Shown piece by piece: positions 1 to 64,000 of a stretch of 64,000 nt of DNA. The notes beneath the pieces were generated by a model, which saw nothing but the letters and a program-made list of their open reading frames with translations, made no database searches and had not been told where the DNA came from. Each line of letters begins with the position of its first letter. Positions within the stretch are counted from its first letter, which is position 1. The stretch is taken from assembly GCA_003220535.1 (NCBI GenBank), contig QHSU01000083.1, positions 1 through 64,000 on the forward strand. Direction: 5' to 3'. The DNA is from Candidatus Rokuibacteriota bacterium (lineage in GTDB: Bacteria; Methylomirabilota; Methylomirabilia; Rokubacteriales; CSP1-6). The translations under genes were made by a program, and so were the position numbers.

Positions 1-688
1 CCGGTTCGCCCTCCGATCCGACGCACAACCCGCGTCACCACCTTGTGGGTGATTCGCTGGCCGGCCGCCGTCACGAAGAGCGGTGCCTCCGGTCCTGCTT
101 CTAGTCTGCTGGCCAGGTACGCCTTCAGCATCCTCTGCGCTGGCTTCGGCAGGCTGATCACGCGATCTTTGTTGCCCTTGCCCAGGACGTGGAGCGTCGC
201 CGCCGTCGGCGAGAAATCCCCCACGCTGAGCCCGACCCCTCACCGCGCCGCAACCCCGCGTACACCAGCACGCCGAGGATCGCAGCATCGCGCGACTTGG
301 ACTCGGCCCGAACCGCCGCCGCAAGGATCTCCCAGTCCACAACGTGGGGCAGCGGGCGGCGCTTGCGTGGTAGCTCCATCTCCGCCAACGGGTTGGTCTT
401 TGCGTGGCCGCGCTTCACCAGCCACACGCCGAAGCGGTTCAGCGATACCAACCGCCGCTGCACCGTCGCCGTGGCCCACCCCTGCTCCGCCATGTAGTAC
501 TGGTAGTCCCTCACGTTTCCCATCGAGAGCGCACCCAACAAGTCCTGACTCACCAGCCCCCACCGCGATTGACTGCGCAAGAACTCAGTGAACTGCCGAA
601 AGTCGCTCCGGTACGACGTCACCGTCTGCGGCGAGAGTCGCCGCTCGACCTCGCAGTACAGCAGAAACTTCTGGTGCACGCCACTCAA
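1..688 (-). CDS. Tyrosine recombinase (XerC/XerD-like integrase), frameshifted and cut by the window edge
   Basis: A site-specific recombinase of the phage-integrase family. The N-terminal SAM-like, core-binding region is clear (LSPQTVTSYRSDFRQF, then NVRDYQYYMAEQGWATATVQRR), followed by the start of the catalytic domain (VLVYAGLRRGE, containing the first catalytic Arg). Just after GLRRGE, near position 240, the frame breaks; in the adjacent frame conserved sequence resumes (VGLSVGDFSPTAATLHVLGK, GKGNKDRVISLP) and runs to the window edge. A single missing base would explain this, so it is either a recent pseudogene or an assembly indel. The distal catalytic His/Arg/Tyr lie outside the window. 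I place the start at TTG 688, which has GGAG upstream; the open frame extends to 952 but would cover a palindrome and another gene. Confidence 0.75.
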
Positions 689-746
689 GGTCTTCGTCTC
701 CTTCCTGACAGACCGCCCGATCCCTGGTCTCCTGCAACCACCGAAG

Positions 747-777
747 TCGAAAGCCTGGGCCAAGCCCAGGCTTTCGA
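747..777. repeat. Perfect 14-bp inverted repeat upstream of the recombinase
   Basis: Positions 747-760 (TCGAAAGCCTGGGC) and 764-777 are exact reverse complements around a 3-nt spacer. No T-tract follows on either strand, so it is not a typical intrinsic terminator. It lies about 60 bp upstream of the chosen recombinase start and could be an operator or a recombination-related site. Confidence 0.6.
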
Positions 778-930
778 GCATTGGAGCACCCTTCACAGCC
801 CCCGTCGCCCCATAGAAGCGGCGCTGGCTTATTTCAACGGGCGTGCAGATCATCGGCTCCAGGTTCTGACGGAAGAAGGCGTTCATACGGGGCTCAGGAC
901 AGCCAGGGAGGGACGTTTTGTGATGCTCTT

Positions 931-1095
931 CTATCGGCGCGGGGCTCTCCAAAAAGTGGAGATCACGGCCGCTATCACGATGACCACAAGGCCGATGGCG
1001 CGCAGGAGCGCATCGCCGGCTCGATCCCCGTTGATGAACAGCCCCAGCCCAACCAGTCCAATCGAGATGGGGACGAGGATCCGTGCCCAGCGCAT
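931..1095 (-). CDS. Small two-helix membrane protein (54 aa), unknown function
   Basis: The reading frame starts ATG at 1095 and encodes two hydrophobic stretches (about residues 5-20, ILVPISIGLVGLGLF, and 32-48, AIGLVVIVIAAVISTFW) separated by a short charged loop (NGDRAGD), ending in a basic tail (RAPRR). That gives a typical small integral membrane protein. It is the last of three tightly packed minus-strand small genes (1529 to 931) and follows the proline-rich ORF by 9 nt. No family is recognised; a holin-like or accessory-element role is possible but not shown. Confidence 0.5.
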   Translation of the reverse strand: MRWARILVPISIGLVGLGLFINGDRAGDALLRAIGLVVIVIAAVISTFWRAPRR

Positions 1096-1104
1096 ATCGT
1101 CATC

Positions 1105-1272
1105 TCAGCGCGGCTTCGGCGGTGCCGGTCGAGGGGGCCGTGGCGAGCGAGGCGGACGTGCCGGCTTCGGCACCGCTGGAGCCGTGGCAGTCCTGCCGCG
1201 CGACTGCCGGATCACTGAATGATTTGGTCCGCCCGGATCAGCAGCGATTGCTGGATCGTCAGTCCTACTCAC
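1105..1272 (-). CDS. Small proline/arginine-rich protein (55 aa), unknown
   Basis: This frame starts with GTG at 1272, which overlaps the upstream gene's stop in a GTGA arrangement, suggesting translational coupling. The C-terminal half is strongly proline- and arginine-rich (APAVPKPARPPRSPRPP and onward), as in disordered, nucleic-acid-binding or surface tails. There is no known domain. Biased composition in GC-rich DNA can also arise by chance, so the main support is the coupled start and position in a small-gene string. Confidence 0.35.
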   Translation of the reverse strand: MSRTDDPAIAADPGGPNHSVIRQSRGRTATAPAVPKPARPPRSPRPPRPAPPKPR

Positions 1273-1529
1273 CGGGCAGCACCCAGGTAAATCGACATGA
1301 AGCGCTCGCGCTCCGATTCCAAAGTCTTTCGTCTGTCACGTTCGAGAGTTGTCTTCACTCGGTGGCCCGAACTAGTCAGGCATGCCTCGTAGTACCGCCT
1401 GAGCCCGTCGATGCCACCTGTCGCGAGCGCGCTTTCCGCGTGCTCCTTCAGCTTCCAACCCGGGATCAAGTCCTTACCACCTTCGTATATATCCAGAACG
1501 ACCGCCAGCATCGCCGCCCCTCTGTCCAT
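1269..1529 (-). CDS. Hypothetical protein (86 aa)
   Basis: A small soluble protein starting at ATG 1529, chosen because GGAGGG lies 6 nt upstream; an in-frame ATG at 1562 has no such site. The sequence is rich in charged residues, with a helical C-terminal half (KTTLERDRRKTLESERERF). No family is recognised. Its stop overlaps the GTG of the next small ORF, so 1529-931 reads as one short operon next to the recombinase. Confidence 0.5.
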   Translation of the reverse strand: MDRGAAMLAVVLDIYEGGKDLIPGWKLKEHAESALATGGIDGLRRYYEACLTSSGHRVKTTLERDRRKTLESERERFMSIYLGAAR

Positions 1530-1610
1530 TTCAACCCTCCTAGTCTTCTCGACATCCCGCACCCATCCTCTCCCGAGGGGTAGTATGGGCTGATTTTGGA
1601 GAGATAAAAC

Positions 1611-1769
1611 ATGAGTCAGCCTTGGACCTGCGCAAAGTCTGATCAGCCGATTCTCAAGGGCCAGCCCTTCACGACAACTATCGTCCCGGGCGGTCGCCCA
1701 ACCGAGGCGTCGTCTCGGGAAGGTCCTGGTTCACAAGAACGAGGAGGATTGCGAGAAGCGCTAATCTAA
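1611..1769 (+). CDS. Small hypothetical protein (52 aa)
   Basis: ATG at 1611 is preceded by GGAGAG at 7-8 nt, a reasonable ribosome-binding site. The product begins MSQPWTCAKSDQPILKG and has no recognisable domain or hydrophobic segment. It stands alone between two minus-strand units; evidence rests only on the start signal and open frame. Confidence 0.3.
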   Translation: MSQPWTCAKSDQPILKGQPFTTTIVPGGRPTEASSREGPGSQERGGLREALI

Positions 1770-2177
1770 TTTAGACGGGTCAATGCGGAGGACGCGGTGG
1801 AGCTGGACGGTGACCACGCCTTCGGCGACTGCGGCTCCCGACGGCCCTAACGGGCGGCGCCAAAGAACCCTTGCCACATGCGAGGCAACCCGTCTACCGA
1901 AGCGGGCCGGGGTACCGCCGCTGCTACGTGCAGCGTCCAGCCCGAGCGGATTCTACATCTCTTGCCGAGGCTCCTGCCAGTCGGCTTGTGGGGCGTTGAG
2001 GAGGTGTGCCGGAGGTGGTGTCTCGATTCGGCTGGCGTCCCGTCTGAAACGTGAGGGCATCTCCGGCGTCACGCTGATCCGCGGGGAGCCCGGTGATCCG
2101 AGCTCCCACTGGCCGCTTCGGCGGACTGGCGGTGCGATCAAGAACGCGCAACCTGCCACCTACGCCCGGCGCGCTCA
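1770..2177. other. Gap without a supported gene
   Basis: Open frames on both strands here (for example 1783-2181 plus and 1953-2159 minus) have arginine/proline-rich translations typical of out-of-frame GC-rich DNA, lack convincing start signals and show no known motif. I see no RNA gene, repeat or clear promoter. Confidence 0.4.
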
Positions 2178-3002
2178 CTAAACCTTTACCGCATCCCCGC
2201 GACGGATCATGCCGCCGCGCTCGACTGTCGCGTAGACACCGACGCTGACCTTGTTGTGTTGGGCCGCCGTGCGCAAGATGCCCGGATCCCGTGGCAGGTC
2301 CCCTTGGGCCAGGGTCGTCATGACACAGCGGATGCAGGGCCCGGTGATGCTCAGGCGAACAGAATCTCCGATGGCGAGCTCGCGGCCAACCCAAGTATTC
2401 TCGACGAAGTCCATCTCACCCGAGGTAGGCGTTACCACGATGTTGGGGCGAAAGCGCGGGATTTCGAAGCGCCCTTGCGGATAGAGTTGGTGGAGCCGGT
2501 CGAGCGTGGCGGTCGTCAGCAGGTGCACCATGGCACAGTCGAAGAACGTCCCCTCGGGGAGAGGGAAGTCGGTGACGGTGTCTCTGTGGTCGAGTCCCTC
2601 CATGTCGGGCCAGTACTCTTCGGCTTTCACTGCTCCAGCGTCGGCGCGCCCGGCGGCATTCAGTGTCACAGTGCGACTGAGCGCTCTCGAGAGGACCTGG
2701 TTGATATTCGCCTGCTGGCTCGTGATCGTGGTTCCATCCGGCAGCGTAATGCGGACCGACGGCACACTCGCCCCGGTGTGCGGAGGCTCGATGAAGGTTG
2801 CGCTGAAGCCGAAGAGCGTCGGCCACTTCCTCGGGTTCTTGGCAGTCGCAGCCTTTCCATCGGCGCTGTCCACCAGGGCGTACGCCCGATCGCCGAGCAG
2901 ACCGCGTTCCGTCACCTCGATAGCGCTGAGCTCCTCTCCGAGCATCGACTTGACCGGATATCGCCACAGCGAAGCCACCGAGCCTTGTGTTGCATTGGGC
3001 AT
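2178..3002 (-). CDS. MOSC domain-containing protein (YcbX/mARC-like)
   Basis: A 274-residue MOSC protein. The N-terminal beta-barrel segment begins SLWRYPVKSMLGEELSAIEV, which matches the MOSC_N opening, and the MOSC domain contains RFEIPRFRPNIVV and the conserved cysteine region GPCIRCVMTT near the C-terminus. MOSC proteins bind a sulfurated molybdenum cofactor and act in sulfur carriage or reduction of N-hydroxylated compounds. Length fits the family. There is no 2Fe-2S ferredoxin domain such as E. coli YcbX carries, so an electron partner must be separate. It is monocistronic here, just outside the small-gene strip. Confidence 0.85.
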   Translation of the reverse strand: MPNATQGSVASLWRYPVKSMLGEELSAIEVTERGLLGDRAYALVDSADGKAATAKNPRKWPTLFGFSATFIEPPHTGASVPSVRITLPDGTTITSQQANINQVLSRALSRTVTLNAAGRADAGAVKAEEYWPDMEGLDHRDTVTDFPLPEGTFFDCAMVHLLTTATLDRLHQLYPQGRFEIPRFRPNIVVTPTSGEMDFVENTWVGRELAIGDSVRLSITGPCIRCVMTTLAQGDLPRDPGILRTAAQHNKVSVGVYATVERGGMIRRGDAVKV

Positions 3003-3146
3003 GTCGTCCTCCTCAACCTATCGGGCGCAGTATGCTCTCCATACAGCCGCCACGCCTGATCTTCCGGTGAGGCTAACCAGTCATGGAACTCAACAATCTA
3101 ACTAAGGCTGGATTCGTGACGTCGCATCGGCGCCGTCGAGCGCGGC

Positions 3147-3326
3147 ATGGCGCACCAGGGCTACGACCTCCAGCTCACGCGGTACGACGCACGCGGCTGG
3201 CGGGCCACGTTCTACACGACCGGCATGGAGCACTCGATGACGAGCGCGACAGCCTCAGCGTGGGAACCCACACCGTGGCCCGCGGTGCAGGGCGCGGTCC
3301 GGGCGGCGCTCCGTGATTCCAGGTAG
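3147..3326 (+). CDS. Hypothetical protein (59 aa)
   Basis: A short frame beginning MAHQGYDLQLTRYDARGWRA with an amphipathic, normal amino-acid composition quite unlike the arginine-rich shadows around it. ATG 3147 is the first start after an in-frame stop at 3117. No domain is recognised. It opens the plus-strand series of small genes that runs to 4766. Confidence 0.45.
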   Translation: MAHQGYDLQLTRYDARGWRATFYTTGMEHSMTSATASAWEPTPWPAVQGAVRAALRDSR

Positions 3327-3334
3327 GGGGTGTG

Positions 3335-3589
3335 ATGTACTCTGGGCCGACCTTTTGGATCAATGTTAGCGGGACGCTCGTGCACCTCAAGTGTTTCGAC
3401 GCGACGAATGTCCGGTTCTGCCAGAAATGTTCCACGCCTGTGGGCAAGTGTCGATGCGGTGCTAATCTGCGCAACGCCCTCGAAAGTCCGAGTCGGCTGA
3501 GTGAACAGGCCGTCTGGTGTACCAAGTGCGGGCAGAAGTATCCCTTCGTCAGTCCGCGTGGCTGTGCGAACGAGATCCTCTTCGTTTGA
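3335..3589 (+). CDS. Small zinc-ribbon-like protein (84 aa)
   Basis: A cysteine-rich small protein: FCQKCSTPVGKCRCG in the middle and WCTKCGQKY further on give paired CxxC knuckles typical of structural zinc ribbons. ATG at 3335 follows the purine run GGTAGGGGG. No transmembrane segment or catalytic domain is visible. Such ribbons in accessory elements often bind nucleic acid or partner proteins, but the role here is unknown. Confidence 0.55.
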   Translation: MYSGPTFWINVSGTLVHLKCFDATNVRFCQKCSTPVGKCRCGANLRNALESPSRLSEQAVWCTKCGQKYPFVSPRGCANEILFV

Positions 3590-3674
3590 GCTGGCGTAGT
3601 CTGGATGGAGAGGCAACCGCCCGCGAAGAAGCCCGACCCCGCGCCGCCGGCCCGTGGCAGAGGGAATGATAGCG

Positions 3675-4010
3675 ATGAGCTGGCAACAACCGTTTAGAGA
3701 GCTAAATCCGAAAGTCGAAGAGCTGATGGTCAAAGTGCTGGAAGAGGGAAAGGGCGCGGGGCCGAGCCCCGAGTGGCAAACGCTCGGAAGCGTCACGCGG
3801 CTCGACTGCCACAATCCCCTCTGTCAACGTGGCGGGGTTGACCTCCATCACACGCTGCGCGAAATGGTCGCTACGCGCCGCGCAGAGTTGGAGACTGTCA
3901 AGATGTGCGGCGGCATCGAAGGGGGCGGGTCCAGTGCCGCTCCACGGCACTGTCTGAATCGCTTCGCGTTCCGCATCTCGCTTGCCTACAAGGCGGAGGG
4001 CGACCCATGA
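3675..4010 (+). CDS. Hypothetical protein (111 aa), Cys/His-containing
   Basis: Begins MSWQQPFRELNPKVEEL; ATG 3675 is favoured over GTG 3654 because GAGGGA sits upstream at proper spacing. A mid-region DCHNPLCQRGGVDLHH and later CGG/HC residues could form a metal site. No family is recognised. The stop overlaps the next ATG (ATGA at 4007), implying coupled translation and a real operon. Confidence 0.5.
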   Translation: MSWQQPFRELNPKVEELMVKVLEEGKGAGPSPEWQTLGSVTRLDCHNPLCQRGGVDLHHTLREMVATRRAELETVKMCGGIEGGGSSAAPRHCLNRFAFRISLAYKAEGDP

Positions 4011-4237
4011 TCGTCGCCATCTACGCCCGCGAGTCCGAGCACTTCTCAGGAGGCCGTCGCATGAAGCTGCTGCGTCCTCGGTGGGGAGGGAGCCCTGGGT
4101 CTTCACACGTCGGCGGCACAAATCCTGGTCGTCGACGCCCATGGAAGTCCGCGCCAATCGGGGGGTCCAGCGAGCCGGTTTTCGGTGGCCGAAAGGAGTA
4201 CCTTTGGGACGGAGCGCCGAACCGGGAGGGCGAATGA
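4007..4237 (+). CDS. Hypothetical protein (76 aa) with recombinase-like N-terminus
   Basis: The first residues, MIVAIYARES, resemble the start of serine recombinases (MxVAIYARxS, whose Ser is the nucleophile), but after about ten residues the similarity ends and the rest is glycine/arginine-rich. It may be a chance match or a remnant of a resolvase. It overlaps both neighbours by ATGA, which supports expression. I do not claim recombinase activity: most of the catalytic domain is absent. Confidence 0.35.
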   Translation: MIVAIYARESEHFSGGRRMKLLRPRWGGSPGSSHVGGTNPGRRRPWKSAPIGGSSEPVFGGRKEYLWDGAPNREGE

Positions 4238-4323
4238 GTACCTACGGCTTGCCGCTGAGTCGAATAAACGCCGCGTATCTCGATCGGGTGGAAGGTAAGG
4301 ATGTCCGCGACGCCACTCACTGA
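4234..4323 (+). CDS. Mini-ORF (29 aa)
   Basis: An ATG at 4234 overlaps the previous stop (ATGA) and encodes MSTYGLPLSRINAAYLDRVE and nine more residues before a stop inside the next gene's start region. It may be a short protein or a device that couples translation of the flanking genes. Confidence 0.3.
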   Translation: MSTYGLPLSRINAAYLDRVEGKDVRDATH

Positions 4324-4552
4324 CAAGAGGCGGTTCTTCGTGATCAACACCGGCGAGTGCTTCATGCCGATGGGCCACTACGACGGCTGCCTGTGCGAGC
4401 ACGGGATCGAGTGCCGGGTTTACCGCGTTGAAGCCGATGGTCGCGAGCACTACGCGACGCGGCCAGTGTGCGCGGTGGGCGGACTATACGGTGCGGACGC
4501 GCTGAGCGAAGAGCACGAAGCCCTGACGCTGATCACGCGAGGGAGGCGCTGA
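4301..4552 (+). CDS. Hypothetical protein (83 aa), cysteine-containing
   Basis: A compact soluble protein beginning MSATPLTDKRRFFVINTGEC, with CLCEHGIECRVYR giving C-x-C and further Cys/His that could bind metal. Composition is normal for a real protein. It overlaps the preceding mini-ORF by 23 nt and is followed after 4 nt by the next gene, so it belongs to the same operon. No family is recognised. Confidence 0.5.
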   Translation: MSATPLTDKRRFFVINTGECFMPMGHYDGCLCEHGIECRVYRVEADGREHYATRPVCAVGGLYGADALSEEHEALTLITRGRR

Positions 4553-4556
4553 AGGG

Positions 4557-4766
4557 ATGACTACACGAACTGATCCTCGCGATGCCACCATCGCCGCTCT
4601 AGCAGCGGCTCTGGAGAATGTCCTGGACACGCCGATGACGGAGTCCGAGCGATTCCAGGGGCGCCCACTCAGCGAGCGTAGAGTTGAATCGAAGCGGCAG
4701 GCGCGCCTCGTTCTCCGCAACCACGGGGAACGGATCAAGGCGGCAAGGGAGGCGCTGAGAGGCTAG
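4557..4766 (+). CDS. Hypothetical helical protein (69 aa)
   Basis: Begins MTTRTDPRDATIAALAAALE and is predicted mostly helical with a basic C-terminus (RLVLRNHGERIKAAREALRG). GGGAGG lies upstream of the start within the preceding gene's end. It closes the plus-strand string of small genes. Phage or plasmid accessory proteins look like this, but no specific match is recognised. Confidence 0.5.
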   Translation: MTTRTDPRDATIAALAAALENVLDTPMTESERFQGRPLSERRVESKRQARLVLRNHGERIKAAREALRG

Positions 4767-4956
4767 ACCCTGGTGGCCGGCGCGCGGCCGAAAAAGTGAG
4801 CCTACGAGCGAAGAGTTACTGCCCCTGCTGATTCTGCTCGGTCCCGCTCGCGTGCGTCGCGCGATGGGGCGCCGCCCACGCGCTCGTGATGGCTGTTCCG
4901 GGAGTCTATGTCAGACCGACCTCCAACGCGAGGTGGTTAGCCTGGCTGCCGTAGAG

Positions 4957-5037
4957 TCACCATGCCCATCGAAGGATCACTCCAACCCCGACCGTACCGA
5001 GGACGCTCAGGGCCAAAGCGATCTGCACACAGATCAT
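4957..5037 (-). CDS. Single-span membrane peptide (26 aa)
   Basis: ATG 5037 follows GAAGAGGAAG and encodes a peptide that is almost entirely one transmembrane helix (QIALALSVLGTVGVGVILRW). It is the third and last gene of the minus-strand set 5657-4957. Small hydrophobic peptides in accessory regions can be holin-like, toxin-like or membrane-protein modulators; nothing here decides. Confidence 0.35.
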   Translation of the reverse strand: MICVQIALALSVLGTVGVGVILRWAW

Positions 5038-5104
5038 CACTTCCTCTTCGGCCCGCGCCGCGCCAGTGGTTCATCGTGTCCTCTGTGGCGCGCCCGGGGG
5101 CGTG

Positions 5105-5275
5105 TCAGCGGGTAGGACCTCGGATCGTTTGCACGTTCATTGGCCTCATGGCCTGCAGATGCAGTTCGATGTTTACGAGCGAGTTCGCGATCCGCTTCAT
5201 GGTCGACATAAGGTCGGCGGTGTCCGCGAAGGCTTTGCTCAAGTTCTGGATCGCTGTTTCAGTCTCCGCGTTCAT
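5105..5275 (-). CDS. Small helical protein (56 aa), unknown
   Basis: ATG 5275 is chosen because GGAGGAG lies just upstream. The sequence MNAETETAIQNLSKAFADTA with following DLMSTMKRIANSLVNIELHL looks like one long amphipathic helix or coiled coil. It overlaps the upstream gene by 17 nt. No family is recognised. Confidence 0.55.
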   Translation of the reverse strand: MNAETETAIQNLSKAFADTADLMSTMKRIANSLVNIELHLQAMRPMNVQTIRGPTR

Positions 5276-5657
5276 GTGGTCTCCTCCGTCGCGTTCTACC
5301 CGGAGCACTGTCGCTGCGCGACCTTGACGGCGATGTCGACGGCGACCGCGTCTGGGTGACGTGCGGCTCAGCGATCAGCCGGAGGTGTGGCGTCGGCACC
5401 CGACGGGCGAGGTACACCTCGTTAGTCCAGATCTGATAACACGGGACGTGCAACCGCATGGGCATGGCGTCGCCAGCCTTCCTGGTGTTGACGCCCTCCT
5501 CCATCACAAACTGCACCTTTGTGACAGTCCATCCGCAGGCGTCGCACGTCTCCCCGTTGCCTGGACCACCCCGAAATCGCCCGATGTCGCTATGCGGTAG
5601 GCGCCCGTCCCGCAGTTTGCGCCTGATGAGAAGACGGAGGGCTTCTTGGTCGTCCAT
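5259..5657 (-). CDS. Hypothetical protein (132 aa) with CDACGW motif
   Basis: A soluble protein whose N-terminal two thirds look well folded (DDQEALRLLIRRKLRDG, then ETCDACGWTVTKVQFVMEEG) and whose C-terminus is a low-complexity Ser/Arg tail. The CxxC and a later HVPCYQIW could form a zinc site; similar CxxC...HxxC layouts occur in small proteins elsewhere in the window (53853-54041). It starts the minus-strand trio. Function unknown. Confidence 0.5.
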   Translation of the reverse strand: MDDQEALRLLIRRKLRDGRLPHSDIGRFRGGPGNGETCDACGWTVTKVQFVMEEGVNTRKAGDAMPMRLHVPCYQIWTNEVYLARRVPTPHLRLIAEPHVTQTRSPSTSPSRSRSDSAPGRTRRRRPHERGD

Positions 5658-5750
5658 CGGTGGCCTCTACGAGTACGGTAGCGGAACTGCCAGATTCACC
5701 GGGGTCCCGACGCCGGGAAGCGTCAACCCATAAGGCCAAGGTGCAGGCAC

Positions 5751-6109
5751 ATGAACAGTAGCACGGAGCCCAATCACCCGCCCGAGTTTCGGGCTAGACT
5801 CGCGGCCGTGACCCTGCGCTCAGCCCTCGACCTTCTACTTGGAGCACCGCCGCTGGCGCCGAGCCAGAGAGCGCCGAGCAGCAGCAACAGGCACCGGCTC
5901 TGGAGCCTCAGCCGCAGCAACAGCCGGAGCCTCAGGGCGCGCAGGGCGAACCCTACACGCTCGCAATGCCTGCGCCCGCCTCGCTCTCCGAGGCCGGCGA
6001 GTGGCAGCCGGTGCTGGAGAGCTTCAGCGCCGCCGTGCACGCGGACCGCCTGCCGGCCGCGACGGCTCAACACCTTGCCGACGTATTCGCTCACACCCGC
6101 TCATCGTGA
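5751..6109 (+). pseudogene. Frameshifted remnant resembling a phage scaffolding-type protein
   Basis: The first frame (MNSSTEPNHPPEFRARLAAV) stays open but becomes Ser/Arg junk. From about 5850 the next frame reads EPESAEQQQQAPALEPQPQQ followed by GEPYTLAMPAPASLSEAG, EWQPVLESFSAAVHADRLP and ATAQHLADVF, ending at 6109. A Gln/Pro/Glu-rich linker followed by a helical domain of this kind is usual in tailed-phage scaffold or head-assembly proteins. The downstream frame has no good start, so a frameshift near 5830-5850 is the simplest reading. The family assignment is inference. Confidence 0.35.
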
Positions 6110-6364
6110 GGGACAGGCGTCGGCGAGCCGGGCACTTCAACAGCGGTACTCCTCTCAGAAACCGTGAGAGAACTCGACGACGGAACAGAACCCGGCTTAC
6201 AGGCCTTCTCTGGCGCTTTTCATCGCATGAGGCATGGACCGAGCCTCCTCGTGGCCTGGAGATCCGGGAGTTGCTCGGAGGGTCCTTTGCCGAGGCCGGA
6301 ACGATAGTGACATAATCCGCTCGAAGCCCTTCGGCGAGCCGCCTCGAGGCTGTGCCGAAGCCGC

Positions 6365-6778
6365 ATGAATCGGTCTCGCAACCCACACTTGGGGGATGAC
6401 GTGCCGGCCTCAGACGAGTGGGATCTCGATCACGGCGCCGTTTGGACGGAAGTCGTATCGGACGAGGGCCGGGCTATCACGCTTCGGCACCCCACCAACC
6501 CGTACGTCGACCAGTGGCCGGACGAGAACCCCGATAGCCTTGTCAAGATCGGGGCCGCCTACCTTCGGAAGGTCAGAGACGCCTTCGGTCTGCCTGCTCA
6601 TCTCTTCGATGATCACGAGTTGGAGTTCAGAATGCCGCCATCGGGACTTCCGCTGGCATGGCTTCCGCTCGGCCCCGAGGACAGCCCTGGGCCCGGAGCG
6701 TCCTTTTGGATCAGGCGTTACGAGGATCCGATCAATCATACTGGTCATGCATCGCGCCAATCCCAACCGTGGGCCTAA
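6365..6778 (+). CDS. Hypothetical protein (137 aa)
   Basis: An acidic protein beginning MNRSRNPHLGDDVPASDEWD with plausible secondary structure (NPDSLVKIGAAYLRKVRDAF) and a C-terminal part that may be out of frame (HASRQSQPWA). Composition is normal, so the frame is probably genuine. No domain is recognised. It stands alone after a 255-nt gap that shows no convincing gene. Confidence 0.45.
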   Translation: MNRSRNPHLGDDVPASDEWDLDHGAVWTEVVSDEGRAITLRHPTNPYVDQWPDENPDSLVKIGAAYLRKVRDAFGLPAHLFDDHELEFRMPPSGLPLAWLPLGPEDSPGPGASFWIRRYEDPINHTGHASRQSQPWA

Positions 6779-7102
6779 ACTTCGTGAGCTTCCAGCGCAA
6801 CTTGGCCCCTTTCACAGAGATCCTCGCGCGGCCAGGCTGGATGAAAACGTCCCGCCGCAGGCGGCGCCGTTTCTGGGCGCCACGATCTTCCGGGAGCGCG
6901 GCATCCGCGAAGCAGAAGTAACACCTTTTATGCCTGTCTGGAGCCCTGTGGGCGGCCAATCCGCGGCTCCGGTCGCCGTACACTTTCTGACCAAAGCGTG
7001 TGGTCTCCCATGGCCGGGACTCACCGATTCGGCGACTCGCTTGCCAGGTAATATCCTGACCAGCTCCAGCTTAAGTAGCTAATCCTAAGGGGCATTCTCG
7101 GT
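6779..7102. other. Gap without a supported gene
   Basis: No open frame here has a good start signal or recognisable protein. The 3' end leads directly into the sigma54-type promoter at 7105. An 8-bp inverted repeat (AAGGGGCA at 7087-7094, TGCCCCTT at 7116-7123) brackets that promoter. Confidence 0.4.
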
Positions 7103-7119
7103 GGGGCACGGTATTTGCC
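7103..7119 (+). promoter_or_regulatory. Predicted sigma54 (-24/-12) promoter
   Basis: The sequence GGGCACGGTATTTGC has GG at 7105-7106 and GC at 7117-7118, exactly 10 nt apart, close to the known TGGCACG-N4-TTGC consensus. Transcription would start near 7130, just before the HTH/transglycosylase pair. Confidence 0.6.
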
Positions 7120-7132
7120 CCTTTAGCCGGAC

Positions 7133-7411
7133 ATGGACGGCACGGGTCGAGCGACTCCAGCTGGGGACCATGAATCGACCTTGGAAGGGCGTGGCGTCGG
7201 GCGCCCGTCCCTGCTGGGACAGCAGTACGAGGCTCGACTGGCGCTCTGGCTCCGCGAGCAGCCCGATCTCACGAGCGCCGAAATCCTGCGACGCCTCCGC
7301 GTCCGCGGCTATCGAGGCGGCAAGAGCGCGCTCTACGAGCTCGTGAGGCGAATGAGGGTTCAACGGGCCGTGACCGACGGCTCCGTATCAACCCGGGAGC
7401 TCAAACAATGA
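7133..7411 (+). CDS. Small helix-turn-helix protein resembling the IstA (IS21) N-terminus
   Basis: The core RLALWLREQPDLTSAEILRR plus LRVRGYRGGKSALYELVRRM strongly resembles the DNA-binding helix-turn-helix at the start of IS21-family IstA transposases (GYRGGxSxxxxxVRRLR). The transposase catalytic domain is absent, so it is either a decayed insertion sequence or a domesticated DNA-binding protein. The stop overlaps the next ATG (ATGA), which argues for a maintained gene. The predicted transcription start near 7130 leaves almost no leader for ATG 7133; an in-frame TTG in ...STLEGRG (after GGGGA) is an alternative start. Confidence 0.6.
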   Translation: MDGTGRATPAGDHESTLEGRGVGRPSLLGQQYEARLALWLREQPDLTSAEILRRLRVRGYRGGKSALYELVRRMRVQRAVTDGSVSTRELKQ

Positions 7412-7956
7412 TCCGTCGGCACCTGCTGGGCTTGGGCGTTCTCGTTCTGACGATGATCGCGGGCTACGTCACGTCGTCGATCACGGGAGTGCACGAGGGC
7501 TCGCCCGTCGGCGACGCACCGACACCGGCCGGTGTCGAGGAAAGGCCCGAGAGCACCTCGGTCAGCGTGAAGATCGATTCCCACATCGCGGACATGGCGA
7601 TTCGATACGGTCTGTCGAAGGACCTCATCGCCGCGGTGATCGAGGCGGAGTCCCAGTACAACCCGCGCGCCATCTCCCCCCGGGGCGCCCAGGGGCTCAT
7701 GCAGCTCATGCCCGAAACCGCCGCGATCCTTCGCGTGGGCGATCCGTTCGATCCGCGAGAAAACATCGAGGGGGGCGTCCGCCACCTTCGCAGCCTGATG
7801 GACCGCTTCGACAACAATCTGCCGCTCGCCCTGGCTGCCTACAACGCCGGAGAGCAAGCCGTGGTCCGCTACGGCGGAGTCCCACCGTATCGGCAGACCC
7901 GTCAGTACGTCAGCCGCATCCTGCGCCGGCTCGACCGCGAGGGCGCGAAGCTCTGA
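7408..7956 (+). CDS. Lytic transglycosylase (SLT domain)
   Basis: A peptidoglycan-cleaving enzyme. An N-terminal hydrophobic segment (HLLGLGVLVLTMIAGYVTS) anchors or exports it; residues about 60-175 form the SLT lysozyme-like fold with IEAESQYNPRAISPRGAQGL, LMQLMPETA and LALAAYNAGE, the family signatures. The catalytic acid is Glu81 in the ES motif. At 182 residues it is a minimal enzyme with no LysM or PBP-like domain. It is translationally coupled to the HTH gene and probably transcribed from the sigma54-type promoter at 7105, which suggests a stress- or assembly-linked role in wall remodelling. Confidence 0.85.
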   Translation: MIRRHLLGLGVLVLTMIAGYVTSSITGVHEGSPVGDAPTPAGVEERPESTSVSVKIDSHIADMAIRYGLSKDLIAAVIEAESQYNPRAISPRGAQGLMQLMPETAAILRVGDPFDPRENIEGGVRHLRSLMDRFDNNLPLALAAYNAGEQAVVRYGGVPPYRQTRQYVSRILRRLDREGAKL

Positions 7957-8010
7957 CACGGATTGCCGGAGCCATTCGGCGCGCGCGGCGGCGACGTCGA
8001 GCCCCCTGCT

Positions 8011-9075
8011 TCATCGAGCTGGTGAAGGCGTCGCCATCGCCGGCGCCACCTCCTCCGCGAAGAGCCGCATCGACCGCAACGCCAGATTGCTCGCGAGCCC
8101 CGGGAGTGCCATGAGCAGCAGCACGCGCTCGTAACCGGTGGCGTCGACATACCGGCTGAGGTTGTCTCGGACCTCGCTCGGCGTGCCGATCAGCGCCCAG
8201 CCGTCGGCCAGGTAGTCCGAGAAGGCGCGCAGGCGCAGGAGCGATCGGTCGAACGAGCTCGGCACCGAGCCGCCCGTGGCGTCGGAGCGCAGGACCGACA
8301 TGCGCCGTTGATAGCCCATGAACGGCGCCTCCGTCGCCCGCAGCGCTTCGTCGTGATGCGGCGCGATGTGCACGACGCGCATGCCCCAGGCCTGGCGCTC
8401 GAGCGTGGCGACCGCCGACTCCGAGCGTCCGACGGCGAGCGCGGTCTCACGATAGAGCGTGTGTCGTCGCTGCAGCTCCGCGATCGGCACGAAGAACGAC
8501 GACAAGGTGGGCAGGCCCAGGCGCGCCGCCGAGACCACGCTCTCCTCGCTGTTGGCGGCGATGAAGAGCGGCGGATGCGGTTGCTGCGCGGGGCTCGGGC
8601 GCACGTGCAGCCGCTCGGCGGAGTGGAACCGGCCCTGGAAGTCGAAGGGCGCGCCGCTCCAGGCCCGGCGCATGAGGGCAATGCCCTCCTCGACGCGTTC
8701 GCGGCTGTCGGCGCGGTCGGACTGGAAGGTCTGGTAGTCCTGCAGGGTGCCACCACGGCCGATACCCACGTCGAGGCGCCCGCCGCTCACCACGTCCAGG
8801 ACGGCGAGCTCCTCGGCCAGGTCCACGGGATGGTGCAGGGGCAGCAGGCTCACGCCCATGCCGAGGCGCAGGGTGGTGGTGCGGGCGGCGACGAACGCGG
8901 CCAGCACGGGCGGGGCCGGGCAGAGGCCGTAGTCGTTGAAGTGGTGCTCGGCGATCCACACCGACGAATAGCCGAGCGACTCTGCGGCGAGCATCTGCTC
9001 GAGGCCCGAGTCGTACACGGCCTGCTCGCTCCACGCCTCGTCCCGCTGCATCAGGAAGAACAGCCCGAATTCCAT
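8011..9075 (-). CDS. LLM-class flavin-dependent oxidoreductase (luciferase-like)
   Basis: A bacterial-luciferase-family TIM-barrel enzyme using reduced flavin. Start ATG 9075 (MEFGLFFLMQRDEAW) is taken because GGAGGG precedes it; the open frame extends to 9123. Family landmarks are SVWIAEHHFNDYGLCPAPPV near residue 40, LRLGMGVSLLPLHHPVDLAE, GGRLDVGIGRGG, and the C-terminal GTPSEVRDNLSRYVD. Substrate cannot be read from sequence; members act as monooxygenases, desulfonases or F420/FMN dehydrogenases. It is followed 19 nt upstream by the secreted-protein gene on the same strand. Confidence 0.88.
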   Translation of the reverse strand: MEFGLFFLMQRDEAWSEQAVYDSGLEQMLAAESLGYSSVWIAEHHFNDYGLCPAPPVLAAFVAARTTTLRLGMGVSLLPLHHPVDLAEELAVLDVVSGGRLDVGIGRGGTLQDYQTFQSDRADSRERVEEGIALMRRAWSGAPFDFQGRFHSAERLHVRPSPAQQPHPPLFIAANSEESVVSAARLGLPTLSSFFVPIAELQRRHTLYRETALAVGRSESAVATLERQAWGMRVVHIAPHHDEALRATEAPFMGYQRRMSVLRSDATGGSVPSSFDRSLLRLRAFSDYLADGWALIGTPSEVRDNLSRYVDATGYERVLLLMALPGLASNLALRSMRLFAEEVAPAMATPSPAR

Positions 9076-9094
9076 CGCGCCCTCCGTCGGGTGC

Positions 9095-9913
9095 CTAGGG
9101 TGCCTCGACGCGCTTGGGGACACTCACCGGTGTGAACGACACGAGGACCTTGCCGACCTTCGTGTCGGTGCTGAACAGCCCCATGGCCGAGATCCGTCTG
9201 TGCTCGGCCTCGGCGACCTTGCCGACGCCATCGGCGTAGAACGTGTACAGCGTGTCCCTGACCGTGACGACCGCCAGGATGTCGATCTGATAGTCAGTCC
9301 TGATGAGGACGGCGCTGAAGGCGCCGGCGGGCGTGGTGACCCGATACACGCCGGCGTACACGGTCGTCGCTCGGATGCGGCCGGTGTACCACTTCATCGC
9401 CGGATTGTTCGAGCTGTACACGTCCATCCGGCCGTCGAACACCCGGCTCTCCCCAGGCCCGAGACCCACGATCAAGTAGCTCAACGGCGGGTCGAAGTGC
9501 ACCAGCGCCTCATACGCATGCGTGACCTGACTGGGCAGGACGAGACTACCTTCGTCGGTCCAACGCAGGTACAGCGTAGACTCTTGGCCGATCGTCCTCT
9601 TCCAGGTCTCGCCTCGAGTCGTCAGGCCGATCGGTGCCAGACTCTCGAGCTCCATCTGACCGCGACGCGCGCCGGCCGTGATCCGGTAGCGCCATTCGCC
9701 AGCCTCCCACCGCGCGACCCTGGCCGGGTCGCTCAGTGACGACGCGGCCGTCGGGTCTCCTACGACGCCCTCACCGAGAACCAGAAGCAGATCACTCGGC
9801 GCCCGACTCGGTGAGATGCCCTGGGCGCCGGCAATCAACGGCGACGGCCCATCCAGCGAGCCGGACGAGAGGATGATCCCGGCCAGCACGAACACGATCC
9901 GCTCTCGGAGCAT
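9095..9913 (-). CDS. Secreted protein of unknown function (272 aa)
   Basis: ATG 9913 gives a good signal peptide (MLRERIVFVLAGIILSSGSL, cleavage around IAGAQG); the longer frame to 9967 would bury it. The mature part is beta-rich (LYLRWTDEGSLVLPSQVTHA, FDGRMDVYSSNNPAMKWYTG, TTVYAGVYRVTTPAGAFSAV) and looks like a lipocalin- or DUF3108-type shell without visible catalytic residues. The motif TPAGxFxxxxI is common in such periplasmic proteins. Function is unknown. It is co-directional with the luciferase-like gene. Confidence 0.65.
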   Translation of the reverse strand: MLRERIVFVLAGIILSSGSLDGPSPLIAGAQGISPSRAPSDLLLVLGEGVVGDPTAASSLSDPARVARWEAGEWRYRITAGARRGQMELESLAPIGLTTRGETWKRTIGQESTLYLRWTDEGSLVLPSQVTHAYEALVHFDPPLSYLIVGLGPGESRVFDGRMDVYSSNNPAMKWYTGRIRATTVYAGVYRVTTPAGAFSAVLIRTDYQIDILAVVTVRDTLYTFYADGVGKVAEAEHRRISAMGLFSTDTKVGKVLVSFTPVSVPKRVEAP

Positions 9914-10014
9914 GGCGTCTCTTCTCGGCAAACTGAGCGATGATACCTCCGCCGCGCTCACACGCATCTACGTACGCGATCCTGCGCGTCACGGTTCCCG
10001 AGTAATCCTTGAGA

Positions 10015-10046
10015 GCCTCCGGACACCGTGAAGAGTTTCCGGAGGC
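10015..10046. repeat. 9-bp inverted repeat
   Basis: GCCTCCGGA (10015-10023) and TCCGGAGGC (10038-10046) are exact reverse complements with a 14-nt loop, in the divergent region between the secreted-protein gene and the sigma54-type promoter. It could be an operator or hairpin; no T-tract follows. Confidence 0.4.
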
Positions 10047-10098
10047 GCTGAAGAAGAAGGCACCGCCGGTGAATGTTTGAGCGGCGCGAGCGGCCCGG

Positions 10099-10112
10099 AC
10101 TCGATCTCGAGT
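10099..10112. promoter_or_regulatory. Palindrome upstream of a sigma54-type promoter, possible activator site
   Basis: ACTCGA-TC-TCGAGT is a perfect palindrome centred about 73 bp before the -24 element at 10179. The distance suits an enhancer-binding protein site, but the sequence differs from the GTTC-N7-GAAC repeats at 61.4 kb. Confidence 0.25.
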
Positions 10113-10155
10113 GATCAGAGCGAACCGTAAGTCTCAGCGGGGCCAGAAAAATCGG

Positions 10156-10194
10156 TCGTGCCGCATCGCGGCACGATTGGCACGGTCACTGCAG
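10156..10194 (+). promoter_or_regulatory. Inverted repeat plus sigma54 (-24/-12) promoter
   Basis: TTGGCACGGTCACTGCAG has GG at 10179-10180 and GC at 10191-10192, 10 nt apart, and differs from the TTGGCACG-N4-TTGCA consensus at only one conserved base. Immediately upstream a 9-bp inverted repeat (TCGTGCCGC 10156-10164, GCGGCACGA 10168-10176) could be a regulator site overlapping the promoter face. Transcription would start near 10203. Confidence 0.75.
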
Positions 10195-10202
10195 TAGTCC
10201 AG

Positions 10203-10264
10203 ACGGGCCTGAGCACAGGCCGCAACAGCGCCGTTGCGAAGCTCGCAGCGGCGCTGTCTTTTTC
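10203..10264 (+). ncRNA. Two-hairpin leader or small RNA ending in an intrinsic terminator
   Basis: Downstream of the predicted start are a perfect hairpin (GGCCTG 10206-10211 with CAGGCC 10216-10221) and then a long stem: CAGCGCCG (10226-10233) pairs with CGGCGCTG (10249-10256), extended inside by TGCGA/TCGCA around an AGC loop. The run TCTTTTT follows at 10257-10263. Together this is a textbook intrinsic terminator about 60 nt after the promoter. The product could be a stable sRNA, or an attenuator controlling read-through into the gene at 10300. Confidence 0.6.
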
Positions 10265-10299
10265 GAGGAGCGAGCGCCGATGAGGAGGGACCGTTCGGG

Positions 10300-10884
10300 A
10301 TGACGATGCGCCAACGAGTCGCAAGCTTGACAGTCGCGGGTCTACTCGTCACTGGCAGTGTTCTCGAGCTCACGCTGCCGCCGTCTCGACCGGCGAGCCC
10401 CGGAGCCGACGCGCGGACCCGGCAGTCAGAGCGTCGAGCGATGTGGGCGACGCGGGACACGGCGTGGGTCGCTCACGTCGCCGTCGTGGACGAGGCGCTC
10501 GCCCGCGCTGACATCAGCGCCGCGGTACGGGCCTGGCACGACGCGTACGGCGCCGCCCTGGCGGCCGGCAGCTGGGAAGCCATGCTGAGCGTCGGCGACG
10601 CGGTGGTCAGGGTCGGCCAGGCCGCCGAGGCGCGGATGGGAGCTCGTCCCAATGCGCGGCAGGCGTATCTGACCGCACTGCTTCGCGCGCAACGGGACGG
10701 CTCGGTCGACGGAGTGCTCCGGATCGCGGAAGCCTTCCACGCCCTCGGCGATCGCGCCGTTGCGCTACAGTGCGCCCGCCTCGCGATCCGGATCGCCGAA
10801 GCGCAGGTGGACGCGGTCGAGATGGAGCGAGCCAGAACATTCACAGCCACCCGGCTGGGATCTCTCATGACGACGGAGAACTGA
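10300..10884 (+). CDS. Membrane-anchored or secreted helical (TPR-like) protein, unknown
   Basis: ATG 10300 gives a hydrophobic N-terminus (RVASLTVAGLLVTGSVLELT) followed by a helical region with repeated Ala-rich pairs (RADISAAVRAWHDAYGAALA, YLTALLRAQRDGSVDGVLRI, FHALGDRAVALQCARLAIRI) that resemble tetratricopeptide-type helices. It is about 195 residues. AGGAGG lies 11 nt upstream, inside a 7-codon mini-ORF (10278-10301) whose stop overlaps the ATG. It shares one transcription unit with the universal stress protein gene, downstream of the sigma54-type promoter and terminator. Confidence 0.6.
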   Translation: MTMRQRVASLTVAGLLVTGSVLELTLPPSRPASPGADARTRQSERRAMWATRDTAWVAHVAVVDEALARADISAAVRAWHDAYGAALAAGSWEAMLSVGDAVVRVGQAAEARMGARPNARQAYLTALLRAQRDGSVDGVLRIAEAFHALGDRAVALQCARLAIRIAEAQVDAVEMERARTFTATRLGSLMTTEN

Positions 10885-11342
10885 TGGCGAAGCGAATCCT
10901 TGTCCCGGTAGACCGAACGCACGAGATGGAGTTTGTCCTGAGCCTCGTGCGGGTCATCGCACGTGAGAGCGGCGGCAGCGTCCGCTTGCTCAGCGTGATC
11001 CCGGTCCCTACACCGATGCGCGACCGCCTCGATCGTGTGATCGTCTCGACCGAACGGCAGATCGAGCGGCTCGAGCGGCGCGCCACCGATGAGCTTCGCC
11101 GGATGGCGGTGATCAACCTCGACGGCGTCCCGGTCGAGACGAGCGTGATCTTCGGCGATCGCTCCGTCGAGATCGGCCGGGAGGCGGAGTGTTTCGGCGC
11201 CGACCTCGTCGTGATGCCGCCGGAGCGCCGGCGCGGCCCAGCCGCGAGGATCGCCGCGCTCGCACGGAGCCTGATCGCCGGACGGCCGCTCGCGGTCGAT
11301 GTCATGCGTCTGCGGGCGCTACGGGCCGAGCCGACGATGTGA
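10884..11342 (+). CDS. Universal stress protein (UspA family)
   Basis: A 152-residue USP-fold protein: KRILVPVDRTHEMEFVLSLV at the N-terminus is the first strand and helix, and GVPVETSVIFGDRSVEIGRE with FGADLVVMPPERRRG corresponds to the conserved second half. The canonical ATP-binding G-x2-G-x9-G-S/T loop is altered here (RRRGPAARIAALARSLIA), so ATP binding is uncertain. Its ATG shares one base with the preceding stop (TGATG), so the pair is translationally coupled and placed under the sigma54-type promoter at 10179. Confidence 0.8.
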   Translation: MAKRILVPVDRTHEMEFVLSLVRVIARESGGSVRLLSVIPVPTPMRDRLDRVIVSTERQIERLERRATDELRRMAVINLDGVPVETSVIFGDRSVEIGREAECFGADLVVMPPERRRGPAARIAALARSLIAGRPLAVDVMRLRALRAEPTM

Positions 11343-11396
11343 CACGGCGCTCCTCCCCGGCGGCGAGCGCGCGAGTGCTCGGTCGGCCTCGAAGCT

Positions 11397-12127
11397 CTAC
11401 GTCGTCGGCAACCGGCCGAATCCCGTGATCGGCTCACGAACGCCGGCCAGCCGGAGCGCCCGCCAGAGCGACGCCTGATTCGACGAGATGACGGGCTTAC
11501 CGAGGTCTCGCTCGAGCAGCTCGAGAATCCCGACGGTCGGAAGGCCGGTCCCGCTCAGCAGGACGGCGTCGGCCCGCGGCACGTCGGCTTCGCGCGCCAG
11601 GCGGTAGGCACGCTCCTCGCTCTCGTCGTAGATGTTCTCGACGCTGGCCAACCGCCGATAGCCGACGACTTCCAGCCCCGCGGCCTCCCAGTACGCCTTG
11701 CCCAGCGCGCTGATGGCCTCGGGATACGGGGTACCGAGGGCCAGCTTCTTGACGCCGAGGTGCTCGAGCGCGGCCAGGATCGCCTGCGCCGCGGTGATCG
11801 CGGGGTGCCCGTGAGCGACGCGATCCGATCGGCCAGGGCCTGCTCGTGGGCGAACCCGTTCGCGTAGCTCGCGGCGGTGAACGCGAGCACCACGACCGCC
11901 GGGTTCACGGCGGCGAGGGTCCTGGCCGGACCGGGAAGGGAGTCGACGTAGGCGCGCGTCCGGTCTTCCATCCCAGCGTGAGCACCCGGTGCGCTCGGGG
12001 ACGCTGACGAGTCGAGGCGAGCAAAGTGAATCGACACACCGAGCGGCGCCATCCGGTAGAGCTCGGGCTCGACCGTGGGATTCCCGGGCGGCACGAGCAC
12101 GCCGATCCGCGTTCGCCAGCCGTACAT
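11397..12127 (-). CDS. Maleate isomerase / Asp-Glu racemase family protein, frameshifted
   Basis: The N-terminal frame (12127 to about 11815) reads RIGVLVPPGNPTVEPELYRM and VVVLAFTAASYANGF, as in arylmalonate decarboxylase/maleate cis-trans isomerase proteins. After ASLTG the frame shifts; the neighbouring frame continues with HPAITAAQAILAALEHLGVK and DAVLLSGTGLPTVGILELLE to the stop at 11397. Correcting one missing base gives a full-length protein of about 243 residues. The usual first catalytic Cys is replaced by Thr/Ala in AFTAAS, so activity is doubtful; the second position is S-G-T-G rather than CTN. It may be a pseudogene or an assembly indel. Confidence 0.65.
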
Positions 12128-12254
12128 GGGATGGACGTCATCCTCGCTCAGCCGGCGAGCGGAGTAAAGCCGCTCTGGGAAGAGGCCTTGGGGTGGGAAG
12201 GACCCGCCGGCCGGCGGCCGGGCCGTTGGCCGGCGGTTTGCTACGCGTCGGTCA

Positions 12255-12335
12255 CTACCGCCCGATGCCGAGCAAGAACAGGATCAAGATCAGGGTCAGC
12301 GGAGCCCCGAGCAGCCAGAGCAAGATGTAGATCAT
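12255..12335 (-). CDS. Single-span membrane peptide (26 aa) ending the stress operon
   Basis: MIYILLWLLGAPLTLILILF followed by LLGIGR is a single transmembrane helix with a Pro kink. ATG 12335 overlaps the previous stop (ATGA), so it is translationally coupled and very likely real. Short hydrophobic peptides of this kind often modulate a partner membrane protein, here possibly the product of 12332-12952. Confidence 0.6.
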   Translation of the reverse strand: MIYILLWLLGAPLTLILILFLLGIGR

Positions 12336-12952
12336 CGCGTCTCTCCCCACGCACGGCCGTCGTGGCCGTACGGTCGCTTTACGTAGCCCAATGTCATGCG
12401 CTCGCCGGAGCCCATCCAGCCTCCGACGACACCCCCGACGAGACCGAGCAGCAGCGCCGTGAGCGCCCCGAGCGCCCCGTTGCGCGCCGCCAGCGCGGCG
12501 CCAGGGCTCTCGATGGGCGTCGCTTGCGGCGCCCATGCCGGCGGCGCGGCAAGGCCGGTGTACCAGGTTCCGAAATAGCCGCCGGCGCCCAGCGCGGCGA
12601 GGAACAGGAGGCCCGGGATCGCCACGAGCCAGACGATGGCCCCATGGAGCATGGCGGGCTCAGCGCGCCGGATGCCGGCGATTCGTGCCGCGACCCAGCC
12701 TCCGAGGACGAACGACAGGAAGGAACCGAACACGCTGAACGCCAACGTGACCAGGTGGAACTCGTGCCAGCTCCCGATTCGGCGGCCGAGCTGGTGCGCA
12801 CCGACCGCAATTCCGGTCAGGCCGAACACGAGCAGCAGCGCGACGGCCGACAGCGCGCCGACCCAGACCCCACTCCAGGACAGGTACCAGGGCGAGAGCC
12901 CCTCGATCTCTTCGCTCACGACCTCATCGACCTCGATCCGGCTCACTTTCAT
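12332..12952 (-). CDS. Multi-span membrane protein (206 aa), unknown
   Basis: ATG 12952 is preceded by GAGGAAAGG and sits 10 nt after the PRC-barrel gene. After a short acidic cytoplasmic start (MKVSRIEVDEVVSEEIEGLS) come about four transmembrane helices (VGALSAVALLLVFGLTGIAV, FSVFGSFLSFVLGGWVAARI, GAIVWLVAIPGLLFLAALGA, LGALTALLLGLVGGVVGGWM). Gly-rich helices of this type occur in small stress-associated membrane proteins. Function unknown; its operon partners suggest an envelope role. Confidence 0.7.
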   Translation of the reverse strand: MKVSRIEVDEVVSEEIEGLSPWYLSWSGVWVGALSAVALLLVFGLTGIAVGAHQLGRRIGSWHEFHLVTLAFSVFGSFLSFVLGGWVAARIAGIRRAEPAMLHGAIVWLVAIPGLLFLAALGAGGYFGTWYTGLAAPPAWAPQATPIESPGAALAARNGALGALTALLLGLVGGVVGGWMGSGERMTLGYVKRPYGHDGRAWGETR

Positions 12953-12962
12953 CGTCCTTTCC

Positions 12963-13742
12963 TCATGCCTTCCGCCTCGGCTCCCGTTCCCAGTATTTCG
13001 GGCGGCCGAGGTGGTCATACAGCCGCTCCTCGTGCTCGCGCTCCAGCGGCAGAGTCGGATCGAACTCGGGAGCAGCCTCGATATGTCTCTGTGACAGGTC
13101 CACGTAGACCTTGGATTCCTTCCAGCTCACACGCTGGATCCATTCCGGCGAGACCAGCACCTTGCGGCCCGGCAACCAGTTCCGCGTGTCCACGATCATG
13201 TAGCGGATCGCCCACGTGGCCTCGTCGACGAGGAAGTCTTCCACGTGGCCGAGGTCGCCGTCGGTCGCCTGGATGTAGTAGCCCATCACGTCGCGCGCGC
13301 TCCGCAGATTCGGGTTCACGCTCAGGCGCTCGCGAGCGAGCATCTCCTCCTCGACCCGGCTCGGCTGCGACGCGGGGATGGGCATGCCCGGGTACGCGAG
13401 GTCGCCCCATCGGTAGGGCCCGATCCAATAGTAGGGATAACCGTAGTACCCGGAGTACTCGATCTCGCGCTGCCGGTTGACGGGCCGATCGGTGTCGATC
13501 GACGGGCTGTTCTCGATCTGCTCCTTCGTCAGCGTTGTCCGCAGTCGAGCGGCACCGGGGACCGCGCGGAACGCGAAGGGCGAGATTAGCACCCGCCGGC
13601 CGGGGAGCCACGTGCCGGTGTCGACGACGAGATAGCGCACCGTCCACGACGTATCGTCGAAGTAGAGGTCGTGCACGCCGCCGATGTCGCCGTCGGTCGC
13701 GTGGATCGTGACTCCTTTGAGCTCACCGGCAGTACTGAGCAT
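12963..13742 (-). CDS. Double PRC-barrel domain protein
   Basis: Two PRC-barrel repeats in 259 residues. The first begins LKGVTIHATDGDIGGVHDLY and includes WTVRYLVVDTGTWLPGRRVL; the second has GYYIQATDGDLGHVEDFLVD and WAIRYMIVDTRNWLPGRKVL. PRC-barrels are small beta-barrels used in photosynthetic reaction-centre H subunits, RimM and many stress-induced proteins of free-living bacteria, where they likely serve as binding modules. There is no signal peptide, so it is cytoplasmic. It follows the zinc-finger mini-gene after 88 nt and belongs to the operon led by the sigma54-type promoter at 14330. Confidence 0.9.
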   Translation of the reverse strand: MLSTAGELKGVTIHATDGDIGGVHDLYFDDTSWTVRYLVVDTGTWLPGRRVLISPFAFRAVPGAARLRTTLTKEQIENSPSIDTDRPVNRQREIEYSGYYGYPYYWIGPYRWGDLAYPGMPIPASQPSRVEEEMLARERLSVNPNLRSARDVMGYYIQATDGDLGHVEDFLVDEATWAIRYMIVDTRNWLPGRKVLVSPEWIQRVSWKESKVYVDLSQRHIEAAPEFDPTLPLEREHEERLYDHLGRPKYWEREPRRKA

Positions 13743-13830
13743 TCTCGGCCTCCTTGGTCTTAGTCGCGCCTCGGCCCGGCAGGGCGCCGTGCCCCACGGT
13801 CCCCGGTGCCCTCGGACGTTACCGACCGCG

Positions 13831-13929
13831 CTACTTCACGCGGGCGGGCACGCACTCCTGCTCGTGCTTGCGCAACTCGTCTTCCGAGGCGAACTTCTTG
13901 CCGCAGTGATCGCACTTGTAGGCTTCCAT
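13831..13929 (-). CDS. C2H2-type zinc-finger mini-protein (32 aa)
   Basis: The whole protein is one finger: YKCDHCGKKFASEDELRKHE followed by QEC, giving Cys-x2-Cys...His-x3-Cys or His with the F and L positions of a classic C2H2 fold. GGAGGAAACCG directly precedes ATG 13929. Stand-alone bacterial fingers of this size occur in some environmental lineages; nucleic-acid or protein binding is likely. It lies between the secreted-protein gene and the PRC-barrel gene in the same minus-strand operon. Confidence 0.8.
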   Translation of the reverse strand: MEAYKCDHCGKKFASEDELRKHEQECVPARVK

Positions 13930-13940
13930 CGGTTTCCTCC

Positions 13941-14273
13941 CTACTTCGTCTTCGGAGCCGGCCCGTTGTCCTTCAGCGCGAGCTCGAGCGTCACGCTGTC
14001 GCCCTTCTTCACGTTTTGAAGCGCTGAGGACGGGAAGTGCAGCATCATCCGGCCCTCGGGCGTCTTGACGAGGAGCCGCCCCTTCTCCGGGTTCACGCTG
14101 GTGACTTCGCCCTGCATGGTGTGGCGGTCCATCGCGGCGTCCGGCGCGGCGGTCACGGGCAGCGGCCCGGCCGGCGGCGCCGAGGGATTCGGCGTAACGG
14201 GATTCTGCGCGAGGGCGAGGCCCGCGAGCAGCAGACTGGCGGTGACGCCGGCCATTGTGGTTCTGAGCTTCAT
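13941..14273 (-). CDS. Small secreted/periplasmic protein (110 aa), first gene of stress operon
   Basis: A clean signal peptide (KLRTTMAGVTASLLLAGLAL, cleavage after ALA) leads to a Pro-rich spacer and a small beta-barrel-like domain (HTMQGEVTSVNPEKGRLLVK, LHFPSSALQNVKKGDSVTLE). This layout resembles small OB-fold or copper/DUF-type periplasmic proteins, but no metal motif is clear. AAAGGAGAAC precedes the ATG. The predicted sigma54 promoter at 14330 reads into it with a leader of about 30 nt. Confidence 0.7.
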   Translation of the reverse strand: MKLRTTMAGVTASLLLAGLALAQNPVTPNPSAPPAGPLPVTAAPDAAMDRHTMQGEVTSVNPEKGRLLVKTPEGRMMLHFPSSALQNVKKGDSVTLELALKDNGPAPKTK

Positions 14274-14314
14274 CGCAGTGTTCTCCTTTTCGTTGGAATC
14301 TCACTCCTCTCGCA

Positions 14315-14332
14315 GAGCAACCCACATGCCAG
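14315..14332 (-). promoter_or_regulatory. Predicted sigma54 (-24/-12) promoter, minus strand
   Basis: On the minus strand CTGGCATGTGGGTTGCTC has GG (14330-14329) and GC (14318-14317) 10 nt apart, matching TGGCAYG-N4-TTGC at nearly all positions. Transcription would start near 14305 and read the operon 14273 to 12255. Confidence 0.7.
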
Positions 14333-14366
14333 CCAATGTGTGTCGTGCGAAACGGCCGAAAGAACG

Positions 14367-14397
14367 CGGTGACATCACCGAGCGAGGAGTTCCTCGC
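14367..14397. promoter_or_regulatory. Two adjacent palindromes between divergent sigma54-type promoters
   Basis: CGGTGA-CA-TCACCG (14367-14380) and GCGAGGA-GT-TCCTCGC (14382-14397) are perfect palindromes with 2-nt spacers, centres 16 bp apart. They lie about 40-65 bp from the minus-strand -24 element and about 150-180 bp from the plus-strand one, a suitable place for an enhancer-binding protein or another regulator. Confidence 0.35.
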
Positions 14398-14542
14398 GGC
14401 GACTTCTTACGTACGCGTCGACGAATTCTTACCGTGTAAAACGTTCTTCTCGCTCGCGTACGGATCATCGCCGCCGCCATGGCCTTCGTATTTTCTGACT
14501 CTTCCGCGCATCCCTTCTGCCCCTTCTGGGAATCCGCGAGAA

Positions 14543-14560
14543 TCGGCACGTGACTTGCGG
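14543..14560 (+). promoter_or_regulatory. Predicted sigma54 (-24/-12) promoter
   Basis: TCGGCACGTGACTTGCGG has GG at 14545-14546 and GC at 14557-14558, 10 nt apart, differing from TGGCACG-N4-TTGC only at the first T. Transcription would begin near 14570, 40 nt before the PoxB-like gene. Confidence 0.7.
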
Positions 14561-14609
14561 GACGAGTCTCCAGGCGCGTCCACGACGAGGGCGCAGAAGG
14601 GATCGCGCG

Positions 14610-16361
14610 ATGGCACTCACCGCGGCTGATGTTCTGATCGAGACGATCCAGGACTGGGGCGTCGACGTGGTGTTCGGCCTCCCGGGTGACGGCATCAACG
14701 GCCTCATGGAGGCCCTGCGCAAGCGGCGCGAGCAGGTGCGCTTCATCCAGGTGCGGCACGAGGAAGCCGCGGCGCTGATGGCCTGCGGGTACGCCAAGTT
14801 CACCGGCAAGCTCGGGGTGTGCCTCGCGACCTCCGGACCCGGCGGGATCCATCTCCTGAACGGCCTCTACGACGCCGCCCTCGACGGGCAACCCGTCCTC
14901 GCCATCACGGGCATGGCCTACCACGACCTCATCGGCACGCACACCCAGCAGGACGTGGCGCTCGACCGACTCTTCATGGACGTCGCGAAATACAACGAGC
15001 GCATCATGGGACCCTCGCACGTCGAGAACGTCGCCCATCTCGCATGCCGGACGGCGCTCGCCTACCGCGGCGTCGCTCACATCACGTTCCCGGTCGACAT
15101 CCAGGAGATGGAGGCGGGCGCCCAGCGGTCGAAGCGGAACGTCAAGCACCACACGTCCGACGTGTACGCGCACAGCGCGCGGCTTCCCGCCGAGGACGAG
15201 CTGGCGCGGGCCGCCGAGGTGCTGAACGCGGGCAAAAAGGTCGCGATCCTCGCCGGACGCGGCGCCCTGCATGCGACCGACGAGCTCGAGCAGACCGCCG
15301 ATCGGCTCGCCGCGCCCATCGTCAAGGCGCTGCTGGGCAAGGCCGCCGTCCCGGACGACAGCCCCTACACCACGGGCGCGATCGGGCTCCTCGGCACGCG
15401 GCCCTCTCAGGACGCGCTGGAAGCGTGCGACACCCTGCTCATGGTGGGCACGTCCTTTCCATACATCGAGTTCCTGCCCAAGCCGGGTCAAGCGCGGGGC
15501 GTGCACATCGAGCTCGATCCGATGCGGATCGGGCTTCGCTATCCGGTCGAGGTCGGGCTGGTCGGGGACAGCGCCCGCACGCTGCAGGCGCTGCTGCCCT
15601 TGCTCGGTCGGAAGGCCGATCGCGGCTTTCTGGAGACGGCACAGGAGGGGATGAAGGGCTGGCACGCGCTGATGGAAGATCGCGCGACCCGCGCGGACAC
15701 GCCGATGAAGCCGCAAGTGCTGGCCCGGGAGCTCGGACGGCGGCTCCGCAGCGACGCCATCGTCGCCTGCGACAGCGGCACGATCGCCACCTGGTGGGCC
15801 CGCAACATCCCGGTACGACGCGGGCAGATGCACTCGCTCTCGGGGAATCTCGCCACCATGGCGGCCGGGCTCCCCTACGCGATCGCCGCGCAGGCGGCCT
15901 ATCCCGAGCGCCAGGTCGTCGCCTTCGTCGGCGACGGCGGCTTCTCGATGCTCATGGCCGAGCTCGCGACCTGCGTGAAGTACCAACTTCCGGTCAAGAT
16001 CGTGATCGCCAAGAACAACACGCTCGGACAGATCAAGTGGGAGCAGATCGTCTTCCTCGGCAATCCCGAATACGGGTGTGAGCTGCAGCCCATCGACTTC
16101 GCGCTGTTTGCCCGGTCGTGTGGCGCCGCCGGGTTCACCATCGAGAACCCGGCCGACTGCGGACGCATGCTCGAGGAAGCGCTGGCCACGCCGGGCCCGG
16201 TGGTCGTGCAGGGCGTGGTCGATCCGTCCGAGCCCCCGCTGCCGGCCAGGGTCACGCTGGACCAGGCCGCGAAGTTCGCCCGGTCACTCCTGCGGGGCGA
16301 GCCCAACAGTCAAAAGATCGCGCTCACCGTGCTCGCCGACCGCATCCGCGAGCTGGTGTGA
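14610..16361 (+). CDS. Pyruvate oxidase/dehydrogenase-like TPP enzyme (PoxB-like)
   Basis: A 583-residue thiamine-diphosphate enzyme of the acetolactate synthase/pyruvate oxidase family. It has the N-terminal Pyr domain (VDVVFGLPGDGINGLMEALR, with the glutamate in RHEEAAALMACGYAK), a central FAD/nucleotide-binding-like domain, and the C-terminal PP domain with the metal motif VGDGGFSMLMAELATC...KNNTLGQIKWE. SGPGGIHLLNGLYDAALDGQ fits PoxB-type enzymes, which decarboxylate pyruvate to acetate with electrons going to quinone; this substrate is inferred. ATG 14610 is preceded by AAGGGAT. Predicted sigma54 control suggests induction under envelope or energy stress. Confidence 0.8.
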   Translation: MALTAADVLIETIQDWGVDVVFGLPGDGINGLMEALRKRREQVRFIQVRHEEAAALMACGYAKFTGKLGVCLATSGPGGIHLLNGLYDAALDGQPVLAITGMAYHDLIGTHTQQDVALDRLFMDVAKYNERIMGPSHVENVAHLACRTALAYRGVAHITFPVDIQEMEAGAQRSKRNVKHHTSDVYAHSARLPAEDELARAAEVLNAGKKVAILAGRGALHATDELEQTADRLAAPIVKALLGKAAVPDDSPYTTGAIGLLGTRPSQDALEACDTLLMVGTSFPYIEFLPKPGQARGVHIELDPMRIGLRYPVEVGLVGDSARTLQALLPLLGRKADRGFLETAQEGMKGWHALMEDRATRADTPMKPQVLARELGRRLRSDAIVACDSGTIATWWARNIPVRRGQMHSLSGNLATMAAGLPYAIAAQAAYPERQVVAFVGDGGFSMLMAELATCVKYQLPVKIVIAKNNTLGQIKWEQIVFLGNPEYGCELQPIDFALFARSCGAAGFTIENPADCGRMLEEALATPGPVVVQGVVDPSEPPLPARVTLDQAAKFARSLLRGEPNSQKIALTVLADRIRELV

Positions 16362-16404
16362 GCGCCCACACGCATGAATGGACATCGATCGTGAGGAGAT
16401 CCAT

Positions 16405-17079
16405 ATGAAAGTCTTCAAGACTCTCGTGCTCATGGTGCTCGCCGCCGGGTGCGCGGTGCAATCGGCGGGTCCGACTGAGAGCCGACAACCGCAGCCGCAG
16501 CCGACCGCCGGCAACCCCACGCCGTCCAGCAAGAAGGTGGATCCGGCGGTAGTCGAGCGGCTCCAGCGCGTCATGATCCCGCTCGTGGCCAAGATGAACA
16601 ACCCGCGCTCTTCCGGTGAGATCAAGATCGGAATCATGGACGATCCGCACATCAACGCGGCCAGCGCGGGGAACGGCGAGTTCTACGTGACGACCGCTCT
16701 GCTGCAGAAGGCGAACGACGACCAGCTGCGAGGCGTGCTCGCCCACGAGCTGGCCCACGACGACCTCGGCCACGTCGCGAAGGCCCAGAGGCTCGGCACC
16801 GGGCTGCAGATCGGGATGATCCTGCTCGACCAGATCATTCCGGGCAGCGGCAACATCACGCCGATCGCCGGCGCCCTCGTCGCGCGCAACTACAGCCGCA
16901 ACGAGGAATATCAGGCCGATCGCCACGGCGTCACGATCCTCCAGCGGGCCGGCTACTCCAAGGACGTCATGGTCAACACGCTCCAGTGGCTCACGGAGAA
17001 CGAAGGCGCCAGCGGCGGTGGTTTCTTCGCCACGCACCCGGCGACGGCGGATCGGATCGAGGTGCTGAAGAAGATGTAG
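16405..17079 (+). CDS. M48-family metallopeptidase lipoprotein
   Basis: A 224-residue zinc protease. The N-terminus MKVFKTLVLMVLAAGCAVQS is a lipoprotein signal with lipobox LAAGC. The active-site helix HELAHDDLGHVAKAQ carries HExxH, and NEEYQADRHGVTIL supplies the third ligand region (ExxAD-like, here with Gln before Ala). These match BepA/LoiP-type M48 proteases that survey outer-membrane protein assembly. Start ATG 16405 has GAGGAGA upstream. It lies 43 nt after the PoxB-like gene and probably shares its transcript, strengthening an envelope-stress theme. Confidence 0.88.
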   Translation: MKVFKTLVLMVLAAGCAVQSAGPTESRQPQPQPTAGNPTPSSKKVDPAVVERLQRVMIPLVAKMNNPRSSGEIKIGIMDDPHINAASAGNGEFYVTTALLQKANDDQLRGVLAHELAHDDLGHVAKAQRLGTGLQIGMILLDQIIPGSGNITPIAGALVARNYSRNEEYQADRHGVTILQRAGYSKDVMVNTLQWLTENEGASGGGFFATHPATADRIEVLKKM

Positions 17080-17121
17080 GGCGCCTCAGGCCTCCTCCAC
17101 GGCCCCTTCACGCGAGCATTA

Positions 17122-17824
17122 TCATGACCGGCCTCCCGTTGACGCATGCACTCGCCCAGGGGCCGGGCGGGACCGTTCCGCGCTCGTTCGTTGCACGATC
17201 CGAATAATGAGCAGTGAGACGACCAGGAAGCCGGCGGCCGGCCCGAGGATCGAGATATCCGCACCAGGCCAGTGGACGCCGAGCCCCTCGCCCACCCAGA
17301 ACGTCCCGAAGCTTCCGATCAGGACTCCGACCGCGAGCTTCAGCGTGGTTCTCGGGCACCCGCGCGAGCGGTCGGCGCAGGGCCACACCGGCAACCGCGA
17401 CCACGAGGCCCGCCGCCGCGGCCGGCAGGCTGGCCGGAACCATCATGTGGGCGGCGGTTCCAACCGCCAGCACGATGAACACAATCTCGAGCCCCTCGAG
17501 CACCACAGCCTTGAAAGTGGTCACGATCGCGATGGTGTCCCACCGAATGGCCTGGCGCTCGTGCGGGCGTAGAGTCGCCGTCGCGCTCCGGAAGATTTCG
17601 CCCTCGTCGTGAAGCGGAATGATGCCGGCCGCTCGCAGCACGGCCTTCCGTAGCCAATTCATGCCGAAGAGCAAGAGCAGGAGCCCGATGACCAGCTGAA
17701 GCAGCGTGATCGGAATGACGCCGAGCGCCGGGCCAAGGACAACGACGAGCGCGGTGAGGACCATCAGTCCGCCCGCCGCTCCAAGGAGCGCCGATCTCCA
17801 GCCCCGCACCCAGCACGTCGTCAC
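17122..17824 (-). CDS. FTR1/COG4280-like membrane protein at the end of the hopanoid operon, frameshifted
   Basis: GTG 17824 overlaps the hpnN stop (GTGA). The protein has about six to seven helices; KAVVLEGLEIVFIVLAVGTA resembles the REGLE motif helix of FTR1 iron permeases and COG4280 proteins. Near 17350 the frame breaks after RVPEN; the adjacent frame continues with LKLAVGVLIGSFGTFWVGEG and FLVVSLLIIRIVQR. One extra base explains it. Corrected length is about 234 residues. A role in metal or small-solute transport is possible; the link to hopanoids is only by operon position. Confidence 0.6.
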
Positions 17825-20568
17825 GCCAACCGGATGAACGCGGAGGCTCTGCCTCGGCGAGGCCTGGGCGACGTCGTCCGTGGGTCCGGGGCAGGATCGA
17901 CGAGGCGAACGAGGACCGGCAAGACGACGATCGAGGCGATGAGGCTCGTGACGCTCCCGAGCGTGAGCAGGAGCCCGAGACTCCACATACCGCGGTGATG
18001 TGCCAGCATCAGCGTGCCGAATCCGGTGATCGTGGTGAGGCCGTTGAAGGCCACCGCCATGATGGTGCTCCGGGCGAAACGGGGGCCGCCACGCGCTCGC
18101 GCCTCGATGGCACGCGTGATGACGTTCAATCCGTACTCGGCCGAAGCCCCGATGATCAGCGGAACGCCCCAGACGTTCGCGAGGTTCAGCTTGAGCCCGA
18201 AGAGCGGCATGAGGCCGAGTGCCCACAGCGTCCCGAGCGCCAGCGGCGTCAACGCGAGCATGGTCTCGCGAAGCCGTCGGATCATGAACGCGATGATGAG
18301 ACCGACGACGATGAACGCGTACGCCCCGCCGCGCCGGTAGGCGTCTTCCATCCGGCGGATGGACTCGTAGGCGATGATCGGCGTGCCGGTGACGTCCGCG
18401 TCCACGAGCCGCAGCTCGTTCACGAACTGGACCGCGCCTTCACGCTCCCAGATGTCGACCTTCGGATGGATCTGAAGCAGGAACCGTCCTGGGTCACTGA
18501 TGAACTTTCTGCGCACCTCGGCCGGGATGTCGGCGACCGTGACGAGTCGCGGGTCCACGTTGCGCTGAAGAAAGAGCAGCTTGTCCGTGAAGTCTCGAAC
18601 GAGGTCGGTCTGGTAGCGCGTCAACCCCGTCTCGGTCTGCGCGGGCTCGGCGCCTCGGACTACCCGAAGGAGATCGGCGAGCCCGCTCTGGAGCACCCGC
18701 AGCTCGATACTGGCCCCGTCGGCGCCCGCTTCGGTCACGGCGACATCGATGCGCCGCCGGAGCGCCTCCAGCGCGCTCGTGACACGACTGACGTCAACCG
18801 GAGGCGTCGGGCCGATCCAGAGCGGTGCGATCAGCGGCCTGACATCGCCGACGATCTTTGCTTTGGCGACCTGGTCGTCAGGGATGAACAGCAGCGCCGT
18901 GTCGACGCTCGCCACCGACGGCAGCCGTTCGAACCCATCGCGCTTCCGCTCGAGCTCGGCCAGCGATGTCGCCGTCGACAACGCTGAATAGCTCGAACGG
19001 CCGTGTGCGTTCATGATCTGCCGCTCCCAGACCACCGACTCCGTACCACGGGCCTGGAGATCGAGCAGGTTGTAGTCGAATTCGACCATGCGCACTGACC
19101 AGAGCGAGAACGCGGTCAGGGCGCCGGCGCCGACGAGCACGGCAACCGGATGCCGCGTGAGACGCTCGACGAACGGCACGGCGGCGGGCGAGGGCGAGAC
19201 GTCCTGGTTCGAGGCCGATCCCGGCGTCACGCTGCGCCGGCGATGGATCAGAGCAAGGAGCGCTGGAAAGACCGTGACCATGGCCACGAACGACGCCAGG
19301 AGCGCCGTGCCAGCAATGAAGCCGAGCTCCTGCACCCCGTGGAAATCCGTACCGATCAGCACGTAGAAGGTCGCGGCGCCGGTGAGAGCGCCCAGCACGA
19401 TGCCTTGACCCGTGCGCGCCGCTGTCACCTGGAGCGCGTCGTCCACGCTCGCGCCGAGCCCTCGCTCTTCGTCAAACCGGAAGAGCACGTAGACACCGTA
19501 GTCGATGCCGAGGCCGATCACGATCGGGACGAACATCACGGAGAACACCGTGAGATGCCCGACCGTGACCGTGACGAGTCCGAGCGACCACAGCAGGCTC
19601 AGCGCGAGCACCGCCAGCATGACGAGGGGTTCTCGAAGACGCCGAAACGCGAGCAGCAGGAGCCCAAGCGTGAGCGCGAAGGCCAGGACCGTCGCAAGCT
19701 GACTGTCGTCGAAGGCGACGCGCATCCCGTCGGTCGCGAGCGCTGGGCCTCCGGTGACGCCGGCCCGAACATCGGGAAACTCGGCGCGCAGGCTCGCGAT
19801 CTGGCGGCGAATCTCGGCGATGGCGGCCCGATCATTCGTGAACCCGCCGCTGCCACCGGCCGGATCGGCGACGATGTAGAGGAGACTCTTGTCGTCGGAC
19901 AGGAAGTAGCCGGCGTCCTCGTCTCCTTCCGCGGCTGCCAGCATCGCGCCCCATGGCGAGCGATAGAGCACCGGGTGACTGGTCGCCTCGCGCATCTGCG
20001 TGACGAGCATCGTGAGGAACTGGATGTCGCCGGCCGTGGCGCTATCCTGGAGTCCGAGATCGAGAAAGTGGCTGGCGAAGGCGCGAGCAAACTGACGATT
20101 CACGCCGTCGAGAAGCGTCGCCAATCCCGGCGCCGAGACGAACGATTCGATGAAGTCTTGATGATCGTAGATCTGCTCCCGGAGCTCCTTCAGCGCTGGC
20201 GCCGGCAGGTAGAGCAGCCCTCGCCCATCGAAGTCCTCCAGCGCCACGCGATAGGCCAGGTGATTGAACGCGATGGGCCCGGCGCGCAAGTCCCCGGCGA
20301 GGCGGGCGGCGAACGCTCGAGACTGCTGGAACGTCCGGCCTCGTACCACGATGACGATCTCGTCGAGCTCGCCGAAGGCTTTCGAGTACTCGCGGTAGCG
20401 GGTCACATACGCCTGGCCCGGCGGCAGCAGGTGAAGCTCGGACGCTTCGAACGTGAGTCGTGTCATCGTGACCAGGACGGAGGCTGCGGCACAGCCGAGC
20501 GCGAGCGCGAGAACGAGGCGTGGGCGCCGTACGCACAGTCGCACCGTGCGGCTCAGCGCTCGGCTCAT
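17821..20568 (-). CDS. hpnN: RND-family hopanoid transporter HpnN
   Basis: A 915-residue MMPL/RND-type exporter with two sets of transmembrane helices separated by large periplasmic loops (around LTFEASELHLLPPGQAYVTR and YNLLDLQARGTESVVWERQI). Helix motifs GIDYGVYVLFRFDEERG and GASAEYGLNVITRAIEARAR are the internal repeats typical of this family. HpnN moves hopanoids from the inner to the outer membrane. Start ATG 20568 lies 8 nt after the hpnL stop; the longer open frame upstream overlaps hpnL and is not coding. Position in an hpnI-J-L-N cluster makes the family name secure. Confidence 0.88.
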   Translation of the reverse strand: MSRALSRTVRLCVRRPRLVLALALGCAAASVLVTMTRLTFEASELHLLPPGQAYVTRYREYSKAFGELDEIVIVVRGRTFQQSRAFAARLAGDLRAGPIAFNHLAYRVALEDFDGRGLLYLPAPALKELREQIYDHQDFIESFVSAPGLATLLDGVNRQFARAFASHFLDLGLQDSATAGDIQFLTMLVTQMREATSHPVLYRSPWGAMLAAAEGDEDAGYFLSDDKSLLYIVADPAGGSGGFTNDRAAIAEIRRQIASLRAEFPDVRAGVTGGPALATDGMRVAFDDSQLATVLAFALTLGLLLLAFRRLREPLVMLAVLALSLLWSLGLVTVTVGHLTVFSVMFVPIVIGLGIDYGVYVLFRFDEERGLGASVDDALQVTAARTGQGIVLGALTGAATFYVLIGTDFHGVQELGFIAGTALLASFVAMVTVFPALLALIHRRRSVTPGSASNQDVSPSPAAVPFVERLTRHPVAVLVGAGALTAFSLWSVRMVEFDYNLLDLQARGTESVVWERQIMNAHGRSSYSALSTATSLAELERKRDGFERLPSVASVDTALLFIPDDQVAKAKIVGDVRPLIAPLWIGPTPPVDVSRVTSALEALRRRIDVAVTEAGADGASIELRVLQSGLADLLRVVRGAEPAQTETGLTRYQTDLVRDFTDKLLFLQRNVDPRLVTVADIPAEVRRKFISDPGRFLLQIHPKVDIWEREGAVQFVNELRLVDADVTGTPIIAYESIRRMEDAYRRGGAYAFIVVGLIIAFMIRRLRETMLALTPLALGTLWALGLMPLFGLKLNLANVWGVPLIIGASAEYGLNVITRAIEARARGGPRFARSTIMAVAFNGLTTITGFGTLMLAHHRGMWSLGLLLTLGSVTSLIASIVVLPVLVRLVDPAPDPRTTSPRPRRGRASAFIRLA

Positions 20569-20576
20569 GAATGCGT

Positions 20577-21557
20577 TCACCACCAGAGCCCCGTCGGCCT
20601 GCAGCTCGTGCGGAGCGCCGCGCGCCTGAAGATGACGCCGGCGCGACCGACCTTGGCATAGCAGAGGAGGACGCCGACGCCGGACCAGATCAGCTCGCGG
20701 ACGTGCCGGACGACGCCGAACGCGAAGCCCAGCGTCGGCGGAAGTCCCAACGCGGCAAAGACGGCGACCTTGCCGCCCTCCTGGGTGCCGATCTTCGCGG
20801 GGACCATGAACACGATCCCGTCCACGGTGATCGATAGCACCTCGATGGCCAGCGCGGTGACGACCGACACGCGAATCAGCAGGAAGCGACAGATCCAGTA
20901 CGCCTCGAACGCACCCCACGCGTAGCCGAGGGCGAACATCAGCGTGGACAGCGCGACCCGGCCTGGGTGGTCGCGCACGAATTCGACCAGGCGGGCTCCG
21001 CACACGCGCTGCCAGACCACCGAGGCCACCCGAGCCCATCGGGACCAGCCGCGGAAGGCGATCAGGATCGCGATCGCGAACCCGATGCCGACCACCCACG
21101 GCAGCACCAACGACATGGGGGCGAGCGCGACCCATTCGTTCGCGACGAGGACCAGTCCGGCGGTGATGAAGATCGTCTGCGCCAGCGTCTGGGTCGACTT
21201 CGCGACGATGACAGAGACCGCTCGAATGTCGCGGCCGCGCGCATCGCTCAGCATCGCCGCGCGCGCGACCTCGCCGCCGATCGTCGCCGTCGGCGTCAAG
21301 TAGTTGATCGCATCACCCGCCACGCGGAGACGAACGAGCTCGCCGAGTGGAAAGGAGCCCGCGTCCTCACGCGCGAACGCGAAGCGCCACCCCAGCGCGT
21401 TCAGCAGATGCGCGGCGATCTCCTGCCCGAGGATCAGCGCCATGCCCCATCCCACCTGCAGCAGCGCGGATCGCACGGCGTTCACGTCGATCCGCCAGAC
21501 CAGGATGCCGAGGCCCAGTGTCCCGAGGGCGACCAGCACCTTCTGATTGGTCGTCAT
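20577..21557 (-). CDS. hpnL: Hopanoid-associated integral membrane protein HpnL
   Basis: A 326-residue membrane protein of the lysylphosphatidylglycerol synthase/UPF0104 type with about eight helices. Landmarks include NYLTPTATIGGEVARAAMLS and DGIVFMVPAKIGTQEGGKVA, which match the HpnL/MprF-flippase-like motif P-x-x-x-G-x-x-E/Q-G. ATG 21557 overlaps the upstream stop (ATGA). HpnL proteins lie in hopanoid clusters; a role in lipid flipping or transfer is presumed, not proven. Confidence 0.85.
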   Translation of the reverse strand: MTTNQKVLVALGTLGLGILVWRIDVNAVRSALLQVGWGMALILGQEIAAHLLNALGWRFAFAREDAGSFPLGELVRLRVAGDAINYLTPTATIGGEVARAAMLSDARGRDIRAVSVIVAKSTQTLAQTIFITAGLVLVANEWVALAPMSLVLPWVVGIGFAIAILIAFRGWSRWARVASVVWQRVCGARLVEFVRDHPGRVALSTLMFALGYAWGAFEAYWICRFLLIRVSVVTALAIEVLSITVDGIVFMVPAKIGTQEGGKVAVFAALGLPPTLGFAFGVVRHVRELIWSGVGVLLCYAKVGRAGVIFRRAALRTSCRPTGLWW

Positions 21558-24190
21558 CGTGAGCGCTGAGCGCAGACCCGGCACCAGAGGCTGATCCAGA
21601 ACAAGTTCGCGCCGATGGCCGCGCTCCACGCGAACCATTCGAGCCGCTCGAACGCGGCGAGCACCAAGACGAGATAGATGTAGTCACGGCTCGCGATACG
21701 CTCGTACGCGCGCTTGAATCCGAGCCGGCGCTCCGGTGGATAGCGATTGATCAGCCAGGAGACGGACGTCATGCTCAGCATGGCGCCGACAACGAGGACG
21801 AGCCCCGAGGCGGCGCTGCTCATCTCCGGGCGGATCCGGTACAGGTGCACCGTGATCGCAATGAAGGTCGCGAGATGGAGCACGTTGTCCGTCGCGATGT
21901 CGAAGCGAGCGCCGACGCGGGACGTGAGGAGCTTGAGCCGGGCCACCTCGCCATCGCAGCCGTCGAGAATGCAACTGACCCAGAGCAGCGCGGCGCCGAG
22001 CACCGCGTTCCATGAGCTCACGCTCGCAAGGAATGCGGCGCCGCCGAGGCCGACGAGGAGACTCAGCGCCGTGATCGCGTTCGGGGTGACCGGCGTGCGG
22101 ATCAACACCCGAGAGAGGGCGACGGACAGCGCGCGATCGAAGCGTGCCAGGTAGCCGTCACTCGGCTGGCGGAGCGAGCTGAAGAGCCGGCGCTCCGCAT
22201 TTCGACGGCCCGTCGAATCGTTCGCGTCATTCCAGCTATTCGCCGGGGCCTGCATGCGGACCGCATCCGAATCGGACACGGCCCAATGCGCGAAATCTCC
22301 CGACGCGAGGGCGGCTCGCCTGAGCAGCGTCCGGCCGGCCGGATAGTAGGCGCCCACGGGCGTGCCTCGCGACATCCACGTCGTCGGCCGCCCCTCCGTC
22401 GCCCGCCGTCGCACGAGCTCGCGCACCTCGCGCGGCTCGGGCACCGTGTTCGGCGCGATCACCAGCACGGGCGCTTCGGGATCGAGCACATCGGCAAGAG
22501 ACTTCGAAGCCGTGACAGACCCGCTCTCGGTCCACGGCACGCGGATTCCGGCCAACAGTCGTCGGTAGGACGGTGGCAACGTGCCGGCCTCGGTATAGAC
22601 GATGATGCGGCTGGCGCCCTCCAGCGTGGCGACGACGTTCGCGGCGCGCACCGCGGCGGGCACCGAGGCCACCATGGCCGGGTGGCGTGGCACCGGAACG
22701 ACCACTTGCAGATCCGGCGCGCGTCCCGGCACGCTCGCGGCCCCGGCCGTGCTGTGTGCGGGCGCTTCTCTCGTGCGCCCCGCCAGGAACTGCAGGAACT
22801 CCCGCCCCTCGCGGAGTCGCCGGCGCATGACCCGGCGGTCCGCGGCCATCTCCTTCGCGATCGCGAAAATCTTCCGCGGCCTGAAGTAGAACCGCCGATA
22901 GAACTCCTCCGTGCCACGCGAGATTTCTGTGCTGAGCAGGTGCGGATACGACAGCGCGCTGACCTGGGTGCCGCGGTCGTCGACGAGCGCCTCCCCCGAG
23001 AGCCAGCCGTTGTCGACCGCCTGCCGGAAGAGCTCGGTGCCTGGATACGGTGCGGCGATCGATACTTGAATCGTGTCGGGGTCGATATCGCAGGCGAAGC
23101 GGATGGTTTCCGGGATGGTCTCCGCGGTCTCGCCCGGCAGCCCCAGGATGAACGTGCCATGAATCTTGATGCCGAGCGCCTTCGCGTGCTTCGTGAACTG
23201 CCGGGCCATGTCCAGGCGAATGCCCTTTTTCACGTTGTTCAGGATCTTCTGGTTGCCGGACTCGTATCCAACGAGCAGCAGGCGGAGCCCGTTGTCCTTC
23301 ATGACCTTCAGCGTGTCATACGGAACGTTGGCCTTGGCGTTGCACGACCACGTCACACCGAGCTTGCCGAGACGCCGCGCGAGCGCCTCGACGCGCGGCA
23401 GGTCATCGGTCAGCGTGTCGTCGTCGAAGAAGTACTCTCGCACTTGGGGGAAGTACCGCGTGGCGAGCGCGATCTCGTCGGCGACGTGCTCGACGCTGCG
23501 CGTGCGATATCGATGCCCCCCGACCGTCTGCGGCCACAGGCAGAACGTGCATTTGGACCGGCAGCCCCGTCCCGTGTAGAGCGACACGTACGGATACAGC
23601 AGGTAGCCAATCGCGTAGTGCTCGACGACGAGGTCGCGCTTGTAAACGTCCACCACGAACGGCAGCGCGTCCATGTTCTCGAGCACGGGACGGTCCGGCG
23701 TGTGCCGGATCGTGCCATTCGACCGGAAGCTGAGACCGAGGACGGCACCGAGCTCGCGCCCCTCGGCGACTTCCTTGATCGTGAAGTCGAACTCGCTCCG
23801 CGCGACGAAGTCGATCGCCGTCGACGCCGACAGCGCCCGCTCGGGATTCACGGCAACGTGCGCGCCCACGAACCCGATCCGCAGCGCCGGATTCTCCGTC
23901 TTGAGCGCCACGGCCACCCGCACGTCGTGCGCGAATGAGGGTGTGCTGGTGTGGAGAACGGCCAGATCATAGTCCGCCGCCATCGACCGGACGTCGTCGA
24001 GCGTGACATCATCGGGCGGCGCGTCGAGGAGCCGCGAGCCCGGCACCAGCGCGGCTGGCTGCGCAAGCCAGGTCGGGTACCAGAACGATCGGATCTCGCG
24101 CCGCGCCTGATATCGCGCTCCGGCGCCGCCGTCGAAGCCCTCGTACGACGGTGGATGCAGGAACAGCGTCCTCAGATAGGCGCCGCTCAT
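21554..24190 (-). CDS. hpnJ: HpnJ radical SAM protein with C-terminal nucleotidyltransferase-like and CDP-alcohol phosphatidyltransferase domains
   Basis: The first ~470 residues are HpnJ: the opening LFLHPPSYEGFDGGAGARYQ, WYPTWLAQPAALVPGSRLLD, a B12-binding-type fold, and the 4Fe-4S motif CRSKCTFC (Cys210, 214, 217). HpnJ contracts the sugar ring to make the bacteriohopanetetrol cyclitol ether. Unlike ordinary HpnJ of about 470 aa, this protein is 878 aa. Residues about 480-670 resemble a degenerate nucleotidyltransferase, and from about 680 comes an integral CDP-alcohol phosphatidyltransferase with DGEVARLKLLTSRVGARFD and the final Asp (DG-x2-AR-x8-G-x3-D-x3-D). ATG 24190 overlaps the hpnI stop. 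Confidence 0.85.
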   Translation of the reverse strand: MSGAYLRTLFLHPPSYEGFDGGAGARYQARREIRSFWYPTWLAQPAALVPGSRLLDAPPDDVTLDDVRSMAADYDLAVLHTSTPSFAHDVRVAVALKTENPALRIGFVGAHVAVNPERALSASTAIDFVARSEFDFTIKEVAEGRELGAVLGLSFRSNGTIRHTPDRPVLENMDALPFVVDVYKRDLVVEHYAIGYLLYPYVSLYTGRGCRSKCTFCLWPQTVGGHRYRTRSVEHVADEIALATRYFPQVREYFFDDDTLTDDLPRVEALARRLGKLGVTWSCNAKANVPYDTLKVMKDNGLRLLLVGYESGNQKILNNVKKGIRLDMARQFTKHAKALGIKIHGTFILGLPGETAETIPETIRFACDIDPDTIQVSIAAPYPGTELFRQAVDNGWLSGEALVDDRGTQVSALSYPHLLSTEISRGTEEFYRRFYFRPRKIFAIAKEMAADRRVMRRRLREGREFLQFLAGRTREAPAHSTAGAASVPGRAPDLQVVVPVPRHPAMVASVPAAVRAANVVATLEGASRIIVYTEAGTLPPSYRRLLAGIRVPWTESGSVTASKSLADVLDPEAPVLVIAPNTVPEPREVRELVRRRATEGRPTTWMSRGTPVGAYYPAGRTLLRRAALASGDFAHWAVSDSDAVRMQAPANSWNDANDSTGRRNAERRLFSSLRQPSDGYLARFDRALSVALSRVLIRTPVTPNAITALSLLVGLGGAAFLASVSSWNAVLGAALLWVSCILDGCDGEVARLKLLTSRVGARFDIATDNVLHLATFIAITVHLYRIRPEMSSAASGLVLVVGAMLSMTSVSWLINRYPPERRLGFKRAYERIASRDYIYLVLVLAAFERLEWFAWSAAIGANLFWISLWCRVCAQRSR

Positions 24191-25404
24191 GCGGATTCCT
24201 CCCATTCGGATACGAACGGCGCGGACACTGCGGGTCGGCCGAGCGCTTCTCGGTTGGCGGCGTCCGACCGGCGCTCGAGACGGCCGTCAGGACGAACGCG
24301 CAGCTCCGCATCGTTCCATCGCACGGTGCGTCCCAGGAAGCTGACGATCACAACGAGAAACGAAAGCACGTCACGAATCGGAACCAGCCACGTGTCGGCC
24401 CAGCGGAGGCGCCGGTCGAGCGACCGCGACATGGCGATGCGCCCGACGCACCGGAGGCCCACGTGCGCGGCCGTGGCGATGCCGGCGAGGGAACCGCCCA
24501 TGCTCACCCCAAGCCACACGAGCGACAGCGGAATCCCGAACGTGAAGAGCGAGCAGAAGTACGGCAGCGGTCGCAGGGTCCGAAACGTCCGCGCCCATCG
24601 AAGCTCGTGGACGAGGAGGGTCCGTACGTTCGACTCCGTGATGATGTTGTCGACCAGATACGGGACGAGCTCGACGCGCAGCCCCAGGCGGCCGACGAGC
24701 CGGCCGAGCATGTAGTCGTCCGCGAGGTAGTCCGCCACTGCTTCGAAGCCACCGATCGCGCCGAGCGTCCCGCGCCGGCAGGCGATCGTCGCGCCGAATG
24801 CGTGCCGCAGCGGCTCGACATGAGTACCGACGAGCGCGGCGGGGAAAAACCATTCGTTGATGAACATGGCTCCGAGCGTCGACGCCACGCCGGACGGTGC
24901 CACGCCGCGATACAGACACGTCACCAGCCCGACGTGCAGTTCCGCGAGCCGACCCACGACCGCGCGGATGTAGTCGGGCCCGACGCGCATGTCACTGTCG
25001 GCGATGATCAGGATGTCGTGCTTCGCATACCCGACGAGATTGGCGAGGTTGCTGACCTTCAGGTTCGTCCCGATCGTCCGGTCGTCGATCAGGAGCTTGA
25101 GCTCGAGGTCGGGAAAGTCCTGAATCAGCCGTTCGACAACGACGATGGCCGGATCGTGCCGGTCACGCACGCCGAAGACGATCTCGAAGCTCCGATAGTC
25201 CTGCCGGCAAAAGCTCGCCAGGTTTTCGTACAGCTGCCCGTCGTCGCCTCTGAGCGGCTTCAAGATCGTGACGGGAGGCGAACAGTCCGAACGACTCGGA
25301 CGCGATCGGCCATATCTGGCCGCGCACCCGAACGCGGCCACCGAGTAGAGCGCGGCGAAGATCACCGGGCCGAGAAATACGAGGTCGATGGCAGACATTT
25401 TCAT
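24187..25404 (-). CDS. hpnI: Hopanoid glycosyltransferase HpnI
   Basis: A 405-residue membrane GT2/GT21-like enzyme: an N-terminal anchor helix, VTILKPLRGDDGQLYENLAS, the D-x-D region LIIADSDMRVGPDYIR, the acceptor-site Asp pair VADYLADDYMLGRLV and HELRWARTFR in the position of the (Q/R)xxRW motif, then C-terminal helices. HpnI adds N-acetylglucosamine to bacteriohopanetetrol as the first step toward glucosamine and cyclitol-ether head groups. It heads the operon hpnI-hpnJ-hpnL-hpnN. The deacetylase HpnK, usual in such clusters, is absent here. ATG 25398 is an alternative start with better ribosome-site spacing. Confidence 0.88.
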   Translation of the reverse strand: MKMSAIDLVFLGPVIFAALYSVAAFGCAARYGRSRPSRSDCSPPVTILKPLRGDDGQLYENLASFCRQDYRSFEIVFGVRDRHDPAIVVVERLIQDFPDLELKLLIDDRTIGTNLKVSNLANLVGYAKHDILIIADSDMRVGPDYIRAVVGRLAELHVGLVTCLYRGVAPSGVASTLGAMFINEWFFPAALVGTHVEPLRHAFGATIACRRGTLGAIGGFEAVADYLADDYMLGRLVGRLGLRVELVPYLVDNIITESNVRTLLVHELRWARTFRTLRPLPYFCSLFTFGIPLSLVWLGVSMGGSLAGIATAAHVGLRCVGRIAMSRSLDRRLRWADTWLVPIRDVLSFLVVIVSFLGRTVRWNDAELRVRPDGRLERRSDAANREALGRPAVSAPFVSEWEESA

Positions 25405-25531
25405 TTCTCCCCAGGCACACGGGTCTGTTGGGGGAGCCTCGAGGCGGCGAGCCGTATGCGAGCGACACGCCTCCCGCGATGCTGACCGCGCCGCGGCCAG
25501 CAGTCCCTAGGCGAGCGTCAGGATCAGCGAG

Positions 25532-25825
25532 CTAAGCGAACGGCGGAGCGCGGGGGGAGGCAGCAGGTCGAGGCGATTCGCGGATGAACGCTGGTTCCGC
25601 GAGCTCGATGCCGGCGAGACGAGCCCACTGTGGCGCGGCGTCCGGGATCGGCGATATTACAATGGCGCACGCACTGACGATCGAGGTGACCGCGTTGTCG
25701 AAGTCGTCGTCGTCCCAATAGCCGCCGATCCACGTCGGGTCGGGCGGCGAGGCATAGGCCACGGGAACGAGGCCGAGGAGGAGCCCCACGAGGATGACGA
25801 GCAGAGCGGAAGGGCTGCGACGCAC
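25532..25825 (-). CDS. Small secreted protein (97 aa), unknown
   Basis: A strong signal peptide (SALLVILVGLLLGLVPVAYA) is followed by SPPDPTWIGGYWDDDDFDNA and a short hydrophobic stretch (VTSIVSACAIVISPI) and Pro-rich tail. No catalytic motif is visible. It is upstream of hpnI on the same strand but separated by about 130 nt, so operon membership is uncertain. Confidence 0.6.
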   Translation of the reverse strand: MRRSPSALLVILVGLLLGLVPVAYASPPDPTWIGGYWDDDDFDNAVTSIVSACAIVISPIPDAAPQWARLAGIELAEPAFIRESPRPAASPRAPPFA

Positions 25826-25971
25826 GTCGTATGATGGCCTTGCGCCGGGCGCCGGTCAAGCGTTACGCCGAAGTCCTCTCGCTCAGATTCCGGCGGTCTC
25901 ACATCACTTGACGACGTGACCCGGCCGCTCTAGCCTGCCTTCCGCCAGCGTCAATAGACAGGAGGCCCCCA

Positions 25972-27123
25972 ATGGCCAAAGGTACTTTCAAGGTCATGGA
26001 CAGCGACATCCACGTGGACGAGCCGCACGACCTCTGGCTCCGGCACATGGAGCCCCGCTACAAGGACCGCGCGCCCCGGTTCGCGCCGATCGACGGCTCG
26101 CACATGAACGGCTGGCAGTTCGAGGGCAAGGTCTTCCCCGCCTTCTTCGATCGCCCGGAGCGCCGCCGCCTGGGCCGGATCCGCAGAGAGAAGGCGCGCG
26201 CCCGCCACCTGGCGACGGGACGTTACAAGGACCCGGCCGAGGATCTCCCGGGTGACGACCCGCGCGCGATGCTCCAGGCCATGGACCGGGAAGGGATCGA
26301 TGTCGCCATCGTTTTTCGTACGCGGGGTGCGCATCTGATCGGTGTCGACGGGCTCGAGCCTGATCTCTCGGCCGCGGTCTGCCGCGCCTTCAACAACTGG
26401 CTGGCCGACTTCTGCGGAACCGACCGCGCGCGCTTGAAGCCCGCGGCGATCCTGCCGCTGCACGATCCCAAGCTGGCCGTCGAGGAGGCGCGACGCAGCG
26501 TGCGCGAGCTTGGGGCGGTCGCGCTCGTGCTCTCCAACCACCCGGTGAATGGCCGCGCGTGGTACGACCCGAGCTACGACGGGCTCTGGTCCGAGGCCGA
26601 GAGCCTCGGCGCGCCCGTGGCCTTCCACGGGATCCAGATGGCTTACCAGGAGCACCTCGGCCGCCGCTTCATGGACAACTTCGTGATGGCTCACGCGGTC
26701 GCGCATGGGGTCGAGCAGATGATGGCGCTCGGCAGTCTTCTAACCGGCGGCGTCTTCGAGCGCTTCCCCGGGCTCAAGGCGGCGTTCCTCGAGGGGAGCT
26801 GCAGCTGGGTGCCGTGGTGGCTGTGGAGCCTCGACGAGCGCGTCGAGAAGTTCGGCGACGACGAGCGGTTCAAGCTGACCATGCGCCCGAGCGAATACTT
26901 CCGCCGCAACTGCTGGGTGTCGGTCGATCCCGACGAAGACGTGGTGCGCCACGCGATCCCGTCCATGGGCGACGACAACATCGTCATCTCCACCGACTGG
27001 CCGCACGATGACTCGGCCTATCCGCGCGCGGTCGACACGTTTCTGGGGCTCGAGGGCGTGAGCGAGGCGACCAAACGCAAGATCCTCTGGGACAACTGCG
27101 CGCGCCTGTACGGCTTGAGCTAG
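25972..27123 (+). CDS. Amidohydrolase (COG2159 family)
   Basis: A TIM-barrel metal-dependent hydrolase/decarboxylase of 383 residues. The N-terminal DSDIHVDEPHDLW supplies the first metal ligands; later motifs are PVAFHGIQMAYQ (His ligand), FPGLKAAFLEGSCSWVPWWL and the C-terminal NIVISTDWPHDDSAYP with the conserved Asp. This family includes aminocarboxymuconate-semialdehyde decarboxylase-type enzymes. AGGAGG precedes ATG 25972. Its product cannot be named further. A paralogue lies at 37231. Confidence 0.85.
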   Translation: MAKGTFKVMDSDIHVDEPHDLWLRHMEPRYKDRAPRFAPIDGSHMNGWQFEGKVFPAFFDRPERRRLGRIRREKARARHLATGRYKDPAEDLPGDDPRAMLQAMDREGIDVAIVFRTRGAHLIGVDGLEPDLSAAVCRAFNNWLADFCGTDRARLKPAAILPLHDPKLAVEEARRSVRELGAVALVLSNHPVNGRAWYDPSYDGLWSEAESLGAPVAFHGIQMAYQEHLGRRFMDNFVMAHAVAHGVEQMMALGSLLTGGVFERFPGLKAAFLEGSCSWVPWWLWSLDERVEKFGDDERFKLTMRPSEYFRRNCWVSVDPDEDVVRHAIPSMGDDNIVISTDWPHDDSAYPRAVDTFLGLEGVSEATKRKILWDNCARLYGLS

Positions 27124-27287
27124 GGGCGGCGCGCCTCCTCGCTCATCGACCCCTGAGCCGCAGCTCCTACAGGCGCTTCCGAGCGCCCCACGGGCGCCTC
27201 GGTGGCAGCAGAACACGGAAAGGGTCTGGTCCACGCGACGACGACGAGCAGGATGCAAGCGGCGAGCGAACGCCGCAATGCTGTCAT
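27120..27287 (-). CDS. Small secreted peptide (55 aa) downstream of the substrate-binding protein gene
   Basis: ATG 27287 is preceded by AGGAGGAAG. A short signal peptide (TALRRSLAACILLVVVAWTR, ending SAA) leads to an acidic, Ala-rich mature peptide. Its stop overlaps the convergent amidohydrolase stop by 4 nt. It follows the ABC substrate-binding gene by 14 nt and is probably co-transcribed; function unknown. Confidence 0.5.
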   Translation of the reverse strand: MTALRRSLAACILLVVVAWTRPFPCSAATEAPVGRSEAPVGAAAQGSMSEEARRP

Positions 27288-27301
27288 CGCTCTTCCTCCT
27301 A

Positions 27302-28876
27302 CTACTTCCTCTTGAGCCTCACTTCCTCGAGCGGCGCCGACCACGGGTACGGGTTGATCAGCAGCAGCGCAGGCTCTTCCACCCGCGGTCCGATGCCGCT
27401 CGGCCAGAGGAATTCGAAGATCGGCGCGAACCTCACGCGCTCGTGCAGGGTCTGCTGGATCTGGTGCAGCATGGCCTCGCGCTTCTTGCGGTCGGTCTCC
27501 ACGGCCTGTTGCTTGTAGAGCGCGTCGATGTCGGGATAGCCGCCGTACGCGTAGGTTCCGTCGCTCGGCACGATCTCCGACATGCGCGTGGCGGCATTGC
27601 CGTACAGCCCGCTGCCGCAGACGCACACGCCCTTCAGCTTCTTCGCCGCCCACGCCGCGAAGAAAGCGGCGCGCTCCATCGGCCGCATCCGGAACTTGAT
27701 TCCCAGGGCCCCGAGATAGTTCATGACCGCTTCGCCCCGCGAAAAAAACGGGGGGGTCACATGGAGCTCGCCGCCGTCGAACCCGTTGGGGTAGCCGGCC
27801 TCGGCCATCAGCTGCTTCGCCTTCACGGGATCGTAGGGGTACGGCTCGATGGGCAACGCGAACTCGAATGTGCGGGGGATGATGCTGCCCGTGGGCTTCG
27901 AGGCCCCGAGCGTTTCCAGCTCGCTGATCGCCCGGCGATCGAGCGCGTAGTTGGCGGCCAGGCGCACTCGCTTGTCAGCCCACGGCGACTTGGGGTCCCA
28001 CATGTCGAGGAAATCTATCGCGGCGATGCCGATCCCCCCGGAAAACGCGAGCCGCAGCGAGGGATCCTTCTGGAGCTCCAGGGCCTGCGGGGCGTCGAGC
28101 ATGTAGGCGACATCGACTTCTCCCCGCTTCAGCATGGCCGCCCGCGTGGTGGGCTCCGGGACGACCTTGAAGACGAGTCGCTTGACCGAGGGGACTTTGC
28201 GCCAGTATCCCTCGTTGGCTTCCATGACCAGCTCGACCCCGGGCGTGTGGCTCACGAACCGGTAGGGCCCGAGCCCGATCGGGTTCTTCTTGAAGCCTTC
28301 ATCGCCGACCTTCTCGACGTATTTCTTGGGCACGACCCAGCCGGCGCCGGTCGTCAGCGTTCCGTAGAAGGCCATGAAATCGGGGAAGGGCTCGTTGAGC
28401 TGGAACCGAACCCGATAGGGATCGACGATCGTGATCTCGCGCACCTTCTCCTTGAGGATCTTGGCTCCCTTGGTGCGATGGAAGCTGAACTTCACGTCCT
28501 CGGCGGTGAATGGATCGCCGTTGTGGAACTTCAGCCCCTCGCGCAGCTTGAACTCGTAGACGCGCTGGTCGGGGCTCACCGTCCACGACTCCGCCAGGCT
28601 CGGCGTCATGAGATTGCCGGGCATGGGCTTCACGAGCGCATCGTGCATCGCGTAGAGCACCCAGAACGGCGTGATCTGGCCCATGACCTCGGCCGGATCG
28701 AACCACTGGGGCGCGAGCGTCACGTAGATCGCCCAGCGCATCTCGCCCTCTGGTTTCGCTTGCGACGCCTCCGGCTTTGACGCCGGCCTTTGCTGGGCGG
28801 CGACTTCTCCGACTAGAGCTCCTGCGACCAGAGCGCACAGCACTCCGGCCGCGGCCACCACGAAGCACCGTCTCAT
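27302..28876 (-). CDS. ABC transporter substrate-binding protein (peptide/nickel/opine type)
   Basis: A 524-residue periplasmic binding protein of family 5 (SBP_bac_5). Start ATG 28876 (GGAGGGAAG upstream) gives a signal peptide (RRCFVVAAAGVLCALVAGAL). The SBP_5 hallmarks are present: LVKPMPGNLMTPSLAESWTV, YEFKLREGLKFHNGDPFTAE, VKFSFHRTK and AANYALDRRAIS. Such proteins capture peptides, glutathione or other organic solutes. No permease or ATPase genes lie nearby, so it is an orphan binding protein, common in these lineages. Confidence 0.88.
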   Translation of the reverse strand: MRRCFVVAAAGVLCALVAGALVGEVAAQQRPASKPEASQAKPEGEMRWAIYVTLAPQWFDPAEVMGQITPFWVLYAMHDALVKPMPGNLMTPSLAESWTVSPDQRVYEFKLREGLKFHNGDPFTAEDVKFSFHRTKGAKILKEKVREITIVDPYRVRFQLNEPFPDFMAFYGTLTTGAGWVVPKKYVEKVGDEGFKKNPIGLGPYRFVSHTPGVELVMEANEGYWRKVPSVKRLVFKVVPEPTTRAAMLKRGEVDVAYMLDAPQALELQKDPSLRLAFSGGIGIAAIDFLDMWDPKSPWADKRVRLAANYALDRRAISELETLGASKPTGSIIPRTFEFALPIEPYPYDPVKAKQLMAEAGYPNGFDGGELHVTPPFFSRGEAVMNYLGALGIKFRMRPMERAAFFAAWAAKKLKGVCVCGSGLYGNAATRMSEIVPSDGTYAYGGYPDIDALYKQQAVETDRKKREAMLHQIQQTLHERVRFAPIFEFLWPSGIGPRVEEPALLLINPYPWSAPLEEVRLKRK

Positions 28877-29138
28877 GATCCTTCCCTCCATTGCGTGCGG
28901 GTCCGAGGGACGTGTGGGCGAGTCCGAGGGAGCCATGCGAGGGAACCAGAAGGCAGCGGGGCGGAAGTGCATCGTTGCTCCCACGCCCAGGGGGGGCGAC
29001 CCGGTCAGGTCGATGCGCGGACCATAGCTCCGTCGGGCAATCCAGTCAAATGACCGTCCGAGCTGGTGTGACTGCGGGAGCGCCCAGGCGTACGACCCGA
29101 CCGTTCAGGTGCCGCCCGGCCCTTCGCGATAGCGCCGG

Positions 29139-30284
29139 CTACCTGAACGCCGGCATCACCTCTCTCGCGAAGCGCACGAGGTTTTCCTTCATGATCTTCT
29201 TGGGGGTGCCCAGCGGGCACGAGACCATGACGTGCTCGAGCCCGGGGTACCGCCGCTCCACGTCCTTGAGATACGTGATGTACTCCTCGGCAGGGCCGCA
29301 GAGCCAGGTGCGGTTCTGCACGCCGTTCTCGATGGTGGCGGCGGTCGGTGACTGGGGCTGGCGGGCCGCCACCGCCTTCACGTGCTCTTCGCTGTAGCGC
29401 AGCATTCCGAGCGGTCCCATGAACTTGGCGTGCTCCTCGAAGTACGGCCGCGCTCTGCGGATGGCGAGGTCCTGCGTGTCGTCGATGCTCATGCGGAACC
29501 CGAGAATGAGCTCGTCGCCGAGCTCGAGCTCGCGGCCGTGGCGACGCGCGACGGCCTGGAAGTCACGGAACCAGCGATCGACGAACTGCTCGGCGGTGGC
29601 GGAGACGACGCCCTTGATGCCGTGCTTCGCCATGAAGTCGAGCCCGCGGGTGCTGCCGCTCACGATGGGCTGCCAGATCTCCACGGGAAGGTGCAGGGGC
29701 CGCGGCACGAGCGTGATCTCCTTCAGCTGATAGCCGCGGTACGGCACCGGCGGGGGGATCGTGTAGTACTTCCCCTGATGGGAGAAGGCCGGCTGGTTGA
29801 ACGCCTTCAGGATGATTTCCAGCTGCTCCTCGAAGAGCTCGCGGTTGGCCTCGGCGTCGAGCATGGGGTTGCCGAAGCTCTCCACCTCACGCGTGTGATA
29901 CCCGCGCCCCACGCCGAAGATCAGGCGGCCGCCGGTCAGGATGTCCGCGGTGGCGTAATCCTCGGCCAGCCGGATCGGGTGCCATGTGGGGATGATGTTG
30001 AAGCCGCAGCCGATCTTGAGTCGCTTCGTATGGTTGGCGATATGCACGGCCAGCAGCGGGATGTTCGGGATGCACTCGTAGCCTTCGTGCTGGAAGTGGT
30101 GCTCGGCCAGCCACAGGGCCTCGTACCCGAGCTCGTCCATCGTCTGGGCGAGCTCGAGCGTGGTGTCGAACGCCTCGATCACGCGCTCGTTCGGATACCG
30201 GCGGTCGTCGGCCGGCGTGCCCGCGTGCCCACAGTTCTCCAGCTCGATGTGTCCGATATAGAGGGTCGAAAAGCGCTTGATCAT
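29139..30284 (-). CDS. LLM-class flavin-dependent oxidoreductase, coupled to Rieske/FAD genes
   Basis: A 381-residue luciferase-like enzyme. Start ATG 30284 overlaps the stop of the flavin reductase gene (ATGA). Family motifs include ALWLAEHHFQHEGYECIPNI, IGCGFNIIPTWHPIRLAEDY, GGRLIFGVGRGYHTREVESF and PVEIWQPIVSGSTRGLDF. Its position after a Rieske ferredoxin and an FAD reductase suggests that these supply reducing equivalents, making this a three-component monooxygenase-like unit; that functional link is inference. Confidence 0.88.
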   Translation of the reverse strand: MIKRFSTLYIGHIELENCGHAGTPADDRRYPNERVIEAFDTTLELAQTMDELGYEALWLAEHHFQHEGYECIPNIPLLAVHIANHTKRLKIGCGFNIIPTWHPIRLAEDYATADILTGGRLIFGVGRGYHTREVESFGNPMLDAEANRELFEEQLEIILKAFNQPAFSHQGKYYTIPPPVPYRGYQLKEITLVPRPLHLPVEIWQPIVSGSTRGLDFMAKHGIKGVVSATAEQFVDRWFRDFQAVARRHGRELELGDELILGFRMSIDDTQDLAIRRARPYFEEHAKFMGPLGMLRYSEEHVKAVAARQPQSPTAATIENGVQNRTWLCGPAEEYITYLKDVERRYPGLEHVMVSCPLGTPKKIMKENLVRFAREVMPAFR

Positions 30285-31510
30285 GCGGGCCTCTCCGCCG
30301 GGGCGAGCGTTCTCAGGTCGACGTTGGGGTCCGCCAGGCGCGCCGCGTCGACCGCCACCCGGGCCTTGATGATCGGCAGCGTCCGTCGCAGATCGCGCCC
30401 CTGATTGATCGCGACGACCGACTCGACACGGCCCTCGGCCAGATAAAACGCCAGAAACTTCCTCTCGGGCAGGCTGCCGCGCACGACGACCGCGTCCCAC
30501 GCCGCGTGGAATCCCGCGTACTGGATGTTCGCGTCGTACTGATCGGACCAGAACCAGTGGACCTCGTCGTAGGGCTGCCCTCGGCCGAGCATGCTGCGCG
30601 CGGCGGCGGCCCCCTGCTTGACGCCGTTCTGCCAGTGCTCGACGCGCATCGGTCGCCCGCACACGGGGTGGTGATGATTGGCGACGTCGCCCGCGGCGAA
30701 GATGCCCGGCGCGTTGGTCCGGCAGTACTCGTCGACGACGATGCCGTTGTCGATCCTCACGCCGGTGCCCGCGACCAGCTCGGTGGCGGGCTCGATGCCG
30801 AGACCGAAGACCGCCAGATCGCATTCGATGCGACGGCCGTGTTGCGTCACCACGCGCTCCACGCGGCCGGCCCCTTCGAACGCCGCCACGGCGTCGCCGA
30901 GAACCAGCTCGACGCCATGATCACGGTGGAGCCCCTCGACTACCCGACCGATCTCCTCGCCGAGCGCCCGGTAGAGCGGCGTCTTGAACGGCTCGACCGC
31001 GGTGACCTCGAGGCCGCACTGGCGCATCGACGCGGCGACCTCCGCGCCGATGAATCCCATGCCCACCACGACGGCGCGGCCGCCGCGCGCGATCGCATCG
31101 CGGATGCGATCGGCGTCGGCCACCGTGCGCAGGTCGTAGACGCCGGGCAAGTCCAGACCCGGAATCGGGAACCGCCGGTTCCGGCCGCCCGTGGCGATGA
31201 GCACGCTGTCGAACTCCAGCCGCTCGCCACCCTCGAGCTCGAGCGCGCGCTTGTCGACGTCGACGCTCGTGACCGTGGTCCCGAGCCGTGTCTCGATGTT
31301 GCGCTCGCGGTAGAACTCCGGCTGCCGCAGGAGTGTCTTCTCGAACGGCATCCCCCCGCGCAGATACGCCTTGGAGAGCGGCGGGCGATCGTACGGAAGC
31401 TGCGGCTCCGCGCCCAGGAGCACCACCCGCCCGTCGTAGCCTTCCTCGCGCAGCGCCGCCGCCGCGGACGCGCCGGTGAGGCTGGCTCCAACGATCGCGA
31501 TCGTCGGCAT
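30281..31510 (-). CDS. FAD-dependent ferredoxin reductase-type oxidoreductase
   Basis: A 409-residue two-dinucleotide-binding flavoprotein. TIAIVGASLTGASAAAALRE binds FAD, VVVGMGFIGAEVAASM binds NAD(P)H, NAPGIFAAGDVANHHHPVCG is the second FAD-contact motif, and the C-terminal domain (FYLAEGRVESVVAINQGRDL) matches reductases of dioxygenase and rubredoxin systems. Start ATG 31510 overlaps the Rieske stop by one base (TGATG). It likely passes electrons from NAD(P)H to the adjacent Rieske ferredoxin. Confidence 0.9.
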   Translation of the reverse strand: MPTIAIVGASLTGASAAAALREEGYDGRVVLLGAEPQLPYDRPPLSKAYLRGGMPFEKTLLRQPEFYRERNIETRLGTTVTSVDVDKRALELEGGERLEFDSVLIATGGRNRRFPIPGLDLPGVYDLRTVADADRIRDAIARGGRAVVVGMGFIGAEVAASMRQCGLEVTAVEPFKTPLYRALGEEIGRVVEGLHRDHGVELVLGDAVAAFEGAGRVERVVTQHGRRIECDLAVFGLGIEPATELVAGTGVRIDNGIVVDEYCRTNAPGIFAAGDVANHHHPVCGRPMRVEHWQNGVKQGAAAARSMLGRGQPYDEVHWFWSDQYDANIQYAGFHAAWDAVVVRGSLPERKFLAFYLAEGRVESVVAINQGRDLRRTLPIIKARVAVDAARLADPNVDLRTLAPAERPA

Positions 31511-31818
31511 CAGAACTCCACTTGCAGGTCGTTGCCCTGGACACGGACGGGATAGACTTTGAGCGGCACGGTGGCCGGCGGGGCGAGCACCGCCCCGGTG
31601 CGCACGTCGAACTCCGCGAAGTGGCAGGGGCACGTCACCACCGTGCGCACGAGCTCGCCGTCGGCCAGCGAGCAATCTTCGTGCGTGCACGTGTCGTCGA
31701 ACGCGTGGAACGTGCCGCCGACGTTCGCCACCGCCACCGGGAAGTTGTCGATCTCGACCTTGACCAACTGCCCCGGCTGGATGCTGTCCGCTTTCGCCAC
31801 CGTCACGAATCGGGCCAT
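31510..31818 (-). CDS. Rieske [2Fe-2S] ferredoxin
   Basis: A 102-residue soluble Rieske protein. The cluster ligands are in CTHEDCSL (Cys and His) and CPCHFAEFDVRTG (Cys and His), fitting C-x-H and C-x2-H, with the usual final strands LKVYPVRVQGNDLQVEF. Small Rieske ferredoxins carry electrons for oxygenases. It is first in the operon Rieske-reductase-luciferase-like enzyme. Confidence 0.93.
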   Translation of the reverse strand: MARFVTVAKADSIQPGQLVKVEIDNFPVAVANVGGTFHAFDDTCTHEDCSLADGELVRTVVTCPCHFAEFDVRTGAVLAPPATVPLKVYPVRVQGNDLQVEF

Positions 31819-31950
31819 CGGAGTGTCCTTTCCATCCTGAGATCGCGGCCGAGGATCGAGCTTATCCGCGATGCTCGCGGATGGTCAAGGACGGCGAAGC
31901 GGATGAAATCGTGAGGCCACGCGTGCTTCGACGAGGGGCAGGACGGCGGC

Positions 31951-31992
31951 GCCTCGGGCGGGATGCGGGCAGCGCGGCATCCCGCCCGAGGC
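31951..31992 (-). terminator. Strong 16-bp hairpin after the esterase gene
   Basis: GCCTCGGGCGGGATGC (31951-31966) and its exact reverse complement (31977-31992) flank a 10-nt loop, 17 nt downstream of the esterase stop. No U-tract follows on the minus strand, so it may act as a 3'-end stabiliser or factor-assisted terminator. Confidence 0.5.
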
Positions 31993-32008
31993 GTCTCTAG
32001 GGCTGCTG

Positions 32009-32860
32009 CTACCCGAGCTGCTTGTGGACGAACTCGATGATCTTCTCGATCGCCTGCCGGGCGGTCGGTGAATTCGGGTTACGGGTCATGAAGCCTTCCG
32101 ACTCGCCTTCGAGCAGCTCGACCTCGACCTGGCCGCCCGCCTTCTGGTAGAGCGTGACGAAGCGATCGAGCTGAGGCCGGGGATGCGCGGCGTCCTTGGT
32201 GCCCTGGATGACGACCGCCGGCGGCATCTCGACGCGCTCCCCGCGCTCGAGCGCCCGGACTGGGTTGCCCTCGGCCATGGCCTCTTCGGTCTGCCAGTAC
32301 TGGTCGTGACAGGGCAGGACCCGATCGACGATCTCCGGGTACGGCTTGCCGCCTTCCTTCAGCTTCTTCGCATACTGGTAGCGTCCGAGCGGATCGATGA
32401 CCGGCCAGCACATGACGACGCAGCGCACGTCGGCGGCCGGCGAGCCGGCGGGCAGCGGCAGCGCCGAGTAGCGCGGGTCCTTCGGGCGCATGGCGCTCAG
32501 CATGGCCTGGTGTCCGCCGCTCGAGCTCCCCATCGTGCCCACCATGTCCGGGCGGCTGTGCCACCGGGCCGCCTGCGTCTTGGCCCAGCGGATCCCGTAG
32601 TTGATGTCGACCATCGACGCGGGGTATGGCGCCACCGGCGGCATGCGGAAGTCGAGCGACGCCACCACCACGCCGGTCTTCGCGAGTGCTTCGTTCATGA
32701 CGGTGTCGTTCAGACGGTCTCCCCGGCACCAGGCGCCGCCGTGGAGCTCGACGATCATGGGGAAGGGCCCGTCGCCGCGCGGCTTGAAGAGGCGCGCCAG
32801 CAGCGGTGTGTTCCCGTGACGGACGTATTCGACGTCTTCCACGTCAATCTGGTAGGGCAT
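32009..32860 (-). CDS. Alpha/beta-hydrolase (esterase/lipase, HSL-like)
   Basis: A 283-residue esterase-like hydrolase. MIVELHGGAWCRGDR contains the oxyanion-hole HGGxW, VGTMGSSSGGHQAML carries the nucleophile Ser in G-x-S-x-G, and the C-terminal region with AAHPRPQLDRFVTLYQKAGG holds the expected acid and His positions. Substrate unknown. The adjacent genes on the same strand are a luciferase-like enzyme upstream and the Rieske operon downstream. Confidence 0.85.
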   Translation of the reverse strand: MPYQIDVEDVEYVRHGNTPLLARLFKPRGDGPFPMIVELHGGAWCRGDRLNDTVMNEALAKTGVVVASLDFRMPPVAPYPASMVDINYGIRWAKTQAARWHSRPDMVGTMGSSSGGHQAMLSAMRPKDPRYSALPLPAGSPAADVRCVVMCWPVIDPLGRYQYAKKLKEGGKPYPEIVDRVLPCHDQYWQTEEAMAEGNPVRALERGERVEMPPAVVIQGTKDAAHPRPQLDRFVTLYQKAGGQVEVELLEGESEGFMTRNPNSPTARQAIEKIIEFVHKQLG

Positions 32861-32939
32861 GGTGGGCTCCTCTCTCGGGATCGGCGATCAACTCGCCAGG
32901 ATGCCACGTAGTCTATCAGCGTTCGGCGCGCCGCACCCG

Positions 32940-33983
32940 CTAGACGACCTTCGGGATGACCTTCTCGGCGAAGAGACGCATCGAACGGACGACCTTGTCG
33001 TGGGCGAGCCCGCCGCGCGCGAAGGCGCCCATGAAGTGGGTGACCCCGAGCGCCTCGTGGTGCTGGCGGATCTTGTCGGCGACCTCCTCGGGGTCGCCAG
33101 CGATGGCGGCCTGATCCAGTGCTTTCTCTTCCGTGAGCGAGAGCAAGTTCTCGCGTACGCGACGGTAGAAGCGGTACTGGTCGGGCGGCGCGCCGGTGGG
33201 ATCGGAGATCAGGCCGGCCTGCGTGCGGTAGAACCAGACGATGGGCTCCCGCAGGTCCTCGCGCGCCTGCCTCGACGTCTCGGCGACGTGGATGATCTTG
33301 TTGATGCAGATCTCGGCGCCCTGGTCGGTGCCGTGGGCGGCGCGCCACTCGGCATGGTACGCGTCGTAGCTCTTCCTGAGGACGTCGAGCGGCGTGAAGG
33401 ACGGCGAGGTCAAGATCTTGAGCCCGCGCCGCGCGGCCAGGGTGTAGGTGTCGGGTGAGACGGCGGCCGTCCAGAGCGGTGGGTGTGGCTTCTGGATCGG
33501 CTTGGGCATGACGCGCACGTCCTCGACCGTGTAGTGCTTGCCCCTGAACGTGAGGCGATCTTCGGTCCAGGCGCGGCGGACGATCTCGAGGCTCTCGTCG
33601 AAGCCCTCGCGGGTTCCCTCCATCGAGACGCCGAGGCCGCGGAACTCGGTCGGCTGATAGCCGCGGCCCAGGCCGAATTCGAGCCGCCCGCCCGAGAGGA
33701 TGTCGATCTCGGCCCACTCCTCGGCGATCCGCAGCGGGTGCTCGAACGGCGCGATGACGACGGCCGTGCCGATGCGCACCCGTCGCGTCGCGGTGGCGAT
33801 GGCCCCGGCGAGCGGGGCGAGCGAGGGGCAGATGCCGTACGGCGAAAAATGGTGCTCGGCCAGCCACACGACGTCGAAGCCGAGCTCGTCGGCCAGGCGG
33901 CACTCCTCGACCGCGTTCCGATACACCTCGGCGTGCGACTGCCACTCACGAATCGACAGGAGATTCTGGGTCGAGAATTTCAT
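32940..33983 (-). CDS. LLM-class flavin-dependent oxidoreductase
   Basis: A 347-residue luciferase-family enzyme starting MKFSTQNLLSIREWQSHAEV. Typical segments are VVWLAEHHFSPYGICPSLAP, VRIGTAVVIAPFEHPLRIAE, GGRLEFGLGRGYQPTEFRGL and the C-terminal IAGDPEEVADKIRQHHEALG. It is the third such gene within 26 kb. A tandem hairpin repeat lies immediately upstream of its start and may affect expression. Confidence 0.88.
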   Translation of the reverse strand: MKFSTQNLLSIREWQSHAEVYRNAVEECRLADELGFDVVWLAEHHFSPYGICPSLAPLAGAIATATRRVRIGTAVVIAPFEHPLRIAEEWAEIDILSGGRLEFGLGRGYQPTEFRGLGVSMEGTREGFDESLEIVRRAWTEDRLTFRGKHYTVEDVRVMPKPIQKPHPPLWTAAVSPDTYTLAARRGLKILTSPSFTPLDVLRKSYDAYHAEWRAAHGTDQGAEICINKIIHVAETSRQAREDLREPIVWFYRTQAGLISDPTGAPPDQYRFYRRVRENLLSLTEEKALDQAAIAGDPEEVADKIRQHHEALGVTHFMGAFARGGLAHDKVVRSMRLFAEKVIPKVV

Positions 33984-34010
33984 GGCAGCCGATTATGGGC
34001 GAATCGATGG

Positions 34011-34090
34011 GGATGTCAACCGCCGAGCGGTTGACCTGGGATGTCAACCGCCGAGCGGTTGACCTGGGATGTCAACCGCCGAGCGGTGAC
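34011..34090. repeat. Tandem 28-bp repeat, each unit a hairpin (about 2.8 copies)
   Basis: Units start at 34011, 34039 and 34067. Each contains GTCAACCGC-CGA-GCGGTTGAC, a perfect 9-bp stem; the third copy lacks one T and trails into a diverged fourth. They fill the gap between the 3' end of the hybrid kinase gene and the start of the luciferase-like gene, both on the minus strand. Confidence 0.85.
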
Positions 34091-34098
34091 CCGAGAGG

Positions 34099-36252
34099 TC
34101 AATCGGCGAGAGCCGGCTGGCCCAAGACCTCCGCGACCTTCCGCGCGAGCGCATCCGGCGTGACGGGCTTCTCGAGCAGGACATCACCGGGGATGGGCGG
34201 CTCGGCGTAGCCCGACATGAAGAGCGTCTTCGTGTCCGGGCGCCCAGCCAGCATCCGCTCCGCGAGCTCACGGCCGTCCATCCCGGGCATGATGACGTCG
34301 GTGAGGAGAAGATGAATCGGGTCGCGGAAGCGCTGGCTCAGCGCGAGTGCTTCGACTCCGTCACCGGCGACCAAGACGCGGTAGCCGAGCCGGCTCAGGA
34401 CCTCGCACACCAACTCCCTGACGGCGGCCTCGTCCTCGGCGACCAGGATCGTCTGCTCTCCGCCGGGGCACGGGCCGCGCCCGGCGTCGTCCCTGGGCGC
34501 TTCGACCGCCGCTTCCAATCTCGGGAAATAGACGCTGAACGTCGCTCCCCGTCCGGGCTCGCTCTCGACGGTGACGTACCCGGCGTGCTGCTTGACGATC
34601 CCATACACCGTCGACAGCCCGAGCCCGCACCCCTTCCCGGACGCCTTGGTCGTGAAGAAGGGCTCGAAGACGCGCTGGCGCGTCTCCTCGTCCATGCCGA
34701 CGCCCGTGTCACGGACCTCCAGCAGCACGTGCTGTCCGGTGCCGGCCGGATGAACGGCAACGAACGCCCCGTTCAGGCTGATGTTGCGGGTCGCGATGGT
34801 GAGGCGGCCGCCCCCCGGCATCGCGTCGCGCGCGTTGACCGCGAAGTTGACGATGACCTGCTCGATCTGTCCCGGGTCGGCCACGATGAGGTCGAGCCTC
34901 GGGTCGAGCGTGACCGCGAGCTCGATGTTCTCCCCGATCAGGCGGCCGAGCATGTCGCTCACGCTGGTGACAGTGGCGTTGAGATCGACCGGCTGCCCGG
35001 CCGACGACTGGTTACGGCTGAACGCCAGGAGCTGTCGCGTCAGGCTCGCGGCGCGCTGGGCGGTGCTCTCGATCTGGTCGAGGTCCTGGTACACCGGGTC
35101 CTCGGGTCGGTAGCGGGCGAGCAGGAGCTGACAGCGTCCAATGACCACGGTGAGCACGTTGTTGAAATCGTGCGCGACGCCGCCCGCGAGACGCCCGATC
35201 GCCTCGATCTTCTGGAGCTGGCGCATCTCGCTCTCGCGCTGGCGCAGAACGGCGTCCGCCCGCTTCCGCTCCGTGACGTCCCGGCCCACGCCGGTGAGAC
35301 CGCTCACCCGGCCGTGCTCGTCTGTGAGCGCGGCGCCCGTCCACTGGTAGGCCGTCAGGGCGCCGTCGGCGCCGCGCAAGCGACCCTCGACCTCGAATGG
35401 CTTGTCTTCGAGGCCCGCGGCCAGCGCCGCCCGGAACGCCTCGCGGTCGTCTTCAGCCAGCAGGTCGATCAGCAGCGTGCCCCTCAGGTCCTCCGGGCCG
35501 CGGCCGGTCGCGCTCTCGAGCTTCTGGTTCCAGAGGCTCAGGTGTCCAGCGCGGTCGAGCACGTAGATGACGTCCGGGATCGCCTCGACGAACCGCTCGA
35601 GCTCTTGATACATCGCGCGGAGGCGTCGGCGGCTCGCTCGCAGCGCGCGCGCCAGGACGGCGGTGAGCCAGCCGGCGAGGTTGAGCACGATCAGGTTGAA
35701 CGTGGCGATCATGGCGGCGTTCGGCAGCTCGAATGGCGCGCTCAGGATCCCCACGTGCTGCAGCACGACGATCGTGACGTAGCTCGCGGTCGCCGCGGCC
35801 GTCGCCATGACGCAGGCCCGGCTGGAGAACGTGATCCCCGCGTAGATCGCCACGATCAAGTAGACCCCGAGGAACTGGGCCGCCGCGAGGCCGCCGGCCA
35901 GGTAGAGCCCGATGCTGAGCAGCAGGATGTCGACGAGCATCCGGGCGTAGGCCTGGGCGCGGTAGGCGCGCCCACTTCGCGCCGCGAGGAAGTAGGGCCC
36001 GTTGAGGAAGAGCCCGACGAGCGCGATCAGCGAGACGCGCCGGGCGACGACGGCGGGCTCGATCGGAAACCCGATCTGGAACGCGACGATGACGAGCGCC
36101 ACCAGGCCGCGGATCGTGAGCTCCTCGTAGAGCCGCAGTCGGCGGCGGAACTCTCTCGACGCGGGGTCGTCTTGGGCCCGCTCGAGCGACGGCCGGGCAT
36201 AGTTCGGCAGACTGGTAGTCACCGTCTCCCTGAAAGGCAAGGCCAGTGCCAT
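34099..36252 (-). CDS. Membrane hybrid histidine kinase (PAS-HisKA-HATPase-receiver)
   Basis: A 717-residue sensor kinase. About six transmembrane helices occupy residues 45-205, followed by a PAS domain (RFVEAIPDVIYVLDRAGHLS), a phosphoacceptor helix GRLAGGVAHDFNNVLTVVIG with the His, an HATPase domain (VNFAVNARDAMPGGG, DTGVGMDEET, GKGCGLGLSTVYG) and a C-terminal receiver (LLLTDVIMPGMDG with the Asp, and Lys in LLEKPV). The NtrB-like HDFNN box groups it with hybrid kinases of unknown signal. No cognate regulator gene is adjacent. Confidence 0.92.
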   Translation of the reverse strand: MALALPFRETVTTSLPNYARPSLERAQDDPASREFRRRLRLYEELTIRGLVALVIVAFQIGFPIEPAVVARRVSLIALVGLFLNGPYFLAARSGRAYRAQAYARMLVDILLLSIGLYLAGGLAAAQFLGVYLIVAIYAGITFSSRACVMATAAATASYVTIVVLQHVGILSAPFELPNAAMIATFNLIVLNLAGWLTAVLARALRASRRRLRAMYQELERFVEAIPDVIYVLDRAGHLSLWNQKLESATGRGPEDLRGTLLIDLLAEDDREAFRAALAAGLEDKPFEVEGRLRGADGALTAYQWTGAALTDEHGRVSGLTGVGRDVTERKRADAVLRQRESEMRQLQKIEAIGRLAGGVAHDFNNVLTVVIGRCQLLLARYRPEDPVYQDLDQIESTAQRAASLTRQLLAFSRNQSSAGQPVDLNATVTSVSDMLGRLIGENIELAVTLDPRLDLIVADPGQIEQVIVNFAVNARDAMPGGGRLTIATRNISLNGAFVAVHPAGTGQHVLLEVRDTGVGMDEETRQRVFEPFFTTKASGKGCGLGLSTVYGIVKQHAGYVTVESEPGRGATFSVYFPRLEAAVEAPRDDAGRGPCPGGEQTILVAEDEAAVRELVCEVLSRLGYRVLVAGDGVEALALSQRFRDPIHLLLTDVIMPGMDGRELAERMLAGRPDTKTLFMSGYAEPPIPGDVLLEKPVTPDALARKVAEVLGQPALAD

Positions 36253-36370
36253 CCGACTCGTCCAGGAAAATCAGTCAGATAGAGGACGGCCCCGAGACAA
36301 TCGTTGGAAAGAAATATCTCAGGGGCGGTGAGAAATCAGCCGAACGCCCGGGAGGTCCCTGGGCGAGCGG

Positions 36371-37135
36371 CTACTGACCGCCCGTCACGTCGATCGTCAC
36401 CCCGGTGACGAAATCGGCGTCGCTCGACGCGAGAAAGCAGATGACGCGCGCCTGGTCCTCGGGCTCCGCCACCCGGCGAAGCGGCACGCGCGACTGCTCC
36501 TGGGCGCGGTCCTCGGGGGACATCCGATCCCAGCGTGGGCGAAGCCGCGGGCTCAGGGTGAGGCTCGGCGCGATGGCGTTCACCGTCACGCCGTACGGGC
36601 CGAGCTCGAAGGAGAGCTTGCGGGTGAAGGCGATGATCCCGCCCTTGGCGGTGGCGTAGGCGCTGCTGCTCGACGGGCTCAGACCCCGACCCGCGATCGA
36701 CGAGATGTTGACGATCTTGCCGCCGCGCTGGCGCTTCATCACCGGTGCCACCGCATTGCAGAAGAGGAATGTTCCGGTGAGGTTGAAGTGGAGCAGGCGC
36801 TGCCAGTCGTCGAGCGTCAGCTCGTCCACCGGCGCCGCCGGCTTCGGGATGATCGTGCTGCCGCCGACGGCGTTGACCAGGATGTCGATGCGGCCGTGCT
36901 CGTCGATGATCCGCCGCACCACGCCCGCCACCTGGGAGGCGTCGAGCGCATCGGCCACGAGCCCGTGAGCGCTGCCGCCCGCGGCGCGGATGGCGCCGAC
37001 CACCTGATCCAGGCTCTCCTTGTCGAGCTCGACGGCGATCACGGTCCCGCCCTCTCGACCGATGATCTCGGCGGTGGCCCGCCCGATGCCGCGGCCCGCG
37101 GCGGTGATCAGCGCGATCCGTCCCTGGAATCTCAT
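36371..37135 (-). CDS. SDR-family oxidoreductase
   Basis: A 254-residue classical short-chain dehydrogenase: LITAAGRGIGRATAEIIGRE binds NAD(P), NAVGG is the N-A-G-like motif, ISSIAGRG has the catalytic Ser and YATAKGG the Tyr-x3-Lys. The Asp/Glu at the end of the second strand (VIAVELDKESLD) favours NAD. Substrate unknown; related enzymes act in fatty-acid, polyol and aromatic catabolism. Confidence 0.88.
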   Translation of the reverse strand: MRFQGRIALITAAGRGIGRATAEIIGREGGTVIAVELDKESLDQVVGAIRAAGGSAHGLVADALDASQVAGVVRRIIDEHGRIDILVNAVGGSTIIPKPAAPVDELTLDDWQRLLHFNLTGTFLFCNAVAPVMKRQRGGKIVNISSIAGRGLSPSSSSAYATAKGGIIAFTRKLSFELGPYGVTVNAIAPSLTLSPRLRPRWDRMSPEDRAQEQSRVPLRRVAEPEDQARVICFLASSDADFVTGVTIDVTGGQ

Positions 37136-37230
37136 GCTTCTTCCTCCTCCACGCGAGCGCAGCGGACGCTCGCTCGCACCCTAGAGCGGCCGACTTGCCT
37201 TGTCAATTCGCTGCTGCTACGCTCCCGGCC

Positions 37231-38430
37231 ATGCGATACGAAATGATCTCCGCAGACTGCCACGTCGATCTCTGCTGGCTGCCGCCCGACCTCTTCACGA
37301 CCCGCGCGTCTGCGGTCCTCAAGGAGCGGATGCCGCACACGACGGAGGGCCCGCGAGGTCCGGTCTGGGTCACCAACAAGGGCGCCAGCCTCGGCCTCGC
37401 TTGCGGCATGGGCTCGGCCGGCCGGGAATACATCCCGGGGCGCATCCACCGCTCCGACCGCATGGCATCGACGGGCCTCTACGAGGACGGCAAGCGCGGC
37501 ATCCGCCGGGTCACCGACCCCGAGCTCCGCTTGAAGGACCAGGACCGCGATGGGGTTCAGGCCGAGGTGCTCTACGGCGTCCTCGGCACCACGGGTCGCA
37601 TGAACGACCCGGAGGCGGCGGTCGAGGTCCTGCGCATCTACAACGAGTGGCTCGCGGATTTTTGCTCGACCCATCCCGAACGCTTCGCCGGGCTCGCGTC
37701 GATCCCGAACCACCCGCTGGAGGCGGCCATCGCCGAGGTCGAGCGCGTGGTCAAGCGCGGCGCCCTGCGCGGGCTGGACATCGCCAATTCGTCGGACCTC
37801 AAGCCGCTCTGGGACCCCTACTGGAACCCGCTCTGGGACGTGATCGACAGCTGCGGGCTGCCGCTCCACTTCCACACGGTCGGCGGCTATCTCCCCGACC
37901 AGATCCGCAAGATCATCATGATCGGCTCGGACCCGACGCGCGCCGCGGCGCCCGATGCGCCGAAGGTCGAGCTCCCGGTGGCGCGTTCGGCGTTCGCTTC
38001 GAACATCACGCAGTTCCAGATGAACATGTCCAACATCCTCACGTCGATGATCTTCTCGGGCGTGTTCGAGCGCTATCCGCGCATGAAACTCGTGCTCGGC
38101 GAGTCCGGGATCGGCTGGATCCCCTACGTCCTCTGGCGCATGGACGCGGAGTGGGAGGATCAGTTCAAGGATCTCTCGCTCACGATGCCGCCGAGCGAGT
38201 ACTGGAAGCGGCAGTGCTGGGCCACCTATCAGACGGACCCCATCGGCGTGAAGCTGATCGAGGAGCTCGGCGAGGACAAGGTGATGTGGGGCTCGGATTT
38301 CCCCCATCCCGACGGCGTGTGGCCCGACTCGCGCGAGTACATCGATCGCGAGCTCGGTCATCTGGCGCCCGGGGTGCGCCGCAAGATCGTCTGCGAGAAC
38401 GCCGGAAAGCTCTACGGATTGATCAGGTAG
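37231..38430 (+). CDS. Amidohydrolase (COG2159 family)
   Basis: A 399-residue TIM-barrel amidohydrolase, start ATG 37231. MRYEMISADCHVDLCWLPPD holds the first ligands (D-x-H), LPLHFHTVGG the next His, MKLVLGESGIGWIPYVLWRM follows, and KVMWGSDFPHPDGVWP carries the conserved Asp. It is diverged from but clearly related to the gene at 25972. Probably a decarboxylase or hydrolase of cyclic organic acids. Confidence 0.85.
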   Translation: MRYEMISADCHVDLCWLPPDLFTTRASAVLKERMPHTTEGPRGPVWVTNKGASLGLACGMGSAGREYIPGRIHRSDRMASTGLYEDGKRGIRRVTDPELRLKDQDRDGVQAEVLYGVLGTTGRMNDPEAAVEVLRIYNEWLADFCSTHPERFAGLASIPNHPLEAAIAEVERVVKRGALRGLDIANSSDLKPLWDPYWNPLWDVIDSCGLPLHFHTVGGYLPDQIRKIIMIGSDPTRAAAPDAPKVELPVARSAFASNITQFQMNMSNILTSMIFSGVFERYPRMKLVLGESGIGWIPYVLWRMDAEWEDQFKDLSLTMPPSEYWKRQCWATYQTDPIGVKLIEELGEDKVMWGSDFPHPDGVWPDSREYIDRELGHLAPGVRRKIVCENAGKLYGLIR

Positions 38431-38457
38431 TCGGAGAGGGGTCGCGCGCAGATCTTC

Positions 38458-38892
38458 TCAGGCAGGGCTCATAGACGTGCGGCGTCTGCCCGACGGCAGG
38501 GCCAGCGCGACCAGATGATCCAGCTGTCCGAAATCGAAGGGCTTGGGGATGAAGGCGAAGACCCCGCGGTTGAGCGCCTCGGCCGCGGCCTTGCTGTCGC
38601 GGCTTGCGGTGATCACCATCACGGGAACGCTCGTGTCGATGCCGCGCAGCTGTTTGAGCGCCTGGAGCCCGTCCATCACCGGCATGTGCAAGTCGATGAG
38701 CACGAGATCGGGACGACCGCGAAGCACGGCCATGACGCCGTCCGCGCCGTTGGAAGCCGTCTCGACCTTGTAGGCGTGCCCGTGGTTGAAGCTCGCGAAG
38801 AACTCCGTCAGGACCTGACGGATGGTTTCTTCGTCGTCGATGATGAGGACCCGCTTCGTGAGCTTCTCCGGACGCTGATCCATGCGAGCCAT
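38458..38892 (-). CDS. Single-domain response regulator (receiver only)
   Basis: A receiver protein of about 145 residues: RVLIIDDEETIRQVLTEFFA with the acidic pair, LVLIDLHMPVMDGLQALKQL with the phospho-accepting Asp, VMVITASRDSK and the Lys in AFIPKPFDFGQL. There is no output domain, so it acts by phosphotransfer or protein contact as CheY/Spo0F-like proteins do. The predicted sigma54 start lies near 38899, so ATG 38907 is unlikely; ATG 38892 or 38883 would give a very short leader. Confidence 0.85.
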   Translation of the reverse strand: MARMDQRPEKLTKRVLIIDDEETIRQVLTEFFASFNHGHAYKVETASNGADGVMAVLRGRPDLVLIDLHMPVMDGLQALKQLRGIDTSVPVMVITASRDSKAAAEALNRGVFAFIPKPFDFGQLDHLVALALPSGRRRTSMSPA

Positions 38893-38908
38893 GGGAGCAT
38901 ATTCCAAA

Positions 38909-38926
38909 AAGCAAGCGAAATGCCAT
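38909..38926 (-). promoter_or_regulatory. Predicted sigma54 (-24/-12) promoter, minus strand
   Basis: On the minus strand ATGGCATTTCGCTTGCTT has GG (38924-38923) and GC (38912-38911) 10 nt apart, close to TGGCAYG-N4-TTGCT. It would start transcription near 38899, immediately before the receiver gene. Confidence 0.6.
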
Positions 38927-39113
38927 GGGTCTCAACGAACGATTGGCATTTCTTTCCAGGATCTTGCGAGGAGGATCCGAATCCCGGAATCGCGTCCTTC
39001 CCTGGCTTGTGTCAGGTTGGTTTGCCAATCCGGCTCGCACGCCCTTCTCGAATCGGATTCCTCAACGACCGCGCGACCTTTGACCCTGTCAGCAGGGTGA
39101 CGCGAGCCGCGCG

Positions 39114-40310
39114 TCAGATCACGCGCTTCCGCTCAAGCGCCTTGAGCTCGTCCGCTCCGCAGCCGAGCCATCGGCCCAGCACCTCGGCGTTGTGCTCTCC
39201 CAGAAGGGGCGCGCGCGCGACCTCGGTGGGCGAGTCGGACAGGCGTACCGGGTTGCCGGGCATCGGGTACCGGCCGCGCGTCGGGTGCTCGAGCTCGACC
39301 ACCATGCCGCGCTCGACGAGCGACTGGTCGCGGAGGACTTCGCCGGAGTCGAGCACGGCGCCGCACGGGATCCCCGCGCCGGCCAGGGTCTCCATCGCTT
39401 CGTGCTTGGTCCGCTTCTCGGTCCACGCCTCGACGAGAGCGTCGAGCTCGTCGTTGCGCGCGGCTCGCCCCATCCGATCGGCGAGCTTCGGGTCGTCGCC
39501 GAGCTCCGGACGCCCGAGGATCTTCGAGAGCGTGCGCCACATCTCGAGGGTGGCGCAGTGGATGAAGACGTAGTCGTTCGGCCCGAACGGCCGGCAGCGG
39601 TACATATTCGAGGGCGAGGCGCCGGGCGAGCGATTCCCGCGCCGTGGCACAGGCTTGCCGGTCACGTAGTGCTCGCGCAGGTGGATGCGGACCAGATTTA
39701 GCACCGCGTCCTGCTGAGCGACCTCGACGCGCTGGCCGACGCCGGTCGTCTGACGCTGGACAATCGCGGCCAGGATGCCGATGGCCAGGTGAAGCCCCGC
39801 GCCCGTGTCGCCGAGCCCGGCCTCGACGCGAACGGGCGGCCCGTCGGCGGCGCCCGTGACGCTCATCGCGCCACCCATGGCCTGGGCGATCATCTCGAAG
39901 CTCTTGTAGTCGGCGTACGGCCCGCTGCTGCCGAAGCCCTTGACCGAGGCCGCGACGATCCGCGGATTGATCCGACGAAGGTCCTCGTACCCGAACCCGA
40001 GCCGCTCCATCGAGCCCGGGCCAAAGTTCTCGATGAGGACGTCGGCGCGCTCGACCATCCGCGCGAGAATGGCGCGCCCTTCGGCCGCTTTGAGGTCGAG
40101 CGTCACGCTCTTCTTGTTGCCGTTCAGCAGCAGGAAGAACCAGGCATCGAGGTCGGGCCGCTCCGACAGTGCGCGGCGCCCCGGCTCACCCCCTGGCGGC
40201 TCGATCTTGATGACGTCGGCGCCGAGCCACGCCAGCATCTGGGCGCAACTCGGCCCAGCCTCGTACTGCGTGAGGTCGAGCACCACGATCCCGTCGAGCG
40301 CCTTGGCCAT
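39114..40310 (-). CDS. CaiB/BaiF family (class III) CoA transferase
   Basis: A 398-residue CoA transferase: LDGIVVLDLTQYEAGPSCAQ, LAWLGADVIKIEPPGGEPGR, NGNKKSVTLDLKAAEGRAIL and EAGLGDTGAGLHLAIGILAA, the last with the catalytic Asp. Members include formyl-CoA:oxalate, carnitine and succinyl-CoA:benzylsuccinate transferases. The next gene upstream on the same strand is a TPP-dependent decarboxylase-like enzyme; the two flank a 520-bp repeat array, so direct co-transcription is uncertain. Confidence 0.9.
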   Translation of the reverse strand: MAKALDGIVVLDLTQYEAGPSCAQMLAWLGADVIKIEPPGGEPGRRALSERPDLDAWFFLLLNGNKKSVTLDLKAAEGRAILARMVERADVLIENFGPGSMERLGFGYEDLRRINPRIVAASVKGFGSSGPYADYKSFEMIAQAMGGAMSVTGAADGPPVRVEAGLGDTGAGLHLAIGILAAIVQRQTTGVGQRVEVAQQDAVLNLVRIHLREHYVTGKPVPRRGNRSPGASPSNMYRCRPFGPNDYVFIHCATLEMWRTLSKILGRPELGDDPKLADRMGRAARNDELDALVEAWTEKRTKHEAMETLAGAGIPCGAVLDSGEVLRDQSLVERGMVVELEHPTRGRYPMPGNPVRLSDSPTEVARAPLLGEHNAEVLGRWLGCGADELKALERKRVI

Positions 40311-40331
40311 GTGGTTTCCTTTACAATGGGG

Positions 40332-40810
40332 GGCCTCGACGGGCCCCCCATGCCCCCCATTACTCGGAGACGCCCCGGCACAGCCGGGGCGCCCCTCGAT
40401 CGCCCCCCATGCCCCCCATTACTCGGAGACGCCCCGGCACAGCCGGGGCGCCCCTCGATCTCGCTTCGTCGCCCTGGGGCCTCGACGGGCCCCCCATGCC
40501 CCCCATTACTCGGAGACGCCCCGGCACAGCCGGGGCCGCCCCTCGATCTCGCTTCGTCGCCCTGGGGCCTCGACGGGCCCCCCATGCCCCCCATTACTCG
40601 GAGACGCCCCGGCACAGCCGGGGCGCCCCTCGATCTCGCTTCGTCGCCCTGGGGCCCTCGACGGGCCCCCTATGCCCCCCATCGCTGGAGACGCCCGGCG
40701 CAGCCGGAGCACCCCCCGATCTCGCTTCATCGACATGGGGGCCCCGACCGGCCCCCAATCTCCCAACGTTCGGAGCGCCCCGGCAAAGCCGTGGCGCTTC
40801 TCTGCCCCCG
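40332..40810. repeat. Tandem ~88-bp GC-rich repeat array (about 5-6 copies)
   Basis: The marker TACTCGGAGACGCCCCGGC recurs at 40361, 40420, 40507 and 40595, with diverged copies near 40683 and 40765. Full units are 87-88 bp; the first is shortened to 59 bp. Every unit contains the hairpin GCCCCGGC-ACA-GCCGGGGC and a C-run CCCCCCATG. The array fills the gap between the CoA transferase start and the TPP-enzyme stop. Open frames through it are artefacts of its periodicity. Confidence 0.92.
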
Positions 40811-40832
40811 CCCTTTCCGCTCTCGCGCGCTG

Positions 40833-42467
40833 CTAGGTCGTATACGCCGAGAATCGGACTGTCGTGGCGCGGGCCCTGTAATCGGTCTTGACGTTGACGA
40901 CGGCCGGCTTGCCCGACGTCCAGGCGCGCTCGAGCGCAGGCCGGATCTCGTGCGGCTTCTCGACGAACTCGCCGTGCCCACCGAAATCCTCAGCGACCTT
41001 GTCGTAGCGGGTATAGCCGAGACTGCGCCCGGGCTTGTCCTGCTTGGGGTCCGCGGTCCAGCCTCCGTTGTTGCTGATCACGACCAGGACAGGGATCCGG
41101 TGGCGCACCGCCGTGTCGAACTCCATCGCGTTGATGCCGTAGGATCCGTCGCCGTGCAAGACCACGACCTGCTTGTCCGGGCACGCGACCTTCGCGCCGA
41201 CGCCGAACGGCAGCCCCACGCCCATGCACCCGAAGGGGCCGGAGTTCAGCCGGTGTCCAGCGGTGAAGGTCGGGATCGACTGGCGACCGAAATTGAGGAT
41301 CTCCTGACCGTCCACGACGAGGATCGCGTCACGACGCAGGAAATCGCGAACCTCCTTGCAGAGCCGGAGCGGATGGATCGGCACTTCGTCGGAGCTCATG
41401 GCCTTCTCCGACTCGAGAGCCTTCTCGGAATCGAGGCTTTTCAGCTTCCCGACCCACGCGCGATAGCGCCCCTTGTCGAGCTTGCCTCGCGCCTCGTTCG
41501 TCAGCTGCTGGAGAACGGCGCGGGCGTCGCCGAAGATCGGAACGTCCGCGGGGCGGTTGTGACCGAGCTCGGTCGGATCGACGTCGACCTGGATGACCTT
41601 CAGGTCCGCGGCGAAGCGCGGCGCGCGCCCGAACTGGATGACGTAGTTGAAGCGGGTACCGACGTTGAGGATGACGTCCGCCTCCGCGAAAGCCTTGGCG
41701 CGGGCAAAGAGAAACGCGAGCTCGTGGTCCTCCGGGACGGACCCGCGCGAGATCGGCGTCGTGTAAAAGGGAATCCCTGCCGTGTCGACGAAGGTCTGCA
41801 GGGCGGACGCGGCGTCCGACCACCACACGCCACTTCCGGCGATGATCAACGGCCGCTCGGCCCGCGCCAGGAGGGCCACCGCCTCCGTGATCGCCGCGGG
41901 GTCGCCGTGAGCGCGGGGCGCGGGCTTCCACTGCGCCGGCATCGTGACGGACGACTCGTCGACGACCTCGCCCAGGATGTCGCCGGGAAGGTCCAGAAAC
42001 ACGGGTCCGGGTCGGCCGGATGTCGCCTGGCGGAAGGCTGTGGCCACGACGTCGGGAATGCGCTTGGCGTCGAGGATGCGGGTGGCCCACTTGGTGATCG
42101 GCTTGAACAGCGAGAGCTGATCGACTTCCTGGAAGGCGTCCATCCCGAAATAGACGCGCGGGCTCGCGCCGCCGACGGCGACCAGCGGGGCGGCGTCGAT
42201 GAACGCGTTGGCGACGCCGGTCGCCATATTGATCGTTCCCGGCCCGGAGGAGGCCATGCACACGCCCGGACGCCGCGTCAGTCGGCTGTACGCGTGCGCC
42301 ATCATCGAGGCGCCCTGCTCGTGGCGGCTGTCGATGGCCCGCACGCCGAGCTTGATGCAGGCGCTCTCGGTCTCGAGCATTGGCCCGCCCATGAGGTAGA
42401 AGAGCGTGTCCATGCCCTGCGCCTTGAGCGACTTTGCCAGGAGCTCCGAACCAGTGATCGATCCCAT
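40833..42467 (-). CDS. Thiamine-diphosphate-dependent enzyme (acetolactate synthase/oxalyl-CoA decarboxylase-like)
   Basis: A 544-residue TPP enzyme: N-terminal SRHEQGASMMAHAYSRLTRR with the catalytic Glu equivalent position, MASSGPGTINMATGVANAF, a central domain, and the C-terminal metal motif LHGDGSYGINAMEFDTAVRH...VISNNGGW. ATG 42467 follows GGAGGGAG. The pairing with a CaiB-type CoA transferase recalls the oxalate pathway (frc/oxc) or 2-hydroxyacyl-CoA lyase, but the ADP-binding residues of oxalyl-CoA decarboxylase are not obvious; acetolactate-synthase-like activity remains possible. Confidence 0.85.
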   Translation of the reverse strand: MGSITGSELLAKSLKAQGMDTLFYLMGGPMLETESACIKLGVRAIDSRHEQGASMMAHAYSRLTRRPGVCMASSGPGTINMATGVANAFIDAAPLVAVGGASPRVYFGMDAFQEVDQLSLFKPITKWATRILDAKRIPDVVATAFRQATSGRPGPVFLDLPGDILGEVVDESSVTMPAQWKPAPRAHGDPAAITEAVALLARAERPLIIAGSGVWWSDAASALQTFVDTAGIPFYTTPISRGSVPEDHELAFLFARAKAFAEADVILNVGTRFNYVIQFGRAPRFAADLKVIQVDVDPTELGHNRPADVPIFGDARAVLQQLTNEARGKLDKGRYRAWVGKLKSLDSEKALESEKAMSSDEVPIHPLRLCKEVRDFLRRDAILVVDGQEILNFGRQSIPTFTAGHRLNSGPFGCMGVGLPFGVGAKVACPDKQVVVLHGDGSYGINAMEFDTAVRHRIPVLVVISNNGGWTADPKQDKPGRSLGYTRYDKVAEDFGGHGEFVEKPHEIRPALERAWTSGKPAVVNVKTDYRARATTVRFSAYTT

Positions 42468-42601
42468 CCGCGCTCCCTCCCTGTGTAGCAACCGGTGCGT
42501 CAGAAGATACCCGAATTCCCGCGCCCTGTCTCGGCTGTCCGGCGGCGGGCGTCGAGGACCGGGAGGTGGCCGGTCGGCCGATTCGGTGCCACACTGGGGC
42601 C

Positions 42602-42997
42602 GTGTTCCGCGTGATTGGAACCGCGCGGGTCGGCACCGGGACGGCCGCGGTCTTGCTCTCGGCCCTCCTGGCGGGCGCTCTCGGCCAGGCCGCGGAAATC
42701 TACACGCGGGAGACCCTGGATCGCGACTTCAAGGTGGAGTGGTCGAAGGCCGGGCGGAATCTCAACGGCTACGTCTACAACTCCTCGAACCGGCGCGCCG
42801 CGCGCATGCAGCTGCTCGTCGAAGGCCTCGACGCTTCCGGCCAGGTCGTCGCCAAAACGACGACGTGGGTTCGCGACGTCCCACCGAACAACCGCGCGTT
42901 CTTCGAGGTCGCGGTGCCGAACGCGCCGTCCTATCGGGTCTCGGTGCTCTCCTTCGACTGGGTCGAGGACCGCCTGGATCGTCGCAAGGACTGGTAG
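42602..42997 (+). CDS. Secreted FxLYD-like protein (131 aa)
   Basis: GTG 42602 gives a signal peptide (VGTGTAAVLLSALLAGALGQ, cleavage near QAA). The mature domain (FKVEWSKAGRNLNGYVYNSS, MQLLVEGLDASGQVVAKTTT, RVSVLSFDWVED) has the beta-sandwich pattern of FxLYD domains: a tested Y-V-Y-N segment and a closing F-D-W-V. Such small exported proteins have unknown roles. It is convergent with the following SDR gene, ending one base before it. Confidence 0.65.
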   Translation: MFRVIGTARVGTGTAAVLLSALLAGALGQAAEIYTRETLDRDFKVEWSKAGRNLNGYVYNSSNRRAARMQLLVEGLDASGQVVAKTTTWVRDVPPNNRAFFEVAVPNAPSYRVSVLSFDWVEDRLDRRKDW

Positions 42998-43780
42998 CTA
43001 CACCGCGGGCTCGCCGGCCGTCACCGCGATGCACTGGCCGGAGAGGTTCTTCGCCACATCGCTACACAGGTACACCGCGAGCGAGGCGATGTCCTCGGCG
43101 GTCGACATGCGCTTGAGCGGCGACCGCTCGACCAACCTCCGGCGCTCCTCTTCGACCGACACCCCCTTCACCTGGGCCTGCCCGGCGATGACGCGATCGA
43201 TCCGATCGCCCGCCACCGCGCCGGGGGCGATCGCGTTGACCCGGATGTTGTGCGGCGCCAGCTCGAGGGCCAGACCGTACGTCATGCCGACCTGCCCGGC
43301 CTTGGCCGAGCAGTAGCCGATGCGATAGGCGAGCCCGCGGCGTCCGGCCACGGAAGAGATGTTCACGATCGCGCCACCGCCCGCCTTCATCATCTGGGGT
43401 ACCGCGAACCGCGTGCACATGTACGAGCTGGTGAGGCACGAGTTGATGGTGTAGAACCAATCCTCGACCGTGTAGTCCTGCACCGGCTTGGTGGGGCCGC
43501 CGTCGCCGGCGTTGTTCACGAGGGTGTCGAGCTTGCCGAAGGCCTTCAGCCCCGCGTCCACGGTGCGCCGGACGTCGGCCTCGACGGTGGCGTCACCGAC
43601 GACGGCGAGCGCGCGACCGCCGTCGCCCTTCACGAGCGCGGTCGTCTCCTCGACGAGGTCCCCAGACCTCGCCACGCAGATCACGGCGGCACCCTCGCGA
43701 GCGAACATGCGGCTCATCACGCGCCCGACACCCATGCTGGCGCCGGTGATGAGCGCGACCTTGCCTTCGAGCTGTCCCAT
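42998..43780 (-). CDS. SDR-family oxidoreductase
   Basis: A 260-residue classical SDR: GKVALITGASMGVGRVMSRM is the nucleotide-binding loop, NNAGDGG, ISSVAGRRGLAYRIGYCSAK contains Ser and Tyr-x3-Lys, and NAIAPGAVAGDRIDR follows. The charged residue after strand two is Arg (VARSGD), favouring NADP. Substrate unknown. Confidence 0.88.
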   Translation of the reverse strand: MGQLEGKVALITGASMGVGRVMSRMFAREGAAVICVARSGDLVEETTALVKGDGGRALAVVGDATVEADVRRTVDAGLKAFGKLDTLVNNAGDGGPTKPVQDYTVEDWFYTINSCLTSSYMCTRFAVPQMMKAGGGAIVNISSVAGRRGLAYRIGYCSAKAGQVGMTYGLALELAPHNIRVNAIAPGAVAGDRIDRVIAGQAQVKGVSVEEERRRLVERSPLKRMSTAEDIASLAVYLCSDVAKNLSGQCIAVTAGEPAV

Positions 43781-43812
43781 GGTCCTTCCTCCCGCGGGGC
43801 TGTGCCGAGCGT

Positions 43813-45885
43813 TCAGCTGACGGTGCCGCGCACCGCGTCCAGGAACTGGTCGCCGGTGAACGGCTTGTAGAGGAGCCGCGCCCCGGCGTCGCGGAGGGCC
43901 GTATCCACCTCCTCGCCGACGGGGCGCGCCGTGAGGAAGATGAAGCGACGGCCGACCGCGGCGCCGAGAGCCTCGGCCTGGCGCAGGAGCTCGAGCCAGT
44001 CGACGCCGTCCAGATTGAAGTCGGCGACTACGAGGTCGATGCCCTCGCGGAGCTGCTGGCGCGCCTCATCGGCGCGGGCCACGGTCAGGGCCGTGCAGCC
44101 CGTGGGCTCGAGATGCTCGAGCAGGATCTTCTGCACCGACTGGTCGTGCTCCACGATGAGGATGCGTTTCCCTGCAAGCGCGAGCGGCTGACCGCCGGCT
44201 TCGGAGCGGACACCGGCGGCGGCGGTGCCGACGGGGAGATCGATGGTGAAGGTCGCGCCGCGGCCAGGCGGGCTGTCCACGGTGATCTGGCCCCCGTGCT
44301 CGCGGATGATCCCGTAGGAGATGCTGAGCCCGAGGCCGGTGCCCGCCGAGCCCTTGGTGGTCACGAACGGGTCGAAGATCTTCGGCAGCACCTCGGGCGG
44401 GATCCCCGGGCCGGTGTCCTCCACCGAGATCCGGACGCGATCCGGGCCGAGGGCCCGGGTGGCGACCTTCAACCGGCGCTCCGCCGGCAGCTCGGCCATC
44501 GCCTGCTTGGCGTTCGTCACGAGGTTGACGAGCACCTGCTGGAGCTGGTGGCCGTCGGCCCAGACCGGAGGCAGATCGGCGGCCATGTCCCGGTCCACCT
44601 TCACGTTCTCGAGCCGGAGGTCGGCGGCGGTGAGCGCCAGCACCTTCTCGATGAGATCGTCCAGCGTGACGTGGCGCCGCTCGAGCGGCATCTGGCGCCC
44701 GAAGGTCAGCAGGCCCCGCACGATGTGGCGGGACGCGTCGGTCGACTCCCGGATCATCTGGACGTATTCCTTGAGATCCTCGGGCGCCTGCTGCTCGAGG
44801 ATGTCGCTCACGCCCACGAGCACGGTGAGCGGATTGTTCAGCTCGTGGGCGACGCCAGCGACGAGCTCACCGAGCGCGGAGAGCTTCGCGGCCTGGATCA
44901 TCTGCTGCTGGGCGAGCGTCAGGCGGAGCTTCTGGTCTTCGACCACCTCCTGGAGACGCTGCGCCGCCTGCTGGGCCTCCTCGAAGAGGCGCGCGTTGTC
45001 GACCGCGTACGCGGTGTAGGTGGCGAGCGCGTTGAGGAACTGCAGGTCGGTCTGGCTGAAGACGCCGGCGGTGCCGGCGATCTCCTTCTTGGCGAGGTTG
45101 ACCACGCCGACGATCCGCTCGGAGACCCGGAGCGGCATGCAGATGAAGGAGCCACCGCCGTAGCGTGGGTCGTTCACCTTACCGAATCGCGGGTCCTTCT
45201 CGATGTCCTCCACGACGACGGCTTCGCCCATCTCGACGACCCGTCCAGCGATGCCCTCGCCGACCTTCACCTCCACCGGCCCGCGACCGGGCTCCTGGAG
45301 ACCGCGCCCGACCGCGACGCGCAGGGTCTGGCGCTCGCGGTCGAGCAGCATGATCGACCCGATGCTCGCGCTCACTGCACGCATCGTGCGCTCGAGGACG
45401 TGCGAGAGGAGGTCCTCGATGCGCGGAATACGGGCGGCCATCTCGACCATGTCGTTGAGGGCGCCGAGCTTGAAGACGAGGTCCTCGAGGCGTTCGGTCG
45501 AGGCGCGCAGCTCGACGAGCATTCGCCCGAACGCCTGCGCGATCTCGCCGATCTCGCTCACCTGCCCGAGTCCCGGCACCGCCGCCGACGCCCCCTGGGC
45601 CTTCGGCGGCTGGACAGCCGGCACCGCGCCGGGCGTGGCGGCCGTGGCCGATGCGGGTGGCGCCATCACGACCTGCCCGAGGGCGCGGCCCAGCTCGGCG
45701 ACACGCGAGGTGAGCCGCCGGAACAGGACGTAGCCGAGGAGCGCGATGATCAGGGCGAGGAAGATGCCGAGCTGGGCTTCTGTCGACTCCAGCAGCCCGA
45801 AGCGCCACATGAAGTAGACGAGGATCAGCAGGGGCAGAATAGCGGTCAGCGCGAAGATCGTGCTCGCCGCCTCGCGCAGCCTCAC
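43813..45885 (-). CDS. Hybrid histidine kinase with GAF domain and C-terminal receiver
   Basis: A 690-residue kinase: two N-terminal helices (ALTAILPLLILVYFMWRFGL, LGIFLALIIALLGYVLF), a HAMP-like linker, a GAF domain around residues 165-320 (SASIGSIMLLDRERQTLRVA, MPLRVSERIVGVVNLAKKEI), a coiled coil, HisKA with GELVAGVAHELNNPLTVLVG, HATPase (NAKQAMAEL, DTGPGIPPE, GTGLGLSISYG) and a receiver (DLVVADFNLDGVDWL with Asp, LLYKPFTGDQF with Lys). The input is probably a small molecule or redox cue through GAF. No partner regulator is adjacent. Confidence 0.92.
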   Translation of the reverse strand: MRLREAASTIFALTAILPLLILVYFMWRFGLLESTEAQLGIFLALIIALLGYVLFRRLTSRVAELGRALGQVVMAPPASATAATPGAVPAVQPPKAQGASAAVPGLGQVSEIGEIAQAFGRMLVELRASTERLEDLVFKLGALNDMVEMAARIPRIEDLLSHVLERTMRAVSASIGSIMLLDRERQTLRVAVGRGLQEPGRGPVEVKVGEGIAGRVVEMGEAVVVEDIEKDPRFGKVNDPRYGGGSFICMPLRVSERIVGVVNLAKKEIAGTAGVFSQTDLQFLNALATYTAYAVDNARLFEEAQQAAQRLQEVVEDQKLRLTLAQQQMIQAAKLSALGELVAGVAHELNNPLTVLVGVSDILEQQAPEDLKEYVQMIRESTDASRHIVRGLLTFGRQMPLERRHVTLDDLIEKVLALTAADLRLENVKVDRDMAADLPPVWADGHQLQQVLVNLVTNAKQAMAELPAERRLKVATRALGPDRVRISVEDTGPGIPPEVLPKIFDPFVTTKGSAGTGLGLSISYGIIREHGGQITVDSPPGRGATFTIDLPVGTAAAGVRSEAGGQPLALAGKRILIVEHDQSVQKILLEHLEPTGCTALTVARADEARQQLREGIDLVVADFNLDGVDWLELLRQAEALGAAVGRRFIFLTARPVGEEVDTALRDAGARLLYKPFTGDQFLDAVRGTVS

Positions 45886-46036
45886 GGGATGCTCACCACC
45901 TTTCGATCGTCGATGACGGGGTCAAGACCGAGCGTTCCGCTCTTTTTCCTAGTGTGATCGGGGCCGCCGCATTGTCAAAGCAGAAAAGGCACGGCGGCCC
46001 GGCGCGGGCCGGCGGGCACGGGATGCGCTCGGAATC

Positions 46037-46945
46037 CTAGCGAAAAGCCTGAATGAGCTCCTCGAGGGCCACCATCTGCCCGCCCCGTGTCGAGGACGCC
46101 ACCGCGATGAGCGCTCGGACGCCGGTCGCGAGCCACGCCTCGACGCCCTCGCGAACCTCGGCGGCGCTGCCGAAGAGCGTGACGTCCCGGAGCCAGCGAT
46201 CGGACATGAGCTCGGGGACGCGTTGGGTCTCCCCGCGCGCGAGGGCCTGGCGGATCGCGACCATCTCTTCCTCGTAGCCCGCCTCGATCCAATAGTTCTG
46301 GTAGTTCGGCAGGCGCACGTAGGACGTGAGGGTCCGGCGCATGACCGCGGCCGCCGCGGCGCGGTCGTCGTCGATGCAGGTCGGCACCATGTTGCCGATG
46401 AAGAACGCGGCGTCGCTCCGCGCGGACGCCGGCAGATGGCGGAGCGAGCTCGCCATGTGCGAGCGCGCGCCGTTCGCCCACACGGCTCCCTGCGCGATCT
46501 CGCCCGCCAGCTCGACCATGCGGCGGCGGAGCGTCGCGAGCACGATCGGCGGAAGGCCGCCGACCTGCGGCGCCAGCGCGCCCACGTCGGCGACGAACCT
46601 CCGGACGTCCTCGAGGGGCTTGCCCGTCCGCAGCCCGAGGCGCTCGTGGATCGGACCGTGACTCACGCCGATCCCGAACTTGAACCTCCCGTTCGACAGC
46701 TCGTGGATGACCGCCGCGGTCTGCGCGTACTCGAAGGGGTGGCGCGTGTAGATGTTCGCGATACTGGTCCCGAACGGGATATCCCTCGTCGAGAGCGCCA
46801 GCGCCTCGCAGAGCGCCAGACCGTCGCCGGGGCTCGGGCAGTAGAGACCGGTAAACCCCTCGCGCTCGAGCCGTTGGGCCATCTCGAGCGTCGCGCGGCG
46901 CCGCCCGGCCACCGCGACGAGGCCGACCGCCGGTTTCGTGGCCAT
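46037..46945 (-). CDS. LLM-class flavin-dependent oxidoreductase (F420-type-like)
   Basis: A 302-residue luciferase-like protein beginning MATKPAVGLVAVAGRRRATL, start ATG 46945. FTGLYCPSPGDGLALCEALA, GTSIANIYTRHPFEYAQTAA and GRFKFGIGVSHGPIHERLGL fit the shorter F420/FMN-dependent branch (mer/FGD-like). Fourth member of the family in the window. It is divergent from the cupin gene across a 60-nt promoter region. Confidence 0.82.
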   Translation of the reverse strand: MATKPAVGLVAVAGRRRATLEMAQRLEREGFTGLYCPSPGDGLALCEALALSTRDIPFGTSIANIYTRHPFEYAQTAAVIHELSNGRFKFGIGVSHGPIHERLGLRTGKPLEDVRRFVADVGALAPQVGGLPPIVLATLRRRMVELAGEIAQGAVWANGARSHMASSLRHLPASARSDAAFFIGNMVPTCIDDDRAAAAAVMRRTLTSYVRLPNYQNYWIEAGYEEEMVAIRQALARGETQRVPELMSDRWLRDVTLFGSAAEVREGVEAWLATGVRALIAVASSTRGGQMVALEELIQAFR

Positions 46946-46954
46946 CCGGCGAAG

Positions 46955-46960
46955 TATAAT
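46955..46960 (+). promoter_or_regulatory. TATAAT -10 element for the cupin gene
   Basis: A perfect TATAAT at 46955-46960, rare in such GC-rich DNA, would start transcription near 46967, 40 nt before the cupin ATG. The -35 region (around TTTCGT) is weak. Confidence 0.4.
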
Positions 46961-47006
46961 CTGCCACACCAGGGACGGCGGTGCGCGACTCTAAAAGGAG
47001 ACCCCC

Positions 47007-47357
47007 ATGAAGATCCACCGGCTCTACGCGGACAAGAATGGCGAGTCGCATTTCCAGGACGTCGAGGTCGAGTACGCGGAGTCGACCCGCGCCGGGCGAC
47101 TGTCCAAGCGGCTTCCCGCCACCGGCATCATCTTCCGCGAGGTCCAGCCCGACTATGACCTCGACTGGCACCCGGCGCCGCGGCGGCAGTACATCATCAA
47201 CCTCGACGCCGGCGTCCAGATCACTGCGAGCGACGGCGAGGCGCGCCGCATCGGCGCCGGCGAAGTCATCCTGGTGGAGGACACGCACGGCAAGGGACAC
47301 CTTTCCAAGGCCATCGAGGGTAAGATCCGCAACTGCATCTTCGTCACGCTGGAGTAG
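47007..47357 (+). CDS. Cupin-domain protein
   Basis: A 116-residue single cupin: PDYDLDWHPAPRRQYIINLD is motif 1 (His and Tyr/Gln in place of some usual ligands) and GEVILVEDTHGKGHLSKAI is motif 2 with His. AAAAGGAGA precedes the ATG. The His in WHPAP and HGKGH could bind a metal ion. Function unknown; small cupins often act as isomerases, dioxygenases or sensors. Confidence 0.85.
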   Translation: MKIHRLYADKNGESHFQDVEVEYAESTRAGRLSKRLPATGIIFREVQPDYDLDWHPAPRRQYIINLDAGVQITASDGEARRIGAGEVILVEDTHGKGHLSKAIEGKIRNCIFVTLE

Positions 47358-47366
47358 CGAGGACCG

Positions 47367-48338
47367 TCAGTCGCCGGACGCGCCCCGTGCCGGCAGGGCG
47401 CGGCGGGTCGCCAGATCGCAAAGGAGCGGGCCCAGTCTGTCGGGGGCGTGCCGCACCACCGGGCCCGGCTCGAGCAGATCGGCGCGGACGATCACCGGAG
47501 ACCCGCCGGCCGGCTCGAAGTCGGCGCCCACGGGTATCGCACCTTGCGCCGCGTATCGACCGAGAACTCCGGGCGGGATCAGCGCGGAATGGACCACGAC
47601 GTAGTCGAGCGCGTCCGGCGGCAGCCCGTGGGCCGCGAGCGCCACGAGGTGCTCGGCGATTCCATACCCATCGGTCTCGCCCGGCTCGGTCATCGCGTTG
47701 CACACGAAGATCCGGACGGCGCTCGAGCTCGTGATCGCCTCGATCACGCCCGGCACGACGAGCGCCGCGAGGACGCTCGTGTAGAGACTGCCCGGCCCCA
47801 GGATCATCGCGTCGGCGTCGCGTAACGCCTCGAGCACGCTGGACGGCGCAGCCGCGCCGGCGGGATCGATCCGGACACGCTTGATGGCCGCGCCGCCGCG
47901 GGGGATCTCGGATTCGCCGCGGACGGACCGACCGTCCACGAGGTCGGCCACCAGATGAACACGCTCCGTGGTCGAGGGCAGAACGTGATCGTCGACGCCG
48001 AGCAGATCAGCCGCCAGTCGGATCGCCGTCAACTCGTCGGGCGCGACCATATCGAGCGCGGCCAGCAGAAGATTCCCCACCGGGTGCTGAGCGCCGCCGC
48101 GATCGAACCGATACTGGAGCGCGGCGGTGACCTCGGGCGCCACCCGCGCCAGCGCCACCAGGCAGTTGCGGATGTCCCCGGGCGGGAGCACGCCGTACTC
48201 CTGGCGCAGAGCGCCCGAGCTACCGCCGTCGTCGGCCGCCGTCACGATCGCGGTGATCCGGCTGCTCGCGGGGAGGTGGCGGCGCAGGCCGGAGAGGACG
48301 ACCGGCAGTCCGGTGCCGCCCCCCATGGCGACGACCAT
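47367..48338 (-). CDS. YvcK/CofD-like gluconeogenesis-factor protein
   Basis: A 323-residue protein of the YvcK/CofD fold. VMVVAMGGGTGLPVVLSGLR, ITAIVTAADDGGSSGALRQE, LPPGDIRNCLVALA, HPVGNLLLAAL and ILGPGSLYTSVLAALVVPGV are near-invariant YvcK motifs. YvcK binds UDP-sugars and is needed for cell-shape and gluconeogenic growth in Bacillus. ATG 48338 or the adjacent GTG 48341 can start it. The upstream neighbour is the ExeA-like ATPase, 31 nt away. Confidence 0.88.
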   Translation of the reverse strand: MVVAMGGGTGLPVVLSGLRRHLPASSRITAIVTAADDGGSSGALRQEYGVLPPGDIRNCLVALARVAPEVTAALQYRFDRGGAQHPVGNLLLAALDMVAPDELTAIRLAADLLGVDDHVLPSTTERVHLVADLVDGRSVRGESEIPRGGAAIKRVRIDPAGAAAPSSVLEALRDADAMILGPGSLYTSVLAALVVPGVIEAITSSSAVRIFVCNAMTEPGETDGYGIAEHLVALAAHGLPPDALDYVVVHSALIPPGVLGRYAAQGAIPVGADFEPAGGSPVIVRADLLEPGPVVRHAPDRLGPLLCDLATRRALPARGASGD

Positions 48339-48369
48339 CACGCGGCTCGGGACCCGCCGAAGCGCTCGC

Positions 48370-49350
48370 TCAAGGAAACAGGAGCTCGCTGACCGACTGC
48401 ACGAAGCTCGGCACGGCCGTCTGGAACCACAGCGCGATGGCCACGGCGGCGCTCGCGACGGCGAGCGCGAGAGATCCGAGATCCGACCGAGTGAGCTCCC
48501 GCGCCCGCGAGACACCAGGGACGTGGACCGTGCGCCGCGGCCTCGTGCCTTCCTCCAGGTACTCGACCGCCCGATCGACGGTCGACCGCTCGATCCGGCG
48601 CTGGTTGTCGGCGTAGCCGAAGAGAAGGCAATGATCGGCGATGGTGTTGACGAGTCGCGGAACACCCCCAGCGAATTTCGTCAACCGGTCGACGGCCGGG
48701 TCGGTGAACAACGCCATGTCCCGCGCGCCGGCGACCCGCAGTCGGTTCCGGAGATACTGACGGACCTCGACCGGCGTCAGCGGGGAGAGCTGGCAGCGCA
48801 GCGCGACCCGCTGGCTGAGCTGCCGCAATTCGGGAAGGGCGAGCCTCGCCCTGAGCTCCGGCTGCCCGACCAGCAAGATCTGCAGGACCTTGCTCGTCGG
48901 CGTCTCGAAGTTCGAGAGCAGTCGGATTTGCTCCAGCGTCGCGGGGTCGAGGTTCTGCGCCTCATCGAGAATGAGGACCGTATTGTGGCCGGCCCGCTGG
49001 CGCTCGATGAGGAAGTTGTTGAACGTGATGAGTCGACGCGCCCGCGACGTCGCGCCGTCGGCGATCCCCAGGTCCGCCTGGGCGCATTCGAGGATGCCGT
49101 CGAACGTCAGGGTGGAATTGAAGACGAACGCGACCGCGGTCTGTCCGTCGAGCCGCTGCCGAAGGGCGTTCAGCAGCGTCGTCTTTCCCGTGCCGACCCG
49201 GCCCGTCAGGAGAATGAAGCCCTTCCGCTCCTGGACGCCGTACTGGAGCTGGGCCAGCGCCTCCCGGTGACCGGGGCACATGTAGAGAAATCTGGGATCC
49301 GGAGTCGGGTTGAAGGGCTTCTCGGTGAGTCCGTAAAAGGTCAGGTACAT
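48370..49350 (-). CDS. ExeA/GspA-type AAA ATPase with C-terminal membrane anchor
   Basis: A 326-residue ATPase: YLTFYGLTEKPFNPTPDPRF is the standard N-terminus of ExeA-like and exosortase-associated ATPases, ILLTGRVGTGKTTLLNAL is Walker A, TVLILDEAQNLD Walker B, and GGVPRLVNTIADHCLLF is sensor 2. A C-terminal helix (LALAVASAAVAIALWF) anchors it. These ATPases assist secretin or polysaccharide-export assembly. No peptidoglycan-binding domain or secretion genes are nearby. Confidence 0.88.
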   Translation of the reverse strand: MYLTFYGLTEKPFNPTPDPRFLYMCPGHREALAQLQYGVQERKGFILLTGRVGTGKTTLLNALRQRLDGQTAVAFVFNSTLTFDGILECAQADLGIADGATSRARRLITFNNFLIERQRAGHNTVLILDEAQNLDPATLEQIRLLSNFETPTSKVLQILLVGQPELRARLALPELRQLSQRVALRCQLSPLTPVEVRQYLRNRLRVAGARDMALFTDPAVDRLTKFAGGVPRLVNTIADHCLLFGYADNQRRIERSTVDRAVEYLEEGTRPRRTVHVPGVSRARELTRSDLGSLALAVASAAVAIALWFQTAVPSFVQSVSELLFP

Positions 49351-49371
49351 AGACTTTCAGAGACAAGTCTA
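49350..49371. promoter_or_regulatory. Inverted repeat at the start of the ExeA-like gene
   Basis: TAGACTT (49350-49356) and AAGTCTA (49365-49371) are exact reverse complements 8 nt apart, immediately upstream of and touching the start codon. It could be an operator or leader hairpin. Confidence 0.3.
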
Positions 49372-49460
49372 GCGACGGCGCGGCGTCAGAAAATAGGGGA
49401 ACCTCCGCAAATCGGAGCCGGGAAATCCCTGACGCTCCGCGAGCGGATCCAGTCAGCTGG

Positions 49461-50093
49461 TCAGGGCTGGATCAATCCACGGCGAACGGCATAACGGACC
49501 AGCCCGGCGGTCTCGTGAATGTCGGTCTTCTTCATGATCCGCGTCCGGTGGGATTCCGCGGTCTTGAAGCTGATCCCCAGGAGCCGGGCGATCTCCTTCG
49601 TCGACTTACCCTCCGCGACAAGCTGCAGCACCTCGCGTTCGCGGGACGTCAGCGGATCGGGCGGCATCTCCGACTTCGCCAGATAAGCTTCGACGACCGC
49701 CTGCGAGATGCCGGGGCTCAGGTACATCATGCCTCGCAGCACTTCGTGGATCGCGCGCACGAGGTCCGCCGACGCCTGGGTCTTGACGACGTATCCTTTG
49801 ATGCCCGCCCGCACCGCCTCGAGGACATAGTGGTCGTCCGTGTGCATGGTGAGCAGGATCGCCTTGGCGGCTGGACAGGCGCGGAGGATTTCCCGGGCCG
49901 CATCGATGCCGTTCAGGAGCGGCATCGAGAAGTCCAGCACGACGACGTCCGGACAGCGTTCACGGGCCGCGCGGAGCGCTTCGTGGCCGTCCGTGGCTTC
50001 GGCGACGACGGCGAAGCCTTCCCGCTCCAGCAGGGCTTTCAAGCCCTGCCGGACGATCGCGTGGTCATCCGCGAGGAGAATCCGATTCGGCAC
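49461..50093 (-). CDS. NarL/FixJ-family response regulator, stressosome-linked
   Basis: A 210-residue regulator: receiver with RILLADDHAIVRQGLKALLE, DVVVLDFSMPLLNGIDAARE (phospho-Asp) and Lys in KGYVVKTQAS, then a LuxR-type helix-turn-helix (LTSREREVLQLVAEGKSTKE, IARLLGISFKTAESHRTRIM). It overlaps the kinase gene by 29 nt and is the terminal gene of the RsbR-S-T-X-kinase operon, so it is the probable transcriptional output of the stressosome. Confidence 0.92.
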   Translation of the reverse strand: MPNRILLADDHAIVRQGLKALLEREGFAVVAEATDGHEALRAARERCPDVVVLDFSMPLLNGIDAAREILRACPAAKAILLTMHTDDHYVLEAVRAGIKGYVVKTQASADLVRAIHEVLRGMMYLSPGISQAVVEAYLAKSEMPPDPLTSREREVLQLVAEGKSTKEIARLLGISFKTAESHRTRIMKKTDIHETAGLVRYAVRRGLIQP

Positions 50094-51399
50094 TGTCGGC
50101 CTCCACAGGTACGGTGATGATCAGCTGCGTGCCGCCTCGTGACGTCGCGACGATGTCCAGCGTCCCGCTCACCGCGTACAGACGCTCCTGAATGCCGGTG
50201 AGCCCGAGACCCCGGCCCCGCCGCGCCAGCTCGGCGGGCATGTCGAACCCGACCCCGTCGTCCCGGACGGCGCAGATCAGGGCGAGACCTCGGCGCATGA
50301 AGGTGATGGTCACGCGGGTCGCCTGCGCGTGCTTCGTCACGTTGGTCAGCGCCTCCTGGACGATGCGGTACAGCGCGGTCTCGGTCGGCGCGGACAGGCG
50401 CCTGCCCGGAGACCCGTCGATCACGATCTGGAGCCCGGTGCGGCGCGAGACGCCGTCGGCGAGGAACTCGAGGGCGGGCAGGAGACCGAGATCGTCGAGG
50501 ATCGTTGGGCGCAGCTCGTGGGACAGGTGTCGCAGCTGCTCTTCGATCTTGACGAGGAGCGCCCGGACGTTGTCGAGTCGCTGCGCGCCGTGGGCCGGCA
50601 GGTCCCGGGCGATCTCGGCCAGCCCGATGTGGACGGAGGCGAGCAACTGCCCCGCTTCGTCGTGGAGCGCGTGGGCGATCCGCTTGACCTCCTCCTCCAG
50701 CGCCTCGTTCAGGTGCCGCAGCGCCTCCTCGGCGCGCTTGCGATCGGTGATGTCGCGCGCCACGCACAGCACGCCGACGATCCGCGCGTCCTGCACGAGC
50801 GCGGTCGCGACGAACTCTCCGGGGATCGTCACGCCGGACTTCGCGCCGATCCCCAGCTCGAACACCGGGGGCATCTTGCCCTCGAGGGCGCTCCGGTGGA
50901 GCTCGGCGGCCCGCGGGCGATCGTCCGGTTGCACCAGGAGCAGAAAGTCCCTGCCGATCCACTCGGTGCGGGACCAGCCCGTGACGGTCTCGAAGACGGG
51001 GTTGACCGATCTGATTCGCGCGTCGGGCGAGAGGGTGAAGATGATGTCGCGCGCAGTATCCACCACGCTCCGGTAGCGCTCCTCGGATTCGCGCAGGGCC
51101 GCGTTGACCTCCTGGCTCCGGCGGTGTGACATCTCGAACGGCAAGAGACTCTCGACGACGAACCGGCCGACCGCTCGGAGCGTGCGCGAAGCCTCCTCGC
51201 GGTTCCACGTCCTTTTCATGAGCGACTTCACCAGGACACGGTGCTGGATCGCCGCCAGGTCGTGCACACCGAGACCCTGAGCGAGCGCCTGCCGACCCAG
51301 GTCGTAGGCTTCCTGCAGCGCCGCCTCACCTCGCCCGGCCAGATAGTCCCGCAGCGCGAGCGTATACCGCTGCGTGAGAACGCGGAGCTCTCGGTTCAC
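50065..51399 (-). CDS. Histidine kinase with RsbU-like N-terminal domain, PAS and HisKA_3
   Basis: A 444-residue cytoplasmic kinase. GTG 51399 overlaps the RsbX-like stop (GTGA). Residues 1-85 (LTQRYTLALRDYLAGRGEAA, LQEAYDLGRQALAQGLGVHD, AAIQHRVLVKSL) resemble the four-helix N-terminal domain of RsbU, the module that RsbT binds. A PAS domain follows (YRSVVDTARDIIFTLSPDAR), then the NarX-type box RIAHALHDEAGQLLASVHIG with His, and an HATPase (QEALTNVTKHAQATR, DDGVGFDM, GLGLTGIQERL). Here RsbT release may activate kinase activity instead of a PP2C phosphatase. Output goes to the NarL-type regulator downstream. Confidence 0.85.
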   Translation of the reverse strand: MNRELRVLTQRYTLALRDYLAGRGEAALQEAYDLGRQALAQGLGVHDLAAIQHRVLVKSLMKRTWNREEASRTLRAVGRFVVESLLPFEMSHRRSQEVNAALRESEERYRSVVDTARDIIFTLSPDARIRSVNPVFETVTGWSRTEWIGRDFLLLVQPDDRPRAAELHRSALEGKMPPVFELGIGAKSGVTIPGEFVATALVQDARIVGVLCVARDITDRKRAEEALRHLNEALEEEVKRIAHALHDEAGQLLASVHIGLAEIARDLPAHGAQRLDNVRALLVKIEEQLRHLSHELRPTILDDLGLLPALEFLADGVSRRTGLQIVIDGSPGRRLSAPTETALYRIVQEALTNVTKHAQATRVTITFMRRGLALICAVRDDGVGFDMPAELARRGRGLGLTGIQERLYAVSGTLDIVATSRGGTQLIITVPVEADSAESDSPRG

Positions 51400-52016
51400 G
51401 GCGCGAGCCCCACGTAACGCGCCACGAGGACGAGCGCGTCGTCGGTCTGCTTGCCCCAGCGCCCGAGGATATAGTCGGCCAGCGCCTGGGCGGGATCCCG
51501 CTGGGGGAGGACTTCGTTGAGGAAATCGCCGCCGACACCGTCGGTCGCGAAGATCAGTGTGTCGCCGCGCACGACCGGGACGATCGCGGCGGCGAGCGCC
51601 GGGAGATGCACGCCCACGACACCGCCCCGCAACAGGAGCAGCTCCCGCCGTGGGTTCATCGTCGGCTGCGCGCGCAGCAGGAGGCCTTCCACGTTGCCCA
51701 CGCCGAGCCACATCATCGTCTCGTCGCGCGCGGCGAACGCGGCCGCGCTGACCACCGCGCCCCGCGATCCGGTCAGGCTCCGGTGGCAGGCCCGTATCAG
51801 CGGAATGACGGGCTCGTGCGCGTGACGCTCGAGCGACCTCACAGCCATCTTCGCGGCATCCGCGGCCTCGGCGCCGTGCCCCAGGCCATCGACGACGGCG
51901 ACGAGCACGCCGTCCGGCGTCCCCATCGCGAGGTAGCGGTCGCCGGACTCGGTCTGGCCGGGCCGCGCCCGCTCGGCGACGGCCCACTCGATCGGACCGG
52001 TCCTCACCGCTTCCAT
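51396..52016 (-). CDS. rsbX: RsbX-like PP2C serine phosphatase
   Basis: A 206-residue SpoIIE/PP2C-type phosphatase: VAVVDGLGHGAEAADAAKMA has metal-binding Asp, and DTLIFATDGVGGDFLNEV and TDDALVLVARY the further acidic residues. Size and operon place match RsbX, which dephosphorylates RsbS/RsbR to reset the stressosome. ATG 52016 overlaps the RsbT end by 13 nt. Confidence 0.85.
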   Translation of the reverse strand: MEAVRTGPIEWAVAERARPGQTESGDRYLAMGTPDGVLVAVVDGLGHGAEAADAAKMAVRSLERHAHEPVIPLIRACHRSLTGSRGAVVSAAAFAARDETMMWLGVGNVEGLLLRAQPTMNPRRELLLLRGGVVGVHLPALAAAIVPVVRGDTLIFATDGVGGDFLNEVLPQRDPAQALADYILGRWGKQTDDALVLVARYVGLAP

Positions 52017-52420
52017 CGCCGGACCGTCACCGTCGTCCCCTTGCCGAAGTCGGAGATGATTTCGAACTCGTCCATCAGTCGCCGGGTGCCCGGCAGGCCC
52101 AGACCGAGACCTCCCGAGGTCGAGTACCCGTCCTGCATGGCCAGCGTGACGTCGGGGATTCCCGGCCCCTCGTCGACGGCCACGACCTCGACTCCGCGTT
52201 TGCCGTTTTCGTCGACGCGGCGCACGATGATCTCGCCGCGCGCGGCGTAGCGGACGATGTTCCGCGCCAGCTCCGAGATGGCGGTGGCGACGACCGCCAG
52301 ATCGGTGGAGAGAAGCCCGCACTGTGTCGCCAACTCCCGTCCCTTCTGGCGGGCGGTGACGATGTCGGCGTCACGGTCAATGGGCACGCGCACTTCATCA
52401 GCGATGAGTGCGGACCTCAT
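52004..52420 (-). CDS. rsbT: RsbT-like switch kinase (GHKL)
   Basis: A 138-residue GHKL kinase: ATAISELARNIVRYAARGEI is the N box, VDEGPGIPDVTLAMQDG and GGLGLGLPGTRRLMDEFEI are the G1 and G2 boxes. RsbT phosphorylates RsbS/RsbR and, when released, binds an RsbU-type N-terminal domain. Start ATG 52420 (MRSALIADEVRVPIDRD) is inside the rsbS end, a 23-nt overlap that suggests matched expression. Confidence 0.9.
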   Translation of the reverse strand: MRSALIADEVRVPIDRDADIVTARQKGRELATQCGLLSTDLAVVATAISELARNIVRYAARGEIIVRRVDENGKRGVEVVAVDEGPGIPDVTLAMQDGYSTSGGLGLGLPGTRRLMDEFEIISDFGKGTTVTVRRWKR

Positions 52421-52781
52421 GTTCGGGGCCCTTTCCCTTGCGGTCAAGGTACGCGAGGCCCTCTTCCAGGTCCAGCGAGGTGGCGATTCCCTCGAGCGAC
52501 AGCCCCAATTTGACCATGGAGAACGCCACCTCCGGTTGGATCCCTACGATGACGGTCTCCGCCCCGCGGAGCCTGATCATGTGGGCGACGTCGCGGAGGG
52601 TACGAGTCGCGAACGAATCGATCACGTCGAGCGCGGTGACATCGACGATGACTCCTCGGGCCCGGACCTTGCTGACCGACACGACCAGCGTGTCACGGAG
52701 TTGCTTGAGGTCCTCGTCGGTGAGCGCCGACTGCACCGTCGCGATCAGATAGGCGCCCTGCTTGAGGATCGGAACCTGCAC
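52398..52781 (-). CDS. rsbS: RsbS-like STAS scaffold protein
   Basis: A 127-residue single STAS domain: MQVPILKQGAYLIATVQSAL, then VDVTALDVIDSFATRTLRDV, in which Ser56 matches the RsbS phosphorylation site, and VIVGIQPEVAFSMVKLGLSL. RsbS forms the stressosome core with RsbR and traps RsbT. The start is GTG 52781. Confidence 0.92.
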   Translation of the reverse strand: MQVPILKQGAYLIATVQSALTDEDLKQLRDTLVVSVSKVRARGVIVDVTALDVIDSFATRTLRDVAHMIRLRGAETVIVGIQPEVAFSMVKLGLSLEGIATSLDLEEGLAYLDRKGKGPEHEVRTHR

Positions 52782-52796
52782 GGTCCCCTCGCGCCG

Positions 52797-53699
52797 CTAC
52801 GCGGAATGCGCGGCCGACTGTTCCTGCGTCAGAACGACCTTGTAGCCGAGATGGCGCTCGGCCTCTTCGATGCCGCCCTGGAGGTCGCCGACCGTGTTCA
52901 TCTTGCCCAGGTCCACCCCGATATTAACAAGGGTCTGGGCGATCTCGGGCGACAGTCCGGTGACGATCACGTTAGCGCCGAGGAGGCGCGCGGCCTCGAC
53001 GGTCTGCACGAGATGGTTCGCCACCGGCGAGTCGATGTACGGCACACCGGTGATGTCCAGGACGACGACCTTGGCGCGGTTGGTCCGGATCCCGCGCAGC
53101 AGCTGTTCGGTCAGCTGGCGGGTGCGCTGGGGATCGATGACGCCGATGATCGGCAGGATGAGCAACCGCTCCCGGACCTGCAGGACCGGGGTCGACAGCT
53201 CGCGGATCGCCTCCTGCTGCTCGCGGATGATACGCTCGCGCTCCTGAACGAATCCGACGGCGACCGTGCCCGCGATGCGGTTGGCGGCGGGCTCGTAGGC
53301 GTCGAGGATCCGGTTCAGCTTGTTGAAGTCCTCGCGATACTTCGCGAACAGCGAGCGTGCGAGCACGTCGCGGAGCAAGAGCACGATCCCGACGACCTCG
53401 TGGGTCTCGACGCCTCGCGGAATGATGCGTTCCGAGAGGTTGCGGGCGTAGGCTTGCAGGGCCTCGTACGTTCCGGTTTCGAGGGCCTCGACGTAGTTGT
53501 CGTACACGGACGTCGCCTCGGCGAAGATCTCTTCCTTCGTCATCGCCGTCAGCAGCTTGGCCTCGGTGATGAGCCGCGCCCACTCTTCACGGAGTTGGGC
53601 GCGTTGCTGTCTGAGGTGCGCCACCAGCTCGCGCAGTCGCGAGGCGATGGTTTCCAGACGAGTCTCCATAGCTGTCGCAAGCTCCTGAGTGTTCGCCAT
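52797..53699 (-). CDS. rsbR: RsbR-like stressosome sensor
   Basis: A 300-residue RsbR: an all-helical N-terminal sensor half (ATAMETRLETIASRLRELVA, LLRDVLARSLFAKYREDFNK), a linker helix, and a C-terminal STAS domain (VVLDITGVPYIDSPVANHLV, NVIVTGLSPEIAQTLVNIGV). The first conserved phosphorylation threonine is Ser here (IDSPVANH). The N-terminus lacks haem-globin, PAS or LOV signatures, so the signal is unknown. It heads the operon. Confidence 0.9.
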   Translation of the reverse strand: MANTQELATAMETRLETIASRLRELVAHLRQQRAQLREEWARLITEAKLLTAMTKEEIFAEATSVYDNYVEALETGTYEALQAYARNLSERIIPRGVETHEVVGIVLLLRDVLARSLFAKYREDFNKLNRILDAYEPAANRIAGTVAVGFVQERERIIREQQEAIRELSTPVLQVRERLLILPIIGVIDPQRTRQLTEQLLRGIRTNRAKVVVLDITGVPYIDSPVANHLVQTVEAARLLGANVIVTGLSPEIAQTLVNIGVDLGKMNTVGDLQGGIEEAERHLGYKVVLTQEQSAAHSA

Positions 53700-53852
53700 G
53701 CGGGCACCTCCAGCCCTGCCGATCGAAGTGGCTAATACGTCGACTAGCAGGACTTTAGGTGACCTCGACAGCCGATCACATCAGGTATTTACCTGAGGCA
53801 ATGACAGGCGGATCCCGGAGGTCTGATGTTGCCGATCAGGAAGAACGAGGAA

Positions 53853-54041
53853 TTACGAGGCCTTACGCTCGAGGGTGCTCGCCATGCTCGCCCGTACCGT
53901 CGACCGTCTCGCCTCGGCGAGCACCACGAGTACATGCTCATCGCAGATGCCATGCGTGATGGCCTTCACGTCCCGAGGTTCCTTTTCGCCGATCACCGCC
54001 GCTCGTCCCAGGCGTTGGCACCACGCACACACAACAGTCAT
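53853..54041 (-). CDS. Small putative zinc-binding protein (62 aa)
   Basis: ATG 54041 follows GGAGGAG. VVCAWCQRLGRAAVIGEKEP followed by ITHGICDEHVLVVLAEARR gives CxxC...HGxCxxH, a compact metal site. Small proteins with this layout occur as free-standing genes in many environmental bacteria; role unknown. Confidence 0.65.
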   Translation of the reverse strand: MTVVCAWCQRLGRAAVIGEKEPRDVKAITHGICDEHVLVVLAEARRSTVRASMASTLERKAS

Positions 54042-54234
54042 GTACTCCTCCTTCAGCGACCTTGCGTCACTGTAGGCGTCGTGTAAGCCCCGCTACCATC
54101 GGGCCTTTCCCTGAAGCGCCTGGTGGAAATCCCCCACATTCGGCATGGCGCCGCCGCCGCCAGGCTTGCGCGGGGCGACCGGCAGGGGTATTGATGGGCG
54201 GCGGCCCCCAGGTGTCGGCGGTGGCCCCCCGGAC

Positions 54235-55086
54235 ATGAGAAAGCTCGACGGCAAGGTCGTGATCGTGACTGGCGCCTCGCGCGGGATCGGGGCCGAGATC
54301 GCGCGACTCTTCGCCGCCGAGGGCGGGCGGGTGATCTGCGCCGCGCGCACGCTGCGGGAGGGCGAGCATCCGCTCGCGGGCTCGCTCGAGACCACGGTAG
54401 CGGCGATCCGCGCAGACGGCGGCGAGGCGCGCGCGCTCACCGCCAACATCGCCGAGCCCGCCGAGTGCGAGAAGCTGATTCGCACCGCGCGCGAGACCTA
54501 CGGGCCCGTCGACGTCCTCGTGAACAATGCGGCGCTGACGTACTACCTACCTACCAAGGACTTTCCGCTCAACCGGTGGATGCGCTCGTGGGCCGTGAAC
54601 TTTCACGCGCCATTCATCCTCAGCCAGCTGGCGCTCGCCGAGATGATCCCGCGGCGCTCGGGCGCGATCGTCAACATCTCGTCGGGGGCCGCGATCGGTC
54701 CGGGGCGGGGCCCGTACCCGGATCCGGCGCTCGGCGCCCGCGGCGGGACCTGCTACGGCGCCGAGAAGGCGGCCCTCGAGCGGTTCACCCAGGGCCTTGC
54801 CTCCGAGGTCTACCAGCATGGCATCTCGGTGACGTGCGTCTCGCCGTCGCAGATCGTCCCGACGCCGGGCACCGTCTACCATCGCCTCGTGAAGAGCATG
54901 GACGATCCGCGCGGTGAGCCGCCGGTGCTCATGGCGAAGGCGGCGCTCTTGCTCGCGACCGAGCCGCTCGAGAAGATCACCGGCCGGGTGACTTACAGCC
55001 AGCAGATTCTCAAGGAGTTCGGCTGGATCAACGAGGCGCGAGGCCGGGGCGTCGAGACGCGGGGGAGCGGCTACTCGGAGACGTGA
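54235..55086 (+). CDS. SDR-family oxidoreductase
   Basis: A 283-residue SDR starting MRKLDGKVVIVTGASRGIGA with NAD(P) loop, NNAALTYYLPTKDFPL, VNISSGAAIG (Ser) and a modified active-site region TCYGAEKAALERFTQGLASE (Tyr-x3-Lys present as YGAEK). A 14-residue insert precedes the Tyr. The extended C-terminus (LLLATEPLEKITGRVTYSQQ) resembles SDRs of acyl-CoA or steroid pathways. The frame extends to 54145 but GC-rich sequence before ATG 54235 looks noncoding. Confidence 0.85.
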   Translation: MRKLDGKVVIVTGASRGIGAEIARLFAAEGGRVICAARTLREGEHPLAGSLETTVAAIRADGGEARALTANIAEPAECEKLIRTARETYGPVDVLVNNAALTYYLPTKDFPLNRWMRSWAVNFHAPFILSQLALAEMIPRRSGAIVNISSGAAIGPGRGPYPDPALGARGGTCYGAEKAALERFTQGLASEVYQHGISVTCVSPSQIVPTPGTVYHRLVKSMDDPRGEPPVLMAKAALLLATEPLEKITGRVTYSQQILKEFGWINEARGRGVETRGSGYSET

Positions 55087-55188
55087 GATCCCTGCGCTTC
55101 ATTGACCGGACGGCGCCCGCCGGACTACTCTCGGCTCATCGCCGCGGCGTATCGTCTCTCCCGCGCGGTAACGTCGGACGGAGGGGGC

Positions 55189-56736
55189 ATGGACTGGCAA
55201 AAGGAGCTGGATGAGCTGAGACGCCGTGAGGAGCTCGCCGCGCAGCTGGGAGGGCCCGAGCGCGTGAAGCGCCAGCACGACGGCGGGCGGCTGACGATCC
55301 TCGAGCGGGTCGCCAAGCTCGCCGACCCCGGGAGCTTCCACGAAATCGGCAAGATCGCCGGCAGCGCGCGGTACGACGCGAAGAACGACCTCGTCGCCTT
55401 CACGCCCTCGAACTTCGTGTTCGGTCGCGCCGGGATCGACGGGCGTCCGGTCGTGATCGGAGGCGACGATTTCACCGTGCGCGGCGGCTCGGCCGACGCG
55501 ACCATCAAGGGCAAGCACAACCAGTGCGAGCGGATGGCCCACGACCTGCGGCTGCCGCTGATCCGGCTCGTCGAGGGCTCGGGAGGTGGCGGGTCGGTGA
55601 AGACGATCGAGACGACGGGCCGCGCCAACGTGCCGGGCGTCGACGGCTGGGAGTGGGTCGTCAACAACATGGCCACAATCCCGCGCGTGGCGCTCGGCCT
55701 CGGCTCGGTCGCGGGCCTCGGCGCCGCCCACCTCGCCGCCGCGCACTACTCGGTCATGGTGAAGGATATCTCCGCGCTCTTCGTCGCCGGCCCGCCGGTG
55801 GTCGAGCGCCTCGGCCAGAAGCTCACCAAGAACGAGCTCGGAGGCTGGGACATCCAGCTCAAGGCCGGCGCCGTCGACGACGCCGTGGATAGCGAGGAGG
55901 AGGCCTTCGCGCGCACCCGGCGCTTTCTCTCGTACTTCCCGTCGTCGATCGACGACGTGCCGCCGCGTGGCCCGCGCGGCGACGATCCGCAGCGCCGCGA
56001 TCCCTGGCTTTTCGAGGCGATCCCCCACGACCTGCGAAAGCCCTACAAGATGCGGCGCATCGTCGAGTCGGTCGTCGACCAGGGGTCGTTCTTCGAGGTC
56101 GCGCCGCTCTACGGCCGCTCGGTCACCACGGGCTACGCGCGGCTCGACGGCTGGCCGGTGGCGCTGATGGCGAGCGATCCATACTTCTACGGCGGCGCCT
56201 GGCCGGCGGACACCTGCCAGAAGGTCGAGCGCTTCCTCGACATCGCGCAGACCTTCCACCTACCGGTGGTCTACCTGGTGGACTGCCCCGGCTTCCTCAT
56301 CGGGCTCGACGCGGAGAAAAGCGGGACGATCAAGCAGGGCGTGCGCGCGATGGCAGCGATGTGGCAGACCACGATTCCGTGGTGCGCCGTGATCGTGCGG
56401 AACTCGTTCGGTGTCGCCGGCGCCGCCCATCGGAACCAGAGCCGCTACTGCATGCGCTACGCGTGGCCCTCGGGTCGCTGGGGCTCCTTGCCGCTCGAGG
56501 GCGGGATCGAGGCCGCCTACCGCGCCGATCTCGACGCGGCGGCGGACCGGAAGGCGAAGATGGCGGAGATCGAGGAGCGGCTGAACAAGCTCCGCTCGCC
56601 CTTCCGCTCGGCCGAGACCTTCTGGATCGAGGAGATCGTCGACCCGCGCGACACGCGGCCGCTCCTCTGCGAGTTCGCCAACCTCACCGCGCCGCTCAGG
56701 CGGCCGGGGCCGTCGACCTTCGGCATGCGCGGCTAG
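55189..56736 (+). CDS. Acyl-CoA carboxylase carboxyltransferase subunit (PccB-like)
   Basis: A 515-residue carboxyltransferase beta-type protein: KRQHDGGRLTILERVAKLAD, FTPSNFVFGRAGIDGRPVVI, IRLVEGSGGGGSVKTIETTG and YLVDCPGFLIGLDAEKSGTI, VRNSFGVAGAAHRNQSRYCM are crotonase-fold landmarks. It probably carboxylates acetyl-, propionyl- or a related acyl-CoA with a biotin carboxylase/BCCP encoded elsewhere; none is in the window. GGAGGGGGC precedes ATG 55189; the longer frame lacks a good start. Confidence 0.9.
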   Translation: MDWQKELDELRRREELAAQLGGPERVKRQHDGGRLTILERVAKLADPGSFHEIGKIAGSARYDAKNDLVAFTPSNFVFGRAGIDGRPVVIGGDDFTVRGGSADATIKGKHNQCERMAHDLRLPLIRLVEGSGGGGSVKTIETTGRANVPGVDGWEWVVNNMATIPRVALGLGSVAGLGAAHLAAAHYSVMVKDISALFVAGPPVVERLGQKLTKNELGGWDIQLKAGAVDDAVDSEEEAFARTRRFLSYFPSSIDDVPPRGPRGDDPQRRDPWLFEAIPHDLRKPYKMRRIVESVVDQGSFFEVAPLYGRSVTTGYARLDGWPVALMASDPYFYGGAWPADTCQKVERFLDIAQTFHLPVVYLVDCPGFLIGLDAEKSGTIKQGVRAMAAMWQTTIPWCAVIVRNSFGVAGAAHRNQSRYCMRYAWPSGRWGSLPLEGGIEAAYRADLDAAADRKAKMAEIEERLNKLRSPFRSAETFWIEEIVDPRDTRPLLCEFANLTAPLRRPGPSTFGMRG

Positions 56737-56754
56737 GCGGTTCGGGGCAGCACG

Positions 56755-57501
56755 ATGGCCGACACCAAGCGCAAGCCGCATACGCTCACTTCCGAGTTCA
56801 CGCGCATCCTCTGCATCTCGGCGCACCCGGACGACAACGAGTTCACGATCGCCGGGAGCGTCGGCCGCTGGGCTCGCGAAGGAAGGGACGTGGTGTTCTG
56901 TCTGGTCACGACCGGTGGCGCCGGCACCAACGAGCACACCCCGGACAACACGGGGCTCTTGCCGATCCGCGAGCGCGAGTCCTGGGACGCGGCGAAGATC
57001 CTCGGCGTCAAGGACCTCGTCTTCCTCGGCTATCAGGACGGCGTCGTCGAGCCGACTCTCGCGCTACGGCGCGACCTGACGCGCGTGATCCGCCGTGTCC
57101 GGCCTCACGTTGTGGTGTGCGGCGACCCGACGATGCGCTGGTACGGCAACGAGTACTTGAACCACCCGGACCACCGCGCGGTCGCCAGCGCGGCGCTCGA
57201 CGCGGTCTTCCCGTCCTCGGAGACGCGCGTGATCTTCCCCGAGCTCCTGGCGGAAGGTCTCGAGCCGCACAAGGTGAAGGAGGTCTTCATCAGCGGCGCG
57301 ATCCCGCCCGACACCTACATCGACATCGGCGACACGCTCGCGCTCAAGTGCGCGGCGCTCAAGGCGCACGTCTCGCAGGTGGGCAAGGGCGAGTGGGTCG
57401 ACGACCTCTTGCGCGCGTGGGCGCTCCGCGACGGCAAGGAGGTGGGCGTCGACCACGCCGAGGCCTTCAAGCGGATGGCGCTCTGGCGGGGTGACAGCTA
57501 G
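56755..57501 (+). CDS. PIG-L family deacetylase
   Basis: A 248-residue LmbE/PIG-L zinc hydrolase: ILCISAHPDDNEFTIAGSVG with the AHPDDxE metal/catalytic motif, and YLNHPDHRAVASAALDAVF with the second His pair. It deacetylates an N-acetyl sugar or sugar-lipid, or removes acyl from a thiol precursor. Located 18 nt after the carboxylase subunit. Could it supply the missing hopanoid deacetylase? That is speculative; HpnK belongs to another family. Confidence 0.88.
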   Translation: MADTKRKPHTLTSEFTRILCISAHPDDNEFTIAGSVGRWAREGRDVVFCLVTTGGAGTNEHTPDNTGLLPIRERESWDAAKILGVKDLVFLGYQDGVVEPTLALRRDLTRVIRRVRPHVVVCGDPTMRWYGNEYLNHPDHRAVASAALDAVFPSSETRVIFPELLAEGLEPHKVKEVFISGAIPPDTYIDIGDTLALKCAALKAHVSQVGKGEWVDDLLRAWALRDGKEVGVDHAEAFKRMALWRGDS

Positions 57502-57530
57502 ACGACCGGCAGGGTCTCGCGTGGCCGGCG

Positions 57531-58376
57531 CTATCGGGACGCGACGATCTTGTGGCGCTGGGTGCCGAGGCCTGTAATGCCCATCTCGACCACGTCGCCC
57601 GGCTGCAGGTATCGCGGCGGCTTCGCGCCGTGGCCCACACCCGCCGGCGTGCCCGTCGAGATGACGTCGCCGGCGCGCAGGGACATGAAGCGGCTCACGT
57701 AGGCGATCAGCGCCGCGACCGAGAAGATCATCTTCGCGGTGTTCCCGTCCTGCCGGCGCTCGCCGTTGACCGTCGTCCAGAGCGCCAGGGTCTGCGGGTC
57801 GCCGGCCTCATCGGCCGTGACGAGCCACGGGCCCGTGGGGCCGAACGTGTCGGCGCTCTTGCCCTTGGTCGTCGTCCCGCCGTGCTCCATCTGGAACTCG
57901 CGCTCGGAGACGTCGTTCACCAGGCAGTAGCCGGCGACGTAGCGGAGCGCCTCGGCCTCCTCGACGTAGCGGGCGTCGCGTCCCACCACGACGCCGAGCT
58001 CCACTTCGTAGTCGAGCTTCACCGCGCCCCGCGGACGCACGATGGGATCGTCGGGGCCGCAGACCGCGCTCGGCGCCTTGATGAACAGGGTCGGCTCTTT
58101 CGGGAGCGCCATGCCGACCTCGGCCGCGTGGTCGGTGTAGTTGAGCCCGATGCAGACCATCTTGCCCATGCCCGCCAGCGGGCAGCCGAGCCGCGGGCGG
58201 CCGCGCACGACCGGCAGCCGCGCGAGATTGACGGCACGGAGCTTCCGGAGTGCCGCGGGCGCGAGCGCTGCCGGCGTCACATCCTTGATCACGCGTCCGA
58301 GGTCGCGGAGCTTGCCCTCCGCGTCGATTGCGCCGGGACGCTCGGCGCCGGGTCGACCGTACCGTACAAGCTTCAT
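57531..58376 (-). CDS. Fumarylacetoacetate hydrolase family protein
   Basis: A 281-residue FAH-fold enzyme: VCIGLNYTDHAAEVGMALPK, LDYEVELGVVVGRDARYVEE with the E-x-E metal ligands, and ISTGTPAGVGHGAKPPRYLQ. Relatives are acylpyruvate hydrolases, 2-hydroxyhepta-2,4-diene-1,7-dioate isomerases and oxaloacetate decarboxylases. It lies 12 nt downstream of the MaoC gene on the same strand. Confidence 0.9.
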   Translation of the reverse strand: MKLVRYGRPGAERPGAIDAEGKLRDLGRVIKDVTPAALAPAALRKLRAVNLARLPVVRGRPRLGCPLAGMGKMVCIGLNYTDHAAEVGMALPKEPTLFIKAPSAVCGPDDPIVRPRGAVKLDYEVELGVVVGRDARYVEEAEALRYVAGYCLVNDVSEREFQMEHGGTTTKGKSADTFGPTGPWLVTADEAGDPQTLALWTTVNGERRQDGNTAKMIFSVAALIAYVSRFMSLRAGDVISTGTPAGVGHGAKPPRYLQPGDVVEMGITGLGTQRHKIVASR

Positions 58377-58388
58377 GTCACACGCCTC

Positions 58389-58856
58389 TCAGGCGTAACG
58401 GACGCCGATGATCTCGGCGACGAGCGCGGGACGCTCCTGGCCCTCGATCTCGACCGTCATCTCGGACGTCACGCGCACGCCGTTGCCCGACACCTCCTCG
58501 GCGTTGACGATCCGCTGGCGGACGCGGATGCGCGAGCCCGCCTGGACGGGAGCGATGAAACGGATCTTGTTCGAGCCGTAGTTGATGCCGCGGCTTCGCT
58601 TGGTGACCTCGAGCAGCGTGGCGGCCATTCGCGGCACCAGCGACAACGTCAGATACCCATGCGCGATCGTCTTGCCCCCGGGCATCTCGCGCTTCGCCCG
58701 CTCGACGTCGACGTGGATCCACTGATGGTCGCCCGTCGCGTCCGCGAACTTGTCGATCGTCGGCTGATCGACGGTGATCCACTCCGAGGGTCCGAGCTCA
58801 CGGCCGACGAGCGGCAAAAGGTCCTTCGGGTACTCCACCTTGAGCGTGGTGGCCAT
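58389..58856 (-). CDS. MaoC-like (R)-specific enoyl-CoA hydratase
   Basis: A 155-residue hot-dog-fold hydratase: TIDKFADATGDHQWIHVDVE carries the Asp and His catalytic pair (A-x-x-x-D-x-x-P/W-I-H), and GKTIAHGYLTLSLVPRMA follows. It hydrates a 2-enoyl-CoA. With the FAH gene it suggests a short catabolic unit. Confidence 0.9.
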   Translation of the reverse strand: MATTLKVEYPKDLLPLVGRELGPSEWITVDQPTIDKFADATGDHQWIHVDVERAKREMPGGKTIAHGYLTLSLVPRMAATLLEVTKRSRGINYGSNKIRFIAPVQAGSRIRVRQRIVNAEEVSGNGVRVTSEMTVEIEGQERPALVAEIIGVRYA

Positions 58857-58871
58857 CTCTCCCTCCTGGAA

Positions 58872-59501
58872 TCAGGCGCTAGGGCGCGGGGGCACGGCCC
58901 AGGCCATCTCGCGGGCGTGGCGCGCCTCGAACTCGCGGATCTGCGACTCGAAGCCGAGCGTCAGCGCGATCTCGTCCCGGCCGGTGAGGAGCATCTCCTT
59001 GCGGAACGCGTCGACGTCGAAGCGGTGCCGAGCGCCGTCGGGCGCCGTCACCGTCTGCGTCTCGAGATCGACCGTGAGCGTGGCGCCCGGCCGTTCGTGG
59101 AGCTGGCGCCGCAGGCCGGCGGTGACGTCGCCCGGCAGGATGACCGGCAGCAGGCCGTTCTTGAAGCAGTTCTGATGGAAGATGTCGCCCAGGCTCGGCG
59201 CCAGCACCGCGCGCACACCGTAGGCGGCGAGCGCCCACACCGCCGCCTCGCGCGAGGAGCCGCAGCCGAAGTTCTCGGCCGCCACGACGATCTGCGCCCC
59301 GCGGTACGGCGGCTGGTTCAGGACGAACTCCGGCCGCTCCGTGCCGTCGGCGGCGAAGCGCACGTCGTGAAAGAGAAAGCTCGAGTACTCCGGCACGTTC
59401 TTGTCTTTGCGCAGGAAGCGCGCGGGAATCACGCGATCGGTGTCGACGTTCGGCAGGTCGATCGGCGCCGCGACGGCGGTGACGCGCGTGAAGGGCGGCA
59501 T
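58872..59501 (-). CDS. leuD: 3-isopropylmalate dehydratase small subunit (LeuD)
   Basis: A 209-residue swivel-domain subunit: DLPNVDTDRVIPARFLRKDK, IVVAAENFGCGSSREAAVWA with the GCGSSREHA-like loop, and FKNGLLPVILP. The loop reads SREAAVWAL where canonical LeuD has SREHAPWAL, a change at the His position. It adjoins leuC directly, forming the isomerase of leucine or a related (citramalate, homoaconitate-type) pathway. Confidence 0.9.
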   Translation of the reverse strand: MPPFTRVTAVAAPIDLPNVDTDRVIPARFLRKDKNVPEYSSFLFHDVRFAADGTERPEFVLNQPPYRGAQIVVAAENFGCGSSREAAVWALAAYGVRAVLAPSLGDIFHQNCFKNGLLPVILPGDVTAGLRRQLHERPGATLTVDLETQTVTAPDGARHRFDVDAFRKEMLLTGRDEIALTLGFESQIREFEARHAREMAWAVPPRPSA

Positions 59502-59502
59502 C

Positions 59503-60882
59503 CTACGCCGTCAGCGTGCGGACGTCGGTGAGGCGGCCCGTCACGGCGGCCGCCGCCGCCATCGCGGGCGACATGAGATGCGTGCGTGCGCCCTTGCCCT
59601 GGCGTCCCTCGAAGTTCCGGTTCGATGTGGACGCCACGCGCTCGCCCTCGCACGCGGTCTCGCCGTTCATGCCGACGCACATCGAGCAGCCGGCCTCGCG
59701 CCACTCGAAGCCCGCGTCGACGAAGACGCGGTCGAGTCCCTCGGCCTCGGCCGCGCGCTTGATCAGCCCCGAGCCCGGCACGATCCACGCGGGCACGACC
59801 GCGCGGCGCCCCTGCGCGACGCGCGCCGCCGCGCGCAGGTCGTCCAGCCGGCTGTTGGTGCACGAGCCGATGAACACGCGGTCGACCGGGATCTCGGCGA
59901 GCGGCGTGCCCGGGCGGAGCCCCATGTAGGCGAGCGCGCGCGCCATGCTCTCGCGACGCCCGGGGTCGCCGGCGGCCGCGGGATCCGGCACGCGGCCGGT
60001 GATGGGCAACGCATCTTGAGGGCTCGTGCCCCAGGTGACGGTCGGCGCGATGTCGCCGGCGGCCAGCTCGACCTCGCGATCGAACGCGGCGCCTGCATCG
60101 CTCCCCAACGCCCTCCAGGAATCGAGCGCCCGGCTCCAGGCCTCGCCCCTGGGCGCCCAGGGCCGGGCCTCGAGGTACGCGACGGTCGTCTCGTCCGGCG
60201 CGATCATGCCGGCGCGCGCGCCCGCCTCGATTGACATGTTGCAGACGGTCATACGCTCGTCCATGGACATGCCGCGGATCGTCGATCCGGCGTACTCGAT
60301 CGCGTGCCTGACGCCGCCCCCGGCGCCGATCTTCGCGATGATCGCGAGGATCACGTCCTTGGCGTTGACGCCGGGGCCCAGCCGGCCTTCGACGGAGATC
60401 CGCATGGTCAGCGGCTTCTTCTGCCAGAGCGTCTGCGTCGCCAGCACGTGCTCGACCTCGCTCGAGCCGATGCCGAACGCGAGCGCGCCGAAGGCCCCGT
60501 GCGTGGCGGTGTGCGAGTCGCCACAGACCAGCGTGATGCCGGGGACCGTCAGCCCCTGCTCGGGGCCGATGACGTGCACGATCCCCCGACGGGGATCGCC
60601 CACGCCGAAGTAGACGATGCCCTGGTCCGTCGTGTGGCGCCCGAGCGAGTCCACCATGGCGCGCACCTCGGCGTCGGCCGTCGGTGTTCCCGGCGAGGTC
60701 TGGACGTAGTGATCCGCCGTCGCGAAGCTGAGGTCGGGGCGGCGCACGCGCCGGCCGCTCTTCGCGAGCCGGCCGAAGGCGGCGGTCGTGCCCTCGTGCA
60801 GCAGGTGGCGGTCGATATAGAGGAGGACGTGCCCGCCCGGGCCCTTGGCCACCACGTGCCGGGCCCAGATCTTGTCGAACAT
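59503..60882 (-). CDS. leuC: 3-isopropylmalate dehydratase large subunit (LeuC)
   Basis: A 459-residue aconitase-family subunit; start ATG 60882 ([11 protein letters not shown]). [60 protein letters not shown] and [13 protein letters not shown] supply the three 4Fe-4S cysteines and substrate loop. It works with LeuD one base pair away. No leuA or leuB is in the window. Confidence 0.93.
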
Positions 60883-61034
60883 GGTTCGCGGTGTGGACAC
60901 GGCCTTCGTCGGTCTCCCGCGCGGAAGATTACTCGGTGCTGCCAATCACCTCAACAACAAATCGCCCATTCGTCGGCTCTCGCCCGGGGCAGCCAGGCGA
61001 GCAAGGACGAACCTCGCTCGCCCGGCCGCCGGCA

Positions 61035-61277
61035 TCATCCGCGCGGCGACGCCGCATCCTGGCCGCGTGGGGCCTGGACGTCGTCCTGGCGGCTGCGCGG
61101 CGCCTGGACGTCGTCCTGACGGCTGCGTGGCGCCTGGACCTCCTCCTGGCGATCACGCGGAGCCTGAACGTCCTGGTCCCGGGGCGCCTGGAGCTCGAGC
61201 GGCAATCGTGCGGCGTGCGCGGCGGTTGCCGTGAGCACGGTGGCTAGTGCGATTGCGAGTACGTTCGTGCGCTTCAT
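61035..61277 (-). CDS. Secreted 10-residue-repeat peptide (80 aa), divergent from the sigma54 two-component system
   Basis: ATG 61277 (GGAG upstream) starts a signal peptide (RTNVLAIALATVLTATAAHA). The mature peptide is built of 10-residue repeats: QAPRDQDV, QAPRDRQEEV, QAPRSRQDDV, QAPRSRQDDV, QAPRGQ. The repeats are charged, Gln/Pro-rich and probably extended or helical. No known family. A sigma54-type promoter lies about 97 bp upstream on the same strand, and the gene diverges from the kinase/NtrC operon, the same layout as zraP with zraSR. A periplasmic chaperone or signal-feedback peptide is the leading guess. Confidence 0.65.
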   Translation of the reverse strand: MKRTNVLAIALATVLTATAAHAARLPLELQAPRDQDVQAPRDRQEEVQAPRSRQDDVQAPRSRQDDVQAPRGQDAASPRG

Positions 61278-61359
61278 CTTCTCGTCTCCTTTGTGACGTG
61301 GTGCTCGTTCGAGTCCTCGTTCACCTTTGTGATGGTGGTGTCCGGTCAAACGCTTCATT

Positions 61360-61377
61360 CAGCAGCCATCGTGCCAA
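61360..61377 (-). promoter_or_regulatory. Predicted sigma54 (-24/-12) promoter, minus strand
   Basis: On the minus strand TTTGGCACGATGGCTGCTG has GG (61375-61374) and GC (61363-61362) 10 nt apart, with the full TTGGCACG -24 block. Transcription would start near 61350 and give a 73-nt leader for the repeat peptide. Confidence 0.75.
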
Positions 61378-61428
61378 ACACGAACGGAACGGAATCATTG
61401 AGGACGCGCTCGCCGCCGGGCCGTCGCC

Positions 61429-61500
61429 GGTTCCAACCCAGAACCTCCGTGTTCACGATGAAACCGTTCCGGATTGGAACGATGTTCTGAAGTGGAACAT
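61429..61500. promoter_or_regulatory. Three GTTC-N7-GAAC inverted repeats, probable NtrC-type enhancer sites
   Basis: Identical architecture occurs three times: GTTC 61430-61433 with GAAC 61441-61444; 61466-61469 with 61477-61480; 61484-61487 with 61495-61498. Flanking bases extend each to 5-6-bp arms (GGTTC/GAACC, CGTTC/GAACG, ATGTTC/GAACAT). Centres are 36 and 18 bp apart. They lie 45-110 bp from one sigma54-type promoter and 55-125 bp from the divergent one. Confidence 0.7.
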
Positions 61501-61539
61501 GCACACGTCGAGATCTCACGATTCCACGCGGACGCTCGC

Positions 61540-61557
61540 GTGGCATGCGATTTGCCC
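61540..61557 (+). promoter_or_regulatory. Predicted sigma54 (-24/-12) promoter
   Basis: GTGGCATGCGATTTGCCCC has GG at 61542-61543 and GC at 61554-61555, 10 nt apart, matching TGGCAYG-N4-TTGC at every other conserved base. Transcription would start near 61567, 24 nt before the kinase ATG. Confidence 0.75.
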
Positions 61558-61590
61558 CTCAGCGTAGACTCATTGACTGGAGGAGATGTG

Positions 61591-62913
61591 ATGCCGGCGC
61601 CGCTCATTCTGACGTTCGTCTCGACGGTCGCGTTCGCGATCCAGCTGCTGATCTTCGCGTACCTCTATTCGTCGCACCGCGTGCGCTTCTTCCAGTACCT
61701 GCTGCTGGCGTGGGGGGCCTACACCCTGTCCAAGGGGCTCAAGCTCGTGGACGTGCTCGTCCTGGACATCGATCACGCGAGCTTCGCCACCGAAGTGTCC
61801 ACCGTCGCCGCCGTCGGCCTCACGCTGGCCGCGGCCTTCGCGCACCGCTGGGACTATCGACTACGCGGGCGCGACGTCCTGGTGGGAGCCGGGGTCGCGG
61901 CGCTCCTGGCGCTGGCGAGCGTGGGAGGCGGCGACGAGAGTCAGCGCGTCGTCGGGCTGGGCCTCGGCGCGGCCCAGATGGCGGCCGGCGTGTTGTTCTG
62001 GCCTTCGCGAGGTCGCGTCAGAGGATTCCGGGGCGAACGACTCCTGGCCGGCCTGCTGACGCTCTGGGGCGTCCATCGCATCGCGACCCAGTTCGTGAGC
62101 ACGCCACCCGGCTCGACCGGATACCTGGCGGTGCACGCGGTGTTCATCACGCTCTACTTCCTCTCGACCTTCGCCGTGATCATCATGGTCCTCGAGCGGG
62201 CGCGCAGCGAGAGCGAGCGGCTCCACGCGCGCCTGCGTGAGGCCGAGCGCCTGGCGACCGCGGGCGAGCTCGCCGCCGGGATGGCCCACGAGATCCGCAA
62301 CCCGCTCGCGGCCATCGTCAACGCCACCGCGCTGCTCACCGATGAGGCGGGGCTCACCCCCGACGAGCGGGCGACGACGCTCGCGGCGATCCGCACCGAG
62401 GCGCGACGGCTCAACCGTATCCTCTCCGATTTCCTGCGCTTCGCGCGCCCCCGCGAGGCGCACCGGGCCTCCGGCGATATTCGCGAGGTGGTTCAGCACG
62501 TGGGCGCGCTGATCCGCGACGACCGCTCGCGCGCCCCGCGCGTCGACGTGCGGGTGGCGGTCGACCCGGCGGTCCCGCGCTTCGCCTTCGACCGCGACCA
62601 GGTCATCCAGGTGCTCTGGAACGTCGCCCTCAACGGCGTCGAGGCGATGAACGGGCGCGGCCGCCTGTCCCTCGAGGTCGCCCGACAGAACGGCGACGTC
62701 GCGCTCGCGGTCAGCGACACCGGGCCCGGAATCCCCCGTGACCGCTTGCCTCGCGTGTTCGAGCCGTTCTATTCGGGCAAGCCGAACGGCAGCGGACTCG
62801 GTCTCACCATCGCCGAGCGCATCGTCGTCGCGCACGGGGGTCGGATCGAGATCGACTCCGAGCCCGGCCGCGGGACGCGCGTGACGTTGCTGTTCCCGCT
62901 CGAGGCCGCCTGA
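61591..62913 (+). CDS. Membrane histidine kinase of the sigma54 two-component system
   Basis: A 440-residue sensor kinase. Start ATG 61591 follows GGAGGAG. About six to seven transmembrane helices occupy residues 1-200 ([48 protein letters not shown]) with almost no periplasmic domain, so it may sense a membrane or intramembrane cue. Then [20 protein letters not shown] with His233, and HATPase motifs [23 protein letters not shown] and [12 protein letters not shown]. It is followed 2 nt later by its NtrC-type regulator. Promoter and enhancers upstream suggest autoregulation. Confidence 0.92.
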
Positions 62914-62915
62914 CG

Positions 62916-64000
62916 ATGGCCCACCTCCTGGTCGTCGACGACGAGCTTTCGGCGCGGAGCACGCTGGCCCTGTTGCTGCGCAAGCGAGGCCACCGCGTGC
63001 TCGAAGCCGACGGCGTCACCGCGGCCACGAAGCTCCTCGCCGAGGAAGTGTTCGACCTCGTCGTCACGGATCTGCGAATGCCGGACGGCGACGGGCTCGA
63101 CGTGTTGCGGGCGGCCAAGGCTCACGCCCCCGCGACCGAGGTGATCCTCCTCACCGCCTACGCCGAGTGGAAGTCGGCCAAGGAGGCGATCCGCCTCGGC
63201 GCCCTCGACTACTTCGAGAAGGGCCAGGAGCCGGACGAGCTCTACCATCGCATCGACAAGGCGCTGGCCGGTCGCGCGCTGCGTCGCGAGAACGAGAACC
63301 TCCGCGCCCAGCTCCGGGAGCGCTACGGCCTGCCCGGCCTGATCGCGAAGTCCCCGGCCATGCAAACCGTCCTGGACCTCGTGGAGCGCGTGGCGCCGAC
63401 CGACGCCACGCTCTTGATCCAGGGCGAATCCGGCACCGGCAAGGAAGTCATTGCCAAAGCCGTCCACCACGCCAGCGCGCGCGCGGCGCGCCCGTTCGTG
63501 GCCGTGAATTGCGGCGCGGTGCCCGAGACGTTGCTCGAGTCCGAGCTCTTCGGCTACATGCGGGGGGCCTTCACCGGCGCCGCGGTCAGCAAGCTCGGCC
63601 TCTTCGAGGAGGCCGACGGCGGCACGCTGTTCCTGGACGAGATCGCCGAGATGGGGGCCGCGCTCCAGGTCAAGCTGCTCCGCGCGCTCCAGAGCGGCGA
63701 GGTGCGGCGGCTCGGCGCGACGCAGCCCGCGACCATCGACGTGCGCGTGATCGCGGCCACCCACGGCGACCTCGCCGCGCTGATCGGCCAGGGGAGCTTC
63801 CGCGAGGACCTCTTCTATCGTCTCAACGTCATCCAGATCGTCCTGCCGCCGCTTCGGGATCGACGCGAGGACATTCCGGCGCTGGCCGAGCACTTCCTCG
63901 CGCGGTCGGCCGGCAAGCTGGGCCGCACGCTCCGCCTGTCGCCCGAGGCTCTCGAGCGCTTCCTTCGCTACCCGTGGCCGGGGAACGTGCGCGAGCTGGA
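62916..64000 (+). CDS. NtrC-family sigma54-dependent response regulator (partial, runs off the window)
   Basis: The first 361 residues are in the window. Receiver: [20 protein letters not shown], phospho-Asp52 in [11 protein letters not shown], Lys in [12 protein letters not shown]+ domain: Walker [18 protein letters not shown], the sigma54-contacting loop [14 protein letters not shown] (GAFTGA intact), Walker [14 protein letters not shown] and the arginine-finger region [20 protein letters not shown]. The C-terminal DNA-binding domain lies beyond 64000. It is the obvious candidate to bind the GTTC-N7-GAAC sites and activate the flanking promoters, and possibly the other sigma54-type promoters in the window. 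Confidence 0.95.

What the first reader, a model, noticed from the sequence alone, without database searches (positions are those of the whole stretch)
10156..10300. sigma54 promoter driving a ~60-nt hairpin RNA with intrinsic terminator before a stress operon
A one-mismatch -24/-12 promoter is followed at the expected start by two perfect hairpins and a T-tract, and only then by the gene pair ending in a universal stress protein. Either a sigma54-dependent small RNA is made, or read-through of the terminator controls the operon. A 9-bp inverted repeat abuts the promoter and a 14-bp palindrome lies 73 bp upstream. A 7-codon mini-ORF overlapping the ATG adds a second possible control layer.
Basis: partly seen in the sequence, partly recalled or inferred. 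Interest (0 to 1): 0.74.

Follow-up and report, generated by a model that had tools for sequence, protein, structure and literature searches.

The report
Sigma54 promoter with ANTAR-type terminator leader
In a soil bacterium of the uncultured phylum Rokubacteria, a stress-protein operon starts at a sigma54 promoter and then meets a built-in stop signal whose RNA carries the hairpin signature read by ANTAR antitermination proteins, so the operon is probably switched twice, once at the start and once at the stop.

Summary
A one-mismatch -24/-12 site (10178-10193) is followed by hairpins and the only strong hairpin-plus-T-tract in the 64 kb window, then a helical-protein gene and a universal stress protein gene. 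The genome is Rokubacteria. The same layout precedes the homologous gene pair in another genus (G033:C41, locus L013): TGGCACG-N5-TGCAGTAG, two hairpins, T-tract. The two terminator stems differ on both sides at 6 of 13 aligned pairs and stay paired. Homologs of the first gene carry sigma54-type promoters in most loci, so the promoter is not a chance match. Both leaders hold two C(AnnGnn)G hexaloop elements, the literature signature of ANTAR targets; this occurs once in 128 kb of window strand (here) and in 0.06% and 0.005% of shuffled leaders. The amtB-glnK operon of the same genome has sigma54 promoter, dual ANTAR hairpins and terminator, and a receiver-ANTAR protein is encoded beside amt and glnA. 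Most likely this is a sigma54-started leader attenuated by an intrinsic terminator and opened by ANTAR antitermination, not a stand-alone sRNA. The upstream palindromes and mini-ORF are not conserved. In the window the second ANTAR hairpin is weak, and no binding or transcript data exist.

The parts
10126..10132 (+). CGTAAGT motif upstream of the promoter; also upstream of G003, amt and many P0001-family sigma54 sites
   Evidence: read directly in the anchored promoter set and amt promoters; spacing to -24 is 51 nt here and in G003, about 28-30 elsewhere; role unknown
10156..10176 (.). 9-bp inverted repeat TCGTGCCGC-ATC-GCGGCACGA abutting the promoter; also terminator-like on the minus strand
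   Evidence: not conserved in G003, G007 or G033, function doubtful
10178..10193 (+). sigma54 -24/-12 promoter TGGCACGGTCACTGCA (one mismatch)
   Evidence: position conserved in G033:C41, G003:C232 and G007:C68; homologous genes enriched for such sites
10204..10204 (+). predicted transcription start (12 nt after the C of the -12 element)
   Evidence: inferred from sigma54 promoter geometry; not measured
10206..10221 (+). leader hairpin 1, GGCCTG-AGCA-CAGGCC; loop without the ANTAR A1/G4 residues
10221..10238 (+). ANTAR-type hairpin CGCAAC(AGCGCC)GUUGCG: hexaloop A1/G4, closing C:G, 6 bp; mutually exclusive with the terminator, whose 5' arm it overlaps
   Evidence: best match of the amt-leader covariance model in the 64 kb window (19.3 bits)
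10245..10254 (+). second C(AnnGnn)G element GC(AGCGGC)GC, linker 6 nt, only 2 bp plus imperfect extension
   Evidence: weak as a hairpin
10225..10263 (+). intrinsic terminator: perfect 15-bp stem (10225-10257) and C-T5
   Evidence: counterpart in L013 with 6 of 13 pairs changed on both sides
10280..10303 (+). 7-codon mini-ORF MRRDRSG with stop overlapping the ATG of the next gene
   Evidence: sequence; not conserved (L013 has a different 31-codon frame)
10300..10884 (+). P0001: N-terminal hydrophobic segment plus helical, repeat-like domain; Rokubacteria family without Pfam match
10884..11342 (+). P0002: universal stress protein

Best explanation
The region is a sigma54-started attenuator leader. 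RNA polymerase with sigma54 (woken by an unidentified enhancer-binding protein) starts at about 10204. The first ~60 nt fold into an intrinsic terminator that stops most transcription and leaves a ~59-nt RNA. The 5' arm of the terminator can instead form an ANTAR-type hexaloop hairpin (10221-10238). When a receiver-ANTAR protein binds it, together with the second loop, the terminator cannot form and the P0001-USP operon is read. Shown here: promoter and terminator conservation, the hairpin signature, presence of sigma54 and ANTAR proteins, and the same design at amtB-glnK. Inferred: start site, termination, ANTAR binding, and the signal (most likely nitrogen status).
For: Same layout before homologous genes in another genus, G033:C41: TGGCACGCGCAGTGCAGTAG, two hairpins, T4, P0001 homolog (about 57% identical), USP (about 44%) (z = -6.4). 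Terminator stems: 6 of 13 aligned pairs changed on both sides, none broken. In same-genus orthologs G003 and G007 the -24/-12 remains in place though the genes have decayed. 13 of 47 upstream regions of P0001 homologs score >=10/12 against 0.8 +/- 0.9 in shuffles and 0 antisense. rpoN is in G000, G003 and G033, and tens of activators in G000. C(AnnGnn)G pairs: window CGCAAC(AGCGCC)GUUGCG + GC(AGCGGC)GC, linker 6; L013 GGCUUC(AUCGGU)GAAGCC + a hairpin with loop AGUGGC folding at -8.8 kcal/mol over the terminator 5' arm. Once in 128 kb of window strand, in the leader; shuffled leaders 0.0006 and 0.00005, random perfect terminators 0.00015. Signature from PMC3369931 and PMC7496416. amtB-glnK leaders of G000, G002, G004, G006 and G008: sigma54-like promoter, P1 GCGAC(AnnGnn)GTCGC with varying loop, P2 over the terminator. 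An amt-leader covariance model run over 64 kb has its best hit at 10220-10278. ANTAR proteins in 42 of 57 family genomes including G000 and G033; in G000 a receiver-ANTAR protein lies beside amt, glnA and a urea-type binding protein gene.
Against: In the window the second hairpin has only 2 bp plus mismatches, and the upstream hairpin (10206-10221) lacks A1/G4, so the canonical two-hairpin motif is complete only in L013. The canonical hairpin overlaps the terminator from the P1 side, not P2. Left alone, the terminator (-28.3 kcal/mol) is far more stable than the ANTAR hairpin (-7.1). The amt model scores the L013 leader at only 4.6 bits, and its E-values are too optimistic on GC-rich DNA. Only two complete leaders exist. 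USP operons are not classical nitrogen genes.
Confidence: 0.6

Rival explanations
1. Attenuator without ANTAR: a sigma54 promoter followed by a fixed, leaky intrinsic terminator that merely sets the level of the operon; the hexaloops are by-products of GC-rich palindromes.
For: Terminator and promoter are conserved while the ANTAR elements are incomplete in the window; short T-tracts (5 and 4 T) fit leaky termination.
Against: Dual C(AnnGnn)G elements in both leaders are rare by chance; amtB-glnK leaders of the same genome show the full ANTAR design; ANTAR proteins present.
Confidence: 0.25
2. Stand-alone sigma54-dependent small RNA of about 60 nt acting in trans, like CrcZ, Qrr or Pxr, with the operon expressed by read-through.
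For: Strong 5' hairpin directly at the start site and a terminator give a compact stable RNA; sigma54-dependent sRNAs are known.
Against: Always tied to the same two genes in the two genomes that have it; apart from the GCGCCG terminator core and the promoter the RNA sequence diverges, with no conserved single-stranded seed; no Rfam match at gathering score.
Confidence: 0.08
3. Leader-peptide or translation-coupled attenuation through the mini-ORF.
For: 7-codon ORF with good Shine-Dalgarno ends on the P0001 ATG; L013 has an open frame ending at the same overlap.
Against: The window ORF lies downstream of the terminator and L013's is a different, longer frame; no shared peptide.
Confidence: 0.03
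4. Chance assembly: a random -24/-12 match near a terminator.
For: One-mismatch -24/-12 sites are not enriched genome-wide.
Against: Conservation in G033, G003 and G007 and enrichment in the gene family.
Confidence: 0.03

Closest known systems
ANTAR target leaders upstream of ammonium transporter and PII genes (PMC3369931)
   Same: Short leader, hexaloop hairpins with A1 and G4, overlapping intrinsic terminator, ANTAR protein in the genome; Rokubacteria amtB-glnK leaders fit fully
   Different: In the window the second hairpin is weak and the controlled genes are a P0001-family gene and a universal stress protein, not nitrogen genes
Klebsiella nasF leader with NasR (PMC7496416; its sigma54/Ntr control is my own knowledge)
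   Same: Sigma54 promoter plus ANTAR-controlled terminator, C:G closing pair, A1/G4 loops
   Different: The likely regulator is a receiver-ANTAR protein, not NIT-ANTAR; signal unknown
Sigma54-dependent sRNAs (Vibrio Qrr, Pseudomonas CrcZ, Myxococcus Pxr; own knowledge)
   Same: Sigma54 promoter and short terminated RNA
   Different: Here the RNA is the leader of an operon and carries antitermination hairpins; no conserved pairing seed seen

Membership tests
ANTAR target RNA | Hexaloop hairpin with A at position 1 and G at position 4 | tested here: met
   CGCAAC(AGCGCC)GUUGCG 10221-10238; L013 GGCUUC(AUCGGU)GAAGCC
ANTAR target RNA | Two such hairpins in tandem | tested here: inconclusive
   L013: yes, second hairpin with bulged A residues at -8.8 kcal/mol; window: second element only 2 bp plus mismatches
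ANTAR target RNA | Closing C:G pair at the loop | tested here: met
   both elements of both leaders
ANTAR target RNA | Linker of about 5-12 nt between the hairpins | tested here: met
   6 nt in the window; 10 nt in L013 if P2 is counted as its top 2 bp, about 3 nt if its full extended stem is counted
ANTAR target RNA | Hairpin overlaps a mutually exclusive intrinsic terminator | tested here: met
   10221-10238 overlaps the terminator 5' arm 10225-10239; in the window it is the first, not the second, canonical hairpin
ANTAR target RNA | ANTAR protein encoded in the genome | tested here: met
   receiver-ANTAR domain architecture in G000
ANTAR target RNA | Binding by ANTAR protein and antitermination | not testable with these tools
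   needs in vitro transcription or binding assay
sigma54 promoter | GG at -24 and GC at -12 with correct spacing, at a conserved position | tested here: met
sigma54 promoter | Sigma54 and activators present in the genome | tested here: met
sigma54 promoter | Identified activator binding site | tested here: inconclusive
   9-bp repeat and 14-bp palindrome not conserved in G003, G007 or G033; the real site was not identified
stand-alone sRNA | Conserved RNA independent of the downstream gene | tested here: not met
   found only before P0001-USP; pattern search of 57 genomes found no other close copy

The most novel reading that the evidence does not exclude
The terminated ~59-nt leader RNA, which carries an ANTAR hairpin, also works in trans as a decoy that soaks up the cell's receiver-ANTAR protein, linking stress-operon transcription by sigma54 to the amt/PII nitrogen regulon (as sRNA-borne ANTAR sites sequester EutV in Enterococcus and Listeria).
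Probability: 0.08. Interest if true: 0.75.

Novelty: new member of a known kind. Interest (0 to 1): 0.5.

Why it matters
It extends a two-step switch (sigma54 initiation plus ANTAR antitermination), described mainly for nitrogen genes in cultured bacteria, to an uncultured phylum and to a universal stress protein operon. It gives a testable regulon for Rokubacteria (amtB-glnK plus P0001-USP) and shows that the uncharacterised P0001 family is very probably under sigma54 control.

Tried and rejected
Rfam at gathering threshold on the whole window: nothing; permissive scan of the leader: only sub-threshold hits to unrelated families. DNA search for the leader in 59 relatives: no leader homolog. 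Extended promoter pattern TGGCACGN5TGCAGTAGN3GACG in 57 genomes: only G033 without mismatch, the rest at chance level. MAFFT alignment of the two leaders is not structure-consistent, so a two-sequence covariance model was not built. Upstream palindromes as activator sites: not conserved. Mini-ORF or leader peptide: not conserved. Minus-strand terminator-like hairpin 10176-10156: not conserved in the orthologs. Structure of P0001 from a single sequence: low confidence (pLDDT 59), helical only, so no fold search was run.

Full report
What is there. The window is contig C80 of a 7.2 Mb genome; relatives found by protein search are named Candidatus Rokuibacteriota. Between a divergent DUF3108-like gene (9095-9967, minus) and the pair P0001 (10300-10884) and universal stress protein (10884-11342) lie a -24/-12 site at 10178-10193, a hairpin at 10206-10221, a perfect 15-bp hairpin at 10225-10257 and T5. 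The first-stage description is correct, except that the 14-bp palindrome is imperfect.

More than chance? A one-mismatch -24/-12 site alone is worthless as evidence: the genome has 82, the mirror pattern 80. The terminator is the only stem of 10 bp or more with a T-tract on both strands of the window, and the RNA folds 6.3 sd better than shuffles. The proof is conservation. In G033:C41, another genus of the family, the homologous gene pair is preceded by TGGCACGCGCAGTGCAGTAG, a hairpin starting at the expected start site, and a second hairpin with T4; that RNA has z = -6.4. Pairing the two terminator stems in register from the T-tract gives 13 pairs: 7 identical, 6 changed on both sides, none broken. 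This is a hand alignment of two sequences and so is limited. In G003 and G007 of the same genus the locus is decaying: most of P0001 is gone (a remnant resembling its last codons is still readable), USP is truncated or internally deleted, but TTGGCAC-N5-CTGCC stays in place while the T-tract is gone.

The promoter belongs to a family. Homologs of P0001 occur in most Rokubacteria searched. Their upstream regions hold -24/-12 sites scoring 10/12 or better in 13 of 47 cases against 0.8 +/- 0.9 in shuffles and none on the antisense strand. An anchored set of 35 such promoters shows a T-tract centred about 17 nt upstream of TGG and an A about 28 nt upstream, neither of which was used for selection; the site pattern itself was. 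In G000 and G033 a tandem P0001-type pair lies head to head with a sigma54 activator gene. The sigma54 gene is present in G000, G003 and G033 (not found in the incomplete G007). Only the P0001-USP versions (window and G033) have a terminator in the leader.

How it probably works. Looking at the other -24/-12 sites of G000, one (C116:38544) is also followed by hairpins and a terminator; it drives amtB and a PII gene. Its leader carries the literature signature of ANTAR antitermination: two hairpins with hexanucleotide loops with A at 1 and G at 4, the second overlapping the terminator (PMC3369931, PMC7496416). In amt leaders of G000, G002, G003, G004, G006 and G008 the first loop varies (AACGTC, AAGGAG, AGCGAC, AACGAG) but keeps A1 and G4; in more distant relatives A1 is often G while G4 stays.

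The P0001-USP leaders carry the same signature, less completely. Window: CGCAAC(AGCGCC)GUUGCG over the terminator 5' arm, then GC(AGCGGC)GC after 6 nt. L013: GGCUUC(AUCGGU)GAAGCC, then a bulged hairpin with loop AGUGGC, closing C:G, over the terminator 5' arm, -8.8 kcal/mol. The combination occurs once in 128 kb of window strand, exactly here. In shuffled leaders it appears at 0.0006 (window) and 0.00005 (L013), and at 0.00015 in random leaders built with a perfect terminator. Over 1.13 million strand-bases of other loci, 18 raw hits (several of them copies of one place) include the L013 leader and one amt leader. A covariance model built from amt leaders, run without filters on 64 kb, has its best hit at 10220-10278 (19.3 bits; next 16.2). 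Its E-values are unreliable on GC-rich DNA (five hits below 0.05), so I count rank only, and the same model does not recognise L013 (4.6 bits). The threshold of 2 bp for the second hairpin was mine and post hoc.

The regulator exists. ANTAR domains are found in 42 of 57 family genomes, including both that carry this leader. In G000 one is a receiver-ANTAR protein between glnA and a urea-type binding-protein gene, near amt and a response-regulator sigma54 activator.

Verdict. I commit to a sigma54-initiated, terminator-attenuated leader, with ANTAR antitermination as the most likely switch (0.6 for the full statement; about 0.85 that regulated or leaky termination of a sigma54 transcript is what happens). 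The short RNA is then the aborted leader. The sRNA reading, the mini-ORF and the palindromes have no independent support. As a mechanism this is known; what is new is the target operon, the phylum and the sigma54-controlled P0001 family.

Noticed in passing
L209 (G000:C77:53000-58500) and L117/L210 (G033:C285): Tandem P0001-type genes lie divergently beside a sigma54 activator gene; in G000 it encodes a 1070-aa or longer protein with sigma54-activator, Fis-type HTH and a second AAA ATPase domain.
   Followed up: partly
L016-L030, L052-L058 upstream regions: Many P0001-family promoters have GACCAC or CCACCACC direct repeats 50-70 nt upstream of -24 and a T-tract about 17 nt upstream; possible activator sites of an undescribed sigma54 regulon.
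   Followed up: partly
L225-L251: Rokubacteria amtB-glnK operons carry a sigma54-like promoter (CGGCAYG-N4-TTGCT), dual ANTAR hairpins and a terminator.
   Followed up: partly
L034 and L035 (G007:C68, G003:C232): Orthologous P0001-USP loci are decaying: P0001 deleted and USP truncated, while the -24/-12 remains.
   Followed up: yes
window 10176-10156 (minus) and L013 1185-1169 (minus): Both loci have a minus-strand terminator-like hairpin with an A-tract (plus strand) upstream of the sigma54 site; meaning unclear.
   Followed up: no
L237/L248 (G005:C658): Two inverted, identical amt leader copies on one contig, one facing each way; possibly an assembly artefact or inverted duplication.
   Followed up: no

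Follow-up and report, generated by a model that had tools for sequence, protein, structure and literature searches.

The window, a 64,000-nucleotide stretch of contig QHSU01000083.1 from a Candidatus Rokuibacteriota bacterium, contains a four-gene operon in the order hpnI-fusion-hpnL-hpnN (Table 1). The second gene continues an HpnJ reading frame into a long C-terminal region, referred to here as the tail, and overlaps the adjacent genes by ATGA at both of its ends. Hopanoids are bacterial sterol-like lipids that rank among the best preserved molecular fossils, with head groups that serve as biomarkers, and HpnI is the glycosyltransferase that adds GlcNAc to bacteriohopanetetrol (BHT). The hpnL-like product scores 116.8 bits against TIGR03476, under the cut-off of 195.65, and the best match of the hpnN-like product, TIGR03480, reaches 529.8 bits, under a cut-off of 751.85. 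The coordinates assigned to the fusion gene in a preliminary description of this DNA are correct, with the gene encoded on the minus strand; across this interval, the plus strand is interrupted by stops and carries a shadow frame of no relation.

Table 1. Features of the hopanoid operon and of the fusion gene, in window coordinates.
Feature	Position	Strand	Remarks
hpnN-like RND transporter	17821..20580	(-)	start GTG 20580 or ATG 20568
hpnL-like membrane protein (LPG_synthase_TM)	20577..21557	(-)	PF03706, 78.5 bits, cut-off 33.4; ATGA overlap with fusion gene
hpnJ - AF2299-like CDP-alcohol phosphotransferase fusion gene	21554..24190	(-)	878 aa; ATG 24190, TGA 21556-21554
CDP-alcohol phosphotransferase membrane domain, residues 657-878	21557..22222	(-)	PF01066; six predicted TM helices
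Signature DGCDGEVARLKLLTSRVGARFDIATD (D1xxD2G1xxAR...G2xxxD3xxxD4), residues 743-768	21887..21964	(-)	D743-x2-D-G-x2-A-R-x8-G-x3-D-x3-D768, complete
Linker (~residues 473-492) and pseudo-nucleotidyltransferase domain (~494-656)	22223..22774	(-)	fold match; GxGxR...K loop absent
HpnJ part, residues 7-472 (radical SAM; weak B12-binding-like N-terminus)	22775..24172	(-)	TIGR03471, PF04055
4Fe-4S motif CRSKCTFC, residues 210-217	23540..23563	(-)	radical SAM CxxxCxxC
hpnI	24187..25404	(-)	TIGR03472, 415.4 bits, cut-off 310; ATGA overlap with fusion gene

The fusion is real. Its frame is open, with both parts joined, in five different MAG sequences including that of the window, and chance or error is thereby excluded; the full-length relatives are 73-79% identical to the window's protein, and a tree of HpnJ places the fusion at one origin, with clade support of 100/99. 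The 8% contamination of the window's assembly and the closeness of hpnJ and tail genes in some relatives might suggest an assembly or frameshift artefact merging two adjacent genes, but this origin is rejected as wholly improbable on the strength of the five in-frame sequences, one of them from a genome with 2% contamination. Separation of the halves by a stop in close relatives, the sign of a missed frameshift according to the preliminary description, is not the pattern found. Where hpnJ and the tail are separate genes, their order differs and they are not direct neighbors, so that a lost stop alone would not create the fusion and a missed frameshift does not explain it. The fusion occurs in some uncultured soil bacteria (Rokubacteria), and the plasmid collection holds no record covering 80% of it.

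In the known route to the BHT cyclitol ether, deacetylation by HpnK is required before the HpnJ step. HpnK was not detected above cut-off in the window genome or in the other Rokubacteria tested, which gave weak deacetylase-like matches only; in Elusimicrobia, an HpnK-like gene stands beside the hpn cluster. Identification of the N-terminal part as HpnJ, already made from the sequence, is upheld by a score of 776.9 bits against the HpnJ equivalog TIGR03471 (cut-off 577.6) and by the CRSKCTFC motif. HpnJ acts in the hpnI-hpnK-hpnJ route as the synthase of the BHT cyclitol ether (Schmerk et al. 2015, cited through PMC12583986).

Structure prediction of the tail, proposed in the preliminary description, yields a nucleotidyltransferase fold followed by a six-helix phosphotransferase (pLDDT 86.5). 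The best PDB matches of this model are AF2299 and Archaeoglobus fulgidus IPCT-DIPPS, and next come IspD and sugar nucleotidyltransferases. A model of the full-length protein is poor (pLDDT 67, the HpnJ half being built from few sequences), and only the flexible linker is taken from it. The label nucleotidyltransferase-like thus holds for the first tail domain as regards the modeled fold, which resembles AF2299 and IspD, but not as regards catalysis. The GxGxR...K catalytic loop is absent from the window protein and from all examined tails that have the region, and an active nucleotidyltransferase domain is rejected for this reason. The domain has no match in Pfam, and a profile of the tail aligns with a loop-bearing, active nucleotidyltransferase only weakly, not significantly, and from a point after the catalytic loop; going by the models, kinship with these enzymes is visible in the fold only. 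Because the loop is missing, the fusion protein probably cannot activate its own polyol substrate, contrary to what had been suggested at first.

An activated alcohol could be supplied from elsewhere in the genome. A generic paralogue of the tail is present in all ten tail-bearing Elusimicrobiota of the sample and, where its neighborhood was read, shares an operon with a separate nucleotidyltransferase; when seven sequences of this enzyme are aligned, nearly all retain an intact GEGSRL...PK loop. A conserved operon encoding HAD, NTP-transferase, aminotransferase, and oxidoreductase proteins occurs elsewhere in the genome, and co-occurrence, uncorrected for phylogeny, suggests that its cytidylyltransferase is perhaps the source of the CDP-alcohol used by the tail.

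The second tail domain passes the PF01066 (CDP-OH_P_transf) threshold over residues 702-846, at 44 bits against a cut-off of 22, and it has six predicted TM helices, at tail residues 222-396 of the model, in a fold matched in the PDB. None of the eight signature residues varies among 14 tails with 35-67% identity to that of the window, in agreement with the intact CDP-alcohol phosphotransferase site reported initially; loss of active-site residues across homologues, named there as an outcome that would speak against the proposal, is not seen for these residues. D768 occupies the D4 position and is likely the catalytic base. The signature takes a form, DGCDGE, that is common to the tail, AF2299, and DIPPS and is not found in PIP synthases. 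A catalytically dead tail serving as a membrane anchor for HpnJ would be in keeping with a nucleotidyltransferase domain that already lacks its catalytic loop, but invariance of the signature at such divergence, together with the existence of stand-alone tails that could not anchor HpnJ, makes this role very improbable.

Beyond the fusion, the tail occurs as a gene of its own in hopanoid operons of two phyla. It stands beside hpnL, hpnI, and hpnJ in two Rokubacteria, follows the order hpnJ-hpnI-tail-hpnL in three Elusimicrobia, and forms part of a divergent tail-hpnL-hpnJ set in one further genome (G037). Among 199 Elusimicrobiota genomes, HpnJ and HpnI are found in the same 16 and the tail in 10, all within those 16 (hypergeometric 4e-13, uncorrected for kinship). 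Each of the 13 tail-bearing genomes tested has a squalene-hopene cyclase above cut-off, and HpnH is present in 12 of 14. The preliminary description's functional tie between the tail and hopanoid head groups is strengthened by these separate genes in hpnI/hpnJ/hpnL operons and by a distribution nested within that of HpnI and HpnJ. The tail is an accessory to hpnI-hpnJ, since three genomes have the pair without it. A hopanoid-linked CDP-alcohol phosphotransferase family therefore exists in Rokubacteria and Elusimicrobia, and it is absent from the papers and family libraries searched; with monophyly of the hopanoid-type tails supported at only 80/88, a single origin of the family is not established.

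With an even chance of being correct, the reading preferred here is that the fusion is a two-enzyme protein of the BHT cyclitol-ether branch, the tail of which makes a phosphodiester-linked, charged hopanoid. HpnI would add GlcNAc to BHT, and the HpnJ half would perform the radical-SAM step leading to the cyclitol ether. A separate cytidylyltransferase would provide a hydrophilic CDP-alcohol (CDP-polyol) donor, from which the C-terminal half, a putative AF2299-like CDP-alcohol phosphotransferase with six TM helices and its active site predicted at the cytosolic face, would transfer the phospho-polyol onto a head-group hydroxyl of the hopanoid. The charged product may then be flipped by HpnL and carried to the outer membrane by HpnN.

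Several findings speak against this reading. When the acceptor is a lipid, CDP-alcohol phosphotransferases usually possess 3-4 extra TM helices, and the known six-TM relatives act on soluble acceptors (PMC4634129); by analogy, the six-TM architecture would count against a hopanoid acceptor. Also weighing against the reading are the hpnI-hpnJ genomes without a tail, the Elusimicrobia in which the tail lies away from the hpn genes, and the absence of an above-cut-off HpnK match in these Rokubacteria. The precedent of the six-TM relatives favors the possibility that the tail makes another phosphodiester, on a membrane lipid or a soluble polyol, and is merely co-regulated or co-used with hopanoids, the fusion and operon reflecting shared expression or tethering. 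In at least eight Elusimicrobia the tail is encoded apart from the hpn cluster, which fits this alternative as well, as do the HpnI/HpnJ genomes that lack the tail. It is nonetheless considered rather unlikely, given the nesting of the tail within the HpnI/HpnJ distribution of the 199 Elusimicrobiota and its recurrence in hopanoid head-group operons of two phyla, in differing gene orders and once fused. Somewhat less probable still is a phosphatidyltransferase that takes CDP-diacylglycerol as donor and places phosphatidyl on the hopanoid cyclitol or polyol to give a phospholipid-hopanoid conjugate. The bacterial PIP synthases, which come next in closeness among solved structures, do combine CDP-DAG with a polar cyclitol acceptor (PMC4634129), and a six-TM enzyme would be well suited to a lipid donor and a polar acceptor group; however, AF2299 and DIPPS, described in that source as non-lipid-processing, match best in sequence and in fold, the DGCDGE form goes with these two enzymes, and the paralogues lie in operons with their own nucleotidyltransferase.

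The fusion, together with stand-alone tail genes among the hopanoid operons of a second phylum, points to a phosphate-linked hopanoid so far undescribed. It is proposed with moderate confidence that a hopanoid-dedicated phosphotransferase family, fused or separate in Rokubacteria and present in Elusimicrobia, produces a hopanoid in which a polyol is attached to the cyclitol or polyol head group by a phosphodiester. The literature searched, comprising titles and abstracts mostly from outside subscription journals, describes no such hopanoid lipid or gene, and none of the five types among the 63 biohopanoids quantified in Alphaproteobacteria is phosphate-linked (PMC12583986). If the proposal is true, the charged head group would define a new lipid class with different membrane behavior, one that could be overlooked when extraction and mass spectrometry are optimized for the types already known. 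The fusion and tail genes offer a direct genetic handle for finding the lipid in Rokubacteria and Elusimicrobia.

Among characterized phosphotransferases, the PIP synthases (PDB 5D91/5D92, 6WM5, 6H53) share the membrane fold and eight-residue signature of the tail but bind CDP-DAG as substrate in a lipid groove and do not have the motif in its DGCDGE form (PMC4634129). The bifunctional IPCT/DIPPS enzymes (NF041135) resemble the tail more closely, in the succession of a nucleotidyltransferase-fold domain and a phosphotransferase, in the DGCDGE motif, and in being its best NCBIfam and second-best PDB match. Membership in this family is nevertheless rejected, the alignment over residues 652-859 scoring 67.7 bits against an equivalog cut-off of 580, and the tail differs further in lacking the catalytic nucleotidyltransferase loop. 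The closest relative is AF2299 of A. fulgidus (PDB 4O6M/4O6N/4Q7C), a CDP-alcohol phosphotransferase with a cytidylyltransferase-like domain, which gives the best sequence-profile match (1.6e-35) and the best fold match over both domains. The tail has the AF2299-like architecture of a nucleotidyltransferase-fold domain and a DGCDGE-type phosphotransferase domain with six TM helices, although identity in structural alignment is 19-22%. According to PMC4634129, neither AF2299 nor DIPPS is a lipid-processing enzyme, and the donor bound to AF2299 is CDP-glycerol. The archaeal AF2299 stands alone and has no connection with hopanoids, whereas the tail module is either joined to HpnJ or encoded in a cluster with it. 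On the HpnJ side, likeness to the known enzyme is seen in the wide margin over the equivalog cut-off, the CxxxCxxC motif, the adjacent hpnI, and the hpnL-like and hpnN-like genes that follow. Ordinary HpnJ stops near residue 475, however, whereas the window protein continues with a 400-residue membrane phosphotransferase. In Mycetohabitans, an hpnJ of 1422 bp is followed by hpnK and hpnL; in the window, the phosphotransferase tail stands in the place of hpnK.

The fusion gene stands second in a row of four (hpnI, the fusion, hpnL-like, hpnN-like) and is flanked on either side by ATGA overlaps. Its amino-terminal part is HpnJ, as the preliminary description held, with a family score above cut-off and the radical-SAM motif in place (see table). 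HpnI in the window also exceeds its family cut-off. The two downstream genes have their top NCBIfam matches in the HpnL and HpnN models, but neither score reaches the respective cut-off, and those names are therefore given by likeness and position. Residues 652–859 resemble the second half of bifunctional IPCT/DIPPS enzymes (NF041135, 67.7 bits, far under the cut-off of 580).

Features of the HpnJ–phosphotransferase fusion in the window
Feature	Location	Details
Fusion reading frame	ATG 24190 to TGA 21554	minus strand, 878 codons
HpnJ part	residues 7–472	TIGR03471, 776.9 bits, cut-off 577.6
Radical-SAM motif	residues 210–217	CRSKCTFC
CDP-alcohol phosphotransferase domain	residues 702–846	PF01066

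The same architecture occurs in four further sequences: genomes G023 (locus L061), G003 (L062) and G068 (L063, a partial copy whose contig starts within HpnJ), plus L060 from a MAG that bears the label Gemmatimonadetes AG14. The carboxy-terminal halves, or tails, of these fusions are 55–68% identical to the window tail, and the full-length fusion copies are 73–79% identical to the window fusion. The five fusions form a single clade of the HpnJ tree (support 100/99), and one change suffices to account for them. Contamination of the window genome (8%) is not the cause of the fusion, because G023 (2%) carries it too. A second, ordinary HpnJ, ~75% identical to the fused one, is present in each of G000 (the window's genome), G003 and G023; the copies contrasted in G000 are the fused HpnJ at 22775–24172 and the ordinary one at L038:9278–10705. 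In the tree the fused copies cluster with G068's ordinary HpnJ, apart from these second copies, a placement suggesting that the fusion operon has passed between genera of Rokubacteria. The AG14-labelled fusion operon lies on QHVB01000018.1; its HpnJ falls within the Rokubacteria clade, and L060 is therefore either a transfer or a misbinned contig.

Three lines of genomic evidence, namely gene position, distribution and the remaining pathway, indicate that the tail belongs to hopanoid synthesis. A stand-alone tail gene adjoins hpnL, hpnI and hpnJ in G034 and G013. The order hpnJ-hpnI-tail-hpnL is found in the Elusimicrobia G081, G083 and G086; in the latter two, whose contigs reach that far, an hpnK-like gene lies convergent to the cluster. 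In G037, from another family of the window's order, a divergent tail, an hpnL-like gene and hpnJ follow consecutively (L041:7855–11844, contig C137); an HpnI match at E 1e-50 was not found in that genome. HpnJ and HpnI occur in the identical 16 of 199 Elusimicrobiota genomes, and the hopanoid-type tail in 10, all inside those 16; this tail scores 378–556 bits, and the generic paralogue, a tail-like enzyme encoded elsewhere, no more than 189. Six of 60 genomes in the window's order carry the tail, five with HpnI above cut-off; in the sixth, G068, the contig end cuts the cluster ahead of hpnI. Every one of the 13 tail-bearing genomes tested has squalene-hopene cyclase above cut-off, and 12 of 14 have HpnH above its own. 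Against the link, hpnI-hpnJ stands without any tail in three Rokubacteria, and in many Elusimicrobia the tail lies outside the hpn cluster.

The structure model of residues 482–878, built from 20 sequences (mean pLDDT 86.5), runs from an alpha/beta domain through a juxtamembrane helix to six TM helices. Its top whole-length PDB matches are AF2299 (1e-11), the A. fulgidus IPCT-DIPPS and PIPS fusions with the AF2299 domain, with IspD and sugar nucleotidyltransferases ranking below; the earlier label "nucleotidyltransferase-like" is thus correct at the level of fold. It does not extend to the catalytic loop GxGxR...K, which is absent from the window protein and from the other tails having the region, and a profile alignment with a loop-bearing nucleotidyltransferase starts right after the loop and is not significant. 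The phosphotransferase site is intact, as previously described, with all eight signature residues invariant in 14 tails. The window's tail should be able to use a CDP-alcohol and is probably unable to make its own.

The generic paralogue (~31–40% identity), encoded at a separate place in the majority of these genomes, belongs to a conserved operon for a HAD phosphatase, an NTP transferase, an unassigned protein, a class III aminotransferase, a Gfo/Idh oxidoreductase and the CDP-alcohol phosphotransferase; Rokubacteria mostly add a CopD-like and an LPG_synthase_TM protein. The operon looks like one for synthesis of an aminated polyol phosphodiester. Its NTP transferase keeps the catalytic loop in nearly all of seven aligned sequences. 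The operon, whose phosphotransferase matches the tail in type, occurs across Rokubacteria, Methylomirabilis and Elusimicrobiota (L042, at G000:C112:2923–11253; L046, L047, L048, L050, L125–L129, L134, L135). The paralogue is found in 10 of 10 tail-bearing Elusimicrobiota against 5 of 189 others and, among HpnI/HpnJ genomes, in 10 of 10 with the tail against 2 of 6 without (Fisher 0.008, uncorrected; the co-occurrence P values treat genomes as independent though they are kin). Its neighbourhood, examined in four of the ten (G083, G085, G174 and G239; L125–L128), is this operon in all four. On the simplest interpretation, a CDP-polyol would be supplied by a separate enzyme, and the tail would hand its phospho-polyol over to the hopanoid.

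HpnK above cut-off was not found in the Rokubacteria searched, and in Mycetohabitans hpnK occupies the position taken by the tail in the fusion operon; the HpnJ substrate in these bacteria may therefore differ from the textbook one. Only 9 of the 60 genomes of the window's order have HpnI above cut-off. At L038:9278–12422 (G000:C82) and ~18 other Rokubacteria loci (for example L018, L025, L045 and L049), ordinary HpnJ directly adjoins a membrane glycosyltransferase that is ArnT-like, though its score to PRK13279 (46.5 bits) is well under cut-off; this protein may supply the sugar on which HpnJ acts there.

A hydrophilic donor for the tail is favoured because its DGCDGE motif form is common to its nearest relatives, AF2299 and DIPPS, which process no lipids, and absent from PIP synthases, which use CDP-DAG (PMC4634129). 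In this family, enzymes acting on lipid acceptors usually possess three or four additional TM helices (PMC4634129); the tail has six in all, which counts against a hopanoid acceptor; our guess is that the polar head of the hopanoid could reach the site without them. Both fusion active sites would be oriented toward the cytosol. The component families are already known. Neither their joining in one protein nor a phosphotransferase family associated, in two phyla, with the head groups of hopanoids was found in Pfam, NCBIfam or the literature searched. A 2025 survey sorts 63 alphaproteobacterial biohopanoids into five types, none phosphate-linked (PMC12583986); the hopanoid-linked phosphotransferase could, with fair probability, lead to a new class of lipid.
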